Of a stretch of DNA of 64,000 nt, positions 1 to 64,000 are shown one piece after another. The DNA comes from Hoeflea prorocentri (lineage in GTDB: Bacteria; Pseudomonadota; Alphaproteobacteria; Rhizobiales; Rhizobiaceae). Location of the stretch: the NCBI RefSeq assembly GCF_027944115.1, contig NZ_JAPJZI010000001.1, positions 4,402,001 through 4,466,000 of the forward strand, written 5' to 3'. Each line of letters opens with the position of its first letter. Positions within the stretch are counted from its first letter, which is position 1. The translations under genes and the position numbers were made by a program. The notes beneath the pieces are model-generated. The model searched no databases and was not told where the DNA came from. It saw only the letters and a program-made list of their open reading frames with translations.

Positions 1-146
1 GCCTCGTCAAAAGCGTAGGCAAGCAGGACGTTGGGAATCATGCCCAGCTTTTCCTGACATTTGTCGAAATATGCCTGTGTTTTCGGCCCGAGATCTTCGG
101 CAGGTTTCAAGTCGAGTGCGGTAATGCGTTTGTCTGTGCTGCTCAT
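1..146 (-). CDS. peroxidase-related (AhpD/carboxymuconolactone decarboxylase-like) protein, 3'-truncated by the window edge
   Basis: Reading the minus strand from the ATG at 146-144 gives about 48 residues starting MSSTDKRITALDLKPAEDLG and continuing with a Lys-Leu-Gly-Met-Ile-Pro-Asn-Val stretch. The KxGMIPNVLxAYA pattern is typical of the N-terminus of AhpD-fold peroxidase-related enzymes, which reduce peroxides with a CxxC pair. That pair would lie beyond the window edge, so catalysis cannot be judged. The gene is divergent from the glutamate dehydrogenase gene, leaving 165 bp for both promoters. Family assignment rests on the N-terminal pattern only. Confidence 0.6.
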   Translation of the reverse strand, partial: MSSTDKRITALDLKPAEDLGPKTQAYFDKCQEKLGMIPNVLLAYAFDE

Positions 147-311
147 GGCTGTGCTCCGGTTAAATTTTTCGGCGATGAAAAATCACGCTGTATCCGCTGA
201 CACTTTGGTCTAAGGTCCTAGTGGTCGAAAGCTGAATGCTGACCAGGCAACGGTCTAACACCGCAAGCAAGGCAAGGTCGAGAACCTTGAGGCACTGAGG
301 GGGAGAAAGAC

Positions 312-3300
312 ATGGGGACGCGACGGCACCCAAAGCGTGACAAGCAGATTGCACGCATCGCGGAAATCCTCAGCAAAAGCAAGAAACCCTATATCGATCC
401 GGATCAGATTTTCGGGCATGTGAGCGCCGATGACGTGCTGCTTTACCGGCCGGAGGCGCTTGCCGCGGCCGCTGCGCACGCGCGCGCGCATCTGGAGAAG
501 TGGAACGGGAACGACATGCACATCCATGTCGGACCGGTCGAGGGTGTGGACCTTGCCGGGCGCACACTGACGGTCATTACCGTGATCGACAGGAATATGC
601 CGTTCATTTTTGATTCCGTGATGGGCGAGGTTTCCCATGCCCATCGCGATATCTGCCTGGCGGCGCATCCGGTGCTCAAACTGCAGCGTTCGACGGACGG
701 GACCATCAAGGATATCGATCTGGCGGTTGCGGGAAAGACAACCGACGGGTGGGAAAAGGTCAGCCTGATCCAGATACATCTGCCGCGTATTTCGGCCGAG
801 GCGATCAAGCTTTTGACGATAAACCTCATGCGGGTGCTTGATCAGGTGCACCGGGCGGTTGCCGATTGGCGGCCCATGCTGGAACGGCTCGACCGGACGG
901 TGACGGAAATCCAGAACGCCGGAGGCAGCCAGCATCTGGCCGAGCGGCAGGAGGCGCTGGCCTTTCTCGAATGGCTGCGTGACGACAATTTCACGTTCCT
1001 CGGCATGCGCGATTACCATTTCCGGGGAAGCGGGCGTGACGCTGCGGTCGAGCGCGCCGAAAAAACCGGCCTCGGCATCCTCTCCGATCCGGAAGTCAGG
1101 GTTTTGCGGCGCGGCAACGATCCCGTTACCACCACGCCGGAACTGTTGGCGTTCCTTCAGGGCCCGGATGCGCTGATTGTTACCAAGGCCAACGTACGCT
1201 CACTGGTACACCGCCGGACCTACATGGATTATGTGGGAGTCAAACGCTACGACGAGAACGGCCGGGTGACCGGCGAACTGCGCATCGTCGGCCTGTTTAC
1301 CTCAACGGCCTACACACGCTCGGTCCAGCGCATACCCCTGCTGCGGTCGAAGGTGGATGCGGTGGTGGAGAGTTTCGGGTTCGACCAGGAAAGCCATTCG
1401 GGCAAAGTGCTGCTCAACGCGCTTGAAAGCTATCCGCGTGACGAGCTGTTCCAGGTTGATGTGCCCATGCTTGCAGGGTTTTGCGAGCAGATCATCGAAC
1501 TGAGCGACCGGCCCCGCGTTCGTGTGCTGCCACGCATCGACCGGTTTGATCGCTTCGTTTCCGTCCTCGTCTATGTTCCAAGGGACCAGTATGACACGGA
1601 CGCACGCAGCCGGATCGGGGCTTACCTGAGGGAAGCGTTCGATGCGCGCCTGTCCGCATACTATCCGGCATTTCCAGAAGGGAGCGTCGCGCGGGTGCAT
1701 TTTGTACTCGGACGCTCCGGCGGGCGCACGCCGCGTATCTCGCAAGAGGTTCTAGAAAATGCGGTGCGCCGCATCGTGACACGCTGGGAAGACCGGTTTT
1801 CCAACCTTGCCGGCGTCGATGCGCTGGCACTCCACACATCCGACGGCTACCGCGACCACTTCACCCCGGAAGAGGCGGTCGAGGACCTGCCGAGTTTCCT
1901 GCAGTGCAGCCAGGACCATCCGATCTGCATTGATTTTTATCAGCGCGACGGTGAAGCGAGTGAAAATCTCTCACTCAAGATCTTTCATATCGACGCGCCC
2001 GTAGCCTTGTCGCGGCGGGTTCCCCTGCTTGAAAACCTTGGTTTCAACGTGATCAGCGAACAGACATTTGAAGTTGCCGTCGGCGTTGATGTGACCAAGA
2101 CCCGCAAGGTGCTGCTGCATAATATGGAGCTCGTGCACAGCGAAGGGAGGGCGGTCGATCTTGCGCGGCTTGTCGATTTTCTGGACGATGCCTTTTTGTC
2201 GACCTGGTTCGGCAAAATCAACAATGACGGCTTCAACAGGCTGGTTATCAATGCCGGCCTGACGGTGCGCGAAGCTGAGGTGTTGAGGGCTTATTCGCGC
2301 TATCTGCGGCAAACCGGTATCACCTATTCGCAAGGCTATATTGCCGGTACGCTTAACCGCTATCCGCTGATTGCCGCCGATATCGTCGGCCTTTTCAAAG
2401 CCCGGTTCGATCCGGCGTTGCGGGTCAAGGCGGCCGGCAAGGATTTTGACGATACTGTCGAGCGGATCGAAACCGCGCTCACACGTGTTCCGAGCCTTGA
2501 TGACGATCGTATCTTGCGCCGTTACGTGAATGCGATCTCCTCGACCTTGCGCACGAACTATTTTCAGAAAAACGCCGATGGTACGCCGCTCGATACGTTG
2601 GCGTTCAAGCTTGATCCCCGGGCTCTCGACGGCATTCCGGAGCCCAGGCCCTTCCGGGAGATATTCGTGTTCGGCTCGGAAGTCGAAGGTGTTCATCTGC
2701 GCTTCGGACCGATTGCCAGGGGTGGCCTGCGATGGTCGGACCGGGCACAGGATTACCGCACCGAGGTGCTGGGCCTCGTCAAGGCGCAGCAGGTCAAGAA
2801 TGCGGTCATCGTGCCGGTCGGCTCCAAGGGTGGCTTTCACCCGAAGAAGCTGCCGACGAACGGAACCCGGGACGATGTGTTCGCCGCCGGGCGAAAGGCC
2901 TATGAAACATTCATTTCCACCTTGCTTTCGGTGACGGACAATATCGTCGACGGCAAGGTCGTCGGCCCAAGGAACACGCGCCGCCATGACAGCGAAGACC
3001 CGTATTTCGTGGTGGCCGCCGACAAGGGTACGGCGACCTTTTCAGACACCGCCAATGCCATCAGCCAGGCGCATCATTTCTGGCTGGACGATGCATTCGC
3101 GTCCGGCGGGTCCGACGGATACGATCACAAGAAGATGGGCATTACCGCCCGTGGAGCCTGGGAAGCCGTCGAGAGACATTTCCGGGAAATGGATATCGAT
3201 ATCCAGAAGACCGAGTTTACGGTCGCCGGCGTCGGCGACATGTCCGGCGATGTCTTCGGAAACGGCATGCTCCTGTCGCCGAAGATCCGGCTTGTCGCCG

Positions 3301-5105
3301 CGTTCGATCATCGCGACATCTTCATCGATCCCGATCCGGACTGCAAAACCAGCTTTGCCGAGCGCAAACGTCTGTTCGATCTCGGCCGGTCGAGCTGGCA
3401 GGATTATGACACATCCGTTCTGTCACCCGGAGGGATGATCATTTCACGGTCCGAAAAAACCGTCACCTTAACCAAGCAGGCGGCGGCCGCGATCGGCCTT
3501 TCGGCGACAACGGCCTCTCCCTTCGACATCATCACCGCCATATTGAAGACGCAGATCGATCTCCTGTGGTTCGGCGGTATCGGGACCTACATCAAGGCGT
3601 CCGGTGAAAGTGATGCCGATGTGGGGGACCGCACCAACGATGCGGTGCGCGTCACCGCCAGCCAGGTCGGCGCCAAGGTCATTGGCGAAGGCGCCAATCT
3701 CGGTGTGACGCAGCGCGGCCGGATTGAATTCAACCTGTGCGGAGGCCGCTGCAATTCGGATGCGATCGACAATTCCGCAGGTGTCAATTCGTCCGACCTT
3801 GAGGTTAATATCAAGATTGCGCTGGCCGCGGCGATGCGTGCCGGACGCTTGACGCTTGCCAACCGGAACAAGCTGCTGACGGCAATGACCGACGAAGTGG
3901 CCGAGCTGGTGCTGCGCAACAATTATCTCCAGACCCTGGCGATTTCACTTGTTGAGCGGCGCAGCGCCCGGGCCACCGGCGACCTGATACGGCTAATGAA
4001 CCGGCTGGAAGCCGACGGTCAATTGGACAGGCAGGTCGAGACCCTGCCCGACAACCAGACCCTCACCGAACGCCTGGCCGGGAATAAACCGCTCACACGG
4101 GCCGAAATAGGCGTTTTGCTTTCCTATGCCAAAATCGTGCTTTTTGACGATCTGACGCGTAGCGCACTGCCGGACGATCCCTATTTCGAAACCGATCTGA
4201 TGGATTATTTTCCGCAGCGCATGCACAAATCCTACGGAAAAGACATCAAGGAGCATCGTCTCAGACGAGAGATCATCGGCACGGTGCTGGCGAATGATGC
4301 CATCAATCGCGGCAGCCCGATCTTCATCAGCCGGCTGGTCGATGCGACCGGCATGCTGCCGTCCGATATCGTCAAGACCTATGTGATGGTGCGTGACGGG
4401 CTCGGGCTGACGGCGCTCTATGATGCGATCGATGCCCTGGACAACAAGGTGCCGGGCGCTGTTCAGAACGAGCTTTATGCGGGTGTCGGTCATGTCATCC
4501 AGATTGTCTCGCGCTGGGCTCTGAAGACCGGGGCCAGTTCCGAACCGCTTGGACCGACCGTCAAGGCGGTTCAGGCCGCCGTCGAAGGCCTCGACGGGGT
4601 GCTGCCGACGCTGCTGCCCGAGTTCATGAGACAGGAATCGGAGCGTTGGCTTGCACATACTGTCGGCCATGGGGTTCCGAAGAAGCTTGCCGGCAAACTA
4701 TCGCACCTGCCTGGCCTGGCGCTGATTCCGGAAATCATGCTGATCGCACAATCATCCGGGGCTGATCTGGTCAAGACCGCCAAGGCGTTTTTCGATGTGA
4801 CGGAGCTTTTCCGTATCAGCCGGATGGACAGTGCCGCACACCAGACTAATGTCTCCGATCATTATGAGGCGCTGGCCATCGCCCGCAGCCTGGACGAGAT
4901 TACAGCGGCCCGGCGCGATATCACCAGGGCCGCGCTGGAGAATTACGGCAAGGAAAAGGAACCGGTCGCAGCCTGGCATGCGGCGGACCAGGTGCGTATC
5001 GACCGGGCGCATGAGCGGATCACCGAGCTGATTGAGGGCGGCGAGATCAATGTTGCGCGCCTCACGGTCGCAGCAGGCATGATGGGCGACATCGCCCGTG
5101 GATAA
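312..5105 (+). CDS. gdhB: NAD-specific glutamate dehydrogenase, GDH180 class
   Basis: This 1597-aa protein has the length of the very large NAD-dependent glutamate dehydrogenases of alphaproteobacteria and pseudomonads, which convert glutamate to 2-oxoglutarate and ammonium in the cytoplasm, mainly for amino-acid catabolism. The N-terminal half carries the regulatory ACT-like regions of this class. The catalytic core lies around residues 800-850, with ARGGLRWSDR, a DYRTEVLGLVKAQ stretch and the lysine-rich GSKGGFHPKK loop. A GEGANLGVTQRGR segment near residue 1125 belongs to the nucleotide-binding part. The ATG at 312 follows a purine-rich GGGGGAGAAAG ribosome-binding site. The MFS transporter gene starts 30 bp downstream on the same strand and may be cotranscribed. 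No frameshift or missing segment was seen. Confidence 0.95.
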   Translation: MGTRRHPKRDKQIARIAEILSKSKKPYIDPDQIFGHVSADDVLLYRPEALAAAAAHARAHLEKWNGNDMHIHVGPVEGVDLAGRTLTVITVIDRNMPFIFDSVMGEVSHAHRDICLAAHPVLKLQRSTDGTIKDIDLAVAGKTTDGWEKVSLIQIHLPRISAEAIKLLTINLMRVLDQVHRAVADWRPMLERLDRTVTEIQNAGGSQHLAERQEALAFLEWLRDDNFTFLGMRDYHFRGSGRDAAVERAEKTGLGILSDPEVRVLRRGNDPVTTTPELLAFLQGPDALIVTKANVRSLVHRRTYMDYVGVKRYDENGRVTGELRIVGLFTSTAYTRSVQRIPLLRSKVDAVVESFGFDQESHSGKVLLNALESYPRDELFQVDVPMLAGFCEQIIELSDRPRVRVLPRIDRFDRFVSVLVYVPRDQYDTDARSRIGAYLREAFDARLSAYYPAFPEGSVARVHFVLGRSGGRTPRISQEVLENAVRRIVTRWEDRFSNLAGVDALALHTSDGYRDHFTPEEAVEDLPSFLQCSQDHPICIDFYQRDGEASENLSLKIFHIDAPVALSRRVPLLENLGFNVISEQTFEVAVGVDVTKTRKVLLHNMELVHSEGRAVDLARLVDFLDDAFLSTWFGKINNDGFNRLVINAGLTVREAEVLRAYSRYLRQTGITYSQGYIAGTLNRYPLIAADIVGLFKARFDPALRVKAAGKDFDDTVERIETALTRVPSLDDDRILRRYVNAISSTLRTNYFQKNADGTPLDTLAFKLDPRALDGIPEPRPFREIFVFGSEVEGVHLRFGPIARGGLRWSDRAQDYRTEVLGLVKAQQVKNAVIVPVGSKGGFHPKKLPTNGTRDDVFAAGRKAYETFISTLLSVTDNIVDGKVVGPRNTRRHDSEDPYFVVAADKGTATFSDTANAISQAHHFWLDDAFASGGSDGYDHKKMGITARGAWEAVERHFREMDIDIQKTEFTVAGVGDMSGDVFGNGMLLSPKIRLVAAFDHRDIFIDPDPDCKTSFAERKRLFDLGRSSWQDYDTSVLSPGGMIISRSEKTVTLTKQAAAAIGLSATTASPFDIITAILKTQIDLLWFGGIGTYIKASGESDADVGDRTNDAVRVTASQVGAKVIGEGANLGVTQRGRIEFNLCGGRCNSDAIDNSAGVNSSDLEVNIKIALAAAMRAGRLTLANRNKLLTAMTDEVAELVLRNNYLQTLAISLVERRSARATGDLIRLMNRLEADGQLDRQVETLPDNQTLTERLAGNKPLTRAEIGVLLSYAKIVLFDDLTRSALPDDPYFETDLMDYFPQRMHKSYGKDIKEHRLRREIIGTVLANDAINRGSPIFISRLVDATGMLPSDIVKTYVMVRDGLGLTALYDAIDALDNKVPGAVQNELYAGVGHVIQIVSRWALKTGASSEPLGPTVKAVQAAVEGLDGVLPTLLPEFMRQESERWLAHTVGHGVPKKLAGKLSHLPGLALIPEIMLIAQSSGADLVKTAKAFFDVTELFRISRMDSAAHQTNVSDHYEALAIARSLDEITAARRDITRAALENYGKEKEPVAAWHAADQVRIDRAHERITELIEGGEINVARLTVAAGMMGDIARG

Positions 5106-5135
5106 CAACAGCACGATAAGCCTGGAGACACGGCC

Positions 5136-6515
5136 ATGAGCGACGCGGCACAGGCGAGCGGAGGCGGCCAGGCGGATCGCAAGGGCATATTCGGCTGGAT
5201 GATGTTCGACTGGGCGACACAGCCCTTTCATACGCTGATCATCACATTCGTCTTTGCACCCTATTTTACTTCCCATGTCGCCGAAAGCGCGGTCAAAGGG
5301 CAGGAAATCTGGGGTTACGCAACAGGGTTCGGCGGTCTTTTTATCGCTTTTCTCGCGCCGGTTCTGGGCGCGATTGCGGACAATACCGGTTCGCGCAAGC
5401 CGTGGATCGTCTTCTTTTCCATATTCGGTGTCGTCGGGTGCTGGCTTTTGTGGTTTGCCGCCCCGGGTGCAAACGGTGTCACCGTTGCCGTCATCGGCGT
5501 TGTCCTCGGTTTGATCGGCATGGAGTTTGCGGCGGTGTTCAACAATGCGATGATGCCGGATCTGGTGCCGCGCGAAAGACTGGGGCGCCTGTCCGGGTCT
5601 GCCTGGGCTCTTGGTTACATCGGCGGAATTGTCTCCCTTGTCATCGTTCTGGGCTTCATGTCAGCCCCGCCGGAAACCGGAAAAACGCTGTTCGGGCTGA
5701 CGCCAATCTTCGGGCTCGATCCGGTAAGCTATGAAGGTGACAGGGCAGCGGGACCACTGAGCGCGCTCTGGTATGTGATCTTTGTGTTGCCGATGTTTCT
5801 TTTCACACCCGATTCCCATCGTATGATGTCGCATAGCGGAGCGATCAAGAGGGGTCTTCGCGAACTTGCCGATACGCTGCGTGCCCTGCCGTCGCAGCGC
5901 AGCTATTTCAGCTATCTGCTGTCCAGCATGCTTTACCGGGACGGACTGAACGCACTTTATGCCTTTGGCGGGATCTACGCGGCAGGCGTGCTTGGATGGT
6001 CAATCATCCAGATTGGGGTGTTCGGCATCCTTGCGGCGTTTACAGGCGTTTTCGGCGGCTGGCTGGGCGGGAAGGCGGACGATCGTTACGGACCGAGGCT
6101 TGTTGTCAGCATTTCGATCTTTATCCTGACATTTTGCTGCCTGGTCATTGTCTCGACGTCCAAACAGGAGGTGTTTTTCATCACGGTCGGCACAGCGGAT
6201 TCTCCGTCGTCGCTGCCGCACCACGTGTTCTACATTGCAGGTTGCCTGATCGGCGCGTCGGGTGCGGCCTTGCAGGCCGCCTCCAGGACACTCCTGGTAG
6301 ACCAGGTGTCCCCGGACCGGGTGACCGAGGCGTTCGGACTCTATGCGTTGTCGGGCAAGGCGACGACATTTGTCGGGCCGTTGCTGATTGCCGAGGCGAC
6401 AGGTTTTTTTGAAAGTCAGCGTCTCGGCGTGACCCCGGTTATCGTTCTGTTCGTCCTCGGCGTCATCCTGCTGCGGTTCGTGCAAAGCGCGCACGAGCGA
6501 CCGTCACACTCCTGA
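5136..6515 (+). CDS. MFS transporter, UMF1/Atg22-like
   Basis: This 459-aa integral membrane protein belongs to the UMF1 (Atg22-like) branch of the major facilitator superfamily. Evidence is the N-terminal GWMMFDWATQPFHTLI segment, the GAIADNTGSRKPWI loop after the second membrane segment, and a GGKADDRYGPR loop at the start of the second half, with about twelve hydrophobic segments overall. Atg22 in yeast exports amino acids from the vacuole; the substrate of bacterial relatives is unknown. The position 30 bp after a glutamate dehydrogenase gene would fit amino-acid transport, but that is inference. The ATG at 5136 follows TGGAGA. The gene converges on purH, with 20 bp between them. Confidence 0.85.
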   Translation: MSDAAQASGGGQADRKGIFGWMMFDWATQPFHTLIITFVFAPYFTSHVAESAVKGQEIWGYATGFGGLFIAFLAPVLGAIADNTGSRKPWIVFFSIFGVVGCWLLWFAAPGANGVTVAVIGVVLGLIGMEFAAVFNNAMMPDLVPRERLGRLSGSAWALGYIGGIVSLVIVLGFMSAPPETGKTLFGLTPIFGLDPVSYEGDRAAGPLSALWYVIFVLPMFLFTPDSHRMMSHSGAIKRGLRELADTLRALPSQRSYFSYLLSSMLYRDGLNALYAFGGIYAAGVLGWSIIQIGVFGILAAFTGVFGGWLGGKADDRYGPRLVVSISIFILTFCCLVIVSTSKQEVFFITVGTADSPSSLPHHVFYIAGCLIGASGAALQAASRTLLVDQVSPDRVTEAFGLYALSGKATTFVGPLLIAEATGFFESQRLGVTPVIVLFVLGVILLRFVQSAHERPSHS

Positions 6516-6535
6516 CCGCTGAACTTCAGACCAGG

Positions 6536-8152
6536 CTAATGCCTGAAATGACGCATGCCGGTCAGGACCATGGCAATGCCGGCGTCGTTTGCGGCCCTGA
6601 TAACCTCATCGTCGCGCATCGAACCGCCCGGCTGGATGACCGAGGTTGCGCCGGCCTCGATAGCCGACAGAAGGCCATCGGCGAACGGGAAAAAAGCGTC
6701 CGAGGCCACGGCGGAGCCCTTTGTGAGCGGCTCGTTGAGCCCCATTGTCTGCGCTGCGTCCCGGGCTTTCCTGGCGGCGATGCGGGCGGAATCGACACGG
6801 CTCATCTGGCCTGCGCCGATCCCGACCGTCGCGCCGTCTTTTGCATAGACGATGGCGTTGGATTTGACATGTTTAGCAACGCGGAATGCGAATTTGAGAT
6901 CGCGCAATTCGCCCTCGCTCGGTACCCGTTCCGTGACGATCTTCAATTCGAGATCGTCGATCACACCCTTGTCGCGAGACTGGACAAGCAGGCCGCCGGC
7001 GACGGTCTTTGCCGTCAGGCCGGAAGCGCGCGGATCGGGAAGGCCACCGGTTGTCAAAAGGCGCAGATTCTTCTTTGCGGAAAGGATCTGCAGGGCCTCT
7101 TGAGAGGCATCCGGCGCGATGATGACCTCGGTGAAAATCTTGACGACTTCCTCGGCGGTCTTTGCATCGAGCGGCGCATTGAACGCGACGATGCCGCCGA
7201 AGGCCGATACGGGATCGCAGGCCAGCGCCTTGCGGTAGGCATCGCCTAGATCTTCTGCGGTGCCGACGCCGCATGGGTTGGCGTGTTTTATGATGGCGCA
7301 GGCGGGACCAGCCTCGGGTGAGAACTCGCCGACAAGTTCAAAGGCCGCATCCGTGTCGTTTATATTGTTATAGGACAGCTGCTTGCCCTGGTGCTGGGTT
7401 GCCGTGGCGACACCCGGGCGCGCTTCACCGGTAACGTAGAAGCCGGCGCTCTGGTGCGGGTTCTCACCGTAACGCATGACGTCGCGCAGGCTTCCGGCCA
7501 AAGCACGGTGGCGCGGTGTTTCGATATCCAGTTCGCCGGCAAACCAATTGGAAATTGCCGCGTCATAGGCTGCGGTCCGGCCATAGGCTTTTGCAGCCAT
7601 GTGCTTGCGGAACTCATAGGTCAGCGCGCCATTGGCGCTTTCCAGCTCCTCGATCAGTGCCTGATAGTCCGAGGGATCGGTGACGACGGTCACATAGGCG
7701 TGGTTTTTCGCAGCGGCGCGTATCATTGCCGGGCCGCCGATATCGATATTCTCAACCGTGGTCGGATAATCGCCTCCGGCCGCCCGCACGGCCTCGAAGG
7801 GGTAAAGGTTGATGATTGCGATATCGATGTCGAGGATGCCGTTTTCCTCCATCACCTTTCGATGCTGGTCATCGTCGCGGATCGAGAGCAGTCCACCGTG
7901 CACCCCCGGATGCAGGGTCTTGACCCGGCCATCCATGATTTCCGGAAAACCGGTGATGTCGGAAACATCGCGAACAGCCAGACCGGCAGCGGCTATGGCT
8001 GCGGCGGTTCCACCGGTGGAGATGAGCTCGATGCCGTGGGCCGCCAGAGCCGCCGCGAGGTTGTTGAGCCCGGTCTTGTCGGACACGGAAAGAAGGGCGC
8101 GTTTGGGTTTGACATGGTCCGGCGCGGGGATTTTCTTGGAGGCAACAGCCAT
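6536..8152 (-). CDS. purH: bifunctional AICAR transformylase/IMP cyclohydrolase
   Basis: This 538-aa cytoplasmic enzyme catalyses the last two steps of IMP synthesis: formylation of AICAR with 10-formyl-tetrahydrofolate, then ring closure. The N-terminal MGS-like cyclohydrolase domain shows [21 protein letters not shown] and the [17 protein letters not shown] motif. The transformylase domain follows, with [19 protein letters not shown] and the C-terminal [10 protein letters not shown] segment. The length matches the family. It is the third gene in the minus-strand series rsmB / heparinase-like / purH, an order common in Hyphomicrobiales. A gap of 167 bp separates it from the heparinase-like gene, so it may have its own promoter. 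Confidence 0.97.
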
Positions 8153-8319
8153 TTCAGGCTCCTGATTGGTCGGGCACTACGGGAAGAGACGGTCTTGCCG
8201 CTCTGCCGTTCGCCTAACACAGTGGTGCCCGATATTAAACCGGTGCGCGGCTTGAATACCCGATGATCTTTGATTGCAGGCTTTTCGATAGGCGTTGACG
8301 GTCATGGGACCGCCCTGTG

Positions 8320-10029
8320 TCACGTCCTTTTGGGCTTTGGAACCGTGCGCACAAGACTCCAGGAAATCTCCGAATGCCGCGCGATGATGAAATGAATGAC
8401 AATCTGCTGGGAGCGGCGCGGGCCGGCGAGATCGGCGAAGAAGATGTCCTCCTCGATTTCGGCCTCGATATCCGGCGAGAAGAATTTCCAGTATTCCCCA
8501 TCCGGCGCGGTGAGCACGATGTCGCCATTGCTGTCATGGCTGATGACAATCTTGGGATGGATGTGAAAACGGATCGCCCCTTGCGTTTTCTCATCGATCG
8601 CCAGGCTGTGGTTGGCCGATTTGGCGATGCGGTCGCGTCCGGTCACCATGTTTCCGTCAGCGCTCAACTGGATGGACCGCTCGTGAATCAACCCGAATGC
8701 GCTGGCATATCCATCGTGCCGTGCGACAAAGCCCTGTCTCCCGTCCGCCTCGTCGCGGCGTTCAATATCCACCTTCTGCGGGCCGTTGGTGAGGATCGGA
8801 CCGAGGAAACCGGACGAGGAGATGGTCGCCGATGAGGTATCGTCGACTATCAGTGTCGAGTGGGCGGCGGTTGAACGGGCAAGCCTGCGGTATTCACCAT
8901 GATGAAAAGCCGGCGCGCCGGCATTGACGATGAAACGGTGGTGCCCGGATGACAGCTCAAAGGACAGGCAACCGGCATGGGCGGTCGCGGACAGCTCTCC
9001 CGCGGGATAGGGACCCGTATCGGCAATGATGACCGTGTTGTGGTTGAAGAGCCGCTGATAATTCATCTGCGGGGTAAGACGCGGCGGCTCGCCGGTCGAT
9101 TCGTCATAGCGAAGCACGGATAAAAGCCGGTCGGCCGGCTGCGCGGTGGTGCCGTTGAACAGAGCCAGTGTTCCGTCGACATGGCGGAAGAAGCGCAGTG
9201 CCTGAAACATCCGATCGATGCTGGAAACAAGACCCTTCGGCGGCGTGTATCCGAGATTGAGGTAAGTCTGTCGAAGCGGTAGGAGGTCCGCAAGCAGGGT
9301 CATCGCCACCTGCGGGTTGCGCGAGACATGCCCGCCATCGGCGAGTATCTGCCTTTCGATTTCCTGATCGAGATTTCGGGCGGCGGTTTTGATTGCCGCC
9401 GGCCTTGCCGGAAGCGCAAGCGTTGCCATGGCGAGCGCTATGCGCACACGGAACCGTTTTTCGCCGTCGCGCATGGCGGGGGCGACCTGGCGAAGATAGC
9501 GGATCTGAAGCGCGAGGCTCTTGATGAAACGCCGGTAAAACCCGCGATCCTGATTTTTCAGGATAATGGGTGAGTGGGAAAGCCATGCTATGACACGCTG
9601 TGCGGTGACGTTGGCATCCCAGGCGACACCAACATATTGCCGGCCCCAGAGGCTGATCCAGTCTTCGGTCAGCGACCGCGCGTCAGCGAATGCCTCCGGC
9701 GTATTGTCCGCCCGCAAATGCCGCAGCCAGCGAAAACTGTGCAGCATTTCGTCAAACCCGAGAGACGGTCCGGTGTAGAGAAAGGGTGATTTGCCATCCG
9801 TTTCGAGAACACGCCCGGCGAGCGGGAAACGACCGTGATGGACCTCGTGCGCTATATAGGGATCGGCAATGCGCAGATCCGTCGGCGCGACAACCAGCCG
9901 ATCCGGTGCCGCACCCATGAAACGCCAGGGATTCAGGCGGCCGACTGCAATCCGGCGGGATACACGACGCCAGCTCTCACGGAAATACAACGGCAAAAAT
10001 TGCCGGAAATGCACCAGTACTGCCGCCAA
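8320..10029 (-). CDS. heparinase II/III family protein
   Basis: This 569-aa protein matches the heparinase II/III-like family found between rsmB and purH in many Hyphomicrobiales. The N-terminal two thirds form an alpha/alpha-toroid. The C-terminal beta-rich domain contains HAGCLSFELSSGHHRFIVN, then AARSTAAHSTLIVDD-type sequence with the His-rich patch of the polysaccharide lyase fold, and RDRIAKSANHSLAIDEKT. Members cleave uronic-acid polysaccharides by beta-elimination, but for this genomic subgroup the substrate is not known and a cell-envelope role is only suspected. No clear signal peptide is visible. The start used is a TTG at 10029, which keeps the basic FRESWRRVSRR N-terminus usual in the group; it is less certain than the rest. 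Confidence 0.85.
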   Translation of the reverse strand: MAAVLVHFRQFLPLYFRESWRRVSRRIAVGRLNPWRFMGAAPDRLVVAPTDLRIADPYIAHEVHHGRFPLAGRVLETDGKSPFLYTGPSLGFDEMLHSFRWLRHLRADNTPEAFADARSLTEDWISLWGRQYVGVAWDANVTAQRVIAWLSHSPIILKNQDRGFYRRFIKSLALQIRYLRQVAPAMRDGEKRFRVRIALAMATLALPARPAAIKTAARNLDQEIERQILADGGHVSRNPQVAMTLLADLLPLRQTYLNLGYTPPKGLVSSIDRMFQALRFFRHVDGTLALFNGTTAQPADRLLSVLRYDESTGEPPRLTPQMNYQRLFNHNTVIIADTGPYPAGELSATAHAGCLSFELSSGHHRFIVNAGAPAFHHGEYRRLARSTAAHSTLIVDDTSSATISSSGFLGPILTNGPQKVDIERRDEADGRQGFVARHDGYASAFGLIHERSIQLSADGNMVTGRDRIAKSANHSLAIDEKTQGAIRFHIHPKIVISHDSNGDIVLTAPDGEYWKFFSPDIEAEIEEDIFFADLAGPRRSQQIVIHFIIARHSEISWSLVRTVPKPKRT

Positions 10030-10123
10030 TCCTAGTCCCCGTATACCCCATTCCTGGGGCCCCTTGGCTCAACTATACCACAAGACCATATGACCCGCAG
10101 GTATAATTTTCAGATACGAACAA

Positions 10124-11488
10124 TCATTCCGGGCGGGCGATAACACAGGCAAAAAACCCATCCATTCCCGACAGTTGCGGATTGTCATCAGGGAGCATGT
10201 CGGGTGTTGTTCTTATGTCGCCCGCAGCCGTCACCATGCCCTCCAGGCCGCTCCACTGCTGTGCTTTGACGGGCAGGCGAACGGCCTGCGGATGAGAGGT
10301 CAGAACGCGCTGCACGACAGCTTCGCCCTCCAGGGGATCGAGCGAGCAGTTGGAAAAGACGACAACGCCGCCGGAACGCACGAGGGTCAGCGCGTGGCGC
10401 AACAAGCGCTCCTGAAGAGCGGCGAGTTTCTCTATGTCCTCGAGGCTCTTGGTCCATGGAATATCCGGATGTCTGCGGACCGTGCCGGTGGAAGAGCAGG
10501 GTGCGTCGAGTAAAACCGCGTCAAACGGCTCTTCGGGCTGCCAGTCAAGGACGTTCGTTTGCACGCACTGCGCTTCAAGCCCGAGGCGCTCCAGGTTTTC
10601 ACGCAGGCGGCCGAGCCGGTTGTGCGACAGGTCTACTGCGGTGACCTTAGCGCCGGCCAGCGCAAGCTGGGCGGTTTTTCCTCCGGGGGCCGCACAAAGG
10701 TCAGCAACCCGTTGGCCGTCGATCCTGCCAAACAGGCGCGCGGGAATGGAGGCGGCTGCATCCTGAACCCACCATTGTCCTTCCGCAAATCCCGGAAGTT
10801 CGGTCAATGGTCCTTTCAGCGCGGGAAGGCGCACCGATCCGGTCGGCAGCACAATGCCGCCCAGACGGTCGGCCCAGATTTCCGGATCCTGTTTTGTTGT
10901 CAGATCAAGCGGCGGCTCTGTCGCGTGCGCGGCCAGAATGGCCTCCACTCGGTCGCCATAGGCTGCGGACAGTCTCTCGATGAACCAGGCCGGTGCATTC
11001 CGGGTGGACGACACGATCCGTGGCAGGAGTTTTTCCTTTTCACGCGCCAGACGTCTCAGAACAGCATTGACCAGGGCGGCGAAGCGGCGGTTTCTCGGAT
11101 CGGACTGGGCCTGCTCTACGGCGAGATCGACAGCCGCCCGATCGGGAACATCCAGGTAGAGGATCTGTGCGGCGGCCACATGAAGCAGATGAGAAAGAGC
11201 CCTTGCACCGGCTGGTAACGGCCGATCGAGCATCTGCGACAGGGCCGCCTCGATGTGGCAGCGATGGCGCAGGGCCGACAGGAGAATGGCGCGCACAAGA
11301 CTTCGGTCGACCGGCTCAAGCGCACGGAATGCCGGATTGCCGCCCGCTGGATCGAGCAGACCGTCCAGAGACGTTTTTTTGTCGACAACCGTCGACAACA
11401 ACCGGGTCGCGGCCTTGCGGGCTGCAAGTCCCGGTTTGCTGTCGGGGCTGTGCGATTTGGGCCGAGACCCCAGCCTGGTCTTGTTCAC
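10124..11488 (-). CDS. rsmB: 16S rRNA m5C967 methyltransferase, RsmB/NOP2/Sun family
   Basis: This 454-aa protein has an N-terminal NusB-like RNA-binding helical domain (about residues 25-155) and a C-terminal Rossmann methyltransferase domain. The SAM-binding site shows [16 protein letters not shown]. The two cysteines of m5C methyltransferases are present, in [16 protein letters not shown] (release cysteine) and [12 protein letters not shown] (nucleophile region). It would methylate C967 of 16S rRNA using S-adenosylmethionine. It overlaps htpX by four bases (ATGA), indicating one transcript and translational coupling. The heparinase-like gene follows after 94 bp. Confidence 0.93.
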
Positions 11489-12426
11489 GACCAGGGGCCC
11501 TTTTGCGGTCCGCTGTCGCGGTTGCGGCCCCAGGGGCCGCTGCTGGTTCCGGTATCGGGCGTTGCGGCGGAAGGAGTTGGCGCATCGCGGAACTCGGCTT
11601 CCATCTGCCTCAGTGCGGCAATCCTGTTCTCGGTTGCCGGATGGGTGGAAAAAAGCCCGTCCATGCGCTGTCCATGCAGGGGATTGATGATGAACATATG
11701 GGCGGTGGCGGGGTTGCGTTCGGCATCTTCATTGACAACCCGGCCAGCGCCGCCGGCGATTTTGGCCAGGGCAGAGGCAAGCCACATCGGGTGGCCGCAG
11801 ATTTCGGCCCCGCCCCGGTCAGCGGAATATTCCCGTGTGCGGCTGACAGCCATTTGAACCATCATCGCGGCAAGCGGCGCAAGGATCATTGCCGCGAGCA
11901 TGCCAATGAGGCCAAGCGCGCCGCTGCGGCCGCCGCGGAAGAAAAACGCAAAATTGCCGAGCATGGAAATGGCGCCAGCCAGCGTGGCCGTGATGGTCAT
12001 GGTGAGTGTATCGCGGTGCTTCACATGGGCAAGTTCGTGCGCCATGACTCCGGCGACTTCCTCATGGCTGAGCATATGCAACAGGCCGGTCGTGGCCGCA
12101 ACGGCCGCGTTTTGAGGGTTCCGTCCGGTTGCGAAGGCATTCGGCTGATCGTTCTTGATCAGGTAGACCTTGGGCATCGGCAGGTCTGCGCGTTCAGCCA
12201 GTTGCCGGACAATGCCGTAATATTCCGGAGCGCTGCGTTCATCCACTTCGATGGCATGATGCATCCGCAACACCATCTTGTCGGCGTTCCAATAGGAAAA
12301 CATATTCATTGCGGCCGCGATCGCCAGGGCAATGAGCATTCCGCCGGTTCCGCCAATCAGATATCCGATTGCCATGAACAGCGCCGTCATGAAGGCGAGC
12401 AGCATTGCGGTACGCACCATATTCAT
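11485..12426 (-). CDS. htpX: membrane zinc metalloprotease HtpX (M48)
   Basis: This 313-aa protein is an M48 peptidase that degrades misfolded inner-membrane proteins. Two hydrophobic segments at the N-terminus (residues about 5-45) precede the catalytic domain. The zinc motif reads [12 protein letters not shown], with two ligand histidines and the catalytic glutamate; further downstream [15 protein letters not shown] supplies the third ligand. Two more hydrophobic segments follow the HExxH site, as in HtpX. An ATGA overlap couples it to rsmB downstream. It is divergent from the DUF1674 gene, with 100 bp between the two starts. HtpX genes are often stress regulated, but no heat-shock operator was recognised here. 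Confidence 0.94.
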
Positions 12427-12526
12427 GCATCTACTCCAAACTGCGGGCCGATGACCGGTCGGCCGCTTTCCCTATATGTTGGGAATATATTGCGACAGTT
12501 CAATGTGCGATCGGGAACCTGCGACC

Positions 12527-12757
12527 ATGAATGACAAGCTGCAAACGCAAGATGGCCACAATGAAGGCGGCAAGAGCGGTGGGCGACGCATGGAAGATCT
12601 TCCGCCGGCAGCCCAGCGAGCTCTGAAAGAGGCCGAACAGCGTCGTCGCGCCGAACAGACGAATCCGCAGCCTGAAAGTGAGGTGGGCGGTCGCGGTGGC
12701 AAGGACCCGGCGCGTTATGGTGACTGGGAAATCGATGGTCGCGCAATCGATTTTTGA
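12527..12757 (+). CDS. DUF1674 protein, succinate dehydrogenase assembly factor 4 homologue
   Basis: This 76-aa protein ends in the diagnostic DUF1674 signature GGKDPARYGDWEIDGRAIDF, shared with mitochondrial SDHAF4. In eukaryotes SDHAF4 binds flavinylated SdhA and promotes succinate dehydrogenase assembly; the bacterial role is inferred. The middle is charged and probably disordered (AEQRRRAEQTNPQPESE). The ATG at 12527 is preferred over an in-frame codon 51 bp upstream because the extra 17 residues (MLGIYCDSSMC...) do not resemble the family. It is divergent from htpX, an arrangement often seen in related genomes. Confidence 0.85.
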   Translation: MNDKLQTQDGHNEGGKSGGRRMEDLPPAAQRALKEAEQRRRAEQTNPQPESEVGGRGGKDPARYGDWEIDGRAIDF

Positions 12758-13128
12758 CAGGCGAATAATCACCGGTAGCCGGTGATCCGCTGCGAAGAAT
12801 TGCAGATGACGTTAATATTTGCGCAATCTGGCTGCGGTACACATAGCTCATTGACAACAGGTACGGATATTGGCGGGTTTTCCGGCTCAGGCGTTTGCCG
12901 TCTGTTTTGACAGGGACCTCGCCCTACACCATACGGGACAGAGTTTGCATAGGTGATTATGTGAAGGCGCGAATTACGGTCTGCGACTGATGGGATCCTC
13001 GCCGTAATTTAAAAGGGCCGTTTGCGGCCACCAACTATCAGAACAAATACATAAGCCGCAGGTCAGGCACATGCGTGACATGCGGCAGTATCGGGGCGAG
13101 TGTTCTTCAGACGTGGGACTATCTGAAG
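12758..13128. other. 371-bp intergenic region upstream of the first VWA gene
   Basis: No gene is apparent here. It contains a perfect hairpin ATCACCGG-TAG-CCGGTGAT at 12768-12786 just after the DUF1674 stop. There is no T-run behind it, so it is a weak terminator candidate. The rest should hold the promoter of the VWA gene, but no convincing -35/-10 pair was found. A short GGCCG/CGGCC hairpin lies near 13016-13030. Confidence 0.5.
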
Positions 13129-14643
13129 ATGTACACCGACACGTTAAAACTGAATATTAGCCGGCTAATTAAGGATAAATCCGGCAATTTTGTGATGCTG
13201 TTCGCCTTGGCCATTGGCGTCGTTTTTCTTGCGACCGGTCTTGCCGTCGACTACTCCATGGGCCTTCTCAACAAGACTCGTGTCAACAACGCGCTGGATG
13301 CCGCGACCATTGCAACGGCCCGGGCCATTGCCGCCGGCGATGTCGATCCGAGCGTGTCCAATGAGGCTGAGAATTACCTGAAGGCCGTATTTGCCGCGAA
13401 TCTGGGCGTTGATGATGTCGATGCAAGCAAATATGACGTGTCTGATATTGTCGTCGATACCGCCAGTCAGGAAGTCTCTGCGAAAGCCAGCGTGAACCAG
13501 GGGCTTTATCTGACGCAGGTTAAACTCGATGAAGATGCCATCAAGGTCGCCAGTTCTTCAGGCGTCAGCTACGGCATATCCGAGGTCGAGGTCGCCATGG
13601 TGCTGGACGTTACCGGGTCCATGAAAGGCAGCCGTTTGAAGAGCCTTAAAAAGGCAGCGCAAGATGCCGTTGAGACACTGCTGGCCGTTAACACGCCGAC
13701 CGATACAAAGGTGCGGATCAGCATTGTTCCCTATGCGATCGGCGTCAATGTCGGCGCGGATCTTGCCGATTATGTCTATGCCGATTCCTTCAAGGCAAAA
13801 AGTGATGCGCCCGTTTATGACGCGTCGCAATACAGTGCCTCCAACAAAGCCTACTACGATGTCGAGGATTTCCAGGACGGTTATTCGACATGTCACAATT
13901 GGGATGTGGCGTACAAATCAGGCGGCTACTTCTATGATGGTTCTGCCGATGATTGCTGGCCGTTCGTCACCGAGTCGTCGGATAACAGCAACTCGGATTA
14001 TTGTGCTTCGGAGAGAAAAGCGCCGCTGAGTTCGGGTAAGACCAACTATCAGTATACGGACAAGAACCCTTCTTTCGGGCTGATCAGCCGCGACGCCAGA
14101 CTTAATGAAGACTGGTGCCCGTCTTCGCCGGTGGTTCTTTTGTCGGACAGTGAAACAACCCTCGACAATGCGATCACGGGCTTCAGGGCCAATGGCTGGA
14201 CTGCCGGTCATATCGGTCTGCAATGGGGCTGGTACACCATATCCCACAACTGGTCAGACTATTTTCCCGCAGGTTCGAAGCCCGCCGATCACAAGGACCC
14301 GGATGAAGACGTCAGCAAATACATCATCATGATGACGGACGGCGTATTCAACACGGCCTATTCAGGCATCAATTCCTACGGTTTTTATTCCGGTTACCAG
14401 TCGGCAACGGCGTATGATCATTTCGAGTCGCTGTGTTCGCAGATCAAAAGTGATGGAATCACGATCTTTTCCATCGGTTACGGCTTGTCGGACGGAAGCA
14501 CGGCAGAAATGGAGCTTGATGATTGTGCAACGGATGATACTGCGCTCACCCAGTATTTTTACGATGCCGATACATCGACAGAACTTGCAGCGGCATTTGA
14601 GGGTATCGCCGATACGATCCAGAACCTGCGGCTGACCCATTAG
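13129..14643 (+). CDS. TadG-like von Willebrand factor A membrane protein, copy 1
   Basis: This 504-aa protein has a TadE/TadG-like N-terminus: a basic start, then GNFVMLFALAIGVVFLATGL as a single membrane segment (about 20-40), then NKTRVNNALDAATIATARA, the typical Flp-pilus pseudopilin-like helix. A VWA domain follows, with a MIDAS-type metal site starting at Asp160 (DVTGSMKGS) and a second VWA strand KYIIMMTDGVFNTAYSG. About 180 residues rich in Asp, Tyr and Ser are inserted between these, with several cysteines that could form disulfides outside the membrane. The ATG at 13129 makes the N-terminus line up with the downstream paralogue (Asn-Phe at residues 20-21 in both); a GTG at 13075 is a less likely start. 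No pilin, TadA or TadB genes are nearby. Confidence 0.8.
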   Translation: MYTDTLKLNISRLIKDKSGNFVMLFALAIGVVFLATGLAVDYSMGLLNKTRVNNALDAATIATARAIAAGDVDPSVSNEAENYLKAVFAANLGVDDVDASKYDVSDIVVDTASQEVSAKASVNQGLYLTQVKLDEDAIKVASSSGVSYGISEVEVAMVLDVTGSMKGSRLKSLKKAAQDAVETLLAVNTPTDTKVRISIVPYAIGVNVGADLADYVYADSFKAKSDAPVYDASQYSASNKAYYDVEDFQDGYSTCHNWDVAYKSGGYFYDGSADDCWPFVTESSDNSNSDYCASERKAPLSSGKTNYQYTDKNPSFGLISRDARLNEDWCPSSPVVLLSDSETTLDNAITGFRANGWTAGHIGLQWGWYTISHNWSDYFPAGSKPADHKDPDEDVSKYIIMMTDGVFNTAYSGINSYGFYSGYQSATAYDHFESLCSQIKSDGITIFSIGYGLSDGSTAEMELDDCATDDTALTQYFYDADTSTELAAAFEGIADTIQNLRLTH

Positions 14644-14956
14644 CAGCAGGACGGGGGTTCGGTTCCCGGTGATCCGGCCCCTTTCTCTTTCTTCCGTTCT
14701 GAGAAATAACTGCAACGCCGGCTATTAAAACCCTGAATAGGGGCTGATGCCGGCAGTGGAAAGCCCCTCAGGCGTGTTCTTGCTCATGAAAAAACAATTA
14801 AAAACAACATCTTGTGCATTTAACTAAAATGCAAGCATAAATTTTAATCCGGTTTCAATGCTGTGATGCCCATAATTCGCGATTGATGTTGCCCTGTCCG
14901 CGCCAGGAGGCCTGACGGGGAAGTGGTGTAATCGATTCGACCCTGGGAAGATGATC
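14644..14956. other. 313-bp intergenic region between the two VWA genes
   Basis: No gene is seen. A weak terminator-like structure lies at 14652-14690: GGGG and CCCC arms followed by a pyrimidine-rich TTTCTCTTTCTT. An AT-rich stretch at 14790-14850 contains an inverted repeat TGCATTT-N5-AAATGCA at 14815-14833, a candidate operator or promoter element for the second VWA gene. The long spacer suggests the two paralogues are transcribed separately. Confidence 0.45.
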
Positions 14957-16378
14957 ATGGGCAAGAAAAAACTGAGCGCATTGGGCAGAAAGTTCCAGCG
15001 CGACGAAAACGGCAATTTCTTGATGATGTTTGGTCTTGCGACCGCTGCAATATTCCTGACGATTGGCTTGTCAGTCGAATACGCGCAGTCAATCAACATG
15101 AAGACACGCGTGACCAATTCGCTGGATGCAGCGACGCTGGCAACGGCGCGTGCGCTGTCAATTGGCGATATCACGGAAGCGCAGGCGGAGAACTATCTCG
15201 AAGCGGTCTTTATCGCCAATATCGGTGTGGACAACATCGATGCAAGCAGGTTCAAACTCGACGACGTGACTGTCGATCCGGTGGCGAACACGGTATCTGC
15301 GAAGGCGAGCTTCGATCAGGATCTCAGATTCATAAGTGTCGGCACGTCAAGTGACAAGCAGGTTGTCGGCAGCCAGTCCGGTGCCACATACGGTATTTCG
15401 GATATCGAGGTCGCCATGGTGCTCGACATCACCGGTTCAATGGGCGGTTCGAAGATCGTGGCGCTGAGGCAGGCCGCAAACCTGGGTATTGAAGAGCTTT
15501 TGAGCGTCAATACACCGAACGACACCAAGGTGCGTATCAGCGTCGTACCGTACAGCTATGCGGTCAATGTCGGCAGCGATTTGTCGAAATATGTCTACCT
15601 GGATTTCCCCTACAGGAGGAGCCCCGCGCCCGCCTTCAGTTCGGCGCTCTACGATCAGACCGGTACCGGTTACGACGTCTCGGAATTTCTGGAGTATGGC
15701 AATATCAATCATCTCAATCCCAGAGATGGATATGCGGACGACCATTGCGCAACGGACCGCAAGCGGGCCAACCGTGGCGGTACCAACTACCAGTATACCG
15801 ACGCCAATCCCGGATCGGCGATGATCCCGCGCGATTCTCGTCTGAATACCAGTTGGTGCCCGTCCGCAGCGCTGATGCCGCTCAGCGACGATGAAACGGC
15901 TCTCAAAAACCGCGTCAACAGCCTTGGCGCCAGCGGTTGGACTGCTGGTCAAATCGGATTGCAGTGGGCCTGGTATATGCTGTCGCCGAAATGGGCTGAT
16001 TATCTGCCGGCAGGCTCAAAGCCCGGCGATCCGATTGCTGATGACGATCTGCAGAAATATATCATCCTGATGACGGACGGCCAGTTCAACACTGCCTATG
16101 CGGATGTCAGGCGCAGGAACTGGCGGGCCGGTTCTCAGGGTTCGACGTCGAGGACGCACACGGACAATCTGTGTGACAATGTGAAGAGCAACAAGATCAA
16201 GATCTTCACCATCGGGTTCCAGCTCTACAATTCAACCGCGCTCAATATGCTCAAGGATTGTGCGACGCCGGATGAGGGTGACGTTACCTATCATTACGAG
16301 CCTGAAACCGCTTCCGAACTTAAGGAAACCTACGAGGATATCGCACGCACCATTCAGACCCTGCGTCTTATCAACTAG
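14957..16378 (+). CDS. TadG-like von Willebrand factor A membrane protein, copy 2
   Basis: This 473-aa protein is a clear paralogue of the gene upstream. It shares the N-terminal GNF plus membrane segment, the KTRVTNSLDAATLATARA helix, the metal-site motif DITGSMGGS starting at Asp157, the GWTAGQIGLQWAWYMLSP block, KYIILMTDGQFNTAYAD and the C-terminal TIQTLRLIN tail (TIQNLRLTH in copy 1). The region between the first VWA strand and GWTAG is shorter than in copy 1. The ATG at 14957 is preferred over one at 14951 because GGGAAG then sits six bases upstream. It ends just before a strong terminator. A role in surface attachment or envelope organisation is plausible for TadG-like proteins but cannot be read from sequence. 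Confidence 0.8.
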   Translation: MGKKKLSALGRKFQRDENGNFLMMFGLATAAIFLTIGLSVEYAQSINMKTRVTNSLDAATLATARALSIGDITEAQAENYLEAVFIANIGVDNIDASRFKLDDVTVDPVANTVSAKASFDQDLRFISVGTSSDKQVVGSQSGATYGISDIEVAMVLDITGSMGGSKIVALRQAANLGIEELLSVNTPNDTKVRISVVPYSYAVNVGSDLSKYVYLDFPYRRSPAPAFSSALYDQTGTGYDVSEFLEYGNINHLNPRDGYADDHCATDRKRANRGGTNYQYTDANPGSAMIPRDSRLNTSWCPSAALMPLSDDETALKNRVNSLGASGWTAGQIGLQWAWYMLSPKWADYLPAGSKPGDPIADDDLQKYIILMTDGQFNTAYADVRRRNWRAGSQGSTSRTHTDNLCDNVKSNKIKIFTIGFQLYNSTALNMLKDCATPDEGDVTYHYEPETASELKETYEDIARTIQTLRLIN

Positions 16379-16400
16379 GACCAGCAGGCAGAGTGTCTCG

Positions 16401-16430
16401 AACCGGCCGCCCTGTGCGGCCGGTTTTTTA
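16401..16430 (+). terminator. rho-independent terminator after VWA copy 2
   Basis: An AACCGGCCGC / GCGGCCGGTT stem with a CCTGT loop is followed directly by a run of T. It begins 22 bp after the stop of the second VWA gene and should end that transcript before cfa. Confidence 0.85.
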
Positions 16431-16558
16431 TTTGCTTTTTCCATATGATGCCACGTATGTGCATGACCGTTGACTACGGGCCGCCGGCAAATGCTTCCAT
16501 TTAAATCAGGCGCGCTCTAGTTTCGGCGAAGCTTGATCGATCAAACGGAGCGTAGAAT

Positions 16559-17860
16559 ATGGGCGCCAAAGGCAGGCTGAAGTCGCTGGGAAGACTTCTC
16601 GGGCACGCGCGCGACGTCATGCAGATCGATGTCGGTTTTATCCTGTGGGACGGATCGACCGTTCCGGAAGACCTGGCGGACGATGCATTTGCCGTCAAAC
16701 TCGCCGATGAAGGTGTTGTCTCCAGCCTGATGCGCAAGCCGCGTATGGAGACGTTGCTCAATCTATGGGTCTCCAAGCGGATCGACCTCGTAAACGGCAG
16801 TATTTTCGATTTGACGGCACAGAAGCCGAAGGTGCGAACGCGCGAGATCCGCAGCAAGCTGAGCAAGTGGACGGCCTTCAACGCCTTGCGCAAGTTCCTG
16901 TTTGTCGGGCGGGGCGGCCCCTGGCCGCTGGAAGACCAGTCCGACGATAAAACCAGCGACGGAAGCCGCGAGGAAAACGAAAAGAACATCCAGTATCACT
17001 ACGATGTATCGAACGCGTTCTACGCGCTTTGGCTCGATGAGGAGATGGTTTACACCTGCGGCTATTGCACCGATTGGGACAATGATCTCGACCGCATGCA
17101 GCGCGACAAGCTGGAGATGATCTGCCGCAAACTGAGGCTCAAGCCGGGCGAAACGATGCTGGATATCGGCAGCGGCTGGGGCGCCCTTTGCATCTACGCG
17201 GCACAGAATTACGGTGTGTCGACACTGGGTGTGACGCTGTCGGAAGAACAGATCGAATATGCAAAGGCCAAGGCGGAACGGCTTGGCCTTTCCGACCGCG
17301 TCAAGTTCGAGCTGATCGATTATGCCGCGGTCCAGGGCCAGTTCGACAAGGTGGTTTCGGTCGGTATGCAGGAGCATATAGGTCTTGAGAACCATCCAAC
17401 CTATTACGGGACCGTCAAACGGGTCCTGAAGCCGGAAGGGCTGTTCCTGAACCATGCCATTACGCGTCAGGCCCGCAGGGACGACAAGGCTTTTCGCAAG
17501 AGAAACGAAGAAACCAAGCTGATCACCAAATACATATTTCCCGGCGGCGAACTCGATCATATCGGGAACACGCTGGTCAATATGGAGCGGGCCGGTTTCG
17601 AGGTGCATGATGTCGAGGATTGGCGCGAGCACTACCAGCGGACCTGCCGGCACTGGCACGACCGGCTGCTGGCCAATTACGATGCCGCCGTTGCCGAGGT
17701 CGGTGAAGTCAAGACGCGCATGTGGCTGCTTTATCTGGGCGGATGTTCAATCACATTCGAACGCAATGGAATGAAGATCTACCAGACGCTCATATCGCAC
17801 AAGCGGCGCGGCCCGAGCGGTTTGCCGCCGACGCGGGCCGATCTTTATCAGGACGACTAG
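16559..17860 (+). CDS. cfa: cyclopropane-fatty-acyl-phospholipid synthase
   Basis: This 433-aa enzyme transfers a methylene group from S-adenosylmethionine to unsaturated acyl chains of membrane phospholipids. The SAM-binding motif reads LDIGSGWGALCIYAA, preceded by the family block IQYHYDVSNAFYALWLDEEMVYTCGY and followed by GVTLSEEQIEYAKAKA and SVGMQEHIG. The ATG at 16559 follows ACGGAG. An N-terminal extension of about 140 residues before the methyltransferase core is usual for Cfa proteins. The gene has its own leader after a strong terminator and converges on acs; its TAG stop forms one end of a shared palindrome. Confidence 0.93.
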   Translation: MGAKGRLKSLGRLLGHARDVMQIDVGFILWDGSTVPEDLADDAFAVKLADEGVVSSLMRKPRMETLLNLWVSKRIDLVNGSIFDLTAQKPKVRTREIRSKLSKWTAFNALRKFLFVGRGGPWPLEDQSDDKTSDGSREENEKNIQYHYDVSNAFYALWLDEEMVYTCGYCTDWDNDLDRMQRDKLEMICRKLRLKPGETMLDIGSGWGALCIYAAQNYGVSTLGVTLSEEQIEYAKAKAERLGLSDRVKFELIDYAAVQGQFDKVVSVGMQEHIGLENHPTYYGTVKRVLKPEGLFLNHAITRQARRDDKAFRKRNEETKLITKYIFPGGELDHIGNTLVNMERAGFEVHDVEDWREHYQRTCRHWHDRLLANYDAAVAEVGEVKTRMWLLYLGGCSITFERNGMKIYQTLISHKRRGPSGLPPTRADLYQDD

Positions 17861-17914
17861 AGCGTTTCCGGTGTAATTGGAATCATCTGATCCAACCAAA
17901 CCGGATTTGCTCTA
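17858..17914. terminator. bidirectional palindromic terminator containing both the cfa and acs stop codons
   Basis: The 57-bp stretch begins TAGAGC and ends GCTCTA. Inside lie TCCGGT / ACCGGA and TTGGA / TCCAA arms, giving an interrupted long palindrome. The first three bases are the TAG stop of cfa. The last three, read on the other strand, are the TAG stop of acs. Position between convergent genes suggests it ends both transcripts. Confidence 0.75.
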
Positions 17915-19861
17915 ATGCCGGTTTTGCCGGTTCTTTATCAGATCATCGACAACAGCGGGTTCTGCCAGCGTCGACGTATCACCGAGGGAGCCGAAATCGT
18001 CTTCGGCGATCTTGCGCAGGATACGGCGCATGATCTTGCCGGAGCGGGTTTTCGGAAGTCCCGGCGCGAACTGGATTTTGTCCGGCGAGGCGATCGGGCC
18101 GATCTCATGGCGTACATGGGTGATCAGCTCCTTGCGCAGCTTCTCGCTTTCCTTGTCGCCGGCCATCAGGGTGACATAGCAGTAAATGCCCTGCCCCTTG
18201 ATGTCATGCGGATAACCGACAACGGCAGCTTCCGATACCTTTTCATGGGCCACAAGTGCCGATTCGACTTCCGCAGTCCCCATACGGTGTCCGGAGACAT
18301 TGATGACGTCATCGACGCGACCGGTGATCCAGAAATAGCCGTCTTCGTCGCGCCGGCAGCCGTCACCGGTAAAGTACTTTCCCTTGTAAGAGGAAAAATA
18401 GGTCTGAACGAAACGTTCATGGTCGCCGTAGACGGTTCGCATCTGACCGGGCCAGGAGTCGACGATGCAAAGATTTCCGTTGGTTGCGGTTTCCAGCACA
18501 TTGCCGTCGCCGTCGACGAGTTGAGGCTGGATGCCGAAGAAGGGAAGTGTGGCGGAGCCGGCCTTCAGATCGGTGGCGCCCGGCAGAGGCGTGATCATGA
18601 TGCCACCGGTTTCGGTCTGCCACCAGGTGTCGACGATCGGGCATTTCCTGCCGCCGACAACGTCGTAATACCAGTCCCAGGCCTCCGGATTGATGGGTTC
18701 GCCGACAGAGCCCAGCGTGCGCAGGGATTTGCGCGATGAGCGCAAGACGAATTCATTGCCGGCACCCATCAGGGCGCGGATTGCCGTCGGCGCGGTATAG
18801 AAGATGTTGACCTGGTGTTTATCGACAATATCCCAGAAGCGTCCGGCATCCGGATAATTCGGCACGCCTTCGAACATAAGGGTCGTCGCACCGTTGGCGA
18901 GCGGTCCGTATACGATGTAGGAGTGGCCGGTCACCCAGCCGACATCGGCGGTGCACCAGTAAATATCGCCCTCGTGGTAGTCGAAAACATATTCATGCGT
19001 CATCGAGGCGTAGACGAGATAGCCGCCGGTCGTGTGGAGGACGCCCTTGGGTTTGCCGGTCGATCCGGACGTATAGAGGATAAAGAGCGGATCCTCGGCT
19101 TTCATGCGGGCCGGGGGGCAATCCGGTTTGGCTGCCTGTATCGCCTTGTGATACCAGATATCGCGGTCGTCCGACCAGCCGATTTCAGCGCCGGTGCGCC
19201 GGACAACCAGCACGGTATCGACCTCGACGCCCTGTTTTTTGGCGATCTCGATAGCTTCGTCGGTGTTTTCCTTCAGAGGAACAACTCTGCCGCCGCGAAT
19301 TCCCTCGTCGGCGGTGATGATGACGTTTGAATCGCAGTCGACGATGCGACCTGCAAGCGCGTCCGGAGAGAAGCCGCCAAAAACAATCGAATGGATTGCG
19401 CCGATGCGCGTACAGGCGAGCATCGCGTAGGCCGCCTCCACGATCATTGGCATGTAGATGGTGACACGATCACCCTTCTTGACGCCATTGGCCTTCAGCA
19501 CATTGGCAAGACGGCAGACCTGTTCGTAAAGTTCGTTATAGGTGATCTTCTTGTCGTCATAGGGGTTGTCGCCTTCCCAGATGATCGCCACCTGATTGCC
19601 GCGCTTTTTTAAGTGCCGGTCGATGCAGTTGTAGGAAACGTTGGTGACGCCGTCCTCAAACCATTTGATGGAAACCTTGCCGGAAAAGGAGGTGTTCTTA
19701 ACCTTGGTATAGGGCTTGAACCAGTCGATCCGCTTGCCGTGCTTTCTCCAGAATTTTTCCGGGTTCTTGATGCTTTGGCTATACCAGTCCTCGTAGATCT
19801 CTTTATCGATGAACGCCCGTTTTTTCGCGGCCTTGCGGACCCTGTGGATCTTTGCAGTCAT
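17912..19861 (-). CDS. acs: acetyl-CoA synthetase
   Basis: This 649-aa enzyme activates acetate to acetyl-CoA through an acetyl-adenylate. It shows the AMP-binding motif [15 protein letters not shown], the [10 protein letters not shown] block, [20 protein letters not shown] and the C-terminal [11 protein letters not shown], whose lysine is the acetylation-controlled residue of Acs. The start is the ATG at 19861, directly behind a consensus AAGGAGGAG. The open frame continues about 195 codons further upstream, but that stretch runs across the divergent trcR gene and has no family similarity. The length equals typical Acs. It shares a 243-bp intergenic region with trcR. Confidence 0.96.
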
Positions 19862-20104
19862 ATAATTCTCCTCCTTCGGCGTTCCGATATCAGCTTTCCG
19901 GCGCTGGATCGGATAGCACACCGACTGTCTCTTCATAACAGGTGTTTTTTCAAGAGCAATTAGACTAATGGGCTGATGCAGGCGTGATCGGCTTCCAGAT
20001 TGCAATTTGCAGCGAACGGCGTTATAGAAGCGCCAATTCCCGGAAAATGTGGAGATACCCACGGCCCGCGCTCCGGAGCGGGCGGACAGGAGAGCTTTAT
20101 TCCC

Positions 20105-20806
20105 ATGGCCCAACAACTGCTGATGCCAAAGGCCACTGCCGTGTGGCTGGTCGACAATACCGCGCTGACCTTCGATCAGATTGCCCAGTTCTGCAAGCTG
20201 CACACGCTTGAGGTCAAGGCGATCGCAGATGGAGAATCGGCACAAGGCATCAAGGGGCTCGATCCGATACAGACCGGGCAGCTTTCGCGTGACGAAATTG
20301 CCAAGGCGGAAGCCGATCCGGCGTACAAGCTCAAACTGTCGAACCCGAAAGTCCATGTGCCGGAACTCAAGCGCAAGGGTCCCCGTTACACGCCGGTGTC
20401 CAAGCGCCAGGACCGCCCGAATGCGATCCTGTGGCTGGTACGCAACCATCCCGAACTACGCGATGCGCAGATCTCACGACTGGTCGGCACGACGAAGTCG
20501 ACCATCGAGCAGATCCGCGAACGTACGCACTGGAACTCGGCCAACCTGACGCCGCTCGATCCGGTAACGCTCGGCCTTTGCAGCCAGATCGACCTTGATA
20601 TGGAAGTGGAAAAGGCTGCCAAGGACCGGCCTTCCGAGGTTGTGGTACGCGAGGAGGAAACCTTGCTTCCGGCGCAGGAAACCGAAGGCTTTGCCTTCGA
20701 CACGCCTCCGCCACCGAAAAAGGAAGAAGACGAGATCGATGCCGATGCCGTCTTCGCCAAGCTCAATTCGCTGAAGACAGACAAGCCGGAAGGCGACAGC
20801 GAGTAG
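20105..20806 (+). CDS. trcR: cell cycle transcriptional regulator TrcR (DUF1013)
   Basis: This 233-aa protein matches the alphaproteobacterial DUF1013 family, named TrcR. Evidence is [20 protein letters not shown] at the start, a helix-turn-helix-like region in the middle ([20 protein letters not shown] then [20 protein letters not shown]), and the [14 protein letters not shown] motif. The C-terminal third is acidic and proline-rich, probably disordered. The ATG at 20105 follows AGGAGAG. The family is described as a regulator in the cell-cycle network, though its direct targets are poorly known. It lies divergent from acs. Confidence 0.88.
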
Positions 20807-20974
20807 GCGTTGCCGATCCGGCTCCGTGGCGCTCGATCTATATTCGGGCGTCACTTTTTACCAAAATCCCTTTAGACGTGATTTCAAACCTGTCCTCTTC
20901 CGCCGTCCTGTGATTGGCATGACGACCGGCGTGCGCCAGGCAATACGCCGCGTATCTGCAAAGGAGACCTGGCC

Positions 20975-21787
20975 TTGAAGAAAACTGTTCTGATTACCGG
21001 CTCAACCGATGGCATTGGACTGGAAACGGCCAGAATGCTTGTGTTGCAGGGTCATACGGTTCTTCTGCACGGGCGCAATGCGGACAAGCTGAAGACGGTG
21101 GAAGACGAGCTGCGGGCATTGCCGGGGGCCGGAAAAGTACACGGTCACGTTGCGGATTTATCGCATCTGCCGGATGTCGAGCGGCTGGCCAAGGCTGTGG
21201 CGCATCACCACGACGCGCTCGATGTGCTGATCAACAATGCGGGCGTCCTTGGTCCTGGCGGAAGCAGCTTTGAGGATGGTCTTGATGTGCGCTTTGTGGT
21301 CAATACCATTGCCCCCTATATGTTGACCTTGCGGCTTTTGCCGTTGATCGGCGTCGACGGACGCGTCGTCAATGTGTCGTCTGCGGCTCAGTCGCCGGTC
21401 GATCTGCCCGCATTGAGGGGTCAGGCAAGACTGGCCGATATGGACGCCTACGCGCAAAGCAAGCTGGCGCTGACCATGTGGTCGGCGCATATGGCCGCCC
21501 GACGGGAGGATGCCGGCCCGGTTGTCGTGTCCGTGAATCCGGGTTCGCTGCTGGGCACCAAGATGGTGAAGGACGGGTTTGGCGTCGCCGGCAGCGATAT
21601 CCGCATTGGTGCGGATATTCTTGTCCGCGCCGCCCTGTCGGATGAATTCACCGACGCGTCCGGCAAGTATTTCGACAATGATTCCGGTAATTTCGCGTCG
21701 CCACATCCCGACGCCCTCGATCCGGCGAAATGTGACGAAGTTGTGGGCGTCATTGAGAGAATCCTTGCCGACAAGGCGTCGGCGTAG
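20975..21787 (+). CDS. short-chain dehydrogenase/reductase
   Basis: This 270-aa cytoplasmic oxidoreductase has the SDR cofactor motif TGSTDGIG near the N-terminus, the structural INNAGVLG motif, and a catalytic Ser (VNVSSAAQS) followed by YAQSK, so the Ser-Tyr-Lys catalytic set is intact. The Arg-rich HGRNADKLK after the second strand suggests preference for NADP(H). The start is a TTG at 20975, supported by AAGGAG nine bases upstream. The substrate cannot be inferred. It stands alone between trcR and cheW. Confidence 0.85.
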   Translation: MKKTVLITGSTDGIGLETARMLVLQGHTVLLHGRNADKLKTVEDELRALPGAGKVHGHVADLSHLPDVERLAKAVAHHHDALDVLINNAGVLGPGGSSFEDGLDVRFVVNTIAPYMLTLRLLPLIGVDGRVVNVSSAAQSPVDLPALRGQARLADMDAYAQSKLALTMWSAHMAARREDAGPVVVSVNPGSLLGTKMVKDGFGVAGSDIRIGADILVRAALSDEFTDASGKYFDNDSGNFASPHPDALDPAKCDEVVGVIERILADKASA

Positions 21788-21849
21788 CAGGACAAAGCCA
21801 GTGCATCCGTTTTGTGATGAGATCAGGACGCTCAAGCCGGGCGTGACAG

Positions 21850-21867
21850 TTCCCGCTATTGCGGGAA
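21850..21867 (+). terminator. possible terminator hairpin after the SDR gene
   Basis: A perfect TTCCCGC-TATT-GCGGGAA hairpin lies 62 bp after the SDR stop codon. It lacks a clear T-run (GATCTCTC follows), so termination strength is doubtful. Confidence 0.4.
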
Positions 21868-21976
21868 GATCTCTCAAATTCAGCCAAAATTAACCGCCAT
21901 CTGAAACCATAGGCTGAAATCAGAGTTGACCCGATTGCACGCTATTGATGCAGCGGGACCCTTAGGAGCACCGGCT

Positions 21977-22429
21977 ATGGATGAACATGCGGAAATTATT
22001 TCATTTCGTTTAGGCGATCAGGATTTCTGTGTTGATATTGGCTCGATTAGAGAAATCCGGGGGTTTGCCCAGGCGACCGCGCTGCCAAATGCTCCCCGCC
22101 ATGTGCTGGGTGTCATCAACCTGCGTGGATCGGTGATCCCGGTTGTGGATCTGGCGGCGATGCTTGGGTTTGCGACGATTGAGCCCAATGAACGCTGCGC
22201 CATCATCGTTACTGAAATCAGCGGAAAAATGGTCGGTCTCCTGGTGGAAAACGTTTCCGATATGGTGAGTGTTTCTGCTGACCAGATACAGCCGACACCC
22301 GATGTCGACGACGGCTTCGACCACCACAGCATCAAAGGTGTCGTGGCATTGGAAGACCAGCTTATTTGTTTCCTTGATCTGGATGTCCTCTTTCCCAGCT
22401 CAAACAAGGACTTTGAGGCCGCCGCCTAG
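21977..22429 (+). CDS. cheW: chemotaxis coupling protein CheW
   Basis: This 150-aa protein is a single CheW domain, which links chemoreceptors to the histidine kinase CheA. Family motifs include IISFRLGDQDFCVDIGSIRE, HVLGVINLRGSVIPVVDLAA and the closing LICFLDLDVLF. The ATG at 21977 follows AGGAGC; an upstream in-frame codon would add 17 unrelated residues. A terminator follows, then the chemoreceptor gene, so the two are adjacent but probably separate transcripts. No cheA, cheY or cheR lies in the window. Confidence 0.93.
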   Translation: MDEHAEIISFRLGDQDFCVDIGSIREIRGFAQATALPNAPRHVLGVINLRGSVIPVVDLAAMLGFATIEPNERCAIIVTEISGKMVGLLVENVSDMVSVSADQIQPTPDVDDGFDHHSIKGVVALEDQLICFLDLDVLFPSSNKDFEAAA

Positions 22430-22461
22430 AATTGATCGAAAAACTTCTCCGCGCTGCTTAG

Positions 22462-22492
22462 AAATCCCCGCCAAACCAGCGGGGATTTCTTT
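22462..22492 (+). terminator. rho-independent terminator after cheW
   Basis: An AAATCCCCGC-CAAACCA-GCGGGGATTT stem-loop is followed by CTTTT, 33 bp after the cheW stop codon. Confidence 0.88.
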
Positions 22493-22665
22493 TGACCCAT
22501 CAACCAGAAATAGAAGCTGGCTAAGCATATAATTAGCAATTGCTTTACCAATAGAAATCAAATTCAGGTTGCAATGCCAGTATTCCAATGCACGCCAAGA
22601 TGAGCTTTGGTGGCCGAATTCGGTGAGCTTGCAAGTGCCTTTGACAGTATTGTTCATGGAACCCG

Positions 22666-24570
22666 ATGATGCTTCGCAGCTTATCTATAGGTAAAAAATT
22701 TGCATTCGCCTTTGGCGCACTCATTACTCTCTTTCTCTTGATTTCCGGTTATTCACTCTATTCATTTACGCAGTTGAAGAACGCGGATGAATGGAACTCA
22801 CACACATATGAGGTTCTTGATCATTCGGGCTCACTGATCGCGGCAATCGTGAATCAGGAGTCGGGTGTTCGCGGTTTCCTCGTCTCGGGCGACGAGAAGT
22901 TTCTCGGACCCTACATTTCGGGGGAAAAGACCTTCGAAACAGAGCTGAATACACTTCTGACACTGACATCCGACAATGCCAGCCAGCAGGAGCGCTTGCG
23001 GCGCATCCAGGCCGGCGCCGAGAAATGGCACAGGGATGTTATCGATCAGGAAATTGCGTTGGGCAAGAACCCCGATACGCTTAATGAGGCACGCGCAATT
23101 GCTGCGTCCGGAGCCGGCAAGGCCATAATGGATTCGATCCGTGCGGCTCACGCGGAATTCGAGGAAGCAGAACGCTCATTGCTGGTGACACGGTCCGCGA
23201 CCAAGGACGAAACCATGCTGATCGCCACCATCGCACTGGTCGCCGGAAGTCTGGTTATCCTTTTCGTGGCGAGCGCCATGGGCTGGTTCCTGAACCGCAA
23301 CATCGGAGGCGCGGTGTCGGATATGACGGTAGCCATGGGCGAGCTGGCAAGCGGCAACAATTCAGTCGAGATTCCCCATGCCCACCGGCAGGACGAACTC
23401 GGTGCAATGGCCGCAGCCGTTCAGGTCTTCAAGGACAATGCTTTGCGCAACGAGGAGCTTGTCAAAGAACAGGAAGCGCAAAAGGAACAGGCTGAGGCCG
23501 AGCGGCGACGCGCGCAGGAAGAGGCTATCCAGTCGGAACGCGCCATGGTCGTCGAAAGCTTCGGTACTGCCTTGTCGGCTATCGCCAACAAGGATTTGTC
23601 ATCCAGAATTACCGATGATCTGCCGGCGGCCTATGAGGAGCTGAAAAGCGACTTCAACAAATCAATTGCCAATCTTGAAGAAGCGCTCGTCCAGGTTGGC
23701 TACAGTGCGGAAAGCATCAAAGGCGGAACCCATGAAATCCGTTCTGCCTCGGACCAGCTTTCCAGGCGCGCCGAGCAGCAGGCCGCATCGGTCGAAGAAA
23801 CGGCTGCCGCTGTCGACGAGATAACGGCAACGGTCAAAACCACTGCTGAGCGGGCAGGTGAAGCCGGCTCGCTGGTTGTGAAAACACAGCAGGCTGCGAC
23901 GGAATCGGGCGAGGTCGTTCAAGATGCAATCTCGGCGATGGGCGAGATCAAGGAATCTTCCGACCAGATCGCCAGTATTATCGGTGTGATCGATGATATC
24001 GCGTTTCAGACCAATCTTCTGGCTCTGAATGCCGGCGTTGAGGCCGCAAGAGCCGGGGACGCCGGCAAAGGTTTCGCCGTTGTTGCTCAGGAAGTACGGG
24101 AACTGGCTCAGCGTTCAGGCACGGCGGCCAATGAGATCAAGGAACTGATTACAAAATCAGGTGTTCAGGTTCAAAACGGCGTGGAGTTGGTTGACCGGAC
24201 CGGATCGGCACTGCAGACGATTTTAGCCTCGGTGACCGAAGTTGCTGATCATGTCCGCGCCATCGCACAGGCGTCCCAGGAACAATCCAGCGGACTTCAG
24301 GAGATCAACTCGGCGATCAACTCCATCGACCAGGGCACGCAGCAAAGCGCTTCCATGGTTGAGGAGACCAATGCGTCCAGCCACACGCTCAATTCGGAAG
24401 TTGGGTCGCTTACCGGTCTGCTCGATTCTTTCCAAACCAGTTCCGAGCCGCGGCGCAAACCGATCAGTACAGCGGCGCCGGAAGTCCGGGAGGTCAAAAA
24501 GACAAATGTCTCCAGCTTTCCGATCGATGGAAACGCAGCGCTGGATACGGATAACTGGTCCGAATTCTGA
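22666..24570 (+). CDS. methyl-accepting chemotaxis protein with CHASE3 sensor domain
   Basis: This 634-aa chemoreceptor begins with a membrane segment (about 10-30). A periplasmic four-helix CHASE3-type domain follows ([35 protein letters not shown]). A second membrane segment lies near 185-210, then a HAMP domain ([24 protein letters not shown]), a coiled coil, and the signalling domain with the hairpin tip [20 protein letters not shown]. The C-terminus ends in NWSEF, matching the xWxxF pentapeptide that docks CheR/CheB, so it is probably a high-abundance type receptor. It follows cheW. The ligand is unknown. Confidence 0.93.
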
Positions 24571-24594
24571 CCCGGACCGGATTACCCCAGAGTT

Positions 24595-24622
24595 AAAGCC
24601 GGGCAATTGCCCGGCTTTTTCT
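24595..24622 (+). terminator. rho-independent terminator after the first chemoreceptor
   Basis: An AAAGCCGGGCAA-TTGCCCGGCTTT stem is followed by TTCTG, 24 bp after the receptor stop codon. Confidence 0.88.
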
Positions 24623-24796
24623 GTTGCTGCAGCTGATCAGGTTGAGCACAGCGGTTCTGGAGAGCTTGTCGCGGAGGTTTGAACAATCGTACAACGCGGT
24701 GGGACATGTATGTCACTTGCGGATTTGCGTGTGTCGATACTGACGTGCTGTTTGACGCCCATGTCCGGGTTGTGACGCCGCTAATTGGGACGGATC

Positions 24797-25330
24797 ATGA
24801 AAGCCAACCGGTTTATTTTGATTTCGGGGTGCTCAAGCGGGGGCAAGTCGACGCTGTTGAGCGCGCTGCAGACGAAGGGTTATGCCGTGGTGGAAGAGCC
24901 GGGCCGCCGTATTGTCGAGCAGGAGACGAAGGGAGACGGTTCGGCGCTTCCCTGGGTCGATATGCGGGCCTTTGCGCGTCGCGCAGTCGAGATGGCGCGT
25001 TCGGATTTGGCTATGGCGGAAAGACAGTCAGGTCCGGTGTTTTTTGACAGAGGTCTGATCGATGCGGCTGTCGCACTTGAACATTCGGCCGGTGTGTCGC
25101 TGCGTGAGACGCTTGGCGATCGGCAATACTATTCCAGCCCCGTTTTTCTCGCGCCGCCCTGGCCTGAGATTTATGTGACGGACAATGAGCGACCGCACGA
25201 TCTGGCCGAAGCGACCGCGGAATATGAGAGGCTGATCGTGGGGCTCGGCTCACTCGGATATGAGACGCTGATCCTGCCCAAGACGCCGGTTAAGGAGCGC
25301 GTCGAATTTGTCCTCGATGCGCTCAGCTAG
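24797..25330 (+). CDS. P-loop ATPase of the AAA_28-like type
   Basis: This 177-aa cytoplasmic protein has a Walker A motif GCSSGGKST near residues 10-18. The sequence resembles small AAA family ATPases annotated as ATP/GTP-binding or kinase-like proteins, with an EEPGRRIVEQE block and GPVFFDRGLIDA, the latter at the position of Walker B in nucleoside-kinase-like folds. The ATG at 24797 is preferred over a TTG at 24785. The stop is five bases from that of the convergent AbgT gene. The function of this family is not established; a small-molecule kinase is possible. Confidence 0.75.
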   Translation: MKANRFILISGCSSGGKSTLLSALQTKGYAVVEEPGRRIVEQETKGDGSALPWVDMRAFARRAVEMARSDLAMAERQSGPVFFDRGLIDAAVALEHSAGVSLRETLGDRQYYSSPVFLAPPWPEIYVTDNERPHDLAEATAEYERLIVGLGSLGYETLILPKTPVKERVEFVLDALS

Positions 25331-25335
25331 GACCA

Positions 25336-26883
25336 TTACCTGCCCGTTAAGGTGAAGTCGACCATCGCACCCGGCCCGAGCGGAATGTTAAGCGCTGTCC
25401 AGGCGATAATCATGATAACGCCGCTGATCATCAGCCAGATGGAATAGGGGATCATCACGGCCATCAGGCTGCCGATGCCGAATTCCTTGTCCCAGCGCTG
25501 ACAGAAGATCAGGATGAGCGGGAAATAGACCATCAGGGGCGTGATGATATTGGTTGCCGAATCGCCGATGCGGTAGGCGGCGGTGGCCGTTTCGGGGCTG
25601 ATACCGAGGAGCATCAGCATCGGCACCAGAATTGGCGCAAGCAGAGCCCATTTTGCCGATGCCGAGCCGACAAATAGATTGATGAACCCCGACAGGATGA
25701 GAAGGCCGGCAAGCAGAAGCGGGCCCGGCAGCGCCGTCCAGCGCAGGAATTCCGCACCGTCGATGGCCAGGATCAGGCCAAGGTTCGACCAGACGAACAT
25801 GACAACGAAGTGGGCGGCGGCAAAGGCCAGAACGAGATAGTAGCCCATCTCGGACATGGATTCCTTCATCAGCCGCACAAGGTCGCGGTGATTGGCGATC
25901 ACGCCGGTGATATGGCCGTAAACCCAGCCGCTGAGTAGAAACAGGAAGAAGAAACCGGCGACAAGCGACTGGTAAAACGGCGTCATGCGGGCTTCCGGCC
26001 GTGCATCATGGTCGATCAGCGGCGTACCCGGACCAATGGTCAGGAAAACCCATACGGCAATCACGGCAAGGATTGTCAGGGCGCCCCATATGAGGCCTTT
26101 GCGCTCATCATCAGTCAGCGGGCCGGAAATGGGTTCATCGGTATCCGCGACGGTGCCGCCTTCCCATTTGCCGAGGCGCGGCTCGACCTGACGGTCGGTG
26201 ACGTACCAGATCACCGGCAGGTAGACGAAGAACAGCGCCATGATCAGATACCAGTTGCCGGCGATGTTGGCGTTCCATTCCGGGTCGAGGATTTCCGCGC
26301 CGGCCTCGGTGATGCCGAAGAGCAACGCGTCGAGCTGCCCCGGGAACAGATTGGCGGAAAAGCCGCCCGATACGCCGGCAAAGGCGGCGGCGATGCCTGC
26401 GACCGGGTGGCGCCCGGCTGCGGCGAAAATGACCCCGGCCAGCGGAATGAGGACCACATAGGCGGCGTCGGCGGCAAGGTTTCCGATCATGCCGACGGCA
26501 ACGACAATCGGGGTCAGAAGCATTTTCGGCGCATTGCTGACGCCGGCGCGCATGGCCGCACCCAGAAAGCCGGTGCGTTCGGCAACGCCGGCGCCCAGCA
26601 TGACGACCAGCACATAACCGAGCGGATGGAAATGGGTGAATGTCGTCGGCATGTCGGTGACGAGGCGGCGCAGATTGTCCGCCGAAAGCAGGCTTTTTGC
26701 GTCGACGGGATCGCCCGTGACCGGATGTATTGCCGAGAGACCGGCAAGCGAGGCGATGAGGCTTACCACCATGAGGATGCCGATCAGCCAGATGAAGATG
26801 AAGACCGGGTCAGGCAGGCGGTTTCCGGTGCGCTCAATGGCGGCGATGAAGCCCTTGTTAGGTTGGGTGGGGATATCGCTCAT
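25336..26883 (-). CDS. AbgT family transporter
   Basis: This 515-aa integral membrane protein matches the AbgT family. It starts with GFIAAIERTGNRLPDPVFIFIWLIGILM, has a loop reading HPVTGDPVDAKSLLSADNLRR, then FTHFHPLGYVLVVMLGAGVAERTGFLGA, and ends with a GDSATNIITPLMVYFPLIL block. Characterised members take up p-aminobenzoyl-glutamate (AbgT) or export sulfonamide antimetabolites (MtrF, YdaH). Which applies here cannot be told. The gene is divergent from the mutasome operon, with a 258-bp intergenic region, and no aminobenzoyl-glutamate hydrolase genes are nearby. Confidence 0.92.
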   Translation of the reverse strand: MSDIPTQPNKGFIAAIERTGNRLPDPVFIFIWLIGILMVVSLIASLAGLSAIHPVTGDPVDAKSLLSADNLRRLVTDMPTTFTHFHPLGYVLVVMLGAGVAERTGFLGAAMRAGVSNAPKMLLTPIVVAVGMIGNLAADAAYVVLIPLAGVIFAAAGRHPVAGIAAAFAGVSGGFSANLFPGQLDALLFGITEAGAEILDPEWNANIAGNWYLIMALFFVYLPVIWYVTDRQVEPRLGKWEGGTVADTDEPISGPLTDDERKGLIWGALTILAVIAVWVFLTIGPGTPLIDHDARPEARMTPFYQSLVAGFFFLFLLSGWVYGHITGVIANHRDLVRLMKESMSEMGYYLVLAFAAAHFVVMFVWSNLGLILAIDGAEFLRWTALPGPLLLAGLLILSGFINLFVGSASAKWALLAPILVPMLMLLGISPETATAAYRIGDSATNIITPLMVYFPLILIFCQRWDKEFGIGSLMAVMIPYSIWLMISGVIMIIAWTALNIPLGPGAMVDFTLTGR

Positions 26884-27079
26884 TGCTGTTCCAGTGCGGG
26901 TGTACCGGTTATTCCCGGCGGCCTCGGTGAGGACGATTTGAAGCTGTGGTAGAGCCGCATTTGGCAGAACCTGAAGGCAGTTTAACCGCTATCGTGCGGA
27001 GCGGGCAACGGCTGGTGACATTACCATTTCGTCACTTTGTCTTTTATCGCCGGGTTGCATTTCATCTCTTGGTGGTTGC

Positions 27080-27110
27080 TTGACTCCCGGTTTGTTTTTT
27101 GGAATCTATT
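27080..27110 (+). promoter_or_regulatory. predicted promoter of the imuA-imuB-dnaE2 operon
   Basis: TTGACT at 27080-27085 is a good -35 hexamer, and TCTATT at 27105-27110 is a modest -10, with a 19-bp spacer. Transcription would start within the LexA box immediately downstream. Confidence 0.5.
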
Positions 27111-27113
27111 GTG

Positions 27114-27128
27114 GAACAAAGCAAGAAC
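27114..27128 (+). promoter_or_regulatory. LexA box (SOS operator)
   Basis: The site reads GAAC-AAAGCAA-GAAC, an exact match to the alphaproteobacterial LexA direct repeat (GAAC-N7-GAAC, or GTTC-N7-GTTC on the other strand). It lies 14 bp upstream of the imuA start and just after the predicted -10, a position suited to repression. imuA-imuB-dnaE2 cassettes are known members of the SOS regulon. Confidence 0.85.
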
Positions 27129-27141
27129 ATGTGGAAAAACA

Positions 27142-27990
27142 ATGCAGGGCAGTCACGCGCGGCAAAGGATGGAGGCATTGCAGGATGCCGTGTCGAAGAT
27201 CGACCGGCGCCATGCTGCTTTTGCACGTCATGAACGCTTGCGCGGAGAGGAAACGGGCGGTGTGGCCGCCTTTGGCATCGACAGCGTCGATGCGGTCTTC
27301 AAGGACGGGTTTCCGATCTTTGCTCTGCATGAGGTGCGTTGTGCGCTGACCCGCGATATTGCGGCGGCGTCCGGGTTCCTCGCCGGGCTGATCGCCGGCT
27401 GCATGAAGCGCCGCACGGGCCGCATCGTCTGGGTTTGCGATCCGGCCTGCCGGCTTGACGGCGGCCAGCTCTTTCCCGCCGGGCTTGCCATGTTCGGGAT
27501 CGATCCGTCGCGGTTGCTCATGGTGCGGCCGCTGGACTTCAAGACATCGCTTTGGGCAAGCGACGAGGCGGCCAAATGCAGCGACCTTGCCGCCGTCGTC
27601 TTTCAGATCAAGGGCAACCAGCCGGCTTTCGACATGACGGCAACGCGGCGGCTGATGCTCAAGGCGCAGCAGAACGGCCTGTTTGTATGCATCCTGCGAC
27701 AGGGTGGTGAAGAGGAGGCCAATGCGGCGGCAACCAGATGGCGCGTCAGTGCAGCGCCATCGGCGGCCGATCCGCAGCTTGAAAACGGCATAGGGCTTGT
27801 GCGGCTCGGTCTTGTGCTTGAACGCAACCGCAATGGTCAGACGGGGCAATGGACCATTCAATGGAACCATAACAGACACGGTTTTGAACATGTCCCAGCG
27901 GATCATGTCGATCGCCCTGCCGCAGCTTTCCACCGACCGGGTGGCGCGCCGCAAATGGGGCAGGTCATGGCGTTTGAACGGGCGTCCTGA
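27142..27990 (+). CDS. imuA: mutasome accessory protein ImuA
   Basis: This 282-aa protein resembles ImuA, a RecA/SulA-like protein that works with ImuB and DnaE2 in error-prone translesion synthesis after DNA damage. The core includes LREVRC-like HEVRCALTRDIAAASGFLAG, a RIVWVCDPACRLDGGQLFPAGL strand and DPSRLLMVRPLDFKTSLWAS. The ATG at 27142 lies 14 bp behind the LexA box, with GTGGAAA as ribosome-binding site; an ATG at 27169 is an alternative. The last 101 bp overlap the imuB reading frame. Place in the cassette makes the assignment firm even though ImuA proteins diverge quickly. Confidence 0.9.
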   Translation: MQGSHARQRMEALQDAVSKIDRRHAAFARHERLRGEETGGVAAFGIDSVDAVFKDGFPIFALHEVRCALTRDIAAASGFLAGLIAGCMKRRTGRIVWVCDPACRLDGGQLFPAGLAMFGIDPSRLLMVRPLDFKTSLWASDEAAKCSDLAAVVFQIKGNQPAFDMTATRRLMLKAQQNGLFVCILRQGGEEEANAAATRWRVSAAPSAADPQLENGIGLVRLGLVLERNRNGQTGQWTIQWNHNRHGFEHVPADHVDRPAAAFHRPGGAPQMGQVMAFERAS

Positions 27991-29500
27991 CGCCCCGCCC
28001 CTTGCCGCGATCGCAAAAGTCAAAAATGCCATGCGCCTCGTCGCGTTGGACGGCCATGGCCACAAGGCCGGTCTGAGGATCGAGCAGACGCTGAGCGATG
28101 CGCGCGCGTTGTTTCCCGATCTCGATGTTTTCGATCACGATATCAAGGCCGATGCGGCGCTGCTTGAAGCGGTTGCCGCCTGGTGCGACCGTTATACGCC
28201 GCTGGTGGCTGTTGAAGCGCTTTCGCCAAATGTTGCGGGGCAATGCGCCGGGCTTTTCCTGGATATTTCCGGCTGCGCCCATTTGTTCGGCGGCGAGGAG
28301 GCGATGCGCGAAGATCTTGTTGCCCGGCTGCGTGCCGCCGGTCTTCTGGCGCATGCCGCGGTCGCCGACACGCCGGGGGCGGCCTGGGCCTTTGCCCGTT
28401 ATGGCGAGGCCGGGGTGGTTGCAACGGGCGAACATGACAAAGCGCTGCTCGATCTGCCGCTTGCGAGCCTGCGCCTTGAAACCGAATTGCTCGACATGTT
28501 GCGCAAGCTTGGCCTGCGCTCGGTCGGATGCATCGCCTCGTTGCCGCGCGCGCCGCTTTCCGCCCGGTTTGGCAATGGCCTTCTCCTGCATCTCGATCAG
28601 GCGCTTGGACGGCAGGAAGAAGCCATCTCGCCGCGCCTTCCAGTGCCTGAATTGTCATCGGAGCGTGTTTTTGCCGAGCCGATTGCCTTGCAGGACGATA
28701 TCGAGCGCACCGCCGCGCAGCTTGCCGGCAATCTTAAGCCGCGGCTCGATGAACGGCAGTTGGGAGCCCGGGCGCTGGAGCTGAAATTGTTCCGGGTCGA
28801 CGGCCATGTGGTGACCATTTCAGTGCGTGCCGCGAGCCCTGTCTATCATCCGGACCGCATCGTCATGCTTTTTCGCGAGCGCATCGCCGGCTTTCATGAG
28901 GATCTCGACGCCGGGTTCGGTTTTGACCTTGTGCGTCTGAATGTGACCGCCAGCGAGCCGCGCCCGGTGGAACAGGCCGATCTCGGCCGTGGCGGCGAAG
29001 GCAATGGCGAAGCCTTTGTCAGCCTTGTCGACAGGCTGGGCGCGCGTCTCGGCACAGACCGGGTCCAGCGTTTTGCCGCCGCCGACACCCATATCCCCGA
29101 ACGCAGTTTCGGTCTTCTTGCACAGGCTGCCGGCGGCAGCGATGGGTCGTCTTTCCTGCCCGCCGGCGACGCCACGCTGCTGGACGGTGAAGCTCCGGTT
29201 GCGGTGCTGACCCGTCCGATGGTGCTGTTTGAAAGGCCCGAGCAGGTTGAAGCGATTGCCGAGGTGCCGGATGGTGCGCCGATCCGGTTCCGCTGGCGGC
29301 GCACGCTCTACCGGGTTGCGCGTTCCGAAGGGCCTGAACGTATTGCCTGCGAATGGTGGCGTGACGGGCGTGGCGGTCACAGCCGGGACTATTTTCGAGT
29401 CGAGGATGAAGAGGGCCACCGGTTCTGGATCTTCCGACAGGGGCTGTTTGAGCGCGAGACCGATAACCCGAAATGGTTCATGCACGGGCTCTTCGCATGA
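27890..29500 (+). CDS. imuB: ImuB, catalytically inactive Y-family polymerase homologue
   Basis: This 536-aa protein has the fold of Y-family DNA polymerases, but at the N-terminus, where active enzymes have an Asp-containing metal-binding strand, it reads SIALPQLSTDRVARRKWG. This loss of the first catalytic acid is characteristic of ImuB, which acts as a hub joining DnaE2, ImuA and the sliding clamp. Family blocks seen include RLVALDGHGHKAGLRIEQTL and the little-finger region. The start at 27890 (MSQRIMSIALP) is the family start; an upstream in-frame codon at 27797 would lie deeper inside imuA. It overlaps dnaE2 by ATGA. Confidence 0.92.
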   Translation: MSQRIMSIALPQLSTDRVARRKWGRSWRLNGRPDAPPLAAIAKVKNAMRLVALDGHGHKAGLRIEQTLSDARALFPDLDVFDHDIKADAALLEAVAAWCDRYTPLVAVEALSPNVAGQCAGLFLDISGCAHLFGGEEAMREDLVARLRAAGLLAHAAVADTPGAAWAFARYGEAGVVATGEHDKALLDLPLASLRLETELLDMLRKLGLRSVGCIASLPRAPLSARFGNGLLLHLDQALGRQEEAISPRLPVPELSSERVFAEPIALQDDIERTAAQLAGNLKPRLDERQLGARALELKLFRVDGHVVTISVRAASPVYHPDRIVMLFRERIAGFHEDLDAGFGFDLVRLNVTASEPRPVEQADLGRGGEGNGEAFVSLVDRLGARLGTDRVQRFAAADTHIPERSFGLLAQAAGGSDGSSFLPAGDATLLDGEAPVAVLTRPMVLFERPEQVEAIAEVPDGAPIRFRWRRTLYRVARSEGPERIACEWWRDGRGGHSRDYFRVEDEEGHRFWIFRQGLFERETDNPKWFMHGLFA

Positions 29501-32500
29501 GCGCACGTCCTGATGAACCCGGCTATGTGGAACTTGCCGTCACCAGCAATTTTTCTTTCCTGCGCGGTGCTTCGCATCCCGAAGAGATGGTGGTCGAGGC
29601 CGCCCGGCTCGGCCTCAAGGGGCTGAGTGTCACCGACCGCAATTCGGTTGCCGGTCTGGTGCGGGCGCATATGGCGGCCAAGGAGGCAAAGATTGCCTTC
29701 GCGCCGGGTTGCCGGCTTGTCTTTTGCGACGGCACGCCCGACATTCTGGTATGGCCGCGCGACCGTGCCGCCTATGGCCGGTTGTGCGAATTGCTGACGG
29801 TGGGTAAACGCCGCGCGCCCAAGGGCGAATGTCATCTGTCGCTGACCGATCTCATCGACCATGGCGAAGGGCTGATCATGGCCGCCCTGCCAATGCCTGT
29901 CCTGCCGCTTGCGGTGCCGGATTGTCTTGAGACGCTAAAAGTCCACTTTGCCGGCGATCTCTATCTGGGGGCATCCTGGCGCTACGGGGCCGCCGATCAG
30001 CGCATGCTTGCGGCCATGGCGGAGCTTGCCGAACAGGCGAGCCTGCCGCTCCTGGCTGTCGGCGATGCGCTTTATCACGCGCCGGAGCGGCGGTTCCTGC
30101 AGGATGTGGTCACATGCATACGCGAACATCTGACGCTGCGCTCCGCCGGCCGGCAGCTTGAACCCAATGCCGAACGGCACCTGCGCGATGCCGTGCAGAT
30201 GTATCGCCTCTTTAGAGGCTACGAGCAGGCGGTTTGGGAGACGGAAGCTCTCTTTAGCCGGCTTTCATTCTCCTTGGATGAGCTTCGTTACCTTTATCCG
30301 GAAGAGCCGACCGGTTCGGATGCACCGCCGCAGGATACGCTGGAACGGCTGACGGCCGAGGGATTGAAACGGCGCTATCCGGACGGTGCGCCGCAAAAGG
30401 TGCTGGATGCCCTCGATCACGAGCTTGGGCTTATCCGCGAACTGGACTACGCGCCTTATTTCCTGACTGTCTACGATATTGTGCGCTTTGCGCGCAGCAA
30501 GCATATTTTATGTCAGGGTCGCGGTTCGGCAGCCAATTCCGCCGTTTGCTATTGTCTTGGGATCACCGAGGTGAAGCCCGACAAAGTCGACCTGCTCTTC
30601 GAGCGGTTCATCTCCAAGGAACGCAATGAGCCGCCCGATATCGATGTCGATTTCGAGCATGAGCGGCGCGAAGAGGTGATCCAGTACATCTATGAGAAAT
30701 ACGGGCGCGACAAGGCGGGGCTTGCCGCCACGGTCATTACCTATCGCGGCCGTTCGGCGCTGCGCGAAGTGGCGAAGGTGTTTGAGCTTTCAGACGATGT
30801 GATCACGGCGATCTCCGGCACCCGCTGGGGATCTTCATCCGCAAAACTTGACGAGGAGGATGCACGCCGGGCCGGGCTCGACCCGCATGACAAATATCTC
30901 ATGCAGGCCCTCGACATGGCGAGCCAGATCATCGGCTTTCCGCGTCATCTTTCCCAGCATGTCGGCGGGTTTGTCATCACACGGGACCGGCTCAGCTCGG
31001 TCATTCCCATCGAGAACGCGGCGATGGAGGACCGCACCGTCGTTGAATGGGACAAGGACGATCTGGAAAGCCTCGGCATGCTCAAGATCGATGTTCTGGG
31101 TCTCGGCATGCTGAGCTGCATCCGCAAGGCATTCGAGTTTCTGGAGAAGCATTACGGGCGAAGCGAAACCCTGTCTTCCCTGCCCGAGGAAGATCCAAGG
31201 GTTTATGACATGATCTGCCGGGCCGATACGATCGGTGTTTTCCAGATCGAAAGCCGGGCGCAGATGTCGATGCTGCCTCGGCTCAAGCCGCGATGTTATT
31301 ACGACCTCGTTATCGAGGTGGCGATTGTGCGGCCCGGGCCGATCCAGGGCGACATGGTGCATCCCTATCTGCGGCGCAGGCAGGGCAAGGAAAAGGTGAG
31401 CTATCCTAAAAAGGAGCTTGAAGGTGTCCTGAAAAAGACGCTCGGCGTGCCGCTGTTCCAGGAACAGGCGATGAATATCGCCATTGTCGCGGCCAATTTC
31501 GAGCCGGGCGAAGCCGATAAGCTGCGCCGCGCCATGGCAACATTCCGCCGGGTCGGCACGATCCAGAATTTCCGCGTCAAGATGGTCGAAGGCATGGTTG
31601 CCAATGGTTACGAGCGGGAATTTGCAGAACACTGTTTCAGCCAGATCGAGGGCTTCGGCGATTACGGCTTTCCCGAAAGCCATGCCGCCAGCTTTGCGCT
31701 GCTCGTTTACGTGTCCTGCTGGCTGAAATGCTATTACCCGGATGTCTTTTGCGCGGCGATCCTCAACGCACAGCCCATGGGCTTTTACGCGCCGGCCCAA
31801 CTGGTACGCGACGCACGCGAACACGGTGTCGAGGTGCGGCCTGTCGATATCAATGAATCAAACTGGCTCTCGACGCTGGAAGAAAACGATGTGACGAAGA
31901 TAAAGCTGGCCCCACGCCATTCGGACATGGCGAATGTGGTGAAAAACAGATGCGCGGTGCGTCTTGGCCTGCACCGTGTCAAAGGCTTTGGCGAAGAGGA
32001 AGCGGATCTGCTCATCAAAAATCGCGGCGAGGGCTATGACAGCGTGCGCGATCTGTGGATGCGCTCCGGCCTGTCGCGCCGCGCCATGGAAAAGCTCGCG
32101 GATGCGGATGCCTTTTCCTCCATCGGATTGTCGCGCCGCGATGCGATCTGGGCGGTCCGGGCGCTTGATCCGCTGGGCGCTGCCGAACGTCTGCCCCTCT
32201 TTGCGATCGCCGATTCAAAGTCATTGCAACGGGAGCCGGAAGTCCATCTGCCGCCCATGCCGCTTGGCGAACAGGTCATCAATGATTACCGCAGCCTTTC
32301 CTTTTCGCTAAAGGCGCACCCGGTGTCCTTTGTCCGCGACCGGCTGAAAAAGGCAGGCTATGTGAAGACGGCCTGCCTGCCGGATATCCGCGCCGGCCGA
32401 TTTGTTTCGGTTGCAGGGCTGGTTCTCGTGCGCCAGCGTCCGGGATCGGCCAAGGGCGTCGTTTTTGAAACGCTGGAGGATGAAACGGGCGTTGCCAATG

Positions 32501-32850
32501 CTATTGTCTGGCCGAAGATTTTCGAGCGTTACCGGACCATCGTCATCGGCAGCCGTTTTGTCGGTATCCGCGGGCCGCTGCAGTCGCAGGACGGGGTGAT
32601 CCATGTGGTCGCCCGCCAGCTTGAGGATTTGACGCCGCTGCTTTCGGGCATTTCCGATATCGATGCGCCCGTTGACGGGCTGGCGCGGGCCGATGAGGTC
32701 AAGCGCGAACCGATCGATCCGAGACAGCGCAAGAAGCCGGCCTCACGCATTGGCCATCTCATCGAGCAGGCTCCGCAATTGCGCACTGTCGGCAATCAAC
32801 ATCATTCCGCTGCCCGCCGCATCCTGCCGAAGGGGCGGAATTTTCACTGA
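29497..32850 (+). CDS. dnaE2: error-prone DNA polymerase III alpha subunit DnaE2
   Basis: This 1117-aa C-family polymerase is shorter than replicative DnaE and lacks its long C-terminal tail, as expected for DnaE2 (ImuC). An N-terminal PHP domain starts YVELAVTSNFSFLRGASHPE. The catalytic palm contains the GRGSAANSAVCYCLGIT block and the PDIDVDFEHERREEVIQYIY motif with its paired aspartates. Finger-domain blocks GIFQIESRAQMSMLPRLKP-like and GYGFPESHAASFALLVYVS-like sequence follow, then a C-terminal OB-fold with GLVLVRQRPGSAKGVVFETL. Translation starts at the ATG at 29497, inside the imuB stop (ATGA). It is responsible for mutagenic translesion synthesis in the SOS response. Confidence 0.95.
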   Translation: MSARPDEPGYVELAVTSNFSFLRGASHPEEMVVEAARLGLKGLSVTDRNSVAGLVRAHMAAKEAKIAFAPGCRLVFCDGTPDILVWPRDRAAYGRLCELLTVGKRRAPKGECHLSLTDLIDHGEGLIMAALPMPVLPLAVPDCLETLKVHFAGDLYLGASWRYGAADQRMLAAMAELAEQASLPLLAVGDALYHAPERRFLQDVVTCIREHLTLRSAGRQLEPNAERHLRDAVQMYRLFRGYEQAVWETEALFSRLSFSLDELRYLYPEEPTGSDAPPQDTLERLTAEGLKRRYPDGAPQKVLDALDHELGLIRELDYAPYFLTVYDIVRFARSKHILCQGRGSAANSAVCYCLGITEVKPDKVDLLFERFISKERNEPPDIDVDFEHERREEVIQYIYEKYGRDKAGLAATVITYRGRSALREVAKVFELSDDVITAISGTRWGSSSAKLDEEDARRAGLDPHDKYLMQALDMASQIIGFPRHLSQHVGGFVITRDRLSSVIPIENAAMEDRTVVEWDKDDLESLGMLKIDVLGLGMLSCIRKAFEFLEKHYGRSETLSSLPEEDPRVYDMICRADTIGVFQIESRAQMSMLPRLKPRCYYDLVIEVAIVRPGPIQGDMVHPYLRRRQGKEKVSYPKKELEGVLKKTLGVPLFQEQAMNIAIVAANFEPGEADKLRRAMATFRRVGTIQNFRVKMVEGMVANGYEREFAEHCFSQIEGFGDYGFPESHAASFALLVYVSCWLKCYYPDVFCAAILNAQPMGFYAPAQLVRDAREHGVEVRPVDINESNWLSTLEENDVTKIKLAPRHSDMANVVKNRCAVRLGLHRVKGFGEEEADLLIKNRGEGYDSVRDLWMRSGLSRRAMEKLADADAFSSIGLSRRDAIWAVRALDPLGAAERLPLFAIADSKSLQREPEVHLPPMPLGEQVINDYRSLSFSLKAHPVSFVRDRLKKAGYVKTACLPDIRAGRFVSVAGLVLVRQRPGSAKGVVFETLEDETGVANAIVWPKIFERYRTIVIGSRFVGIRGPLQSQDGVIHVVARQLEDLTPLLSGISDIDAPVDGLARADEVKREPIDPRQRKKPASRIGHLIEQAPQLRTVGNQHHSAARRILPKGRNFH

Positions 32851-32856
32851 TGTTCT

Positions 32857-33111
32857 GTCCTCACGGTTGAGCGCGGCTTCGCCGCTAACCTCCGGACGGG
32901 GCGGGCCAAAAGGCCTGATGCGCGGTCGCGCTTGCTGTGCTCCGCACCGAGTTCCTGTTCCATGATGTCTTTGCAAGGGAAAACAGTTCGAAGCTCGCAG
33001 GGCTTCGCAAGGCTGACCGGCCGTCGCCGCTCATGCGGCGCGCCCGCGCAGGCCAGCCGTGTAGCGGCGGTGCGGCCGTGAGCGATAAAATCAAGGCTCA
33101 ACCGTGAGGAC
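32857..33111. repeat. 255-bp spacer element bounded by a perfect 16-bp inverted repeat
   Basis: GTCCTCACGGTTGAGC at 32857-32872 is repeated exactly, in inverted orientation, at 33096-33111. It begins seven bases after the dnaE2 stop. Inside, near the left end, is a GCGGC-TTC-GCCGC hairpin. A 13-bp direct repeat CGGCCGTGAGCGA occurs at 33073-33085 and again outside the right end at 33130-33142. No transposase-like reading frame or target-site duplication was found. It may be a small non-autonomous mobile element or a genomic repeat. It accounts for nearly all of the 302-bp gap between dnaE2 and the DUF454 gene. Confidence 0.6.
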
Positions 33112-33152
33112 ATAAATAAAACTGCGGTACGGCCGTGAGCGAAAACAACCCC

Positions 33153-33545
33153 CTAATTCCACCGCTCGTGCGGCGGATGCGGGCGGGTCAGGATAAAGAG
33201 GCTGACGGCGGACAGGACCACCGCCTGAATGGCGATGACATAGGTGGCGACGCCGGCGACGATGCTGATCAAGAAAACCGCGACGATGGCGATCATTGCC
33301 AGTGTTTTGCCGCGCTTTGATATGGCGCGGTAGGTTTCCCAGTCACGGATCGGCGGGCCGAGGCGCGGATGTTCGACCAGCCAGCGGTGCAGCTTGCGTG
33401 AGCCGCGGGCAAAACAGAAGGCCGCCAGAAGCAGAAAGGGTGTTGTCGGCAAGAGCGGGAGCGCGATGCCGATGATACCCAAAACCAGGCTGACAAGGCC
33501 GCCCGCCATCCAGAGCAGACGCATCAGCCGGTTGCGCCTTAGCAT
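33153..33545 (-). CDS. DUF454 (YbaN-like) inner-membrane protein
   Basis: This 130-aa protein matches the YbaN/DUF454 family. A first hydrophobic segment LLWMAGGLVSLVLGIIGIAL is followed by the diagnostic PLLPTTPFLLLAAFCFARGS, then KLHRWLVEHPRLGPPIRDWE, and two more membrane segments near the C-terminus. The function of the family is unknown. The ATG at 33545 overlaps the decarboxylase stop by one base (TGATG), so translation is probably coupled. An upstream in-frame ATG would add 13 residues within that gene and is less likely. Confidence 0.85.
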   Translation of the reverse strand: MLRRNRLMRLLWMAGGLVSLVLGIIGIALPLLPTTPFLLLAAFCFARGSRKLHRWLVEHPRLGPPIRDWETYRAISKRGKTLAMIAIVAVFLISIVAGVATYVIAIQAVVLSAVSLFILTRPHPPHERWN

Positions 33546-34975
33546 CAGGCGGGTTCCTGTCCTAGCGAGCGGGCAATGGTGCAAATCACCTCATAGGCCA
33601 TGTCCGCATCGCGCTCCTGCATGTCGAAGGATCCGGCGGTGAAGCGGATCACCTGCCGGCCGTCATGCAACGTCTGGGTGAGATAGATGCGCCCGTCATC
33701 ATTGATCGCATTGATAAGATCCCGGTTCAATGCGTCGAGGTCGCCATCAAAACCCGCCGGTGCGTAGCGGAAGGAAAACAGCGACAGGAGCGGTGGCGTG
33801 GTGATCTCGAAATCCGGCTCGTTTCCAAGGCGTTCCGCCAGGTTTTGCGACCAGGCGACATGGTCGCGGATGCGGCTGCGCAGGCCATCAAGGCCGTAGG
33901 CGCGCAGCAGGAACCAGATTTTCAGGGCGCGGAAGCGCCGGCCGAGCTGGATCGACCATTCGGAGAAATTGACCAGCCCTTCTTCGCCATAGGTCTTGAG
34001 ATATTCCGGATGCATGGCGAGGGTACGGATGAGCTCTTCCGGACGGCGTACAAAATGCGCGGAACACTCCATTGGTGCGCCCAGCCATTTGTGCGGGTTG
34101 AAGACGATGCTGTCGGCTTCCTCAATGCCTTGCCACAGATGCCTGAACTCCGGGCAGATCATGGCGGAGCCTGCCCATGCGGCATCCACATGGATGTACA
34201 GATCATGTTCCTTTGCGACCGCGCAAAGCGCGGCGACATCATCCGTCGCGCCCGTTGACGTTCCGCCCACACAAACGACGAGCCCGGCAGGCCTGTGGCC
34301 TTTTTTCCGGTCGGCTATGATGGCCTCGGCCAGAAGGTCCGTTTGCATGGCCCCGTGCTCGTCGACGGGAATATGGACAAGATTGTCTTGTCCGAGACCG
34401 GAAATCCACATGGCCTTGTCGATTGAACTGTGCGTGCCCTTCGATGCATAGACACGCAAGGGAGCCTGTCCGAACAGGCCGGTTTTGTTCCCCGTCCATC
34501 GAAGCGCGCGTTCGCGCATCGTCAGGATGGCGCAGAGCGTCGCCGTCGAGGCCGTATCCTGGAACGTGCCGCCGAAACCGTCCGGCAGTCCGACCGCCTG
34601 ACGCAGCCAGTCGATCATCTTGACTTCCAGCTCGGTGGCCGCCGGCGATGTCTGCCACAGCATGCACTGGGCGCCGATCGCGGTGGCCAGCTGCTCGGCA
34701 ACCACGGCGGCGGGCGCGGCGTTGCTGCTGAAATAGGCAAAAAAGCGCGGATGTTGCCAATGGGTCATGCCGCCCGGAATAATCCGCTCGAAGTCTGCGA
34801 AAATGGTCTCCATATCCTGGGCATTTTCCGGCGCGGTCTGGTCGATCATCCGCGCGATATCGCCCGGTCTCACCTGGGCGCGAACCGGACGCTCCGCCAG
34901 CGTCTCACGATAGTCGGCGGACCAGTCACTGGCCCTGTGCGACCATTTGCGGAAATCGGAATCATCCATCGGCAT
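33545..34975 (-). CDS. PLP-dependent group II amino-acid decarboxylase
   Basis: This 476-aa enzyme belongs to the aromatic-L-amino-acid/histidine/glutamate decarboxylase group. The PLP lysine lies in SIVFNPHKWLGAPMECSAHF, and the cofactor-binding aspartate region reads LYIHVDAAWAGSAMICPEFR. The N-terminal HPRFFAYFSSNAAPAAVVAEQLATA block and the middle GGTFQDTASTATLCAILTMRERAL block are typical of DOPA/tryptophan decarboxylase-like proteins. The likely activity is conversion of an aromatic amino acid to its amine, but substrate specificity cannot be read from sequence. It is cotranscribed with the DUF454 gene. Confidence 0.88.
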   Translation of the reverse strand: MPMDDSDFRKWSHRASDWSADYRETLAERPVRAQVRPGDIARMIDQTAPENAQDMETIFADFERIIPGGMTHWQHPRFFAYFSSNAAPAAVVAEQLATAIGAQCMLWQTSPAATELEVKMIDWLRQAVGLPDGFGGTFQDTASTATLCAILTMRERALRWTGNKTGLFGQAPLRVYASKGTHSSIDKAMWISGLGQDNLVHIPVDEHGAMQTDLLAEAIIADRKKGHRPAGLVVCVGGTSTGATDDVAALCAVAKEHDLYIHVDAAWAGSAMICPEFRHLWQGIEEADSIVFNPHKWLGAPMECSAHFVRRPEELIRTLAMHPEYLKTYGEEGLVNFSEWSIQLGRRFRALKIWFLLRAYGLDGLRSRIRDHVAWSQNLAERLGNEPDFEITTPPLLSLFSFRYAPAGFDGDLDALNRDLINAINDDGRIYLTQTLHDGRQVIRFTAGSFDMQERDADMAYEVICTIARSLGQEPA

Positions 34976-35246
34976 CGTTCCCTTGCGGCCCGGCGAGACT
35001 ACAGACGCACAGCATGCAAATCCATCCCGAATGTTGACCCGGCATGAGCAGTTCCGATGTGCGTATTGTTACGTCCGAAACGCAGAAAATAGGCCCGGTC
35101 ATCCGACAGTCAAATCGGATGGCGTTGAAAACAAAGCGAGGTCTTCCGGTCGCAAACCTTCACGGGATTTTTTGCCGGTTTGCATGCTTGTCACAGATCC
35201 GTGCTCTGAAGGATGATGGTGTATCGATTTCTGGAAGGAGAATGTT

Positions 35247-36074
35247 TTGGAACAGGTTCAAAAGGATATTCCGGTGCTTGGCGCGGCATTGACGTTGCGC
35301 ACGGCCTCGCATCTGAAAGAATGGCTGTTTGAAAGCGACCGCGATCTCGAAATCCAGGACTTTGTCCTGCCGCAGCTCCTCAATGGCAACTGGCAGGCCA
35401 TTGCCGGCGAATACAAAAAGCTCCTCGACGGTTATCGCGGGCGTGTCGGCATCCACGGGCCCTTCTACGGTTTCGACATTGCGAGCAATGATCCAGAAAT
35501 TCAGGCCATCATCGAAAAGCGCCTGCTGCAGGGCTTAAGCGTGTGCGAAGCGCTGGGCGCTACCCATATGGTGGTCCACAGCCCCTTCACCTTGTGGCAG
35601 CATAACAATTTCGGCGATGATCCGGGCTCGCGCGAGCGGCTCATCGGCCATTGCCATGTGACCATGAAAGAAGCGGTGCGGCGGGCCGAATCCATCGGTT
35701 GTGTTCTGGTGATTGAGAATGTCGAGGATGTCGACCCGCGCGAACGCGGCCTCCTTGCCGACTCCTTTGACAGCGAAGCAGTACAGATCTCGCTGGATAC
35801 GGGCCATGCTCACAGTACCGGCGGGGCGCCGCCGGTGGACTATTTTGTCGAAGCTGCGGGGCACCGGCTCGCGCATGTGCATATCCAGGATACCGATGCA
35901 TATGCCGATCGGCACTGGCTACCCGGAGACGGCACCATAAGCTGGCGCGCGTTCTTTGATGCGCTTCGGGTCCACGCGGACAATCCCCGACTCATCATCG
36001 AGGTCGGCAGTGCGCTTCAGGAGCGTATTCCCGCCTGTGTCCGCCGCCTGGAAAGCGAAGGCCTGGCGCGGTAG
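35247..36074 (+). CDS. sugar phosphate isomerase/epimerase-like TIM-barrel protein
   Basis: This 275-aa protein fits the xylose isomerase-like TIM-barrel superfamily (AP endonuclease 2 family). Candidate metal ligands occur in the expected order: HSPF after the third strand, IENVED with its glutamate, SLDTGHAH, HVHIQDTD and IEVGS near the C-terminus. Members isomerise or epimerise sugars and related hydroxy-acids; the substrate here is unknown. The start is a TTG at 35247, supported by GGAAGGAG six bases upstream; an ATG at 35242 is in another frame. The gene converges on the aldo/keto reductase gene, with 9 bp between stops. Confidence 0.8.
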   Translation: MEQVQKDIPVLGAALTLRTASHLKEWLFESDRDLEIQDFVLPQLLNGNWQAIAGEYKKLLDGYRGRVGIHGPFYGFDIASNDPEIQAIIEKRLLQGLSVCEALGATHMVVHSPFTLWQHNNFGDDPGSRERLIGHCHVTMKEAVRRAESIGCVLVIENVEDVDPRERGLLADSFDSEAVQISLDTGHAHSTGGAPPVDYFVEAAGHRLAHVHIQDTDAYADRHWLPGDGTISWRAFFDALRVHADNPRLIIEVGSALQERIPACVRRLESEGLAR

Positions 36075-36083
36075 CCGTCCTCG

Positions 36084-37067
36084 TCAGGCCTGCCCTCCGG
36101 CCTCCTCCGACCGGTCGGTTGCGGGCGGCGGGGCCGGCGAAAAGGCCGCGATGCGCTGATAGAGGTCGGGCGTCATGTCGATGTCCAGTGCATCGAGGCT
36201 CGGCTTTATTTGATCGACGCTGCGGCCGCCGATGATCGGTGCGGTGACGGCAGGATGCGCGGCCACCCAAGCGATTGCCAGGGAAACGGGTGAATAGCCT
36301 TCCGATTTGGCAAAATCGCAGAAGTCGATGGCCGCCTGCGCCATCCAGTCTTGTCCGTATCGTGCCGCATAGCGTGCATCATCGGCCAGGCGTCCAATCC
36401 CGATTGGAGCGCCGCCGGCATATTTGCCTGTCAACAATCCGCCTCCGAGCGGGCTGTAGGTGATGACGCCGAGTTCCTCGGACAGCGCCATCGGCAGGAT
36501 TTCAACTTCGGCCTGACGTTTGACGAGATTATACATCGGCTGAATGACATCGAAACGGGACCAGGCATTGCGGGCCGAGATCCCGAGCGCCTTGGCGACC
36601 TGCCAGGCGGCAAAGTTCGATGCGCCAAGATAGAGGACTTTGCCGGATGAGACGAGATCGTCCAATGCCCGCAGCGATTCCTCGAGCGGTGTGTGTGCGT
36701 CCCAGTGATGGATAAACAGAATGTCGAGCCGGTCTGTCTTCAGCAGCTTCAGGCTCTGCTCGACTGCGAGGACGGCATGCCGTCGGCTCGTGCCGCTTGA
36801 AGCGGGGCTGCCGGGCAGGCGGTAGCCGAACTTTGAGGTGATCACCAGCTCATCGCGTTCCGAAGCGATCAGATCACCGAGAATATCTTCCGAACGGCCA
36901 TCATTATAGATGCGAGCGCAATCGAAGAAGTTGATGCCCCGCTCGCGGCAGGCGGCAAAAAGGGAGGCAGCGGTTTTGGCGTCCGCATCGCCTCCGAATG
37001 ACATTGTGCCGAAGCACAGGCGAGAAACGTCAACGCCGGTCCGTCCAAGAATCCGATAATCCATCAT
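36084..37067 (-). CDS. aldo/keto reductase
   Basis: This 327-aa NADPH-dependent reductase has the catalytic tetrad of the aldo/keto reductases: Asp and Tyr in FFDCARIYNDGRSE, Lys in VITSKFGYR and His in LFIHHWDAHT. The N-terminus YRILGRTGVDVSRLCFGTMS and the C-terminal APIIGGRSVDQIKPSLDALD are typical of the bacterial subgroup that includes YajO and Gpr. It reduces aldehydes or ketones, with unknown physiological substrate. The C-terminus carries a short Pro/Ala-rich tail. It neighbours a TIM-barrel isomerase on the other strand and a flavoprotein gene on the same strand. Confidence 0.9.
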   Translation of the reverse strand: MMDYRILGRTGVDVSRLCFGTMSFGGDADAKTAASLFAACRERGINFFDCARIYNDGRSEDILGDLIASERDELVITSKFGYRLPGSPASSGTSRRHAVLAVEQSLKLLKTDRLDILFIHHWDAHTPLEESLRALDDLVSSGKVLYLGASNFAAWQVAKALGISARNAWSRFDVIQPMYNLVKRQAEVEILPMALSEELGVITYSPLGGGLLTGKYAGGAPIGIGRLADDARYAARYGQDWMAQAAIDFCDFAKSEGYSPVSLAIAWVAAHPAVTAPIIGGRSVDQIKPSLDALDIDMTPDLYQRIAAFSPAPPPATDRSEEAGGQA

Positions 37068-37220
37068 GTCTCCATCGATTTACCGCGCTGCGTGAGGGTC
37101 GCGGCGGCCACAAGAAAGACGATATGCCGTCAGGCAGGGGGCGATTTCAACTGGAAAATGACGTTTATGGAGACGGGCTGTTCATGTCGAAGCCGCCACT
37201 CCAGCGGGGGCAGGGCTCAT

Positions 37221-37257
37221 GAGCGATAAGGGGCTGCAAGCCGGCCCCCTATCGCTC
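37221..37257. terminator. hairpin spanning the stop of the flavoprotein gene
   Basis: GAGCGATA at 37221-37228 pairs perfectly with TATCGCTC at 37250-37257, and the inner GGGG/CCCC bases extend the stem. The right arm includes the first bases of the stop codon of the flavoprotein gene on the minus strand. There is no T-run on either strand, so it may end or stabilise the transcript without being a classical terminator. Confidence 0.5.
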
Positions 37258-38170
37258 AGGCAGGTTCCGGTACCCGTGTCTGACACAGGTCGAAAACCAG
37301 CCAGGCCGCCGCCATGTTGCCCATATGGATTGCGGTATTGGCGTTCTGATGGCCCCCATAGGTCAGATCGCCCGCGGCATAGATGCCGTTGCGGCCGGTG
37401 CGGTAGCAGTCGTCGATCTCCACATAGCCACCCTCACGAAGCGGCAGATCGAGAGATTTGACCAGGTCGCATTGTGTCTGGTGAGGCCACACAAGCAGTA
37501 CTTCGCGATCGACCTTGACGCCGTCGCGAAGCACTACCTGCGTCAGCGCTCCTTGGGAGGACTGCAGCGCTTCAATGGATCCATTCACAATGCGAATATC
37601 GAGGGCTTCGATTTCTTTTGCCCGTTCCGCGGGAACATCGACCCGTGGATCGACAAACAGAACAAGATCACGTGTCCAGTTGCGGTAGATTTCGGCGGCT
37701 GCGAGAATTTCCGGCCGGTGGACATAGATGCCCCAGGGACGGTCCTTGAATTCGTATCCCTGACAGAAGGGACAATTGATGACAGAGGTGCCCCACAACC
37801 GGTTAAGGCCGGCGATCGGCGGGAAAATGTCCACCATGCCGGTTGTCAGCAAAATCCGCTTGGCGCTAAAGCGCGACCCGCCCTGTGTTGAAAGGACAAA
37901 GCCGTCACCATCGGGGACGGCGGATGAAATTTCGGCGGACTTGATCTGGGCGTAGCCGTATCCCTTGATTTCCTCGGCGATCCTTTCTCGCACCTGGGCG
38001 GGTGAGGACATGTCCATGCCGGGGAAGCCGCCGACATGCCGCGCCGCGTCGTTGCGCGGGGGCAGCGGGGAATCAAATACGATTGTACGCATCATCGAGC
38101 GCGATAGTGTCAGAGCGGCAGCAAGTCCTGCCGGCCCGCCACCGATGATCGCGACCTGATAATCCGTCAT
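37256..38170 (-). CDS. NAD(P)/FAD-dependent oxidoreductase, thioredoxin-reductase-like
   Basis: This 304-aa flavoprotein has the N-terminal FAD-binding motif GGGPAGLAAALTLSRS and a redox-type CxxC in NCPFCQGYEFKDRPWG. The CPFCQGYE form resembles the disulfide pair of GliT/HlmI-like oxidoreductases rather than the CATC of true thioredoxin reductase. The C-terminal FAD block GRNGIYAAGDLTYGGHQN follows. It may reduce or form a disulfide in a small molecule or protein partner; the partner is unknown. The start at 38170 has a strong AAGGAGG ribosome-binding site. Confidence 0.85.
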   Translation of the reverse strand: MTDYQVAIIGGGPAGLAAALTLSRSMMRTIVFDSPLPPRNDAARHVGGFPGMDMSSPAQVRERIAEEIKGYGYAQIKSAEISSAVPDGDGFVLSTQGGSRFSAKRILLTTGMVDIFPPIAGLNRLWGTSVINCPFCQGYEFKDRPWGIYVHRPEILAAAEIYRNWTRDLVLFVDPRVDVPAERAKEIEALDIRIVNGSIEALQSSQGALTQVVLRDGVKVDREVLLVWPHQTQCDLVKSLDLPLREGGYVEIDDCYRTGRNGIYAAGDLTYGGHQNANTAIHMGNMAAAWLVFDLCQTRVPEPA

Positions 38171-38421
38171 GGCGAGGACCTCCTTGACGTCTTGGCGGGG
38201 CGCGTATGTCGTCCCTTGTATCGCTGGGAGAATAGCAAAGTCGGTGTGTGATGTGCCATTTGGCTGTGGAAAACCGGCAATTGCCGGTGGATATTTTGAC
38301 GGAAGTCGTGCGGCGACCCCACAAAATTATCCTGCTCCCCGAATTTATCGCATCCGAGGAATCACATTTTCAGATTTGGCGTATGAAGCGTCGCGCGCAG
38401 CTTGACCGCACGCGGCTCCTC

Positions 38422-40653
38422 TTAGCGCCGCCGTTCGAACCGGCGTGTGCTTGGTCTTTGCAGGCCGCTTCGGCCTCCGGAAAAAGATTCACGCCGCGAT
38501 TCAAACCGCTGTGTGCTGCGCTGGCGCGAGATCTGTTGCCGGTCAAGCGACTGGCGCAGTTCCTTGACCCGCTCGGGGCGGGTCTTTGCGGACTTGTCAC
38601 GTTCAGCCGCTGACTTGATGTTTTCCCAGGAGCCCTTGTTGTGCTGCTTCCAGTTGCCGTTTTCCTTGCGGAAGACATTGCCGTCGCGATCGGCGAGAAT
38701 GTTCTGGCCGCGAGCGGATGATGTTTGTCCGCTTTTGCGTTTTTGCCATTGGCCCTGGGCTTTTGACGCGGTGTTTTCCCGCGACCACCTGCTGTTTGTG
38801 GTCACGCCGCGGTCCCAGGACTTGTAGATATTGCCGTTGACATCCGCGACCCAGTACCGGTTGCCGCCGGGCCCGCGAACCGCAATGTAGCCGGCCTGGT
38901 TGTAAGGCCCCCAGGCGCGCGCGCCGCGGATATAGCCGCCGGTGTTCTGGTTGTAGATGCCGCCTGCCGCGATGCCGCCATAGGGGCCGTATGCGCGGCC
39001 GTAGTGAGCCGTGAATGTGCCGCGTCCGGGCAGATAATAGGTTCCCGAGCCGTAGGTGACGCGCCATGGCCGGTAGATGGGCGGATAGCCGGGTGTATAG
39101 ACCCAGTAGGGCGGGTAGTAATATCCGGTGCCGTAAATCAGCGTACCCCAGGCCAGGAATGCCCAAAGATAGCCGGAGGTGTACCCGTAGACGACATAAT
39201 CCGGGGTCGTCTCGTAAACGCGGACATAGGTGACGTTGTAGACCGGCGACGAGGGTGGAATGGTGTACATCTCATCGGGAACCGTGTCGGCAACGGTGAA
39301 CGGACCCGTCGGTGCGTCGCCGATGAACCAGACACCGTTGTAGAGCACGAAATATTTGCCGCCGACGAGGATGACGGTGAAGTTGGTGTTGACCGCATAG
39401 GCCATGTCGGTGCCCGTAATGCGCTCGAATTTGGGATCGCCGAAATAGGTCACGTCGACGCTGACATCGGAACGGCTGACACGCGCCGTTGTCGGGATCG
39501 ATGCCGTCAGCCGCGCCTCCTGGCTTTCCGACGTGCCGGGGACGGAGGCGCGGACAATGGAATAGGGCTCGCCGTCGGGGATGTTGCGAAAATCATCCGG
39601 CAGGTTTTCTGAGGCAAAGGACCAGGGTCCCTTCAGGTCCGACGCGCTGAACCAGCGGCCGGAGGTCAGGAAATACCAGGTGTTGTTCGCGGTATCGCGA
39701 AACAGATCTGTGTTTGCGTTCGAGACCCATTCCAGATCCGTGCCGGCAATGGGCTGCAAAGCCGGTTCACCGTCAATGACGACCAGTTCCGCCGGCTTGT
39801 CTGAATAGTAGACGACAGGCACCGCATCGTCGGCAAGCGGCGCAGGTGGCATCGCCTCACGGGCCTCTTTCCAGTTCTCATCATCGGGCAGCTTTGCAAA
39901 GTCCGAGGGAAGTTCGCTGACGGGTTCCCAGGTGCCGTCGATCTTCTTTGACGTCAGCCAGCTCTTGTCGACACGAAGGTAATAGGTTGCCGGATCACCG
40001 ACGGCCAGGAGATCCCAATTCGTATTGATGACGAATTCTAGGCCGCTTACGCCTTTTACGGGTGCTGTGGTTGGCTTGCCGTTGGTTTGCAGGAGGACCG
40101 CCGGTTTCTCGGAGACGAAAATGGTCGGAGCATCGGCGGTGAATCCGGGCGCATCCTGCAGGCGTTCATAATTTGCCAGGCTCGCCGTCAGGCGCGTCAG
40201 GGACAGGGTGAGGGTCTCGGGCGGCAGGAGCTTGCCGATCTCCAGCGAGGCGTCCGACAGCTGGTTGCGCGTAAGCGTTGAGAAATTGATGTTGGCAACG
40301 GTGAGATCCGACAGGGTGACCTCGTCATTTTCGCGGTCGGCGGCCGTTTTCGCGGTGACTTCGATAACGCCATAGGCCGGCTCTTGACTGCCCTTGGCCT
40401 TGTACTCGCTGGCGATCAGCGCGGTCATGCTGGTGTAGTTCTTCCATTCGGTCACCTGCGGCTGATGCAGCGTCATGATTGCGCCGGCGGGTGTCTCATA
40501 GTTGCGCGGCCAGGGCTCGGATGCCTGCGCGCCGGCCGGATTTTGCTGAGCGGCGCCCGTTTGCGCCTGGGCAAATCCGGGTCCTGTTCCGCTGACGGCA
40601 AGAAGCGCGGCAAGACCCAAACGAAGAAGGGACGATGCGGTAAGGCGGACCAT
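38422..40653 (-). CDS. large secreted protein with tandem repeats and a Gly/Tyr/Pro-rich region
   Basis: This 743-aa protein starts with a signal peptide (LLRLGLAALLAVSGTGPGFAQA, cleavage after Ala is likely). About three copies of a unit of roughly 85 residues follow: each starts with a short beta stretch such as PTIFVSEKPAVLL or PVVYYSDKPAELV, then a SGLEFVINTNWDLL-like core (TDLEWVSNANTDLF, TDMAYAVNTNFTVI), then W-containing strands and a PDDFRNIPDGEP-like turn. Next comes a Tyr/Gly/Pro-rich stretch (GYYYPPYWVYTPGYPPIY), then a strongly basic, Arg/Ser/Gln-rich tail. Similar proteins are annotated as carbohydrate-binding or hypothetical. The ATG at 40653 is chosen because GAGGAG lies just upstream. 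Location is probably periplasm or outer surface; the function is unknown. Confidence 0.75.
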   Translation of the reverse strand: MVRLTASSLLRLGLAALLAVSGTGPGFAQAQTGAAQQNPAGAQASEPWPRNYETPAGAIMTLHQPQVTEWKNYTSMTALIASEYKAKGSQEPAYGVIEVTAKTAADRENDEVTLSDLTVANINFSTLTRNQLSDASLEIGKLLPPETLTLSLTRLTASLANYERLQDAPGFTADAPTIFVSEKPAVLLQTNGKPTTAPVKGVSGLEFVINTNWDLLAVGDPATYYLRVDKSWLTSKKIDGTWEPVSELPSDFAKLPDDENWKEAREAMPPAPLADDAVPVVYYSDKPAELVVIDGEPALQPIAGTDLEWVSNANTDLFRDTANNTWYFLTSGRWFSASDLKGPWSFASENLPDDFRNIPDGEPYSIVRASVPGTSESQEARLTASIPTTARVSRSDVSVDVTYFGDPKFERITGTDMAYAVNTNFTVILVGGKYFVLYNGVWFIGDAPTGPFTVADTVPDEMYTIPPSSPVYNVTYVRVYETTPDYVVYGYTSGYLWAFLAWGTLIYGTGYYYPPYWVYTPGYPPIYRPWRVTYGSGTYYLPGRGTFTAHYGRAYGPYGGIAAGGIYNQNTGGYIRGARAWGPYNQAGYIAVRGPGGNRYWVADVNGNIYKSWDRGVTTNSRWSRENTASKAQGQWQKRKSGQTSSARGQNILADRDGNVFRKENGNWKQHNKGSWENIKSAAERDKSAKTRPERVKELRQSLDRQQISRQRSTQRFESRRESFSGGRSGLQRPSTRRFERRR

Positions 40654-41130
40654 CGGGTATCTCCTCATAGAAGCATAGTGGCTCAGCATACACCTTATTG
40701 AAGGATTCTATGCTGCCACCGTCATTTTTATCTTGAAATCTATTGGTCAGGAGAGTGGCGATACTTGGGCCGGTTTCAAGCCCGCCCGACGCACAATCGG
40801 TTCGCCAGCCGGCGCGCCGAGCGGCTCCCATCCGCGCGAGACTGGAGCATCACGCGGATGGGAGAGGCTTGGGAGTCGACTAAAGCAGGGGGCAAAACCT
40901 GCTCCGACCGGTCGCGCAGGGCTGCTGTCCGGTGCGGACTTCAAGCCTCCAGACCGGCGCATCGTTCGTGTTTGGGCTCACGGAGCGATGCGGCAATCGG
41001 TCTGAAGTCCCCCAATCGATGCGGTTTGACTGTGACTCCCTCAGCGCCATTTCGCTGTGGGAATTGTCACAATGTGCGAAAATGGGTGATGATCAGCCGG
41101 GGCGATGCGCCGAGGGCCTGAAGAGCGTGA
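40654..41130. repeat. 477-bp non-coding spacer with nested palindromes
   Basis: No credible gene is seen. CTCCCATCCGCG at 40825-40836 pairs perfectly with CGCGGATGGGAG at 40853-40864 across a 16-base loop. GGACTTCA at 40936-40943 has its inverted copy at 41003-41010. A degenerate direct repeat (GGTTTCAAGCC at about 40772 and GGACTTCAAGCC at about 40936, each followed by a CGCA-like and ATCGGTTCG/ATCGTTCG stretch) links both halves. This layout suggests a dispersed genomic repeat element, but copy number cannot be judged from one window. Confidence 0.5.
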
Positions 41131-41823
41131 TTAATGGAACCCGGATTGCGCCATCTGCCGAAGCCGCTCAAGGTCGAGCACCTCGATTTTGCGCCGGCCG
41201 GAATTCACAATGCCGAGTTTTGACAGCCGTGCCAGTTCCTTGCTGACCGCTTCGCGGTGGGTGCTCAGCTTGGTGGCGATCTGATAATGCGAGGGCGCCG
41301 GCTCGATAAGATAGGGTCCGCCCGACGCGCTGGTTTCGATCATGCGCAGCAATTCCGTACAGATGCGCTGATGGACGGCCATGGTGCTGTATTCGAACAT
41401 CCGATCCGTCAGGCTGCGGTTCTTGCGCACAAGCAGTTCGGCAAGTTTCAATCCAAGGGGCGGGTAATCGACAATAAGAGTGCGAAACTGCGCTGATTCC
41501 AGCCTTGCGAGATAGCTTTCTTCGAGTGCCTCAACCGCCGCAGAACGCGGCCGCTGGTCTATGGCGGAGAACTCTCCAAACACCTGGCCGGCCGAGATTT
41601 CGGCATAGGTGACTTCCTTGCCCTCCACGGAATAGCCCTTCGCCGCAACGCTGCCCTCGACGATGAAATAAACATCAGTCGTTTGCTGGTTCTGGCTGAT
41701 GACTTCCTGTCCCTTTGAAACGCGAAGCCATTCGCAATGTTCGCCGATTTCGTTGAGTTGCCGTACATCCAGATCCGACAGCAAGTCGACCAGATACAAT
41801 AGATTTTTCGCGCCCGGTTTCAT
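41131..41823 (-). CDS. Crp/Fnr family transcriptional regulator
   Basis: This 230-aa regulator has an N-terminal cyclic-nucleotide-binding-type beta barrel (TDVYFIVEGSVAAKGYSVEGK, then GQVFGEFSAIDQRPRSAAVEA with the phosphate-binding-cassette form GEFSAIDxxPRSA), a long dimer helix and a C-terminal winged helix. The E-x-x-x-x-x-P-R-S-A cassette resembles true cNMP binders. There is no N-terminal cysteine cluster as in Fnr. The recognition helix region STHREAVSKELARLSK keeps the Arg-Glu pair that reads TGTGA in Crp, with Lys at the position of the third contact. The ATG at 41823 is used; a GTG at 41832 is possible. It is divergent from the peptidase gene, and a perfect Crp-type site lies between them. 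Confidence 0.88.
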   Translation of the reverse strand: MKPGAKNLLYLVDLLSDLDVRQLNEIGEHCEWLRVSKGQEVISQNQQTTDVYFIVEGSVAAKGYSVEGKEVTYAEISAGQVFGEFSAIDQRPRSAAVEALEESYLARLESAQFRTLIVDYPPLGLKLAELLVRKNRSLTDRMFEYSTMAVHQRICTELLRMIETSASGGPYLIEPAPSHYQIATKLSTHREAVSKELARLSKLGIVNSGRRKIEVLDLERLRQMAQSGFH

Positions 41824-41930
41824 CCACCTCACCCTGGATCAAGCTACCATAATCAAGATTAGCGTCATTGTTGAACGTATGCAGCAAGTTTTTCCGCAAT
41901 TGCCCGATGTAACGGCGGGATTATCGCCTT

Positions 41931-41946
41931 TGTGAGGATTCTCACA
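41931..41946. promoter_or_regulatory. Crp-type binding site TGTGA-N6-TCACA
   Basis: The site is a perfect match to the symmetric Crp consensus, with GGATTC as the six central bases. It lies 27 bp upstream of the peptidase start and 108 bp upstream of the Crp-like regulator start, between the divergent genes. The closeness to the peptidase start suggests repression or a downstream position there, or activation of the regulator gene; the mode is inference. Confidence 0.75.
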
Positions 41947-41972
41947 TTTTGCCCGATTGAACTGTGCCATGG

Positions 41973-43721
41973 ATGAAAAATCGCCGGCATAGAGGCCATC
42001 CGGACCCGTCGGCAACGAAAAACGGGAACATCAGGCGCATGCATATGATGTCGTCAACGCAGACAATGTCATCGATAGGAACCCTTTCCCGACTGATCGG
42101 GCGACCGCGGGAAGGGGGCCGCAGCGCTGCGCGCAACAAGGCAAACAATGCGCTGCCGGCCGATGAGCTTGGGTTTGTGCTGCAATATCGCCGCCAACCC
42201 GATCTTGAACAGGCGCGCCGGCAACTCGTTTCGATACTGGATACTCTGGATTTCCTGTTACAACCGCTCTTTCCGATGGGTGCAGACGAACTGGCGCATT
42301 TTGCAGTGCTGCGTTTTCCAGGGGTCGGTGCCGGGCGTGCCTCGGACGCGCTGTTCTCAATCGCCTATGAGCTTGGCGAGGCGCTCGATCTCGTCAGTTG
42401 TGAGCCCTGTATCGGCGAATACATCATGACATTCCCGGAGCCGCCGCAGGCGGATGCGGGACCTGCTCAGATGAGCAGTCTTTGCTGGGTCAACAGCCCC
42501 GCACCTGTGGACAAGAAATGGGCGCTGGAAAATACGCGTGTCAACTCGGCCTGGCATTTGTCGCCAGGTCTCGGCAAGGGGATTTTCATTGCCCAGCCGG
42601 ATACAGGCTTTGCGGCTCACGATGAAATCGGATCGGATGCGCTGCGCCTCGACCTTGCCGCCGACATCCTTGAGGGCGACGGCGACCCGACAGATCCGCT
42701 TGATCCGGCTACATCCAATCCGGGCCACGGAAGTGGCATGGCAAGTGTTGCGGTCGGGTGCCGAAGTGGTGAGATCAGCGGTGCTGCACCCGGAGCGCAC
42801 CTCGTGCCGATCCGGTGCGCATCGGACGTACAGATGATCAATCCTGCACCGCTTGCCCGGGCAGTGGATCATGCCCGCATGTCGGGCTGTCATATCGTAT
42901 CCTTGAGCCTCGGAGGGCTGGGGAGCGCTGCGCTCAGGACGTCCATCAGGAAGGCGGTTGAATCCGACCTGATCGTCGTTGCTGCAGCCGGCAATTGTAT
43001 CGGCCTGACCGTTTATCCTGCCCGCTACCCGGAAGTCATCGCCGTTGGAGGCACGAATATCAATGATCGTATCTGGCGTGGCAGCAGCACCGGTCCGGCT
43101 GTCGACATCGCCGCACCGGCGGAAATGGTCTGGCGCGCCAAGCACGATATGGCCAAGGGCGGCAAACCGATCGTTTCAGAGGGACAGGGGACATCCTATT
43201 CGGCGGCCCTTGTTGCCGGAATTGCGGCGCTATGGCTTGAACATCACGGACGCGACAACCTGATCGCCGAAGCCCGCTCCCGGCATGTCACGCTACAGGA
43301 ACTGTTCCGTTCGGCGTTGTGCCGGACCGCGCGGGTTCCGACCGGCTGGAACAGCAGCCGTCTTGGCGCCGGAATTGTCGATGCGGAAACTTTGCTGCGC
43401 CTGGCGCCAAAGGACATTCCGGACCCTGCATGGCCGGCCAAATCCTATCGGCCGTGTTCGACCGAAATCCAGCGCCTCGTGTTTGAGGCAACGCACAAGA
43501 AACCGGAAGACAAGGAATTCGACTGGTGCCGTTACGGGGCGGAAATTGCAAACCTTGCCCTGCGTCTTGCCCATAGCAGAACCCAGTGGAACGGAATGGA
43601 GGGGCAACGGTCCGCCCGGCGCATTGCCGTTTCGGAACATCTTCGAAGGGCCGTGAGGAAGTCAGGCGATTCAGCCCTTGCGTCCCTGACCGAGAGTTTT
43701 GAGAATATATTGTGTGAATAG
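41973..43721 (+). CDS. S8 (subtilisin-like) serine peptidase, cytoplasmic
   Basis: This protein of about 582 aa has an intact subtilase triad: Asp in IFIAQPDTGFAAHD (about residue 210), His in NPGHGSGMASV (about 252) and Ser in GQGTSYSAALVAG (about 408), with the oxyanion Asn in VAAAGNCIGL (about 341). The first 170 residues do not look like a secretion signal; they include a region that could serve as an I9-like prodomain or a regulatory domain (HFAVLRFPGVGAGRASDALF). No signal peptide or membrane segment is visible, so it probably acts inside the cell. About 150 residues after the catalytic domain are helical and of unknown role. The start is uncertain: GTG 41964, ATG 41973 or ATG 42039. 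It heads the set containing the DyP-P450 fusion. Confidence 0.85.
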   Translation: MKNRRHRGHPDPSATKNGNIRRMHMMSSTQTMSSIGTLSRLIGRPREGGRSAARNKANNALPADELGFVLQYRRQPDLEQARRQLVSILDTLDFLLQPLFPMGADELAHFAVLRFPGVGAGRASDALFSIAYELGEALDLVSCEPCIGEYIMTFPEPPQADAGPAQMSSLCWVNSPAPVDKKWALENTRVNSAWHLSPGLGKGIFIAQPDTGFAAHDEIGSDALRLDLAADILEGDGDPTDPLDPATSNPGHGSGMASVAVGCRSGEISGAAPGAHLVPIRCASDVQMINPAPLARAVDHARMSGCHIVSLSLGGLGSAALRTSIRKAVESDLIVVAAAGNCIGLTVYPARYPEVIAVGGTNINDRIWRGSSTGPAVDIAAPAEMVWRAKHDMAKGGKPIVSEGQGTSYSAALVAGIAALWLEHHGRDNLIAEARSRHVTLQELFRSALCRTARVPTGWNSSRLGAGIVDAETLLRLAPKDIPDPAWPAKSYRPCSTEIQRLVFEATHKKPEDKEFDWCRYGAEIANLALRLAHSRTQWNGMEGQRSARRIAVSEHLRRAVRKSGDSALASLTESFENILCE

Positions 43722-43815
43722 GTCGCTGAAAGAGTGACCGCCCGTTATTGATACGATCACGGTTCGATGGCGCAGCCCGTAGCCTGCCCGTGACTGCTAC
43801 CCGGGGGGTAATTTC

Positions 43816-44658
43816 TTGGAACAAGAGCTTCTAGACTGGACCATGTCCGCCTCCTTGGGCGGTGTCACCGAAATCGCCGTCATGGCTCCCATCATCAAGG
43901 GTCGTGTGCCCGGAGAAAGGCTGACTTACGAGGAAAAACTGCGGCGTGTCATCGCATCGATCAGCGATCGGGCGCAACGCGGCATACCCCATCAGCTCAG
44001 CACGATACCCAGTATTCATTTCGGGCGGATGATGATCATCCGTCCCGAACAGTATCTGACCAATTCCAACGTGCCGGGCCTGGCTTATTATGAGCCGGAT
44101 GACCATGACGGCAGCGCCGCCGATGCGGGGTTTCGTGTTCCCAAACAAATCGATGACTTCAAGATTTCCATCCAGTTTGCCGGCGGACAGTCGGAGGGGC
44201 GCAACGGTGCGCGAGAGCACGACGGTGCTGCAAACGCCCAACCCAGCTTTCACTCATGGCTGTTGACGATCGTCTCTTTCGACGGGGATCTGAAGGTTTA
44301 TTTCCGCGATATCGCGGAATTCCTGGCGCGCGATTTCGACGATGTGTTTGTCAATTGCGTCGACTTTCCCTCAACCGAGAATTTCGAGAGTTTCTGGCAG
44401 TGGATCCGCCGGTACCAGGTTCCCGTTGATCTGTTCCTGTGCGCCTACCCGGATGTTTCCGTCGTGCGCATCAAACAGCTTGAGGATTTCAAACACAGCT
44501 TCGACGCCTTCGTTGCCAAGGTCCGGACGCCGGGCGGGCGCCGGGTTGAGAACATGGATGAACTGTTCGACGAGTTCCTGCGCAAGACGGGGCAATACGC
44601 TTCGGATTTTCCAACGCCGGGCGGAACTTACCGCCGGAAATCGGACGGAGGCCAGTAA
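43816..44658 (+). CDS. uncharacterised protein with DyP-like ferredoxin-fold pattern
   Basis: This 280-aa protein has no firm family name. Visible blocks are EIAVMAPIIKGRVPGERLTY then KLRRVIASI, an IPSIHFGRMMIIRPEQYLT strand-turn, SWLLTIVSFDGDLKVYFRD, and FESFWQWIRRYQVPVDLFLC. The alternation of strands and helices (API..G / IHFGR / FDGDL / PVDLF) recalls the ferredoxin-like half-domains of DyP-type peroxidases and related proteins, but the GxxDG and heme-His motifs are absent, so heme binding is unlikely. The start is a TTG at 43816; an ATG at 43843 is an alternative. Only two bases separate it from the DyP-P450 gene, which argues for a shared function such as a partner subunit. Confidence 0.6.
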   Translation: MEQELLDWTMSASLGGVTEIAVMAPIIKGRVPGERLTYEEKLRRVIASISDRAQRGIPHQLSTIPSIHFGRMMIIRPEQYLTNSNVPGLAYYEPDDHDGSAADAGFRVPKQIDDFKISIQFAGGQSEGRNGAREHDGAANAQPSFHSWLLTIVSFDGDLKVYFRDIAEFLARDFDDVFVNCVDFPSTENFESFWQWIRRYQVPVDLFLCAYPDVSVVRIKQLEDFKHSFDAFVAKVRTPGGRRVENMDELFDEFLRKTGQYASDFPTPGGTYRRKSDGGQ

Positions 44659-44660
44659 TC

Positions 44661-47600
44661 ATGCCGGATATCTACACACGCCCCGCCGGATCACAATCGG
44701 GCGATGCCGCGACCCGAATCCAGGCCCATCTCGGGCAAGCGTCCAAATTCGCCAACGGGAAGACTCGAAACTGGTCGTTATTCTTGTTCTTCAGGATCCT
44801 CAGCAAGGCCGAGATGGACAATTCACGCCTGCTCATGGCCCGTCTGGCGGATGCTGTGTCGAACGCAGAGGGAGGCGTTCCCGACAGTGCGCTCGATCTG
44901 GCAGCCGATCTCGGCGCGCCGCAGGTTGGCCGCTGCGAACCGCCGACCGGCGATCCGGCACATCCCGACCCCGCCGACCCGTTTCCGCCGGCCGATCCAT
45001 TGACAGACAATTTTGCCTCCGACGCGTTCCGCGCCTGGCTCGCTCTTTTATCGAAAGGCGATGTCGGTCCGCTTATTGCCAATCTCTCGGCCTTTTTCGA
45101 CCTGGACAGTGGCAAACCGCCGAGCGAGGCGGTCTTGAAACTTGCGGGATCCCTGGCTGCCGAGCTCAAAAAGAAAAGGGGTGTTTATGCCGCCCTGGAC
45201 TGGCTGCAAAAGAAATTCGACGGCGGGCTGTCGAATGAGACCGTGCTGATATCGCTGATAATGGCGATCGCCGTGCTCATGCGTCACCCCGATGCGAAGG
45301 TCAAAGCGGCGATCGATTCGATTTTCGACTTGACGGCATTTGGCGATGTGGTTGGCGAGGCCGGGCAGAAAGTCGTTTCGCAAGGTCTTGTAGCGGTATG
45401 CGCCTATGAGTTGCTGCGCCAGGCGAAGCTGGCAAGGGACGGCGCCGAGCAAAAGGGCCATCCGTCCCCGGTTCGCAGTGAACGGGTGCAGGTCAACGGT
45501 CATCATGCGGACAAGGCCGTTGTCTATGACCCCGTTCCGGTCAACATCGCCTTTACATATCCGGGCCTTGAAAAACTCGATCTCGATCCGACCACATTGC
45601 GTTCGTTTCCGGATGCCTACCGTCAAGGCATGGCAGCCCGCGCCGGGCGCCTCGGCGATACCGGGCCGAGTGCGCCGGAAAACTGGCACGGAGAACTCGG
45701 CCTTCCCTCCGTCAGCGGCTATTTCACAGGCGGTTTCCAGGTCGGCGCCATGGCACAGGGCGACAAATGGGATATGGGGCCGGAAGAGGACTGGGAGCGG
45801 CTGCGACGGCAGGTCGACGATTTCAATCACAGGTCCGGCCCACGTGGAAAACTGCTGCGCACAATTCTCGGCGGTCTGTTTCGGCTGGTCGGCATGGAGA
45901 TCGTTCATATCGAACTCGGCCAGGATCCCTATTTCGTTGAAAATGGCCGCGCCGTTGCCTCCGGGTTCCGCAAGGAGCATTTTGGCTTTCGCGATGGTGT
46001 GAGTCAGCCTTTTGTGGACATGAAGCTTGGCAAACCCATGCCGGGCGGTGCCACGCCCGGCCGCAATGGAACCTGGGCGCCGGTTGCGCCCGGCGAAATC
46101 TATCTCGGCTATCCCGACGAGGACGGAAACCGCGCCCAGCAGCCGACAAATGCGCTCTTGCGCGATGGCGGCACGTTCATGATTTTCCGCAAGCTGGAAC
46201 AGGATGTAACGGGATTTCGTGCGTTTCTTGCCGAACAACGGCCCGGCGATCCGGCCGCGCAGCAGAAGCTGGCTGCGCAGTTCATGGGCCGCTGGCAAAA
46301 CGGCACGCCGCTGATGATGGCACCGGACAGTCCGCGCGATATCGGTCCGGACAGCGACCGGCTGATCAATGATTTCCTGTTTGTCCGGGACGATCCGCGC
46401 GGGGAAAAATGCCCGCTCGGCTCGCATATCAGGCGCAGCAATCCGCGCGATATCGGCGGACGCAATGATGTGCGCCGGCATCGTATCCTGCGGCGGGGCA
46501 TCGGTTACGGCGGACCGCTGCTCGACAACGGCTCGCGCGGCGACGGCAAAAAGCGCGGGTTGCTCTTCATCGCCGCCAATGCCCGGATCGATCTCCAGTT
46601 CGAGGTTATTCAGGCAGACTGGATGAATGGCGGTGAATTCATGGGACAGGCTGGCCTTGGCAAATGTCCGATTGCGGGAACGAATTCCGGCGGGCTGCAA
46701 GACAGTTTCCATGAGGCCGGCGCGACCGCGCCCGTTACCAATATTCCGGCCTTTGTGACGACACGCGGTGGCGACTATTTCTTTGCGCCCGGCCAGGACG
46801 CGCTGATTGCAATGGCCGAAGGCGAGCGGTTCGAAACGGATGCGGCGGACCTGGTGTCGGGCGGGCACAGCATGAGCGATCCGCAAACCCCGGGGCTTTT
46901 CACGAGGCCAAGAATAGAGGCGTTCACCCGTCTCTTTCTTAATCCCCGGGGCGCGGCGGAGCTTATCCGTGTGACCCCGCCCGACATCCCGCCGGCTTCA
47001 CCCTATCCGGATGGGTCCACGCTGCATGAGCCGGAAACGCTGGGACGTGATGTATGTTTCGTCGGCAAACATCGCCATGTCAGTGATGTGCTGCGGCTGA
47101 TCGATGCTGACGGAAACAGGCGTTTCTCCGTCGCCCATTACAGCGAGGCCGGCAGGCGGGTACTGCGCGGTGACGATATGGTTATCGGTACCGAAACAGG
47201 AGGTCCGACCGAGGCGCAGCGCGAACGGCTGTATTGCATCCTTGGCGAAGCCTGGATGGCGCTTGACGAAGCAAGCAGCGAATCCGGCGGTGTGCGCGGG
47301 CGTCTGGCAGGCATCGTGTCGTCCCGGCTGGAGGCGGCGCTGGAGCGCACCGGTGACAGCCGCGGCATCGACCTTGTGCGGGATCTTGCGACGGATGCAT
47401 CCTATGCGGTGGTGGACGAGTTGTTCGGAACGCCGGGGCCGGGCTGGGTCAGCGAACTGGGCATTGCGCTGCCGTTCGCCCGTCAGCATGTCGGCCACCT
47501 GCATCCGGACTGGCTTTCAGTCTCAAAGGGCAGAATGCCGCGGAACCCCGGTCTTGCAACAATGCAGATCTGGTCCATCCTGACGCTCGGCGATGTCTTT

Positions 47601-48455
47601 GGAAACGTCATCGCCTACAGAACTCTGAGAGATCTGTCGGCACAGGCCGGTGCGGAGCTGATGAACCATTTGAACCGGCTCATTACGGATGCCTGGACAA
47701 AACGGCCGCAGGAGGCCCGCACGCTCGTCGATGCCTTTATCCGGATTGAAGACAGGATGTTGGAGACGTTTGAGGGTTATACGCGCGAACAGTATCATGG
47801 CGATGTCGGCGCCATATTGTTCGAGCTGATCGCCTCGGCAATGGCCGCGATTCCGTCAACCTTCGGCAATGTCATGGACACGGTGCTGCGGTTCAGGATT
47901 GGACTGCCGGAACTCTTTGACCGCATGAGCCGCCTTGGCGTGGCTCCGCTGGACAATGTGGGCGGCGGGCCTTCCCTCGTGACGCGGCTGATCTACGAGG
48001 CGGAACGGTTACGGCCGAATTTCAAGATCCTGATGCGCCAATGCGCCCAGGATACGGAACTGGAGCCGGGCCTGGCTCTTTCCGAGGGGGACTGGGTGGC
48101 GGCCTTGATAACGGCAGCCAATTTCGATGCCACGGTCTTTGACGATCCGTTTCGCTTTTCACTGCATCCGTTTGTACCCGAACACCCGGAGCGGCCCTTG
48201 GCCAATTACCTGCTGTTTGGAGCGGCGACAATGCCGCGTGAAGGAGAATCCGATCTGCAGGCGCGGGTGCGCGGGCGCCACTGCTGGGGGCGTGACGCGG
48301 TTGCCTTGCATATACTCGAACAATGCGTGCTCGCGGCGGGCCGCCTGGACGGGTTGCGTAATGTGGCCGGGCATGCCGGGGAGATGCAGGAGATTGCCGG
48401 TGCCAAAACCGGTCTTCTGGCACGCTTTGCCCGGCTGCGGCCGAGGCAGTTCTGA
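44661..48455 (+). CDS. DyP-type heme peroxidase-cytochrome P450 fusion protein
   Basis: This 1264-aa protein has three parts. Residues 1-285 are mostly helical and unrecognised. Residues 290-765 form a DyP peroxidase: the GxxDG motif is GFRDG at 442-446 with the catalytic Asp445, the heme-ligand His589 lies in CPLGSHIRRSNPR, a conserved distal Arg lies near 608 (RRHRILRRG), and LLFIAANARIDLQFEVIQ follows. Residues 790-1235 look like a P450: ExxR is E1113-R1116 (EAERLRP), and the Cys-ligand loop is RGRHCWGRDA with Cys1208, preceded by LLFG at 1184-1187. The I-helix region (1051-1078) reads AMAAIPSTFGN and lacks the usual acid next to the Thr. No signal peptide is seen. Fungal dioxygenase-P450 fusions act on fatty acids with a peroxide intermediate; a similar peroxide-coupled oxidation is inferred here. 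Confidence 0.82.
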   Translation: MPDIYTRPAGSQSGDAATRIQAHLGQASKFANGKTRNWSLFLFFRILSKAEMDNSRLLMARLADAVSNAEGGVPDSALDLAADLGAPQVGRCEPPTGDPAHPDPADPFPPADPLTDNFASDAFRAWLALLSKGDVGPLIANLSAFFDLDSGKPPSEAVLKLAGSLAAELKKKRGVYAALDWLQKKFDGGLSNETVLISLIMAIAVLMRHPDAKVKAAIDSIFDLTAFGDVVGEAGQKVVSQGLVAVCAYELLRQAKLARDGAEQKGHPSPVRSERVQVNGHHADKAVVYDPVPVNIAFTYPGLEKLDLDPTTLRSFPDAYRQGMAARAGRLGDTGPSAPENWHGELGLPSVSGYFTGGFQVGAMAQGDKWDMGPEEDWERLRRQVDDFNHRSGPRGKLLRTILGGLFRLVGMEIVHIELGQDPYFVENGRAVASGFRKEHFGFRDGVSQPFVDMKLGKPMPGGATPGRNGTWAPVAPGEIYLGYPDEDGNRAQQPTNALLRDGGTFMIFRKLEQDVTGFRAFLAEQRPGDPAAQQKLAAQFMGRWQNGTPLMMAPDSPRDIGPDSDRLINDFLFVRDDPRGEKCPLGSHIRRSNPRDIGGRNDVRRHRILRRGIGYGGPLLDNGSRGDGKKRGLLFIAANARIDLQFEVIQADWMNGGEFMGQAGLGKCPIAGTNSGGLQDSFHEAGATAPVTNIPAFVTTRGGDYFFAPGQDALIAMAEGERFETDAADLVSGGHSMSDPQTPGLFTRPRIEAFTRLFLNPRGAAELIRVTPPDIPPASPYPDGSTLHEPETLGRDVCFVGKHRHVSDVLRLIDADGNRRFSVAHYSEAGRRVLRGDDMVIGTETGGPTEAQRERLYCILGEAWMALDEASSESGGVRGRLAGIVSSRLEAALERTGDSRGIDLVRDLATDASYAVVDELFGTPGPGWVSELGIALPFARQHVGHLHPDWLSVSKGRMPRNPGLATMQIWSILTLGDVFGNVIAYRTLRDLSAQAGAELMNHLNRLITDAWTKRPQEARTLVDAFIRIEDRMLETFEGYTREQYHGDVGAILFELIASAMAAIPSTFGNVMDTVLRFRIGLPELFDRMSRLGVAPLDNVGGGPSLVTRLIYEAERLRPNFKILMRQCAQDTELEPGLALSEGDWVAALITAANFDATVFDDPFRFSLHPFVPEHPERPLANYLLFGAATMPREGESDLQARVRGRHCWGRDAVALHILEQCVLAAGRLDGLRNVAGHAGEMQEIAGAKTGLLARFARLRPRQF

Positions 48456-48466
48456 CCGGCTACAGG

Positions 48467-51355
48467 TCAGGCCAGCGCCTTGAAGCCATGCGTCTCGCAT
48501 AGAGCGCGGTGTTCGTCGATATCCTTGCTCAGCAGCGGGCTTGACGGATTGATCTGTGCCGTGAGCTTTGCCCTGATGGCCAGTCCCTGAGCCGTCAGGC
48601 CGGGATTGTTGATGCCGCGACCGATGGCGATTGCCTGGTCAATTGCCGGAATGCAGCGTTCAACGGCACCGGAGTGAAACAGCGCCTCTGCATAGCCGGC
48701 ATAGAGATAGAAGATTTCCAACCGGCCCGTGCGCAGGTGCAATGCGTTGTTGAAACAGTCCTGCGCCATCTCAAGCGCTTCATCAGCCTGTCCATTGCGC
48801 GCCATCGCCATGGCCAGCAGACCGATTATGTGCGGTTTGGGCGCATCGTAACCGTGGCGCTCGATCAGGGCGATTGCCGCGTTCAGGGTTTCAACCGCCT
48901 CCTTGTACCGCTCCATCATGATGAGCGTGCGGCCAAGCGCGTTGAGTGCGACCACTTCGGTGTAGGGATCCTTGCTGGACCTTGAGATGTCCAGGGCCCG
49001 CCTGCCATATTCCAGGCTTTCCTCATAGGCTCCCGTGTCGGTCAGAAACCAGCCCAGGAACGCGCGGGATATGGCGCCGGGAATGCCAGCGGATCCAAGC
49101 CGTGCGGTTTCGACGTCACCGGTCAGTTGTTCGCAGAGCGAGCGTTCGAGTTCAATCGCCTTGGCAAGATCGCCCGTGGCGTGGTTGAGCACGGCCAGCA
49201 GATGCTGCGCGGCAAAGGTATGTGGCAGCGAATCCATCTCGCGCGCCATCTCCAATGCCTCGGTCACGGTGGCCGCACCCTGTTTGTAACGCCCTTCGAA
49301 CCAGTCGATCATGGCAATATTGCACTTGGCGGCACAGATTTTGTTTATCCTGTTCTGCTTCATCGCCAGTGCCATGGCACGGGGCAGGTAGTCATGCATC
49401 TTGGAAAACTCGCCAAGCTGCAACATGGTCGGGCACACCATCAGTGTGAGGTCGACAAATTTCTTTTCGGCGGGCTCGCCGATGCGCTCGATACATTCAA
49501 GTGCATGTTCGAACAGAAGCTGTAATGATTTGCCGGCAAAATTTCGTCGTGCCATGTCTGCGGCGCGTGACAGATAATCCAGTGCCAGCTCGTCGTCTCC
49601 GGCTGATTCAGCGTGGAATACGAGGCGCTCATATTGTCCGGCAAGGTCCGGATAGGTTTGTGTGATGATGTCGATTGCCGAGCGATGTATCTCGGTTCGC
49701 CGTGCACGCGGCACCGTGATCGAGCAGGCCTCGGCTATGATGGCGTGACGAAACCGGACGGTTCGCCGCGACATGCGGCTTGCTATGGCAAGTTTCTCCA
49801 GCGTATCGATTTCAGCGTCGAGTTGTCCGCCGTCTTTTCCGAGCACCTTTTGCGCAAAATCGAGATCGACTTCCTCGCCAAGGATGCTCAAAGCCTGGGC
49901 GCAATGTTTTGCCGAGCGCGGGAGACGATTTAACCGGGCATGGATCATGGACTGCACGCCATGGGGAACCGAATGAATGGACTCGGGATCGTCCGAATCG
50001 ATCGAGCAGAAAAACTGTTCCAGAACAAAAGGAATGCCGTCGGCCTGGTCCAGCGCCTTCTCAACGCTGAGATGTTCAGGTGCTGACCCCGCGATGAGCT
50101 GATGGGCCATTTGGCGCATATGCGCGCGGTCCATGGGTTCGAGGCGCATGACGGCATCGGTGATCTGCTGTGCGTCGTAAGCAGCCTCCGGCCGTCCGGT
50201 CACAAGGAGAAAAAGGGTCCGGCTGTCATTGATGTCCTGCAGCATTTCAAGACAAAGCTGACTTTCAGGGTCAACGATATGAAGGTCTTCGACGAGCAGC
50301 ACGGTCCGTCCCCTGATTGCCAGATTGCGGAAGGTGCGGACAAGGGCAGTTGCCGTTTCCTTCAAGGACAAATGCGGGGTGCTGCCGGAGGGGCTTCTGC
50401 TCTCCGAACTCACTATGGCATCAAGGGCTGACAGCGCGTCCGGCTTTACGCCCACTGCTTCGGCCGCCAACCAGATCTCTTGTCGTGACGCCTGGTCGTC
50501 CAGATTCAAAGCATCCAGAATGAGGCCCTGCATGACGGCAAAGGGCGTGATGCGCTTTTGCATATCACCGCGGAACACCACGAGCCGGTCGGCAATATCA
50601 TTGGACAAGGCCTCGTGGATCGCAGCTGCCGCCAGGCGGCTCTTGCCAATCCCGGGTTCTCCGATGATCGCCAGTGCACCATTTTTTGCCATACCGACCT
50701 TGATCGTGTCGCGCAGCATGGAGAGTTCGCGATCCCGGCCGACAATGGGCAGCTTGTATTGCTGAATCACATCCCTGCCCGCCGTGCGGTCCGCCAGCGC
50801 CGTCAGGGTGAAGACGCTTGAGCCGATCTCGTCGAGTATCTGCAGATCCGGCCGCGGACCGCACTTCTGATCGTAGCGGCAAAGCTCAAGGGTTTTCCCG
50901 CTGAGCAAAATCTCTCCCGGTTCTGCGGTTTTCTCAAGCCGTGCGGCCAGATGCACCGTGCCGCCCACAAGGTCGATCTGCGAGCTGCGCTCAAGCGTCA
51001 GATTGCGCAATCCCACGAGACCGGAGTGAATGCCGACCCGAAACTGGACGACGTTGGAGACCGGATCACGGATCGGCTCGCCCCTGTCACCGTAGTGCTG
51101 AATGTTCCATGCCGCATCACAGGCGCGATCGGCATGGTCTTCCATTGAATCAGGCCAGCCGAACACCGCCACTCCGCCGTCCCCGGCGAAACTGACAAGC
51201 AACCCGCCGGCCCGTTCGACTTCCGTGCGGATGTGATCGAGGACTTTATCCACCATGAGTTGTGCATCATCAGGGTCAACGGTGGCTATTCGACTGGTAG
51301 AACTGACTGCATCGACGACCATGACGGTCACGACACTACGCTCTGGATACGCCAT
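48467..51355 (-). CDS. class III nucleotide cyclase-AAA ATPase-TPR protein
   Basis: This 962-aa protein starts with a class III cyclase domain. The two metal-binding aspartates are present (Asp15 in VVDAVSSTSR and Asp59 in FAGDGGVAVFG), and the domain includes LVGGTVHLAARLE. In active cyclases the last block usually reads VNxAAR; here the Asn is His, while the Arg remains. An ATPase follows, with Walker A GEPGIGKSRL and Walker B TVLLVEDLHIVD. The second half is made of helical TPR-like repeats (AFLGWFLTDTGAYEESLEYG, AVVALNALGRTL-like). This resembles large cyclase/AAA/TPR regulators (guanylate cyclase-ATPase-like proteins). The ATG at 51355 is preferred; a start at 51388 would add 11 residues. 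It converges on the DyP-P450 gene, leaving 11 bp. Confidence 0.85.
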   Translation of the reverse strand: MAYPERSVVTVMVVDAVSSTSRIATVDPDDAQLMVDKVLDHIRTEVERAGGLLVSFAGDGGVAVFGWPDSMEDHADRACDAAWNIQHYGDRGEPIRDPVSNVVQFRVGIHSGLVGLRNLTLERSSQIDLVGGTVHLAARLEKTAEPGEILLSGKTLELCRYDQKCGPRPDLQILDEIGSSVFTLTALADRTAGRDVIQQYKLPIVGRDRELSMLRDTIKVGMAKNGALAIIGEPGIGKSRLAAAAIHEALSNDIADRLVVFRGDMQKRITPFAVMQGLILDALNLDDQASRQEIWLAAEAVGVKPDALSALDAIVSSESRSPSGSTPHLSLKETATALVRTFRNLAIRGRTVLLVEDLHIVDPESQLCLEMLQDINDSRTLFLLVTGRPEAAYDAQQITDAVMRLEPMDRAHMRQMAHQLIAGSAPEHLSVEKALDQADGIPFVLEQFFCSIDSDDPESIHSVPHGVQSMIHARLNRLPRSAKHCAQALSILGEEVDLDFAQKVLGKDGGQLDAEIDTLEKLAIASRMSRRTVRFRHAIIAEACSITVPRARRTEIHRSAIDIITQTYPDLAGQYERLVFHAESAGDDELALDYLSRAADMARRNFAGKSLQLLFEHALECIERIGEPAEKKFVDLTLMVCPTMLQLGEFSKMHDYLPRAMALAMKQNRINKICAAKCNIAMIDWFEGRYKQGAATVTEALEMAREMDSLPHTFAAQHLLAVLNHATGDLAKAIELERSLCEQLTGDVETARLGSAGIPGAISRAFLGWFLTDTGAYEESLEYGRRALDISRSSKDPYTEVVALNALGRTLIMMERYKEAVETLNAAIALIERHGYDAPKPHIIGLLAMAMARNGQADEALEMAQDCFNNALHLRTGRLEIFYLYAGYAEALFHSGAVERCIPAIDQAIAIGRGINNPGLTAQGLAIRAKLTAQINPSSPLLSKDIDEHRALCETHGFKALA

Positions 51356-51785
51356 CAAATGCACTGCGCATGCCCCCGAAACCGGCATATTCGACGCACG
51401 CTCAAACCCGGAAATGATCCAAACATATGCATGCGGCTATCAGGGCACCCGGCCTTCGGATGAAAGCCGGGTGCTCCCGCGCCATAATCATTCATCTGCA
51501 ATTATTGACCCTAATTACCAAATATATCAAATTTTTGCGGCTTGTGACAGTTTGGCGCAGTTTGTCCGGCGTATCATTGATTGCCGGGATAGCTGACACA
51601 CAACAGGAAGGGCACCGGCTCCAGGACGCCGCCAAATGTCGGCATGCGTGTTAATCGATCTTTTGCAATTGCCTCTTAACTTGTGCTTTGCCGGTCGTTC
51701 GCACTTATACCGCGAACTCGCATGAAGCATTTGATCCGGCCGCCGCTCGGCATTTTTTCCTATATTTTTCTCCGGATATCTTCTG
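51356..51785. other. 430-bp intergenic region between the cyclase and the second chemoreceptor
   Basis: No gene is supported. GCACCCGGC at 51445-51453 pairs perfectly with GCCGGGTGC at 51466-51474, a strong hairpin that lies about 90 bp upstream of the cyclase start. An AT-rich stretch follows at about 51500-51540. The promoters of both divergent genes must lie here, but no clear hexamers were identified. Confidence 0.5.
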
Positions 51786-54086
51786 ATGCTCATTTCTCGG
51801 AAATTGCCTCTCGCCGCCGCCATTTTGACTGTCGTTTCCATCGCAGCGTCCAGTATCGGCGGTATGATGATCAGCTCCAATGCGCTTACCCGTGAATATA
51901 GCGAGAAGCTGTCGGCAATATCGGACGGGCGGCGCAATCAGATCGAGACATACCTAGAGGCGACTATAAAGGACATTGAGGAAATTGCCGTCACGCAGGA
52001 CGTTGCTGCTGCACTCAACCTTTTCGGGATCGCCTTGACGATGGTTGAAGACGGTATGGAGAATGCCTTTCGCGACCTGGTGAGCGATCCGAATCTCAGC
52101 CTTGACGAAAAGGCTGCGCAAGGCAGGGCCAGCGGCGCGAGCATCTATCTCAACCACGAAGGCAAATTCGGTCCGGTCTTTGCGAAAATCGCCGAGGAGA
52201 ACGGCTTTGAAGACATCTTCCTGGTGAAGGCGGACGGCCAGGTCGTCTATACGCTGAAAAAGAAAGATGACTTCAACGTCAGTCTCGCGGATGCGGCATG
52301 GAAGGATACGCTTTTGGCACAGGCGCAAAAACAGGCGCTTGAAAAAGGCGATGGCGATGGTGTGGCGTTCGTTGACTATGCGCCCTATGCGCCAGGTGAG
52401 CAGTCGATGACAGCTTTTGTCGCCAAACCGGTGATTGTCGGAGATGAGACGAAAGGCGCGTTCATCGTGGCGCTGCCGACCGGCCGTATCGGGGCGATCA
52501 TGAACAACAGGACCGGACTTGGAAAGACCGGCGAAACCGTCCTGATCAATTCAAAGGGTTATCTTCTTACCGACTCTCCGCTGACACAAACAAACGATGT
52601 CGGCGTCGTAAAGCTTGATCCTGCCCAGTTCAGCCAGCTCGTTGGGCGTGAGATTGTTTCCGGCGTGGATGACAGCTACCGTGAGAACATGAGCGCCAAG
52701 GTTGCCTTTGCAGGCGTCGACTTCCTCAATGCCGGCTGGGTTGTTGCCGCGTTGGTCGACAGTCGTGAAGCAGGCGAGGCCGTGGCTTCCATGCGCCAGA
52801 TCGTCATTCTTGCATCGCTTGTTCTTCTGGCTGTCTCTCTTGCCGGCGCATTGCTGTTTTCACGCAATCTTACCCGGCCGATCAACGCGCTCGTCGCCAA
52901 TATGCGTGAGCTTAGTGAGGGGCGTACCGATTTCGACATCGACAATATGGACCGCAAGGATGAAATCGGCGACATGGTTCGCTCGGTTGCCGTCTTCAAG
53001 GAGGCGGCCATCGAAAAGCGGCGGCTAGAGGGCGAAGCGGAGGAAACCCGGCTTACCTCTGAGCGCGAAGCATCCGAGCGGGCGGCTGACAAGGCGCAAG
53101 AAGCACAGCAGATGCAGACAGCCGTCGATGCTCTTGCAGGTGGTCTGGAGCGCCTGTCGGATGGCGATCTCACGGTACGGCTGGATGAGCCGTTCATGGA
53201 CAGCCTCGACCGTCTGCGTGTCGATTTCAACAAGACGGTGGTGCATCTGAACTCCACGCTCTACCAGATACAGGACGGCGCCGGATCGATTGACGGCAAC
53301 GCCCGGGAAATGCGTGCCTCAGCCGACGATCTCTCACGCCGGACGGAACAGCAGGCGGCATCTCTGGAAGAGACATCGGCGGCGCTTGAAGAAATCACGT
53401 CTACTGTGCGTGAAACCTCGGAACGGGCCGCCGAGGCCGAGCAGATGGCCAACGCCGCCAAGGACGATGCCGACAGATCCAGTTCGGTCGTTGTAGAGGC
53501 CGTTGAGGCCATGGAAGGCATTGAAAAGGCGTCATCTGAGATTTCCAATATTATCAACGTGATCGACGAGATCGCCTTTCAGACGAACCTTCTGGCGCTT
53601 AATGCCGGGGTTGAGGCGGCGCGGGCCGGCGATGCCGGCAAGGGCTTTGCCGTGGTTGCCCAGGAAGTGCGGGAACTTGCCCAACGGGCCGCAGGCGCAG
53701 CCACCGAAATCAAGGACCTGATTACCAGATCGGGAAGCGAGGTCAGCAATGGCGTTTCTCTCGTCAAGGCCACCGGGCAGGCGCTCGATCAGATTTCGCA
53801 GCATGTTGCCGATATCAACAACCGGATTGCGACGATTGCGCAGGCCTCAAAGGAACAGCTCACGGGTGTCCAGGAGGTCAACTCGGCTGTCGTGCAGATG
53901 GATCGCATGACACAGCAGAATGCCGCCATGGTTGAAGAAACCAATGCCGTCATCCATAAACTTGCCGATGATTCCGCCGGTCTTTCCGCATTGGCGGGTG
54001 AGTTCAGCCTTTCTGGTGACACCGCTGACGCAGGGTCTTCCGACGGGTCAGTGGCAGAGCCTGCAGGGCATCGCCTTGCCGGTTGA
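51786..54086 (+). CDS. methyl-accepting chemotaxis protein with a double-Cache-like sensor domain
   Basis: This 766-aa chemoreceptor has a membrane segment at about 8-30 and a long periplasmic region of some 300 residues. That region contains [19 protein letters not shown] and [20 protein letters not shown], two blocks typical of dCache sensor domains. A second membrane segment lies near 335-360, followed by HAMP ([19 protein letters not shown]), a second HAMP-like stretch ([19 protein letters not shown]) and the signalling domain with [20 protein letters not shown] at the tip. The C-terminus ends in GHRLAG and lacks the xWxxF pentapeptide of the other receptor in the window. The ligand is unknown; dCache domains often bind amino acids or amines. 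Confidence 0.92.
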
Positions 54087-54118
54087 GGGTGCTCCAGAAT
54101 TCAGGATAGGAGCGTATT

Positions 54119-55630
54119 TTGCGCTGTAGCCGCTACGGGTTCGTGGGTCATATTTTCAGGATTGCCTTAGGGCTTTTTCTGATTTCTTTCCCCGGCGCCA
54201 AAGCGGATACGGTGTCCGGTTTTGCGAAAACCGAATGCTGGTTCGGTTCTTCGCGGGACCGCAAGGTCAGTTGCGGCATTTTGCGGGTTCCGGTCGATCA
54301 TTTTGACCCGGACGGAAGGTTTTTTGAACTGCCGGTCGTTCGAATTCACCTGACAAAGGGCGCGAAGTCAAAGCCGCCGCTAATCTACCTGACCGGCGGC
54401 CCGGGAATGACCTCCCATATTCAGACCGCACAAGATGTCAGTCATTGGATGAACTTCGGCGCTGAAATCCTCTTTCGCCGAGAGCTTGTTGTTATTGAGA
54501 TGCGGGGCTCGAGGGCAAGCAAGCCGTCAATGATGTGTCCTGCGTTAAATGATCCAACTCAGTTGTATGGTCTGACGCAAACCGGATCCAATGCCGCCGC
54601 AGAACCTATAAAGATTGAGGATTTGTGGAAGGCCTGCCGGGATGATCTGGCTCGAAAAGGGATCGATGTGGCGTCTGTAAACCGCCATCAGATCGCCCAT
54701 GACATACGAGTGCTGGCACAAGGGCTCGGCGCGGACAAAATATCCTTATATGGGATATCTTACGGCACGACGTATGCAATGACGATAATGGAAGAGTTTC
54801 CGGAACTTGTTGCCGACGTTGTTCTGGATTCAGTATATCCGCCGGAGGCTACGTCAAATATAGCGCATACCCTGGCGCTAAGGCGTACGCTTAACAAGTA
54901 CTTTTCTGCTTGCCAAAAATCCACGGAATGCGCTTCCAGGTACCCGGATCTTGAACGTCGCTTCTTTGACGGCGTTAAAAACCTATCAAACAGCCCGGTA
55001 GATGTGACCTTCTCCGCCGGTTCCGATAACTCGATTGTTCAGTCAGTTGTCGTCGATGACGAGCTCTATTTGGCTGCCTTGCGGGAAGCCATGAGCTGGC
55101 ATGACATGCAGGGCTGGATACCCGCATATATTAACGCGGTTGATGACCCCGAAGGTTTCCCATTTGGCTGGCTGATTGAGCTCTATTTCAAGTTTGGCTT
55201 TTACAAGGATTTCAGTGCAGGCGCACATTACTCTTCGTTTTGTTATGACCTGCCGGCGGATTTCGATGGTTGCGGGATCGAAAATGAGTTTGAACGGGCC
55301 GAAATGGAGAGTTGGGGTCTACCGGCATGCAATATCTGGAGAGGCAAACGGGCTGATCGATCGGAGCGGAAGAAACTCATTTCGTCGATACCCGCATTGA
55401 TTCTGGTCGGTGAACTAGACGCGGTTACGCCTCCATATCAGGCCCGAATGGCAGCGGCGGGATTGGAAAACAGTTTTCTCTTTGAGTTTCCCACGCTCGG
55501 ACACGACATTTTATCAAGCAGTGATTGTGCCCGTCAGATTGTGCTGGACTTTCTTCGAGACTCCCGAGAAAGACCGCACAGAAAATGCCTGGATAGTGTT
55601 CCAGAACTGAGTTTTGAGACATTTTATTGA
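54119..55630 (+). CDS. secreted alpha/beta hydrolase of the TAP-like peptidase type
   Basis: This 503-aa protein starts with a signal peptide (FRIALGLFLISFPGAKADT) and matches the tripeptidyl-aminopeptidase/proline iminopeptidase-like hydrolases. The oxyanion HG-type region reads LIYLTGGPGMTSH, the nucleophile elbow GISYGTTYAMT carries the Ser, GELDAVTPPYQ the Asp and LGHDIL the His. It probably cleaves short peptides or esters in the periplasm. The start is a TTG at 54119 with AGGA upstream. Base composition is unusual: 88 of 180 bases at 54721-54900 are G or C (49 percent), below most neighbouring genes. It follows the chemoreceptor by 32 bp but may be a later arrival. Confidence 0.85.
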   Translation: MRCSRYGFVGHIFRIALGLFLISFPGAKADTVSGFAKTECWFGSSRDRKVSCGILRVPVDHFDPDGRFFELPVVRIHLTKGAKSKPPLIYLTGGPGMTSHIQTAQDVSHWMNFGAEILFRRELVVIEMRGSRASKPSMMCPALNDPTQLYGLTQTGSNAAAEPIKIEDLWKACRDDLARKGIDVASVNRHQIAHDIRVLAQGLGADKISLYGISYGTTYAMTIMEEFPELVADVVLDSVYPPEATSNIAHTLALRRTLNKYFSACQKSTECASRYPDLERRFFDGVKNLSNSPVDVTFSAGSDNSIVQSVVVDDELYLAALREAMSWHDMQGWIPAYINAVDDPEGFPFGWLIELYFKFGFYKDFSAGAHYSSFCYDLPADFDGCGIENEFERAEMESWGLPACNIWRGKRADRSERKKLISSIPALILVGELDAVTPPYQARMAAAGLENSFLFEFPTLGHDILSSSDCARQIVLDFLRDSRERPHRKCLDSVPELSFETFY

Positions 55631-55781
55631 CCACGCTCAGTAAGGCTTCGCGGCTTGCTGCCAACGGTGCGGCCGTTTTTTCCGCGCTGGTCCATCATGC
55701 CGTGATCTCAAGTGCTTCCGTCAATCTGGTGGCCGAGACTTCCGGAAGGCGATTAGCCGGGTAATTTCCGGCGGGCAGCCC

Positions 55782-56345
55782 CTAATCGCCCCTGATTATT
55801 ACCAGGGTGGACTTCTTCAATGAAGCGAGCAGGCTCAACAGGTGATCTCGGCTTTTGGCGGTATATTTGAGATTGGCCGAGGCGGTGACGATGAAATCGG
55901 CGAACTGCGCCGGCGTCAGACCATTGGCCGCGAGCTTTGCCTCATAGGGTGAAAGAAGGTCCGCGAGCATGTCTTTTTTTCGGTCGTATGCCTTTTCCTG
56001 CTCGGCTTTGCCGACCGTGTTGTAGCCGGTTATCAGGTCTTCACTGTCCGGCATGCTGCTGAGAATGTCGTAATATTCGATAACACTGTGCTGAAAAAAC
56101 GTGTCCAGCTTGTCCGATATCGTCTCATCCGTCCGCCAGTCCGCCGTGAGCGCCTCATGGGTGTTGTCCGTCATGTAACGGACGGCTGCCGCCAGAACCT
56201 CTTCCTTGTTGGAGTAGCTGGCATAAAGCGTTTGCCGGGATATGCCCGCCTCGGATGCTATATCCCCCATGGTCGTCTTGCGCACGCCGTAGCGTGATAA
56301 AAGGTCGATCGCGACTTTTGCGATTTTCTTTTCTTTTTCGTCCAT
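55782..56345 (-). CDS. TetR family transcriptional regulator
   Basis: This 187-aa protein has an N-terminal TetR helix-turn-helix: AIDLLSRYGVRKTTMGDIASE then AGISRQTLYASYSNKEEVL. The C-terminal ligand domain is helical and of unknown specificity. It is divergent from the molybdenum hydroxylase operon (142 bp between starts), the usual place for a TetR repressor of neighbouring catabolic genes. A palindrome in the shared region is the candidate operator. No strong ribosome-binding site precedes the ATG at 56345. Confidence 0.9.
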   Translation of the reverse strand: MDEKEKKIAKVAIDLLSRYGVRKTTMGDIASEAGISRQTLYASYSNKEEVLAAAVRYMTDNTHEALTADWRTDETISDKLDTFFQHSVIEYYDILSSMPDSEDLITGYNTVGKAEQEKAYDRKKDMLADLLSPYEAKLAANGLTPAQFADFIVTASANLKYTAKSRDHLLSLLASLKKSTLVIIRGD

Positions 56346-56354
56346 TTTTACAAC

Positions 56355-56379
56355 TTGACAATTTGTGTCGTAATGTCAA
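56355..56379. promoter_or_regulatory. candidate TetR operator and divergent -35 elements
   Basis: The site is TTGACA-N13-TGTCAA, so each strand carries a consensus -35 hexamer at the palindrome ends. It lies nine bases upstream of the tetR start and about 110 bp upstream of the 2Fe-2S subunit gene. A repressor bound here could block both promoters. Confidence 0.5.
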
Positions 56380-56487
56380 TATCAGTCCAACAGGGCGTCT
56401 GTTGCGATATTGCTGCCACTCCCCCGAGAGACAATTCGTCGGTGAGTTAAAGCGCCCGATACCCAATCTGTAAAGGGAGCCTGTCCC

Positions 56488-56946
56488 ATGAAGCTGACGG
56501 TGAACGGAATAGACCATGAAGTGGATGTTGAAGAAGACATGCCGCTTTTGTGGGTTCTCAGAGACGAACTGAACATTACCGGCCCCAAATATGGCTGCGG
56601 AATCGCGCAGTGTGGCGCTTGCACGGTCCATGTGGACGGCATGGCGGTTCGGTCATGCCAGTTGCCGGCCGGCGCGGTCGATGGCGAGATCACCACAATC
56701 GAGGGCCTCGGAACGCCGGATGCGCTGCATGCCGTACAAGCAGCCTGGGTGGAGCATCAGGTGGCCCAATGCGGCTATTGCCAGTCAGGCCAGATCATGG
56801 CCGCCGCGTCCTTTCTTGATCTCAATGATGACCCGACCGACGAGGATATCGATCTTGCGATGTCGGCCAATCTTTGCCGCTGCGGAACCTATCCTCGCAT
56901 TCGTAAAGCCGTAAAGACGGCGGCAAAAACGTTGAGGAGTGCCTGA
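56488..56946 (+). CDS. iorA: 2Fe-2S subunit of an isoquinoline 1-oxidoreductase-type molybdenum hydroxylase
   Basis: This 152-aa protein has the two-cluster arrangement of the small subunit of the xanthine oxidase family: a plant-type 2Fe-2S motif [16 protein letters not shown] with a later Cys (VRSC), and a C-terminal [10 protein letters not shown] plus [11 protein letters not shown]. It passes electrons from the molybdenum subunit to an acceptor. The ATG at 56488 lies behind AAAGGGAG. The large subunit gene starts one base after its stop, so the pair is translationally coupled. Family members hydroxylate N-heterocycles or oxidise aldehydes; the gene symbol follows the isoquinoline enzyme and does not fix the substrate. 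Confidence 0.9.
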
Positions 56947-56947
56947 T

Positions 56948-59188
56948 ATGGGACGCGCTGCAACCATTGCCCGCCGGACATTTCTCATCGGCTCCATCGC
57001 GGTCGCCGGGGGCGTTGCCTTCGGGACTTACATGTACCGGCGCCCCGGCGAAAATCCGCTGATGACGGATCTTTCCGCCGACGGGGCGGCCATAACCCCT
57101 TACGTCAGGATCGATGCCGAGGGCGTCACGCTGATCACGCCGCGCACGGATCTTGGACAGGGCGCCTATTCCATGCAGGCGGCGCTGATTGCCGAAGAAC
57201 TCGATATCGAACTGGATCAGGTAAAGGTTGATCCCGGCCGGCCGAGCCCGGCCTATTACAACACCGCCCTGTCTGAAGAAGGTGCGCCTTTCCGTTCGAC
57301 CGATGACAGTTTCATGGCCGAATCGGTGCGCGGTGTCATGGACGTGCTGATGAAGTTCCTCGGCATGCAGGTGACCGGTGGGTCGACATCCGTGCCCGAC
57401 GGCTACAACAAATTGCGTATGGCAGGTGCGGTGGCACGCGAGACGCTCAAGGCGGCCGCCTCGCAGCAGACCGGTGTGCCGGTCAGCCAGCTGAAGACCG
57501 GGAACGGCACTGTGCTCATGCCGGATGGCACGACGCTGACTTATATGGCGCTTGCCCCGGTCGCAGCAAAGATCAAGCCGGTTACCAATGTCGAATTGCG
57601 CGATCCGAGCGAGTGGCGGCTGATCGGTAAGCCGATGCAGCGGCACGACATAGTGGCAAAATCCACCGGAACGCTGCCTTATGGCGTCGATTTCAGGGTC
57701 GACGGAATGGTCTACGCGACGGTCAAACTCAATCCGCGCCAGGGCGGCGCAATGAATGGTTACGATGCCAGTGCCGCTAAAACCATGCGCGGTGTGAAAC
57801 AGATCGTACCGGTCTCGGGCGGCGTCGGCGTTGTCGCCGACAATACCTGGCGGGCTTTCCAGGCCGCCGACGCAATGACCTTTGACTGGGGTGAAGCGCC
57901 CTATCCGGCGGAAATGGATGGCCATTGGGAGGCACTGTCCAATTCCTTCAATGACGATCAGATTGAGGCCCGCAATCGCGACGATGGCGATGTGGAGGCA
58001 GCGCTGGCCGAAGGCGAGGTGATCGCAGCCGAATATCGTGCGCCCTATCTTGCGCACGCTCCGCTTGAGCCGATCAGCGCGATCGTCCGCGTGACTGACG
58101 ACCGGGCGGATGTCTGGACCGGTACGCAGATTCCGAGATTCGTACAGTCGAATGTGGCGCGCATGACCGGACTGGATGCCGAGGATGTTCACATACACGT
58201 CCTTTATGTCGGCGGCAGTTTCGGACACCGTCTTGAGGATGAAGTGGTCAAGCAGGCGGTCGAAATCGCCCGGCAGATGAAAGGCACACCGGTCAAACTG
58301 GTCTATAGCCGCGAAGAGGACATGATCCATGATTTCCCGCGTCAGATTGCGATGGCGCGGGGTCAGGGCACGGTGAAAGACGGCAAGGTCGAGGCCTATG
58401 ATCTCGGCATTGCCATGCCGTCGGTGATCGCCTCGCAAATGGGCCGGCAGAACTTGTCCCTTCCCGGGCCCGATACACAAATCATCGCCGGCGCGTGGGA
58501 TCAGCCCTTTGCCATACCCCACTACCGCATGACGGGTTACCGCGCGCCGGCGCTTGCTCCGATCAGCTCCTGGCGATCGGTCGGTGCATCGTCCAACGGT
58601 TTCTTCCATGACTGTTTCCTCGACGAGCTGATCGTTGCCGCGGGAGCCGATCCGCTGGAAGAGCGCATCCGTCTGATGTGGCACGATAATTCGCGCAAGG
58701 TGCTGGAGGCCGTCGGCGAAATGTCGAACTGGGGCAGCGATCTCGGGCCGAAGAGCGGTCGCGGCGTTGCCTTCTGCATGTCGTTTGGTGTCTCGACCGC
58801 CGAGGTGGTCGAGGTCACCGATACGGACGATGGTATCCGCATCGACAAAGTTTATGTCGCAGCCGAAGTCGGACGGGTAATCGATCCGGTCAACTTCGAC
58901 AATCTCGTCAAGGGCGGCGTGATCTGGGGCCTCGGCCATGCGATGAACTGCGAGATCACCTATTCCGACGGCGTGGCCGAGCAGACCAATTTCCACGCGT
59001 TTGAGGGCATGCGGCTTTACCAGTGTCCGCAGATCGAAGTGCGTGGTCTTGAGAATGGCGAAAAGATTCGCGGGATCGGTGAGCCGCCCGTTCCACCCGC
59101 CGCGCCGGCGCTCGCCAATGCGATTTATGCCGCGACCGGCAAGCGGATTCGTGAAATGCCGTTCAACAAGCATGTCGACTTTGTGTGA
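56948..59188 (+). CDS. iorB: molybdopterin-binding subunit of an isoquinoline 1-oxidoreductase-type hydroxylase
   Basis: This 746-aa protein is the large catalytic subunit. A twin-arginine signal (ARRTFLIGSIAVAGGVAFG) shows export of the folded cofactor-bearing complex to the periplasm. Molybdopterin-binding blocks include TPRTDLGQGAYSMQAALIAE, HAPLEPISAIVRV, GGSFGHRLEDEVVKQA and the C-terminal GIGEPPVPPAAPALANAI, with the catalytic Glu expected in the last. There is no separate FAD subunit gene, as expected for the isoquinoline-type enzymes that donate to cytochrome c. The ATG at 56948 follows GAGGAG; a GTG at 56939 is less likely. A diheme cytochrome gene follows directly. Confidence 0.9.
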   Translation: MGRAATIARRTFLIGSIAVAGGVAFGTYMYRRPGENPLMTDLSADGAAITPYVRIDAEGVTLITPRTDLGQGAYSMQAALIAEELDIELDQVKVDPGRPSPAYYNTALSEEGAPFRSTDDSFMAESVRGVMDVLMKFLGMQVTGGSTSVPDGYNKLRMAGAVARETLKAAASQQTGVPVSQLKTGNGTVLMPDGTTLTYMALAPVAAKIKPVTNVELRDPSEWRLIGKPMQRHDIVAKSTGTLPYGVDFRVDGMVYATVKLNPRQGGAMNGYDASAAKTMRGVKQIVPVSGGVGVVADNTWRAFQAADAMTFDWGEAPYPAEMDGHWEALSNSFNDDQIEARNRDDGDVEAALAEGEVIAAEYRAPYLAHAPLEPISAIVRVTDDRADVWTGTQIPRFVQSNVARMTGLDAEDVHIHVLYVGGSFGHRLEDEVVKQAVEIARQMKGTPVKLVYSREEDMIHDFPRQIAMARGQGTVKDGKVEAYDLGIAMPSVIASQMGRQNLSLPGPDTQIIAGAWDQPFAIPHYRMTGYRAPALAPISSWRSVGASSNGFFHDCFLDELIVAAGADPLEERIRLMWHDNSRKVLEAVGEMSNWGSDLGPKSGRGVAFCMSFGVSTAEVVEVTDTDDGIRIDKVYVAAEVGRVIDPVNFDNLVKGGVIWGLGHAMNCEITYSDGVAEQTNFHAFEGMRLYQCPQIEVRGLENGEKIRGIGEPPVPPAAPALANAIYAATGKRIREMPFNKHVDFV

Positions 59189-59198
59189 GGGCGCTATC

Positions 59199-59834
59199 GT
59201 GAAGACATCTGCACTTGCCGCCATCTGGCTTGCGGCCTTCGGTTCGGTGGCTTTGGCGGCCGAGCCGGTCGGAACGGACCGGGTTCTCAATGAATTTGCC
59301 GAAGGGTCCGTATCCTTCGAAGAGGGGCTGGCGAACTGGCAGCTCTTTTATGACGTTGCCTCGCATCCGCGCTGCTCGAACTGTCATGTCGGCGCGGACA
59401 ACCGGCCCATGTGGTCGGGACCGAGTTACGGGCGCACGCGGCCTCACGGTATGAACATCAATGCGGGCGAGAGTCGGATCGGCGCCGAAACATTGCTCTG
59501 CTCGACATGCCACACCGATGTGGAGGGTATGGCCTCGGCTTCGAATGACAGACCACATGCGGCGCCGCGGGTTTCCATGACCTGGCAGCTTGCACCGGTA
59601 GAGGCCGAATGGTTCGGCAAGTCGTCTGCCTATGTCTGCGAGCAGCTCAAGGACCCGGAACGCAACGGCAACCGCACAATCAAGGAGGTTGCGGCACATC
59701 TCGATCACGACCTTATCCTGCACTGGGCCTGGGAGCCCGGAGGCAATCGCGAACCCGCGCCGCATTCATTGCAGGCAACCATGGATGCGTTGATGAAGTG
59801 GGCGGCGGCGGGAACGCCGTGCCCGACCGAGTAA
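59199..59834 (+). CDS. secreted diheme cytochrome c, likely electron acceptor of the molybdenum hydroxylase
   Basis: This 211-aa protein has a signal peptide (ALAAIWLAAFGSVALAA) and two heme-attachment motifs, CSNCH and CSTCH, separated by about 45 residues. No third CxxCH is present. Histidines and methionines that could serve as distal ligands occur (MNINAG, HAAPRVSM). The start is a GTG at 59199 behind GAGG, 10 bp after the large subunit stop, so it is in the same operon. In related aldehyde and isoquinoline oxidoreductases a cytochrome c takes electrons to the respiratory chain; that role is inferred from position. Confidence 0.85.
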   Translation: MKTSALAAIWLAAFGSVALAAEPVGTDRVLNEFAEGSVSFEEGLANWQLFYDVASHPRCSNCHVGADNRPMWSGPSYGRTRPHGMNINAGESRIGAETLLCSTCHTDVEGMASASNDRPHAAPRVSMTWQLAPVEAEWFGKSSAYVCEQLKDPERNGNRTIKEVAAHLDHDLILHWAWEPGGNREPAPHSLQATMDALMKWAAAGTPCPTE

Positions 59835-59850
59835 GCCGGAGGACTGCTCT

Positions 59851-60192
59851 GTGGATGCGTTTGCGAAGGGTTTGAAACTTGCCGGCCAGCTGCTTGTAGT
59901 CAGTGGATTGCTGCACTTTCTTGCATGGACCATTGACGGCTGGAGCGATGAAACGGTCCGGCACATCCCGTTCGGCGCGGCTTACATTGTTTTGGGCGCA
60001 GCCTTAATCTACCGGATCCGCTGGATCCGGTATCTTGCATTCATCATTACCCTGATCGGCGCATTGAGCGCTTATATGACGGCCGGCCCCTTCAGTGCAT
60101 CAGCGTGGCTGACATGGCTATTCATTGCCTTTGATCTTGTCATCCTTGCCCTTATCGCCATCAGTATCTGGCGGGGCCAGCAGCCGGCCTAA
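59851..60192 (+). CDS. small integral membrane protein, four predicted segments
   Basis: This 113-aa protein is almost entirely hydrophobic, with about four membrane segments (LAGQLLVVSGLLHFLAWTI, FGAAYIVLGAALIY, LAFIITLIGALSAYMT, LTWLFIAFDLVILALIAIS). The start is a GTG at 59851 with GGAGGA upstream, 16 bp after the cytochrome stop, suggesting the same operon. No family was recognised. It could anchor or assist the cytochrome, but nothing in the sequence shows this. Its last four bases overlap the convergent DUF3096 gene. Confidence 0.75.
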   Translation: MDAFAKGLKLAGQLLVVSGLLHFLAWTIDGWSDETVRHIPFGAAYIVLGAALIYRIRWIRYLAFIITLIGALSAYMTAGPFSASAWLTWLFIAFDLVILALIAISIWRGQQPA

Positions 60193-60341
60193 CCTGCAAA
60201 GATGTTCGGCCAAAGGCCCAGAACGCCAAACAAGATCAGGTAAAAGGCCACCACATAGTTCAGGATGCGCGGGGCGATCAGGATCAGTATGCCCGCGATC
60301 AGTGCGATCAGCGGCTGCATAGTGACGACATTGATTTCCAT
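60189..60341 (-). CDS. DUF3096 small membrane protein
   Basis: This 50-aa protein matches DUF3096, a tiny membrane protein family, through PLIALIAGILILIAPRILNY followed by VVAFYLILFGVLGLWP. The ATG at 60341 is supported by GAGGAG upstream; a longer reading from 60395 would add a charged stretch not found in the family. The stop overlaps the end of the convergent membrane-protein gene by four bases. The function is unknown. Confidence 0.8.
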   Translation of the reverse strand: MEINVVTMQPLIALIAGILILIAPRILNYVVAFYLILFGVLGLWPNIFAG

Positions 60342-60513
60342 AGCCCATTCTCCTCGGTTTGTTTTATCCGGTCGAAGCGACCGGACCCGGCCCAACCAAC
60401 GCGGCCAGAGGACAGCTTAATGGTACCTGAAGCGGGCGAATGACGGAATCGGGCGGTGCCGGCAATCCCCACCAAATGCCTCCGGTCATCGCAACAGCGT
60501 CCCTTGGAGACCT

Positions 60514-60858
60514 CTAGTCGAATGGAGCGAGTGCCGATTGCGCCTTCTTTGTCAGGCTCTTGCGCACCAGCCTGTAGGAGTTCTCAAGGCGGTAGCGAAG
60601 CTCGTCCTCGTCGGTTTCCCAGGGCAGGTTGATCCACGACCGATGAAAATAGGGTGCCTTTACGCCGACATTTGCATCAATCAGCATCTGTGCCGTTTCA
60701 ATGCTGTCGGTCTTGACCGAGACGCCCGGGATCTTTGCGCCGATGCAGGCGAACATCTTGCCGCCGATCTTCCAGGCATCGTGGCCGCCGCCCCATGGGT
60801 CGGAAACCTCGGCGCCGGGGAAGCGTTTGCAGATGGCGTTGACGCGGTCTCTGCTCAT
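60514..60858 (-). CDS. MmcQ/YjbR family protein
   Basis: This 114-aa cytoplasmic protein matches the MmcQ/YjbR (CyaY-like fold) family. It begins with a short helix and the family block FPGAEVSDPWGGGHDAWKIG, then KMFACIGAKIPGVSVKTD, and a C-terminal helical DEDELRYRLENSYRLVRKSL. Members are described as DNA-binding-like, but the biological role is not known. It stands alone between the DUF3096 gene and an AraC-type regulator, on the same strand as both. Confidence 0.88.
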   Translation of the reverse strand: MSRDRVNAICKRFPGAEVSDPWGGGHDAWKIGGKMFACIGAKIPGVSVKTDSIETAQMLIDANVGVKAPYFHRSWINLPWETDEDELRYRLENSYRLVRKSLTKKAQSALAPFD

Positions 60859-60938
60859 GCCTTTATCTCCCGAATCTTGTGGTCTGATTTTCCATCAAAT
60901 GAAGGGCGGAGCCAACCCTTGGCACCGACCTTCCGTCA

Positions 60939-61775
60939 CTATCTGCCTTGCGTCTTCCTGAATGCGCTCGGAGACTGCCCGGCAATGCGGCGAAAATCCC
61001 GGCTGAAATGATAGGGGTCCGGATATCCGCAGCGTGCCGCAATGGGTGCGATACGGTCCTGCGTCTCGACAAGATACCGCTTTGCCGCGGTGATGCGCTC
61101 CCGCCGCAACCAGTCGACCGGCGATGTACCTGTGGCGACCCGAAATCGCCGGTGCAATTGCGAAGGGCTGAGCTCAGCGAGTTCAGCCATATCGGAAATG
61201 CGCCAATTGCGCTTAAGGTCGGACCGGATACGGCGCATCGCAAGGTCAATGGCGCTTTCGGGCGGCTCTTCGCCGACGCCGGCCCGCAGTTGGGTGAAGC
61301 AGGCAACCAGTTGCGAGACCACCAGATTGTTTTGCGCATCCATATCCGTTGCCGTTTGCTGCAGCCGGGCAATGACGGCCTCGAACTGTGTTGCGGTTTC
61401 TGCGGCATTGTCGGGCCGGACAACCGGATTTGCCCGCGCCCGGGTGAAGTCGAATATCCTGTCGAGGCCGTATCCGCGCACGCCCATCCACAAAAACAAC
61501 CAGTCCCTGAGGCCCGGCGCGCAGCAATGGGCATAAACGCCCGATGTATCCAGCCAGGTTAAAGACCCCGCCGTCGCTGAAAACACGCGGTTCCCGACCT
61601 CGAGATGGCCGGTTCCGTCCAGTGTCAGAATAAGGACATGCTGGTTGAACCGGCGCCTTATGGGCGCTTCGTCCGGGGCCGCCCGTGTCCTGCCGGCGGC
61701 CACGACCTGATAGGGGAAAGCCTCAGCGCGGCGCCCGGGCGTGTAGAAGTAGATGTCCTCGTTGCGTCTCAGCAT
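60939..61775 (-). CDS. AraC family transcriptional regulator
   Basis: This 278-aa regulator has an N-terminal cupin-like sensor region (HVLILTLDGTGHLEVGNRVF) and a C-terminal pair of helix-turn-helix motifs: WRISDMAELAELSPSQLHRR and RIAPIAARCGYPDPYHFSRD, ending FRRIAGQSPSAFRK. It is divergent from the yjjI-yjjW pair with 208 bp between, so it probably controls it, in response to an unknown small molecule. The intergenic region contains direct and inverted repeats suitable for AraC-type binding. Confidence 0.9.
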   Translation of the reverse strand: MLRRNEDIYFYTPGRRAEAFPYQVVAAGRTRAAPDEAPIRRRFNQHVLILTLDGTGHLEVGNRVFSATAGSLTWLDTSGVYAHCCAPGLRDWLFLWMGVRGYGLDRIFDFTRARANPVVRPDNAAETATQFEAVIARLQQTATDMDAQNNLVVSQLVACFTQLRAGVGEEPPESAIDLAMRRIRSDLKRNWRISDMAELAELSPSQLHRRFRVATGTSPVDWLRRERITAAKRYLVETQDRIAPIAARCGYPDPYHFSRDFRRIAGQSPSAFRKTQGR

Positions 61776-61807
61776 CGGGTCTCAGCGCTGAATCAATGAT
61801 GCGATTA

Positions 61808-61927
61808 TTATCCATCATATTGCGATTTTGGTCCATTCCAAAACGTCTTTGTCCCGCGTTACAATGCACTCATGGCCATATACGCTCGAAATCGTCGCCC
61901 GCAAATGACGCTGAATTTATCCATCAT
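61808..61927. promoter_or_regulatory. candidate AraC-type operator region upstream of yjjI
   Basis: An 11-bp direct repeat TTATCCATCAT occurs at 61808-61818 and 61917-61927, 109 bp apart, close to ten helical turns. Between them a perfect inverted repeat TTTTGG-N6-CCAAAA lies at 61826-61843. Spaced direct repeats are typical of AraC-family sites that can form DNA loops. Confidence 0.5.
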
Positions 61928-61983
61928 CATTAACGCTGGCGACGGGTATCGAGCAAGTCAGGCGAATGTGGGAGAGCGTGGAT

Positions 61984-63519
61984 ATGACACAGATTGACCC
62001 GGCATTGCGCGATATCGTCAACGATCCGGCATTGAACCCGTCCCAGAAAGCCCATCAGTTGGCGGTTGCCGCCGAAAACATGCTGGATTATCCGGCTCTT
62101 GATGCGGAGACCCGAAAGGCACTCGACGAGCGGGTCATCTGCGACATGTATGAGGGACACGCGCCCTATAAGCCGCGCTACGTTCTGCCCGACTACTCGG
62201 TTGTCCTGAAATCCGGCAGCGAATGGCTGGAACTGCCGGTGCCCAAGACGCTGGACGAGGCAGTCAACACGCTGATGATCGCCTATCACCATGTTCCCTC
62301 GGTGACTGGCATACCGGTCTATATCGGGCAACTGGACGATTTGCTGCTGCCCTTTACGGAAGGCGTGTCGGACGAGGCGCTCTACACAAAGATCAAGCTG
62401 TTCTGGCGCTATCTCGACCGGGTGCTTCCCGACGCCTTCATGCATGCCAATATCGGCCCGAGCGACAATCGGGTGGCGCGGGCCATATTGCGCGTCGATG
62501 CGGAACTCAAGCAGGTGGCGCCGAACCTGACATTCCTTTACGACCCGCAGATCAGCAGCGAGAGCATTCTGGCCGAGGCCGCTGCCAATATCGTTGCCTG
62601 TTCGAAACCGCATGTTGCTCATCACCCGACCCATGCGGCGGTGTTCGACGATCGGGGTTATGGCATAGTGAGCTGCTATAATGCGCTGCCGCTTGCTGGC
62701 GGGGCTTCAACGCTGACCCGGATCAACCTGCGCGAAGTGGCGATGCGGGCGCGCAATGTGGAAGACTTCCTGAATGAGATGCTTCCCCACTACGTATCGC
62801 TCAATTTCCGCCTCATCCGCAGCCGCGTCGACTACCTCTTCAATCAGTCCGGCTTCTTCGGCAGCTTCCTGGTTGATGAGGGGTGGATTGCGCGGGACCG
62901 GTTTACTGCAATGTTCGGCATCTTTGCCATGGCCGAAGCGGTCAACCTGCTGCAGGACAAAGCCGGGCTGGCCGGTCGTTACGGCCTGGATGACGATGCC
63001 AATACGCTCGGCTACCGTATCTCGGCGCGCCTTGCGGAGCTGGTCGAGGCGGAACCGCTGGAAAATGTCTGGCGTGGCCGTGCCATGCTGCACGCGCAGG
63101 CCGGCCTCAGCAACGACAGCAACGCGACGCCGGGGGTTCGTATCCCCTATGGAAGCGAGCCGGATCCCGTCAGTCATGTCAAAGCGCTGGCGCCCCACCA
63201 CTGCTACTATCCGTCCGGCATCAGCGAAATCCTGACGCTGGACGAGACGGTCAAGGCCAATCCGGAAGCGGTTCTGCAACTGTGCAAGGGTGCGCTGGCA
63301 AGCGGTTTTAGAGAATTTACCGCCAATGTCGACAGCAACGACCTGGTGCGGGTGACGGGATACATGGTTCGCCTGTCGGATGTGGCGCGCCACAATGACA
63401 ATCAGGGCTCGCGTATCAACACAACCGGGCTCGGTGCAGAGGCTGCCAATGTCACCGGCATCCTTGATCGCAAACCGCGGGTGGTCGCAAATGAACGTCT
63501 CACAGGCGAACGTCAGTAA
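61984..63519 (+). CDS. yjjI: YjjI family glycyl-radical enzyme
   Basis: This 511-aa protein matches the YjjI family, a short relative of pyruvate formate-lyase. The C-terminal glycyl-radical motif is RVTGYMVRL, with Gly459, and a likely active-site cysteine is Cys231 in GIVSCYNALPLAGG. The YjjI substrate is not established. Such enzymes work only without oxygen and need a radical SAM activase, which is encoded by the overlapping next gene. The ATG at 61984 follows GGGAG; an upstream in-frame codon at 61966 adds six residues. The family is best known from enterobacteria, so its presence in this genome points to an anaerobic or microaerobic phase. Confidence 0.9.
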   Translation: MTQIDPALRDIVNDPALNPSQKAHQLAVAAENMLDYPALDAETRKALDERVICDMYEGHAPYKPRYVLPDYSVVLKSGSEWLELPVPKTLDEAVNTLMIAYHHVPSVTGIPVYIGQLDDLLLPFTEGVSDEALYTKIKLFWRYLDRVLPDAFMHANIGPSDNRVARAILRVDAELKQVAPNLTFLYDPQISSESILAEAAANIVACSKPHVAHHPTHAAVFDDRGYGIVSCYNALPLAGGASTLTRINLREVAMRARNVEDFLNEMLPHYVSLNFRLIRSRVDYLFNQSGFFGSFLVDEGWIARDRFTAMFGIFAMAEAVNLLQDKAGLAGRYGLDDDANTLGYRISARLAELVEAEPLENVWRGRAMLHAQAGLSNDSNATPGVRIPYGSEPDPVSHVKALAPHHCYYPSGISEILTLDETVKANPEAVLQLCKGALASGFREFTANVDSNDLVRVTGYMVRLSDVARHNDNQGSRINTTGLGAEAANVTGILDRKPRVVANERLTGERQ

Positions 63520-64000
63520 GGTCCTGACCTGGTCCTGTGTAGACGGGCCGGGCAACAGGCTCGTCCTGTTCCTGCAAGGGTGCAATTTTGCCTGTCCGGG
63601 ATGTCACAATCCCCATACGGTCGGACAATGCAATCATTGCGGCGACTGTATCGCCGCCTGCCACAGCAAGGCCCTGTCTTTGAAGGACGGGCGGATCGCT
63701 TTTGATGCCGATGCCTGCGATGCGTGTGACGCCTGCCTCGATGCCTGCCCGATCAGCGCCAATCCGATGGTCCGAACCATGGGTGTCGGAGACGTGCTTC
63801 AATTGTTGCGTGATCACCGGCCGTTCCTGAGCGGCATCACGGTCTCCGGCGGTGAGGCGACGCTGCAGGCAAAATTCATTATCAACCTCTTCGGGGCTAT
63901 GCAAGACGATCCCGAGCTTGCTGGGCTTAGCCGTTTTATCGACACCAACGGGCACCTCGGCCCGAAAATGTGGGACCGGCTTTTGCCGGTGACCGATGGC
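63491..64000 (+). CDS. yjjW: YjjW family glycyl-radical enzyme activase, cut by the right edge
   Basis: The first 170 residues are present. The radical SAM cluster motif CxxxCxxC is C31-NFA-C35-PG-C38, followed by two ferredoxin-like 4Fe-4S motifs: CNHCGDCIAAC (47-57) and CDACDACLDACP (76-87). VSGGEATLQ is the SAM-binding GGE motif. This set matches YjjW, which would generate the glycyl radical on YjjI. The ATG at 63491 lies 29 bp inside the end of yjjI, so the two are translationally coupled. The C-terminal part lies beyond the window. Confidence 0.9.
   Translation, partial: MNVSQANVSKVLTWSCVDGPGNRLVLFLQGCNFACPGCHNPHTVGQCNHCGDCIAACHSKALSLKDGRIAFDADACDACDACLDACPISANPMVRTMGVGDVLQLLRDHRPFLSGITVSGGEATLQAKFIINLFGAMQDDPELAGLSRFIDTNGHLGPKMWDRLLPVTDG

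Follow-up and report, generated by a model that had tools for sequence, protein, structure and literature searches.

A DyP-type peroxidase and a cytochrome P450 are joined in one chain in Hoeflea prorocentri, and the gene that encodes them represents one variant of a module, widespread and apparently undescribed, in which a helper gene is combined with a DyP and another heme protein. Related bacteria keep the pair together or have a catalase relative instead of the P450, and this points to a bacterial pathway, apparently not yet described, for making or reshaping organic peroxides. The DNA analyzed was a stretch of 64,000 nt, hereafter the window (NZ_JAPJZI010000001.1, 4,402,001-4,466,000), and all coordinates below are window positions. 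The genes concerned are:

41131 to 41832, minus strand: Crp/Fnr-type regulator, 233 aa (Pfam cNMP_binding, HTH_Crp_2)
41964 to 43721, plus strand: S8 subtilase, 585 aa (Pfam Peptidase_S8)
43816 to 44658, plus strand: helper gene, 280 aa, alpha/beta barrel-like, 2 bp upstream of the fusion gene
44661 to 48455, plus strand: DyP-P450 fusion gene, 1264 aa, an open frame with full-length relatives in two congeners and at locus L128
48467 to 51388, minus strand: class III cyclase-AAA-TPR protein, 973 aa, convergent (Pfam Guanylate_cyc, AAA_16, TPR)

The 1264-codon frame at 44661-48455 (+) contains no internal stop, which bears out the reading of an earlier note on this DNA, and the search for the same fusion that the note had proposed was successful. 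Full-length homologues were found in two of the seven congeners searched (G006 and G007, at 67% and 68% identity), and a 1142-aa fusion homologue of ~40% identity was found at L128, in a different family. The lone TAG reported in the G006 homologue is its terminal codon. Since full-length homologues exist in these three genomes, the fusion is neither a chance event nor an assembly accident, and the joining of DyP and P450 in one chain is real. A whole-protein, single-sequence scan of genome contigs gave no relative, with none of 15 pattern-matching stretches confirmed. The chain, a natural, self-contained and predicted two-heme protein with a mass of ~140 kDa as estimated from its length, has the following parts:

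44661 to 45515, plus strand: N-terminal region, residues 1-285, less conserved, no family match
45516 to 46895, plus strand: DyP-type peroxidase domain, residues 286-745 (PDB 8re3 and 2d3q matches; TIGR01413 below cut-off)
45984 to 45998, plus strand: GFRDG motif (442-446) with distal Asp445 (2d3q alignment)
46425 to 46427, plus strand: His589, proximal heme ligand, aligned with H308 of 2d3q
46491 to 46493, plus strand: Arg611, distal Arg, aligned with R329 of 2d3q
46971 to 48452, plus strand: cytochrome P450 domain, residues 771-1264 (Pfam p450 above cut-off; tree position)
47997 to 48008, plus strand: ExxR motif EAER (1113-1116), from alignment
48282 to 48284, plus strand: Cys1208, P450 heme thiolate ligand, preceded by a lengthened loop (invariant column, 33/33 rows)

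The ~285 N-terminal residues matched no family in Pfam or NCBIfam and are 48% and 52% identical to their counterparts at loci L024 and L025. This region, the lengthened heme loop and the companion genes had been overlooked in the earlier note.

The DyP part matched PDB chains 8re3 (phmmer E 1.1e-48) and 2d3q, a fungal DyP (E 1.1e-25), the former aligning over both half-domains (chain stretches 297-349 and 438-718). Scores against the family models fell below cut-off, both for the two Pfam DyP models (21.1 vs 27.5 bits and 17.0 vs 20) and for NCBIfam TIGR01413 (81.1 vs 100.5 bits). Residues D171, H308 and R329 of 2d3q, numbered by counting letters from the printed start of the aligned sequence and taken by us to be catalytic, align with D445, H589 and R611, so that the GXXDG Asp, the proximal His and the distal Arg are all present. 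The GFRDG motif and His589 lie where the earlier note had placed them, and the distal Arg is R611 rather than a residue near 608, because it is R611 that aligns with R329. On this alignment the domain carries a complete catalytic triad; H2O2-dependent dye oxidation is an activity characteristic of its superfamily.

The C-terminal half scored 24.0 bits against Pfam p450 (PF00067; cut-off 22.8) over residues 1106-1188 only, about 80 residues, and its P450 groups in the tree with other DyP-associated P450s. The ExxR (E1113/R1116) and the heme Cys with its glycine (C1208/G1210) are retained in 33/33 aligned rows, and the window clade shows no variation in Cys, ExxR or the W-G that follows the Cys. 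The EAER motif and the GRHCWG cysteine loop stand as first described, and the retained DyP triad and P450 motifs support a predicted two-heme chain. Between FG1187 and Cys1208 lie 20 residues, compared with 7 at L128 (FGPPGGVHRCWG); the usual FGxGxHxCxG has 5. An R replaces the G at Cys-4 in the window protein; the loop of L128 is an ordinary HRCWG. Given the lengthened loop and this Arg, the window P450 may be altered. A search for P450s of the window type gave matches in three of 297 genomes in the order sample (the source genome, G226 and G275, the last with only a short generic P450 stretch) and in seven of 299 in the phylum sample, where all except that of the source genome were short generic matches.

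The I helix sets these P450s apart from generic ones. In fused P450-helper-DyP frames the pattern [ASTV]G[FT][VGTA]PT was found in 78/78 (75 distinct sequences), each with Pro at the Thr252 site; in solved P450s the residue aligned with this Pro is the first Thr of AGHLTT/AGHITT. Amongst P450s encoded by separate genes beside a DyP, 9 of 11 have the same Pro, the exceptions being L094 with D-T-T and L195 with neither. The P450s of the window and L128 have neither acid nor Thr at the aligned columns, so the window P450 lacks the pair expected of monooxygenases that use O2 and a reductase. In contrast, generic control P450s showed AGx[DE]T[TS] in 24 of 25 readable cases (30 loci). Judged from these alignments, the acid-alcohol pair responsible for O2 activation is missing from most DyP-associated P450s, a trait shared with P450 peroxygenases in passages of PMC10988616.

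The wider occurrence of the module was examined in 398 Pseudomonadota genomes, 27 of which were helper-positive, and at 20 helper loci from these 27. DyP was present at all 20, a P450 at nine, a catalase-related protein at seven, both at none and neither at four; P450 and catalase relative are therefore alternatives at helper loci, and a second heme protein of one kind or the other accompanies 16/20. A conserved partner that is often a second heme protein, be it a P450 lacking the customary O2 machinery or a catalase relative, narrows the function to testable chemistry, the making or transformation of peroxides. A search with a helper alignment gave 236 matches, from which 80 loci were kept; in 73 of these the opposite order, P450-helper-DyP, is fused (relatives mostly rhizobia). 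The two opposite-order fusions are independent in the DyP tree (AU p 1.6e-5), and by this tree the same two enzymes were fused repeatedly, at least two times. No bacterial DyP-P450 fusion or module was found described in the open-access library searched, subscription papers and preprints lying outside that scope, which is consistent with the earlier note recalling no such enzyme. That note had treated the fusion alone and missed both the module, with its helper and often cyclase and Crp/Fnr genes, and the dual order of fusion.

Cyclase-TPR and Crp/Fnr genes accompany 52 of the 73 opposite-order loci, and both are present at 53 of the 80 helper-found loci. The L128 fusion is likewise adjoined by a cyclase homologue (31% identity), and Crp/Fnr relatives occur there and at opposite-order fusion loci; a cyclase of the window type was not seen at 16 of the 20 wider helper loci. 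Subtilase relatives were detected at L024 (70%) and L025 (69%) and none at L128 by tblastn; the subtilase is a neighbour within the genus and not a constant part of the module. A scan of ten neighbouring proteins revealed a flavin reductase-like protein (37256-38170, Pyr_redox_2) and no ferredoxin.

The 20 genomes contain 11 catalase-related genes, eight of them at the helper locus, and at L194 the catalase relative is fused to DyP. Their profile matched 3e4w best in the PDB (1.5e-6), followed by catalases, with coral allene oxide synthase (AOS) 1u5u weaker (0.0019) and ranking under true catalases. R-x3-Y is kept in 11/11, and the distal His site holds His in six, N in four and Q in one. Additionally, a few lipid-related genes were noted, each at a single locus and none at the window: patatin and FadL in the L201 gene row, a Tle1-like lipase at L203 and an animal haem peroxidase at L194.

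We give about even chances to a two-heme enzyme in which the partner heme protein transforms a peroxide made or activated by the DyP. The DyP domain would form a ferryl/radical state and either oxygenate a lipid-like substrate to a hydroperoxide or activate a peroxide. The P450 domain, keeping its thiolate Cys without the pair for O2 activation by reductase electrons, would take the (hydro)peroxide and isomerize, cleave or use it, and the fusion would prevent an unstable intermediate from diffusing away. Binding or delivery of substrate is a possible role of the helper, and the cyclase and Crp/Fnr genes suggest cyclic-nucleotide control. The proposal of the earlier note, in which one domain makes or spends a peroxide and the other uses it, is supported or strengthened, at the level of sequence, because the acid-alcohol pair is mostly missing and a catalase relative stands in the P450's place. 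Points against this explanation are the four of 20 loci with neither partner, the D-T-T of L094, the altered window heme loop and the ~80-residue span of the Pfam p450 match; furthermore, DyPs normally consume H2O2, and the catalase relatives are weakly AOS-like, with 6/11 keeping the distal His. A more specific version remains tentative: a DyP-based, oxylipin-type pathway under cyclic-nucleotide control, in which the DyP would serve as dioxygenase, with an exchangeable second heme protein as hydroperoxide isomerase or lyase; this partner would be a P450 or a catalase relative, either fused before or after the DyP or encoded by an adjacent gene. If true, bacteria would have arrived independently at the chemistry of fungal DOX-CYP, plant LOX plus CYP74 and coral cAOS-LOX. 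To our knowledge, the enzymes that exist in a P450 form as well as a catalase-related form are fatty-acid hydroperoxide isomerases and lyases, and we know of no DyP with demonstrated fatty-acid dioxygenase activity. Passages of PMC13049297 and PMC5617202 describe fatty-acid hydroperoxides as the substrates of plant CYP74, fungal fusion CYPs and coral cAOS.

Rather unlikely, in our estimate, is that two H2O2 users merely sit side by side, the P450 as a peroxygenase that hydroxylates or decarboxylates and the DyP separately oxidizing another substrate or trimming H2O2. Loss of the acid-alcohol pair fits peroxygenases, as passages of PMC10988616 describe them, and DyP is by family an H2O2 enzyme, but the catalase relative replacing the P450 at 7/20 loci would be unexplained unless it removes H2O2. 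Moreover, the acid site has no Arg, unlike that of CYP152, whose Arg we presume to lie at this I-helix position; in passages of PMC10988616, Arg245 of OleT is named. An ordinary monooxygenase served by unlinked ferredoxins, with the DyP only clearing peroxide leaked by uncoupling, seems improbable: P450s that have Thr but no acid do work (EryK, AGHITT in the alignment) and the L094 P450 retains D-T-T, yet acid and Thr are both absent from the window P450 and all 78 fused frames, and the ten neighbours offer no ferredoxin and, in the flavin reductase-like protein, a weak candidate partner.

We also assign a low probability to a P450 half that is a heme-free or inactive scaffold, comparable to the P450-derived glycosyltransferase activators. 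Its best NCBIfam match is such an activator family, TIGR04515 (33.5 bits, cut-off 343), and its heme loop is altered; against this stand the Cys in 33/33 rows, the invariant Cys, ExxR and W-G of the window clade and the ordinary loop at L128. Least probable is a stress or defence device in which the cyclase makes a signal and Crp/Fnr switches on a two-heme oxidant generator, as the shared cyclase and Crp/Fnr genes at the window, L128 and the 53 helper-found loci, and weak PADLOC matches to PycC and cNMP domains, might suggest. Those matches span common domains only (PycC models at best 1.4e-5 in the Pycsar comparison; the Crp protein matching TIR effectors in their cNMP part only), none of the PADLOC models matched the fusion or the helper, and such a cyclase is missing at 16/20 wider loci.

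Amongst known systems, stand-alone DyPs (2d3q, 8re3) share the domain family and catalytic residues but have no P450, and we know of no helper gene for them. CYP152 peroxygenases are also stand-alone, and the window-group P450s have small or aliphatic residues before the Pro instead of the CYP152 Arg, in an I-helix site that we take to be Arg-Pro; both lack the acid-alcohol pair, as passages of PMC10988616 indicate for CYP152. In fungal dioxygenase-P450 fusions (linoleate diol synthases, PpoA type), a heme peroxidase-type domain precedes a P450 in one chain, as in the window. These are eukaryotic and use a domain of the peroxidase-cyclooxygenase superfamily, whereas the window's N-terminal enzyme is bacterial and a DyP, and Pfam gave the protein no An_peroxidase match even at a permissive limit of E 1; the parallel with an unrelated peroxidase fold, drawn in the earlier note, is supported by sequence. 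We know of no helper, cyclase or Crp linkage for the fungal fusions. Their P450 transforms the hydroperoxide, according to passages of PMC13049297 and PMC4420034, and in coral fusions of lipoxygenase with catalase-related AOS or HPL a hydroperoxide maker is likewise joined to a hydroperoxide-transforming heme protein (passages of PMC5617202). The coral enzymes use a lipoxygenase, not a DyP, and the window uses a P450, while in sister loci the second heme protein is, as in coral, a catalase relative, DyP-fused at L194. Altogether, in its proposed working the bacterial fusion resembles the fungal dioxygenase-P450 and coral cAOS-LOX fusions and is unrelated to them by descent.

The earlier note had described a dye-decolorizing-type peroxidase (DyP) joined to a cytochrome P450 in one polypeptide, and the frame indeed runs for 1264 codons without interruption, with the motifs at the residues named. 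The features of the window concerned are:

41964-43721 (+), S8 subtilase gene
43816-44658 (+), helper gene for an alpha/beta barrel-like protein of 280 aa
44661-48455 (+), DyP-P450 fusion gene
44661-45515 (+), N-terminal 285 residues of the fusion, without a family match and shorter in locus L128 (a fusion in another family)

The DyP domain matched solved DyPs strongly (8re3, E 1.1e-48; 2d3q, 1.1e-25), and Pfam DyP models scored under their cut-offs. By residues counted along the alignment, D445, H589 and R611 align with D171, H308 and R329 of 2d3q, the distal Asp, proximal His and distal Arg. The P450 half passed the Pfam p450 cut-off narrowly (24.0 versus 22.8 bits, residues 1106-1188), and both ExxR and Cys1208 are kept in this C-terminal part. 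With the frame intact, the motifs in place and both DyP and p450 matched, the original observation therefore stands.

The suggested search for the same fusion in other genomes, covering 101 genomes (its own, seven congeners and further members of the family and order), recovered it at full length in two congeners, at 67% and 68% identity. An even sample of the order (297 genomes) yielded one further fusion, that of L128 in genome G226, with 1142 aa and about 40% identity to the window protein over 1018-1044 positions. The helper gene lies directly upstream of it, and the vicinity holds a Crp/Fnr gene and a cyclase-AAA-TPR gene with 31% identity to its counterpart in the window. The helper, DyP-P450, cyclase-AAA-TPR and Crp/Fnr set is thus conserved across a divergence that leaves the fusion 40% identical.

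The helper profile matched 27 of 398 Pseudomonadota genomes in an even sample, own genome included. Among the other 26, the flanking DNA of 20 was scanned over all stop-to-stop frames; left out were G312, G573 and four genomes in which the helper match coincides with open frames of 1410-1542 aa (G164, G288, G307 and G324). DyP was present at all 20 loci, a P450 at nine, a catalase-related protein at seven, and the two together at none; by hand calculation, zero overlap given nine and seven of 20 has a chance of 330/77520, or about 0.004. The P450 and DyP models were built without these loci, and the catalase-related model from four of its seven. Neither partner was found at four loci (L196, L200, L202, L208), and cyclases of two modelled kinds occurred at four of the 20. 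The catalase-related family had 11 members in the 20 genomes, eight of them at the helper locus, and none in the window genome. Genomes G059 and G095, added to this search after their loci had been viewed, carry three catalase-related genes, each adjoining a DyP gene. At L194 the catalase-related protein is fused to the DyP C-terminus, in the same place as the P450 in the window. Other locus features were:

L194, 2269-5295 (-), animal haem peroxidase of 1008 aa, which with a second catalase-related gene lies opposite the helper and DyP-catalase-like fusion, giving up to four heme domains in the locus
L200, 3385-4779 (-), RoxA-like (rubber oxygenase) cytochrome c adjoining the helper and DyP genes, which may be a further alternative as the second heme protein
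L038 (G095), two DyP-helper sets, several cyclase- or TPR-type genes and one catalase-related gene within 19 kb

The opposite order, P450-helper-DyP, emerged from a helper search of genome contigs that confirmed 236 loci; the 80 kept (L040-L119) are redundant, being mostly Mesorhizobium and kin. All three domains share one frame at 73 of them (1385-1464 aa where no contig end cuts them), six have a helper-DyP frame, and the ORF list of L089 contains no helper/DyP fusion frame. At two helper-DyP loci, L075 and L094, the P450 is encoded immediately upstream by a gene of its own. Cyclase-TPR and Crp/Fnr profiles matched at 65 and 61 of the 80 loci, respectively, and together at 53 (52 of the 73 fusion loci). 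In the annotated record NZ_CP119567, a 1423-aa protein of this kind is labelled only 'cytochrome P450'. Helper-DyP fusions of about 950-985 aa, with the P450 absent from the same frame, occur at L022, L079, L095, L113 and L115. An S8 subtilase gene is found close to each of the two fusion types (in the window and at L190, 9418-11034 (+)); the two are 31% identical over 172 aa, possibly reflecting general kinship alone.

In the P450 I-helix, all 78 fused P450-helper-DyP ORFs (75 distinct) carry [ASTV]G[FT][VGTA]PT. Solved P450s aligned to the profile read AGHLTT or AGHITT at these columns, which places Pro on the catalytic Thr site with no acid before it. Pro also occupies this site in nine of 11 P450s encoded separately from DyP (L030, L033, L195, L197, L198, L201, L203, L075, L094, L193, L199); L094 reads D-T-T instead, and L195 shows neither of these. 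The window and L128 P450s have no acid and no Thr at the aligned columns. Among generic P450s of relatives, taken as a control (30 loci, five unreadable by the pattern used), 24 of 25 had the normal motif and one was without it. CYP74 enzymes and the P450 partners of fungal fusions are likewise not known to carry the acid-alcohol pair. P450 peroxygenases lack it as well (PMC10988616).

Against solved structures, the catalase-related profile matched 3e4w best (1.5e-6), then true catalases, then 1u5u (0.0019), the coral allene oxide synthase (AOS). Since 1u5u is matched weakly, the connection with AOS chemistry is one of shared family rather than of close kinship. A proximal-side R-x3-Y was present in 11 of 11 proteins (eight genes of the 20 loci plus three from L036, L038 and L039), with H at the distal His site in six, N in four and Q in one. 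The coral enzyme uses fatty-acid hydroperoxides as substrates and does not scavenge H2O2 (PMC5617202).

Phylogenetic analysis of 47 DyP domains placed the four DyP-P450 proteins in one clade (100/100), parted from the P450-helper-DyP fusions by a 100/99 branch, with P450 and catalase partners present on either side; a topology grouping both fusion types was rejected (AU p 1.6e-5). The P450 tree placed the window clade with DyP-linked P450s on a 99/98 branch that includes one doubtful generic row; branches are long, and the tree neither establishes monophyly nor rejects it (AU p 0.24). These results are thus read as at least three separate fusions of DyP to a second heme protein: DyP-P450, P450-helper-DyP and DyP-catalase-like.

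Among the matches listed from the open-access literature, with subscription papers and preprints outside scope, none was recognisable as an account of a DyP-P450 fusion, nor did passages of PMC4420034, PMC13049297, PMC8230527, PMC10988616 and PMC5617202 contain one, and a term search of part of PMC11719350 found no mention of DyP.

Judging from sequence, the best explanation, to which we give about an even chance, is that a peroxide would pass between DyP and the second heme, because the alternation of P450 and catalase relative parallels hydroperoxide enzymes and the O2 machinery is lost. Lipid genes at single loci, none of them seen at the window, agree with a passed peroxide: patatin and FadL genes at L201, a Tle1-like lipase adjoining L203 and an animal haem peroxidase adjoining L194. 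The boldest step of this proposal is that DyP itself would dioxygenate a substrate; PMC7181223 reports a fungal DyP with alkene-cleaving activity. Enzymes that occur, depending on the organism, as a P450 or a catalase relative and work beside a hydroperoxide former are known for fatty-acid hydroperoxides.
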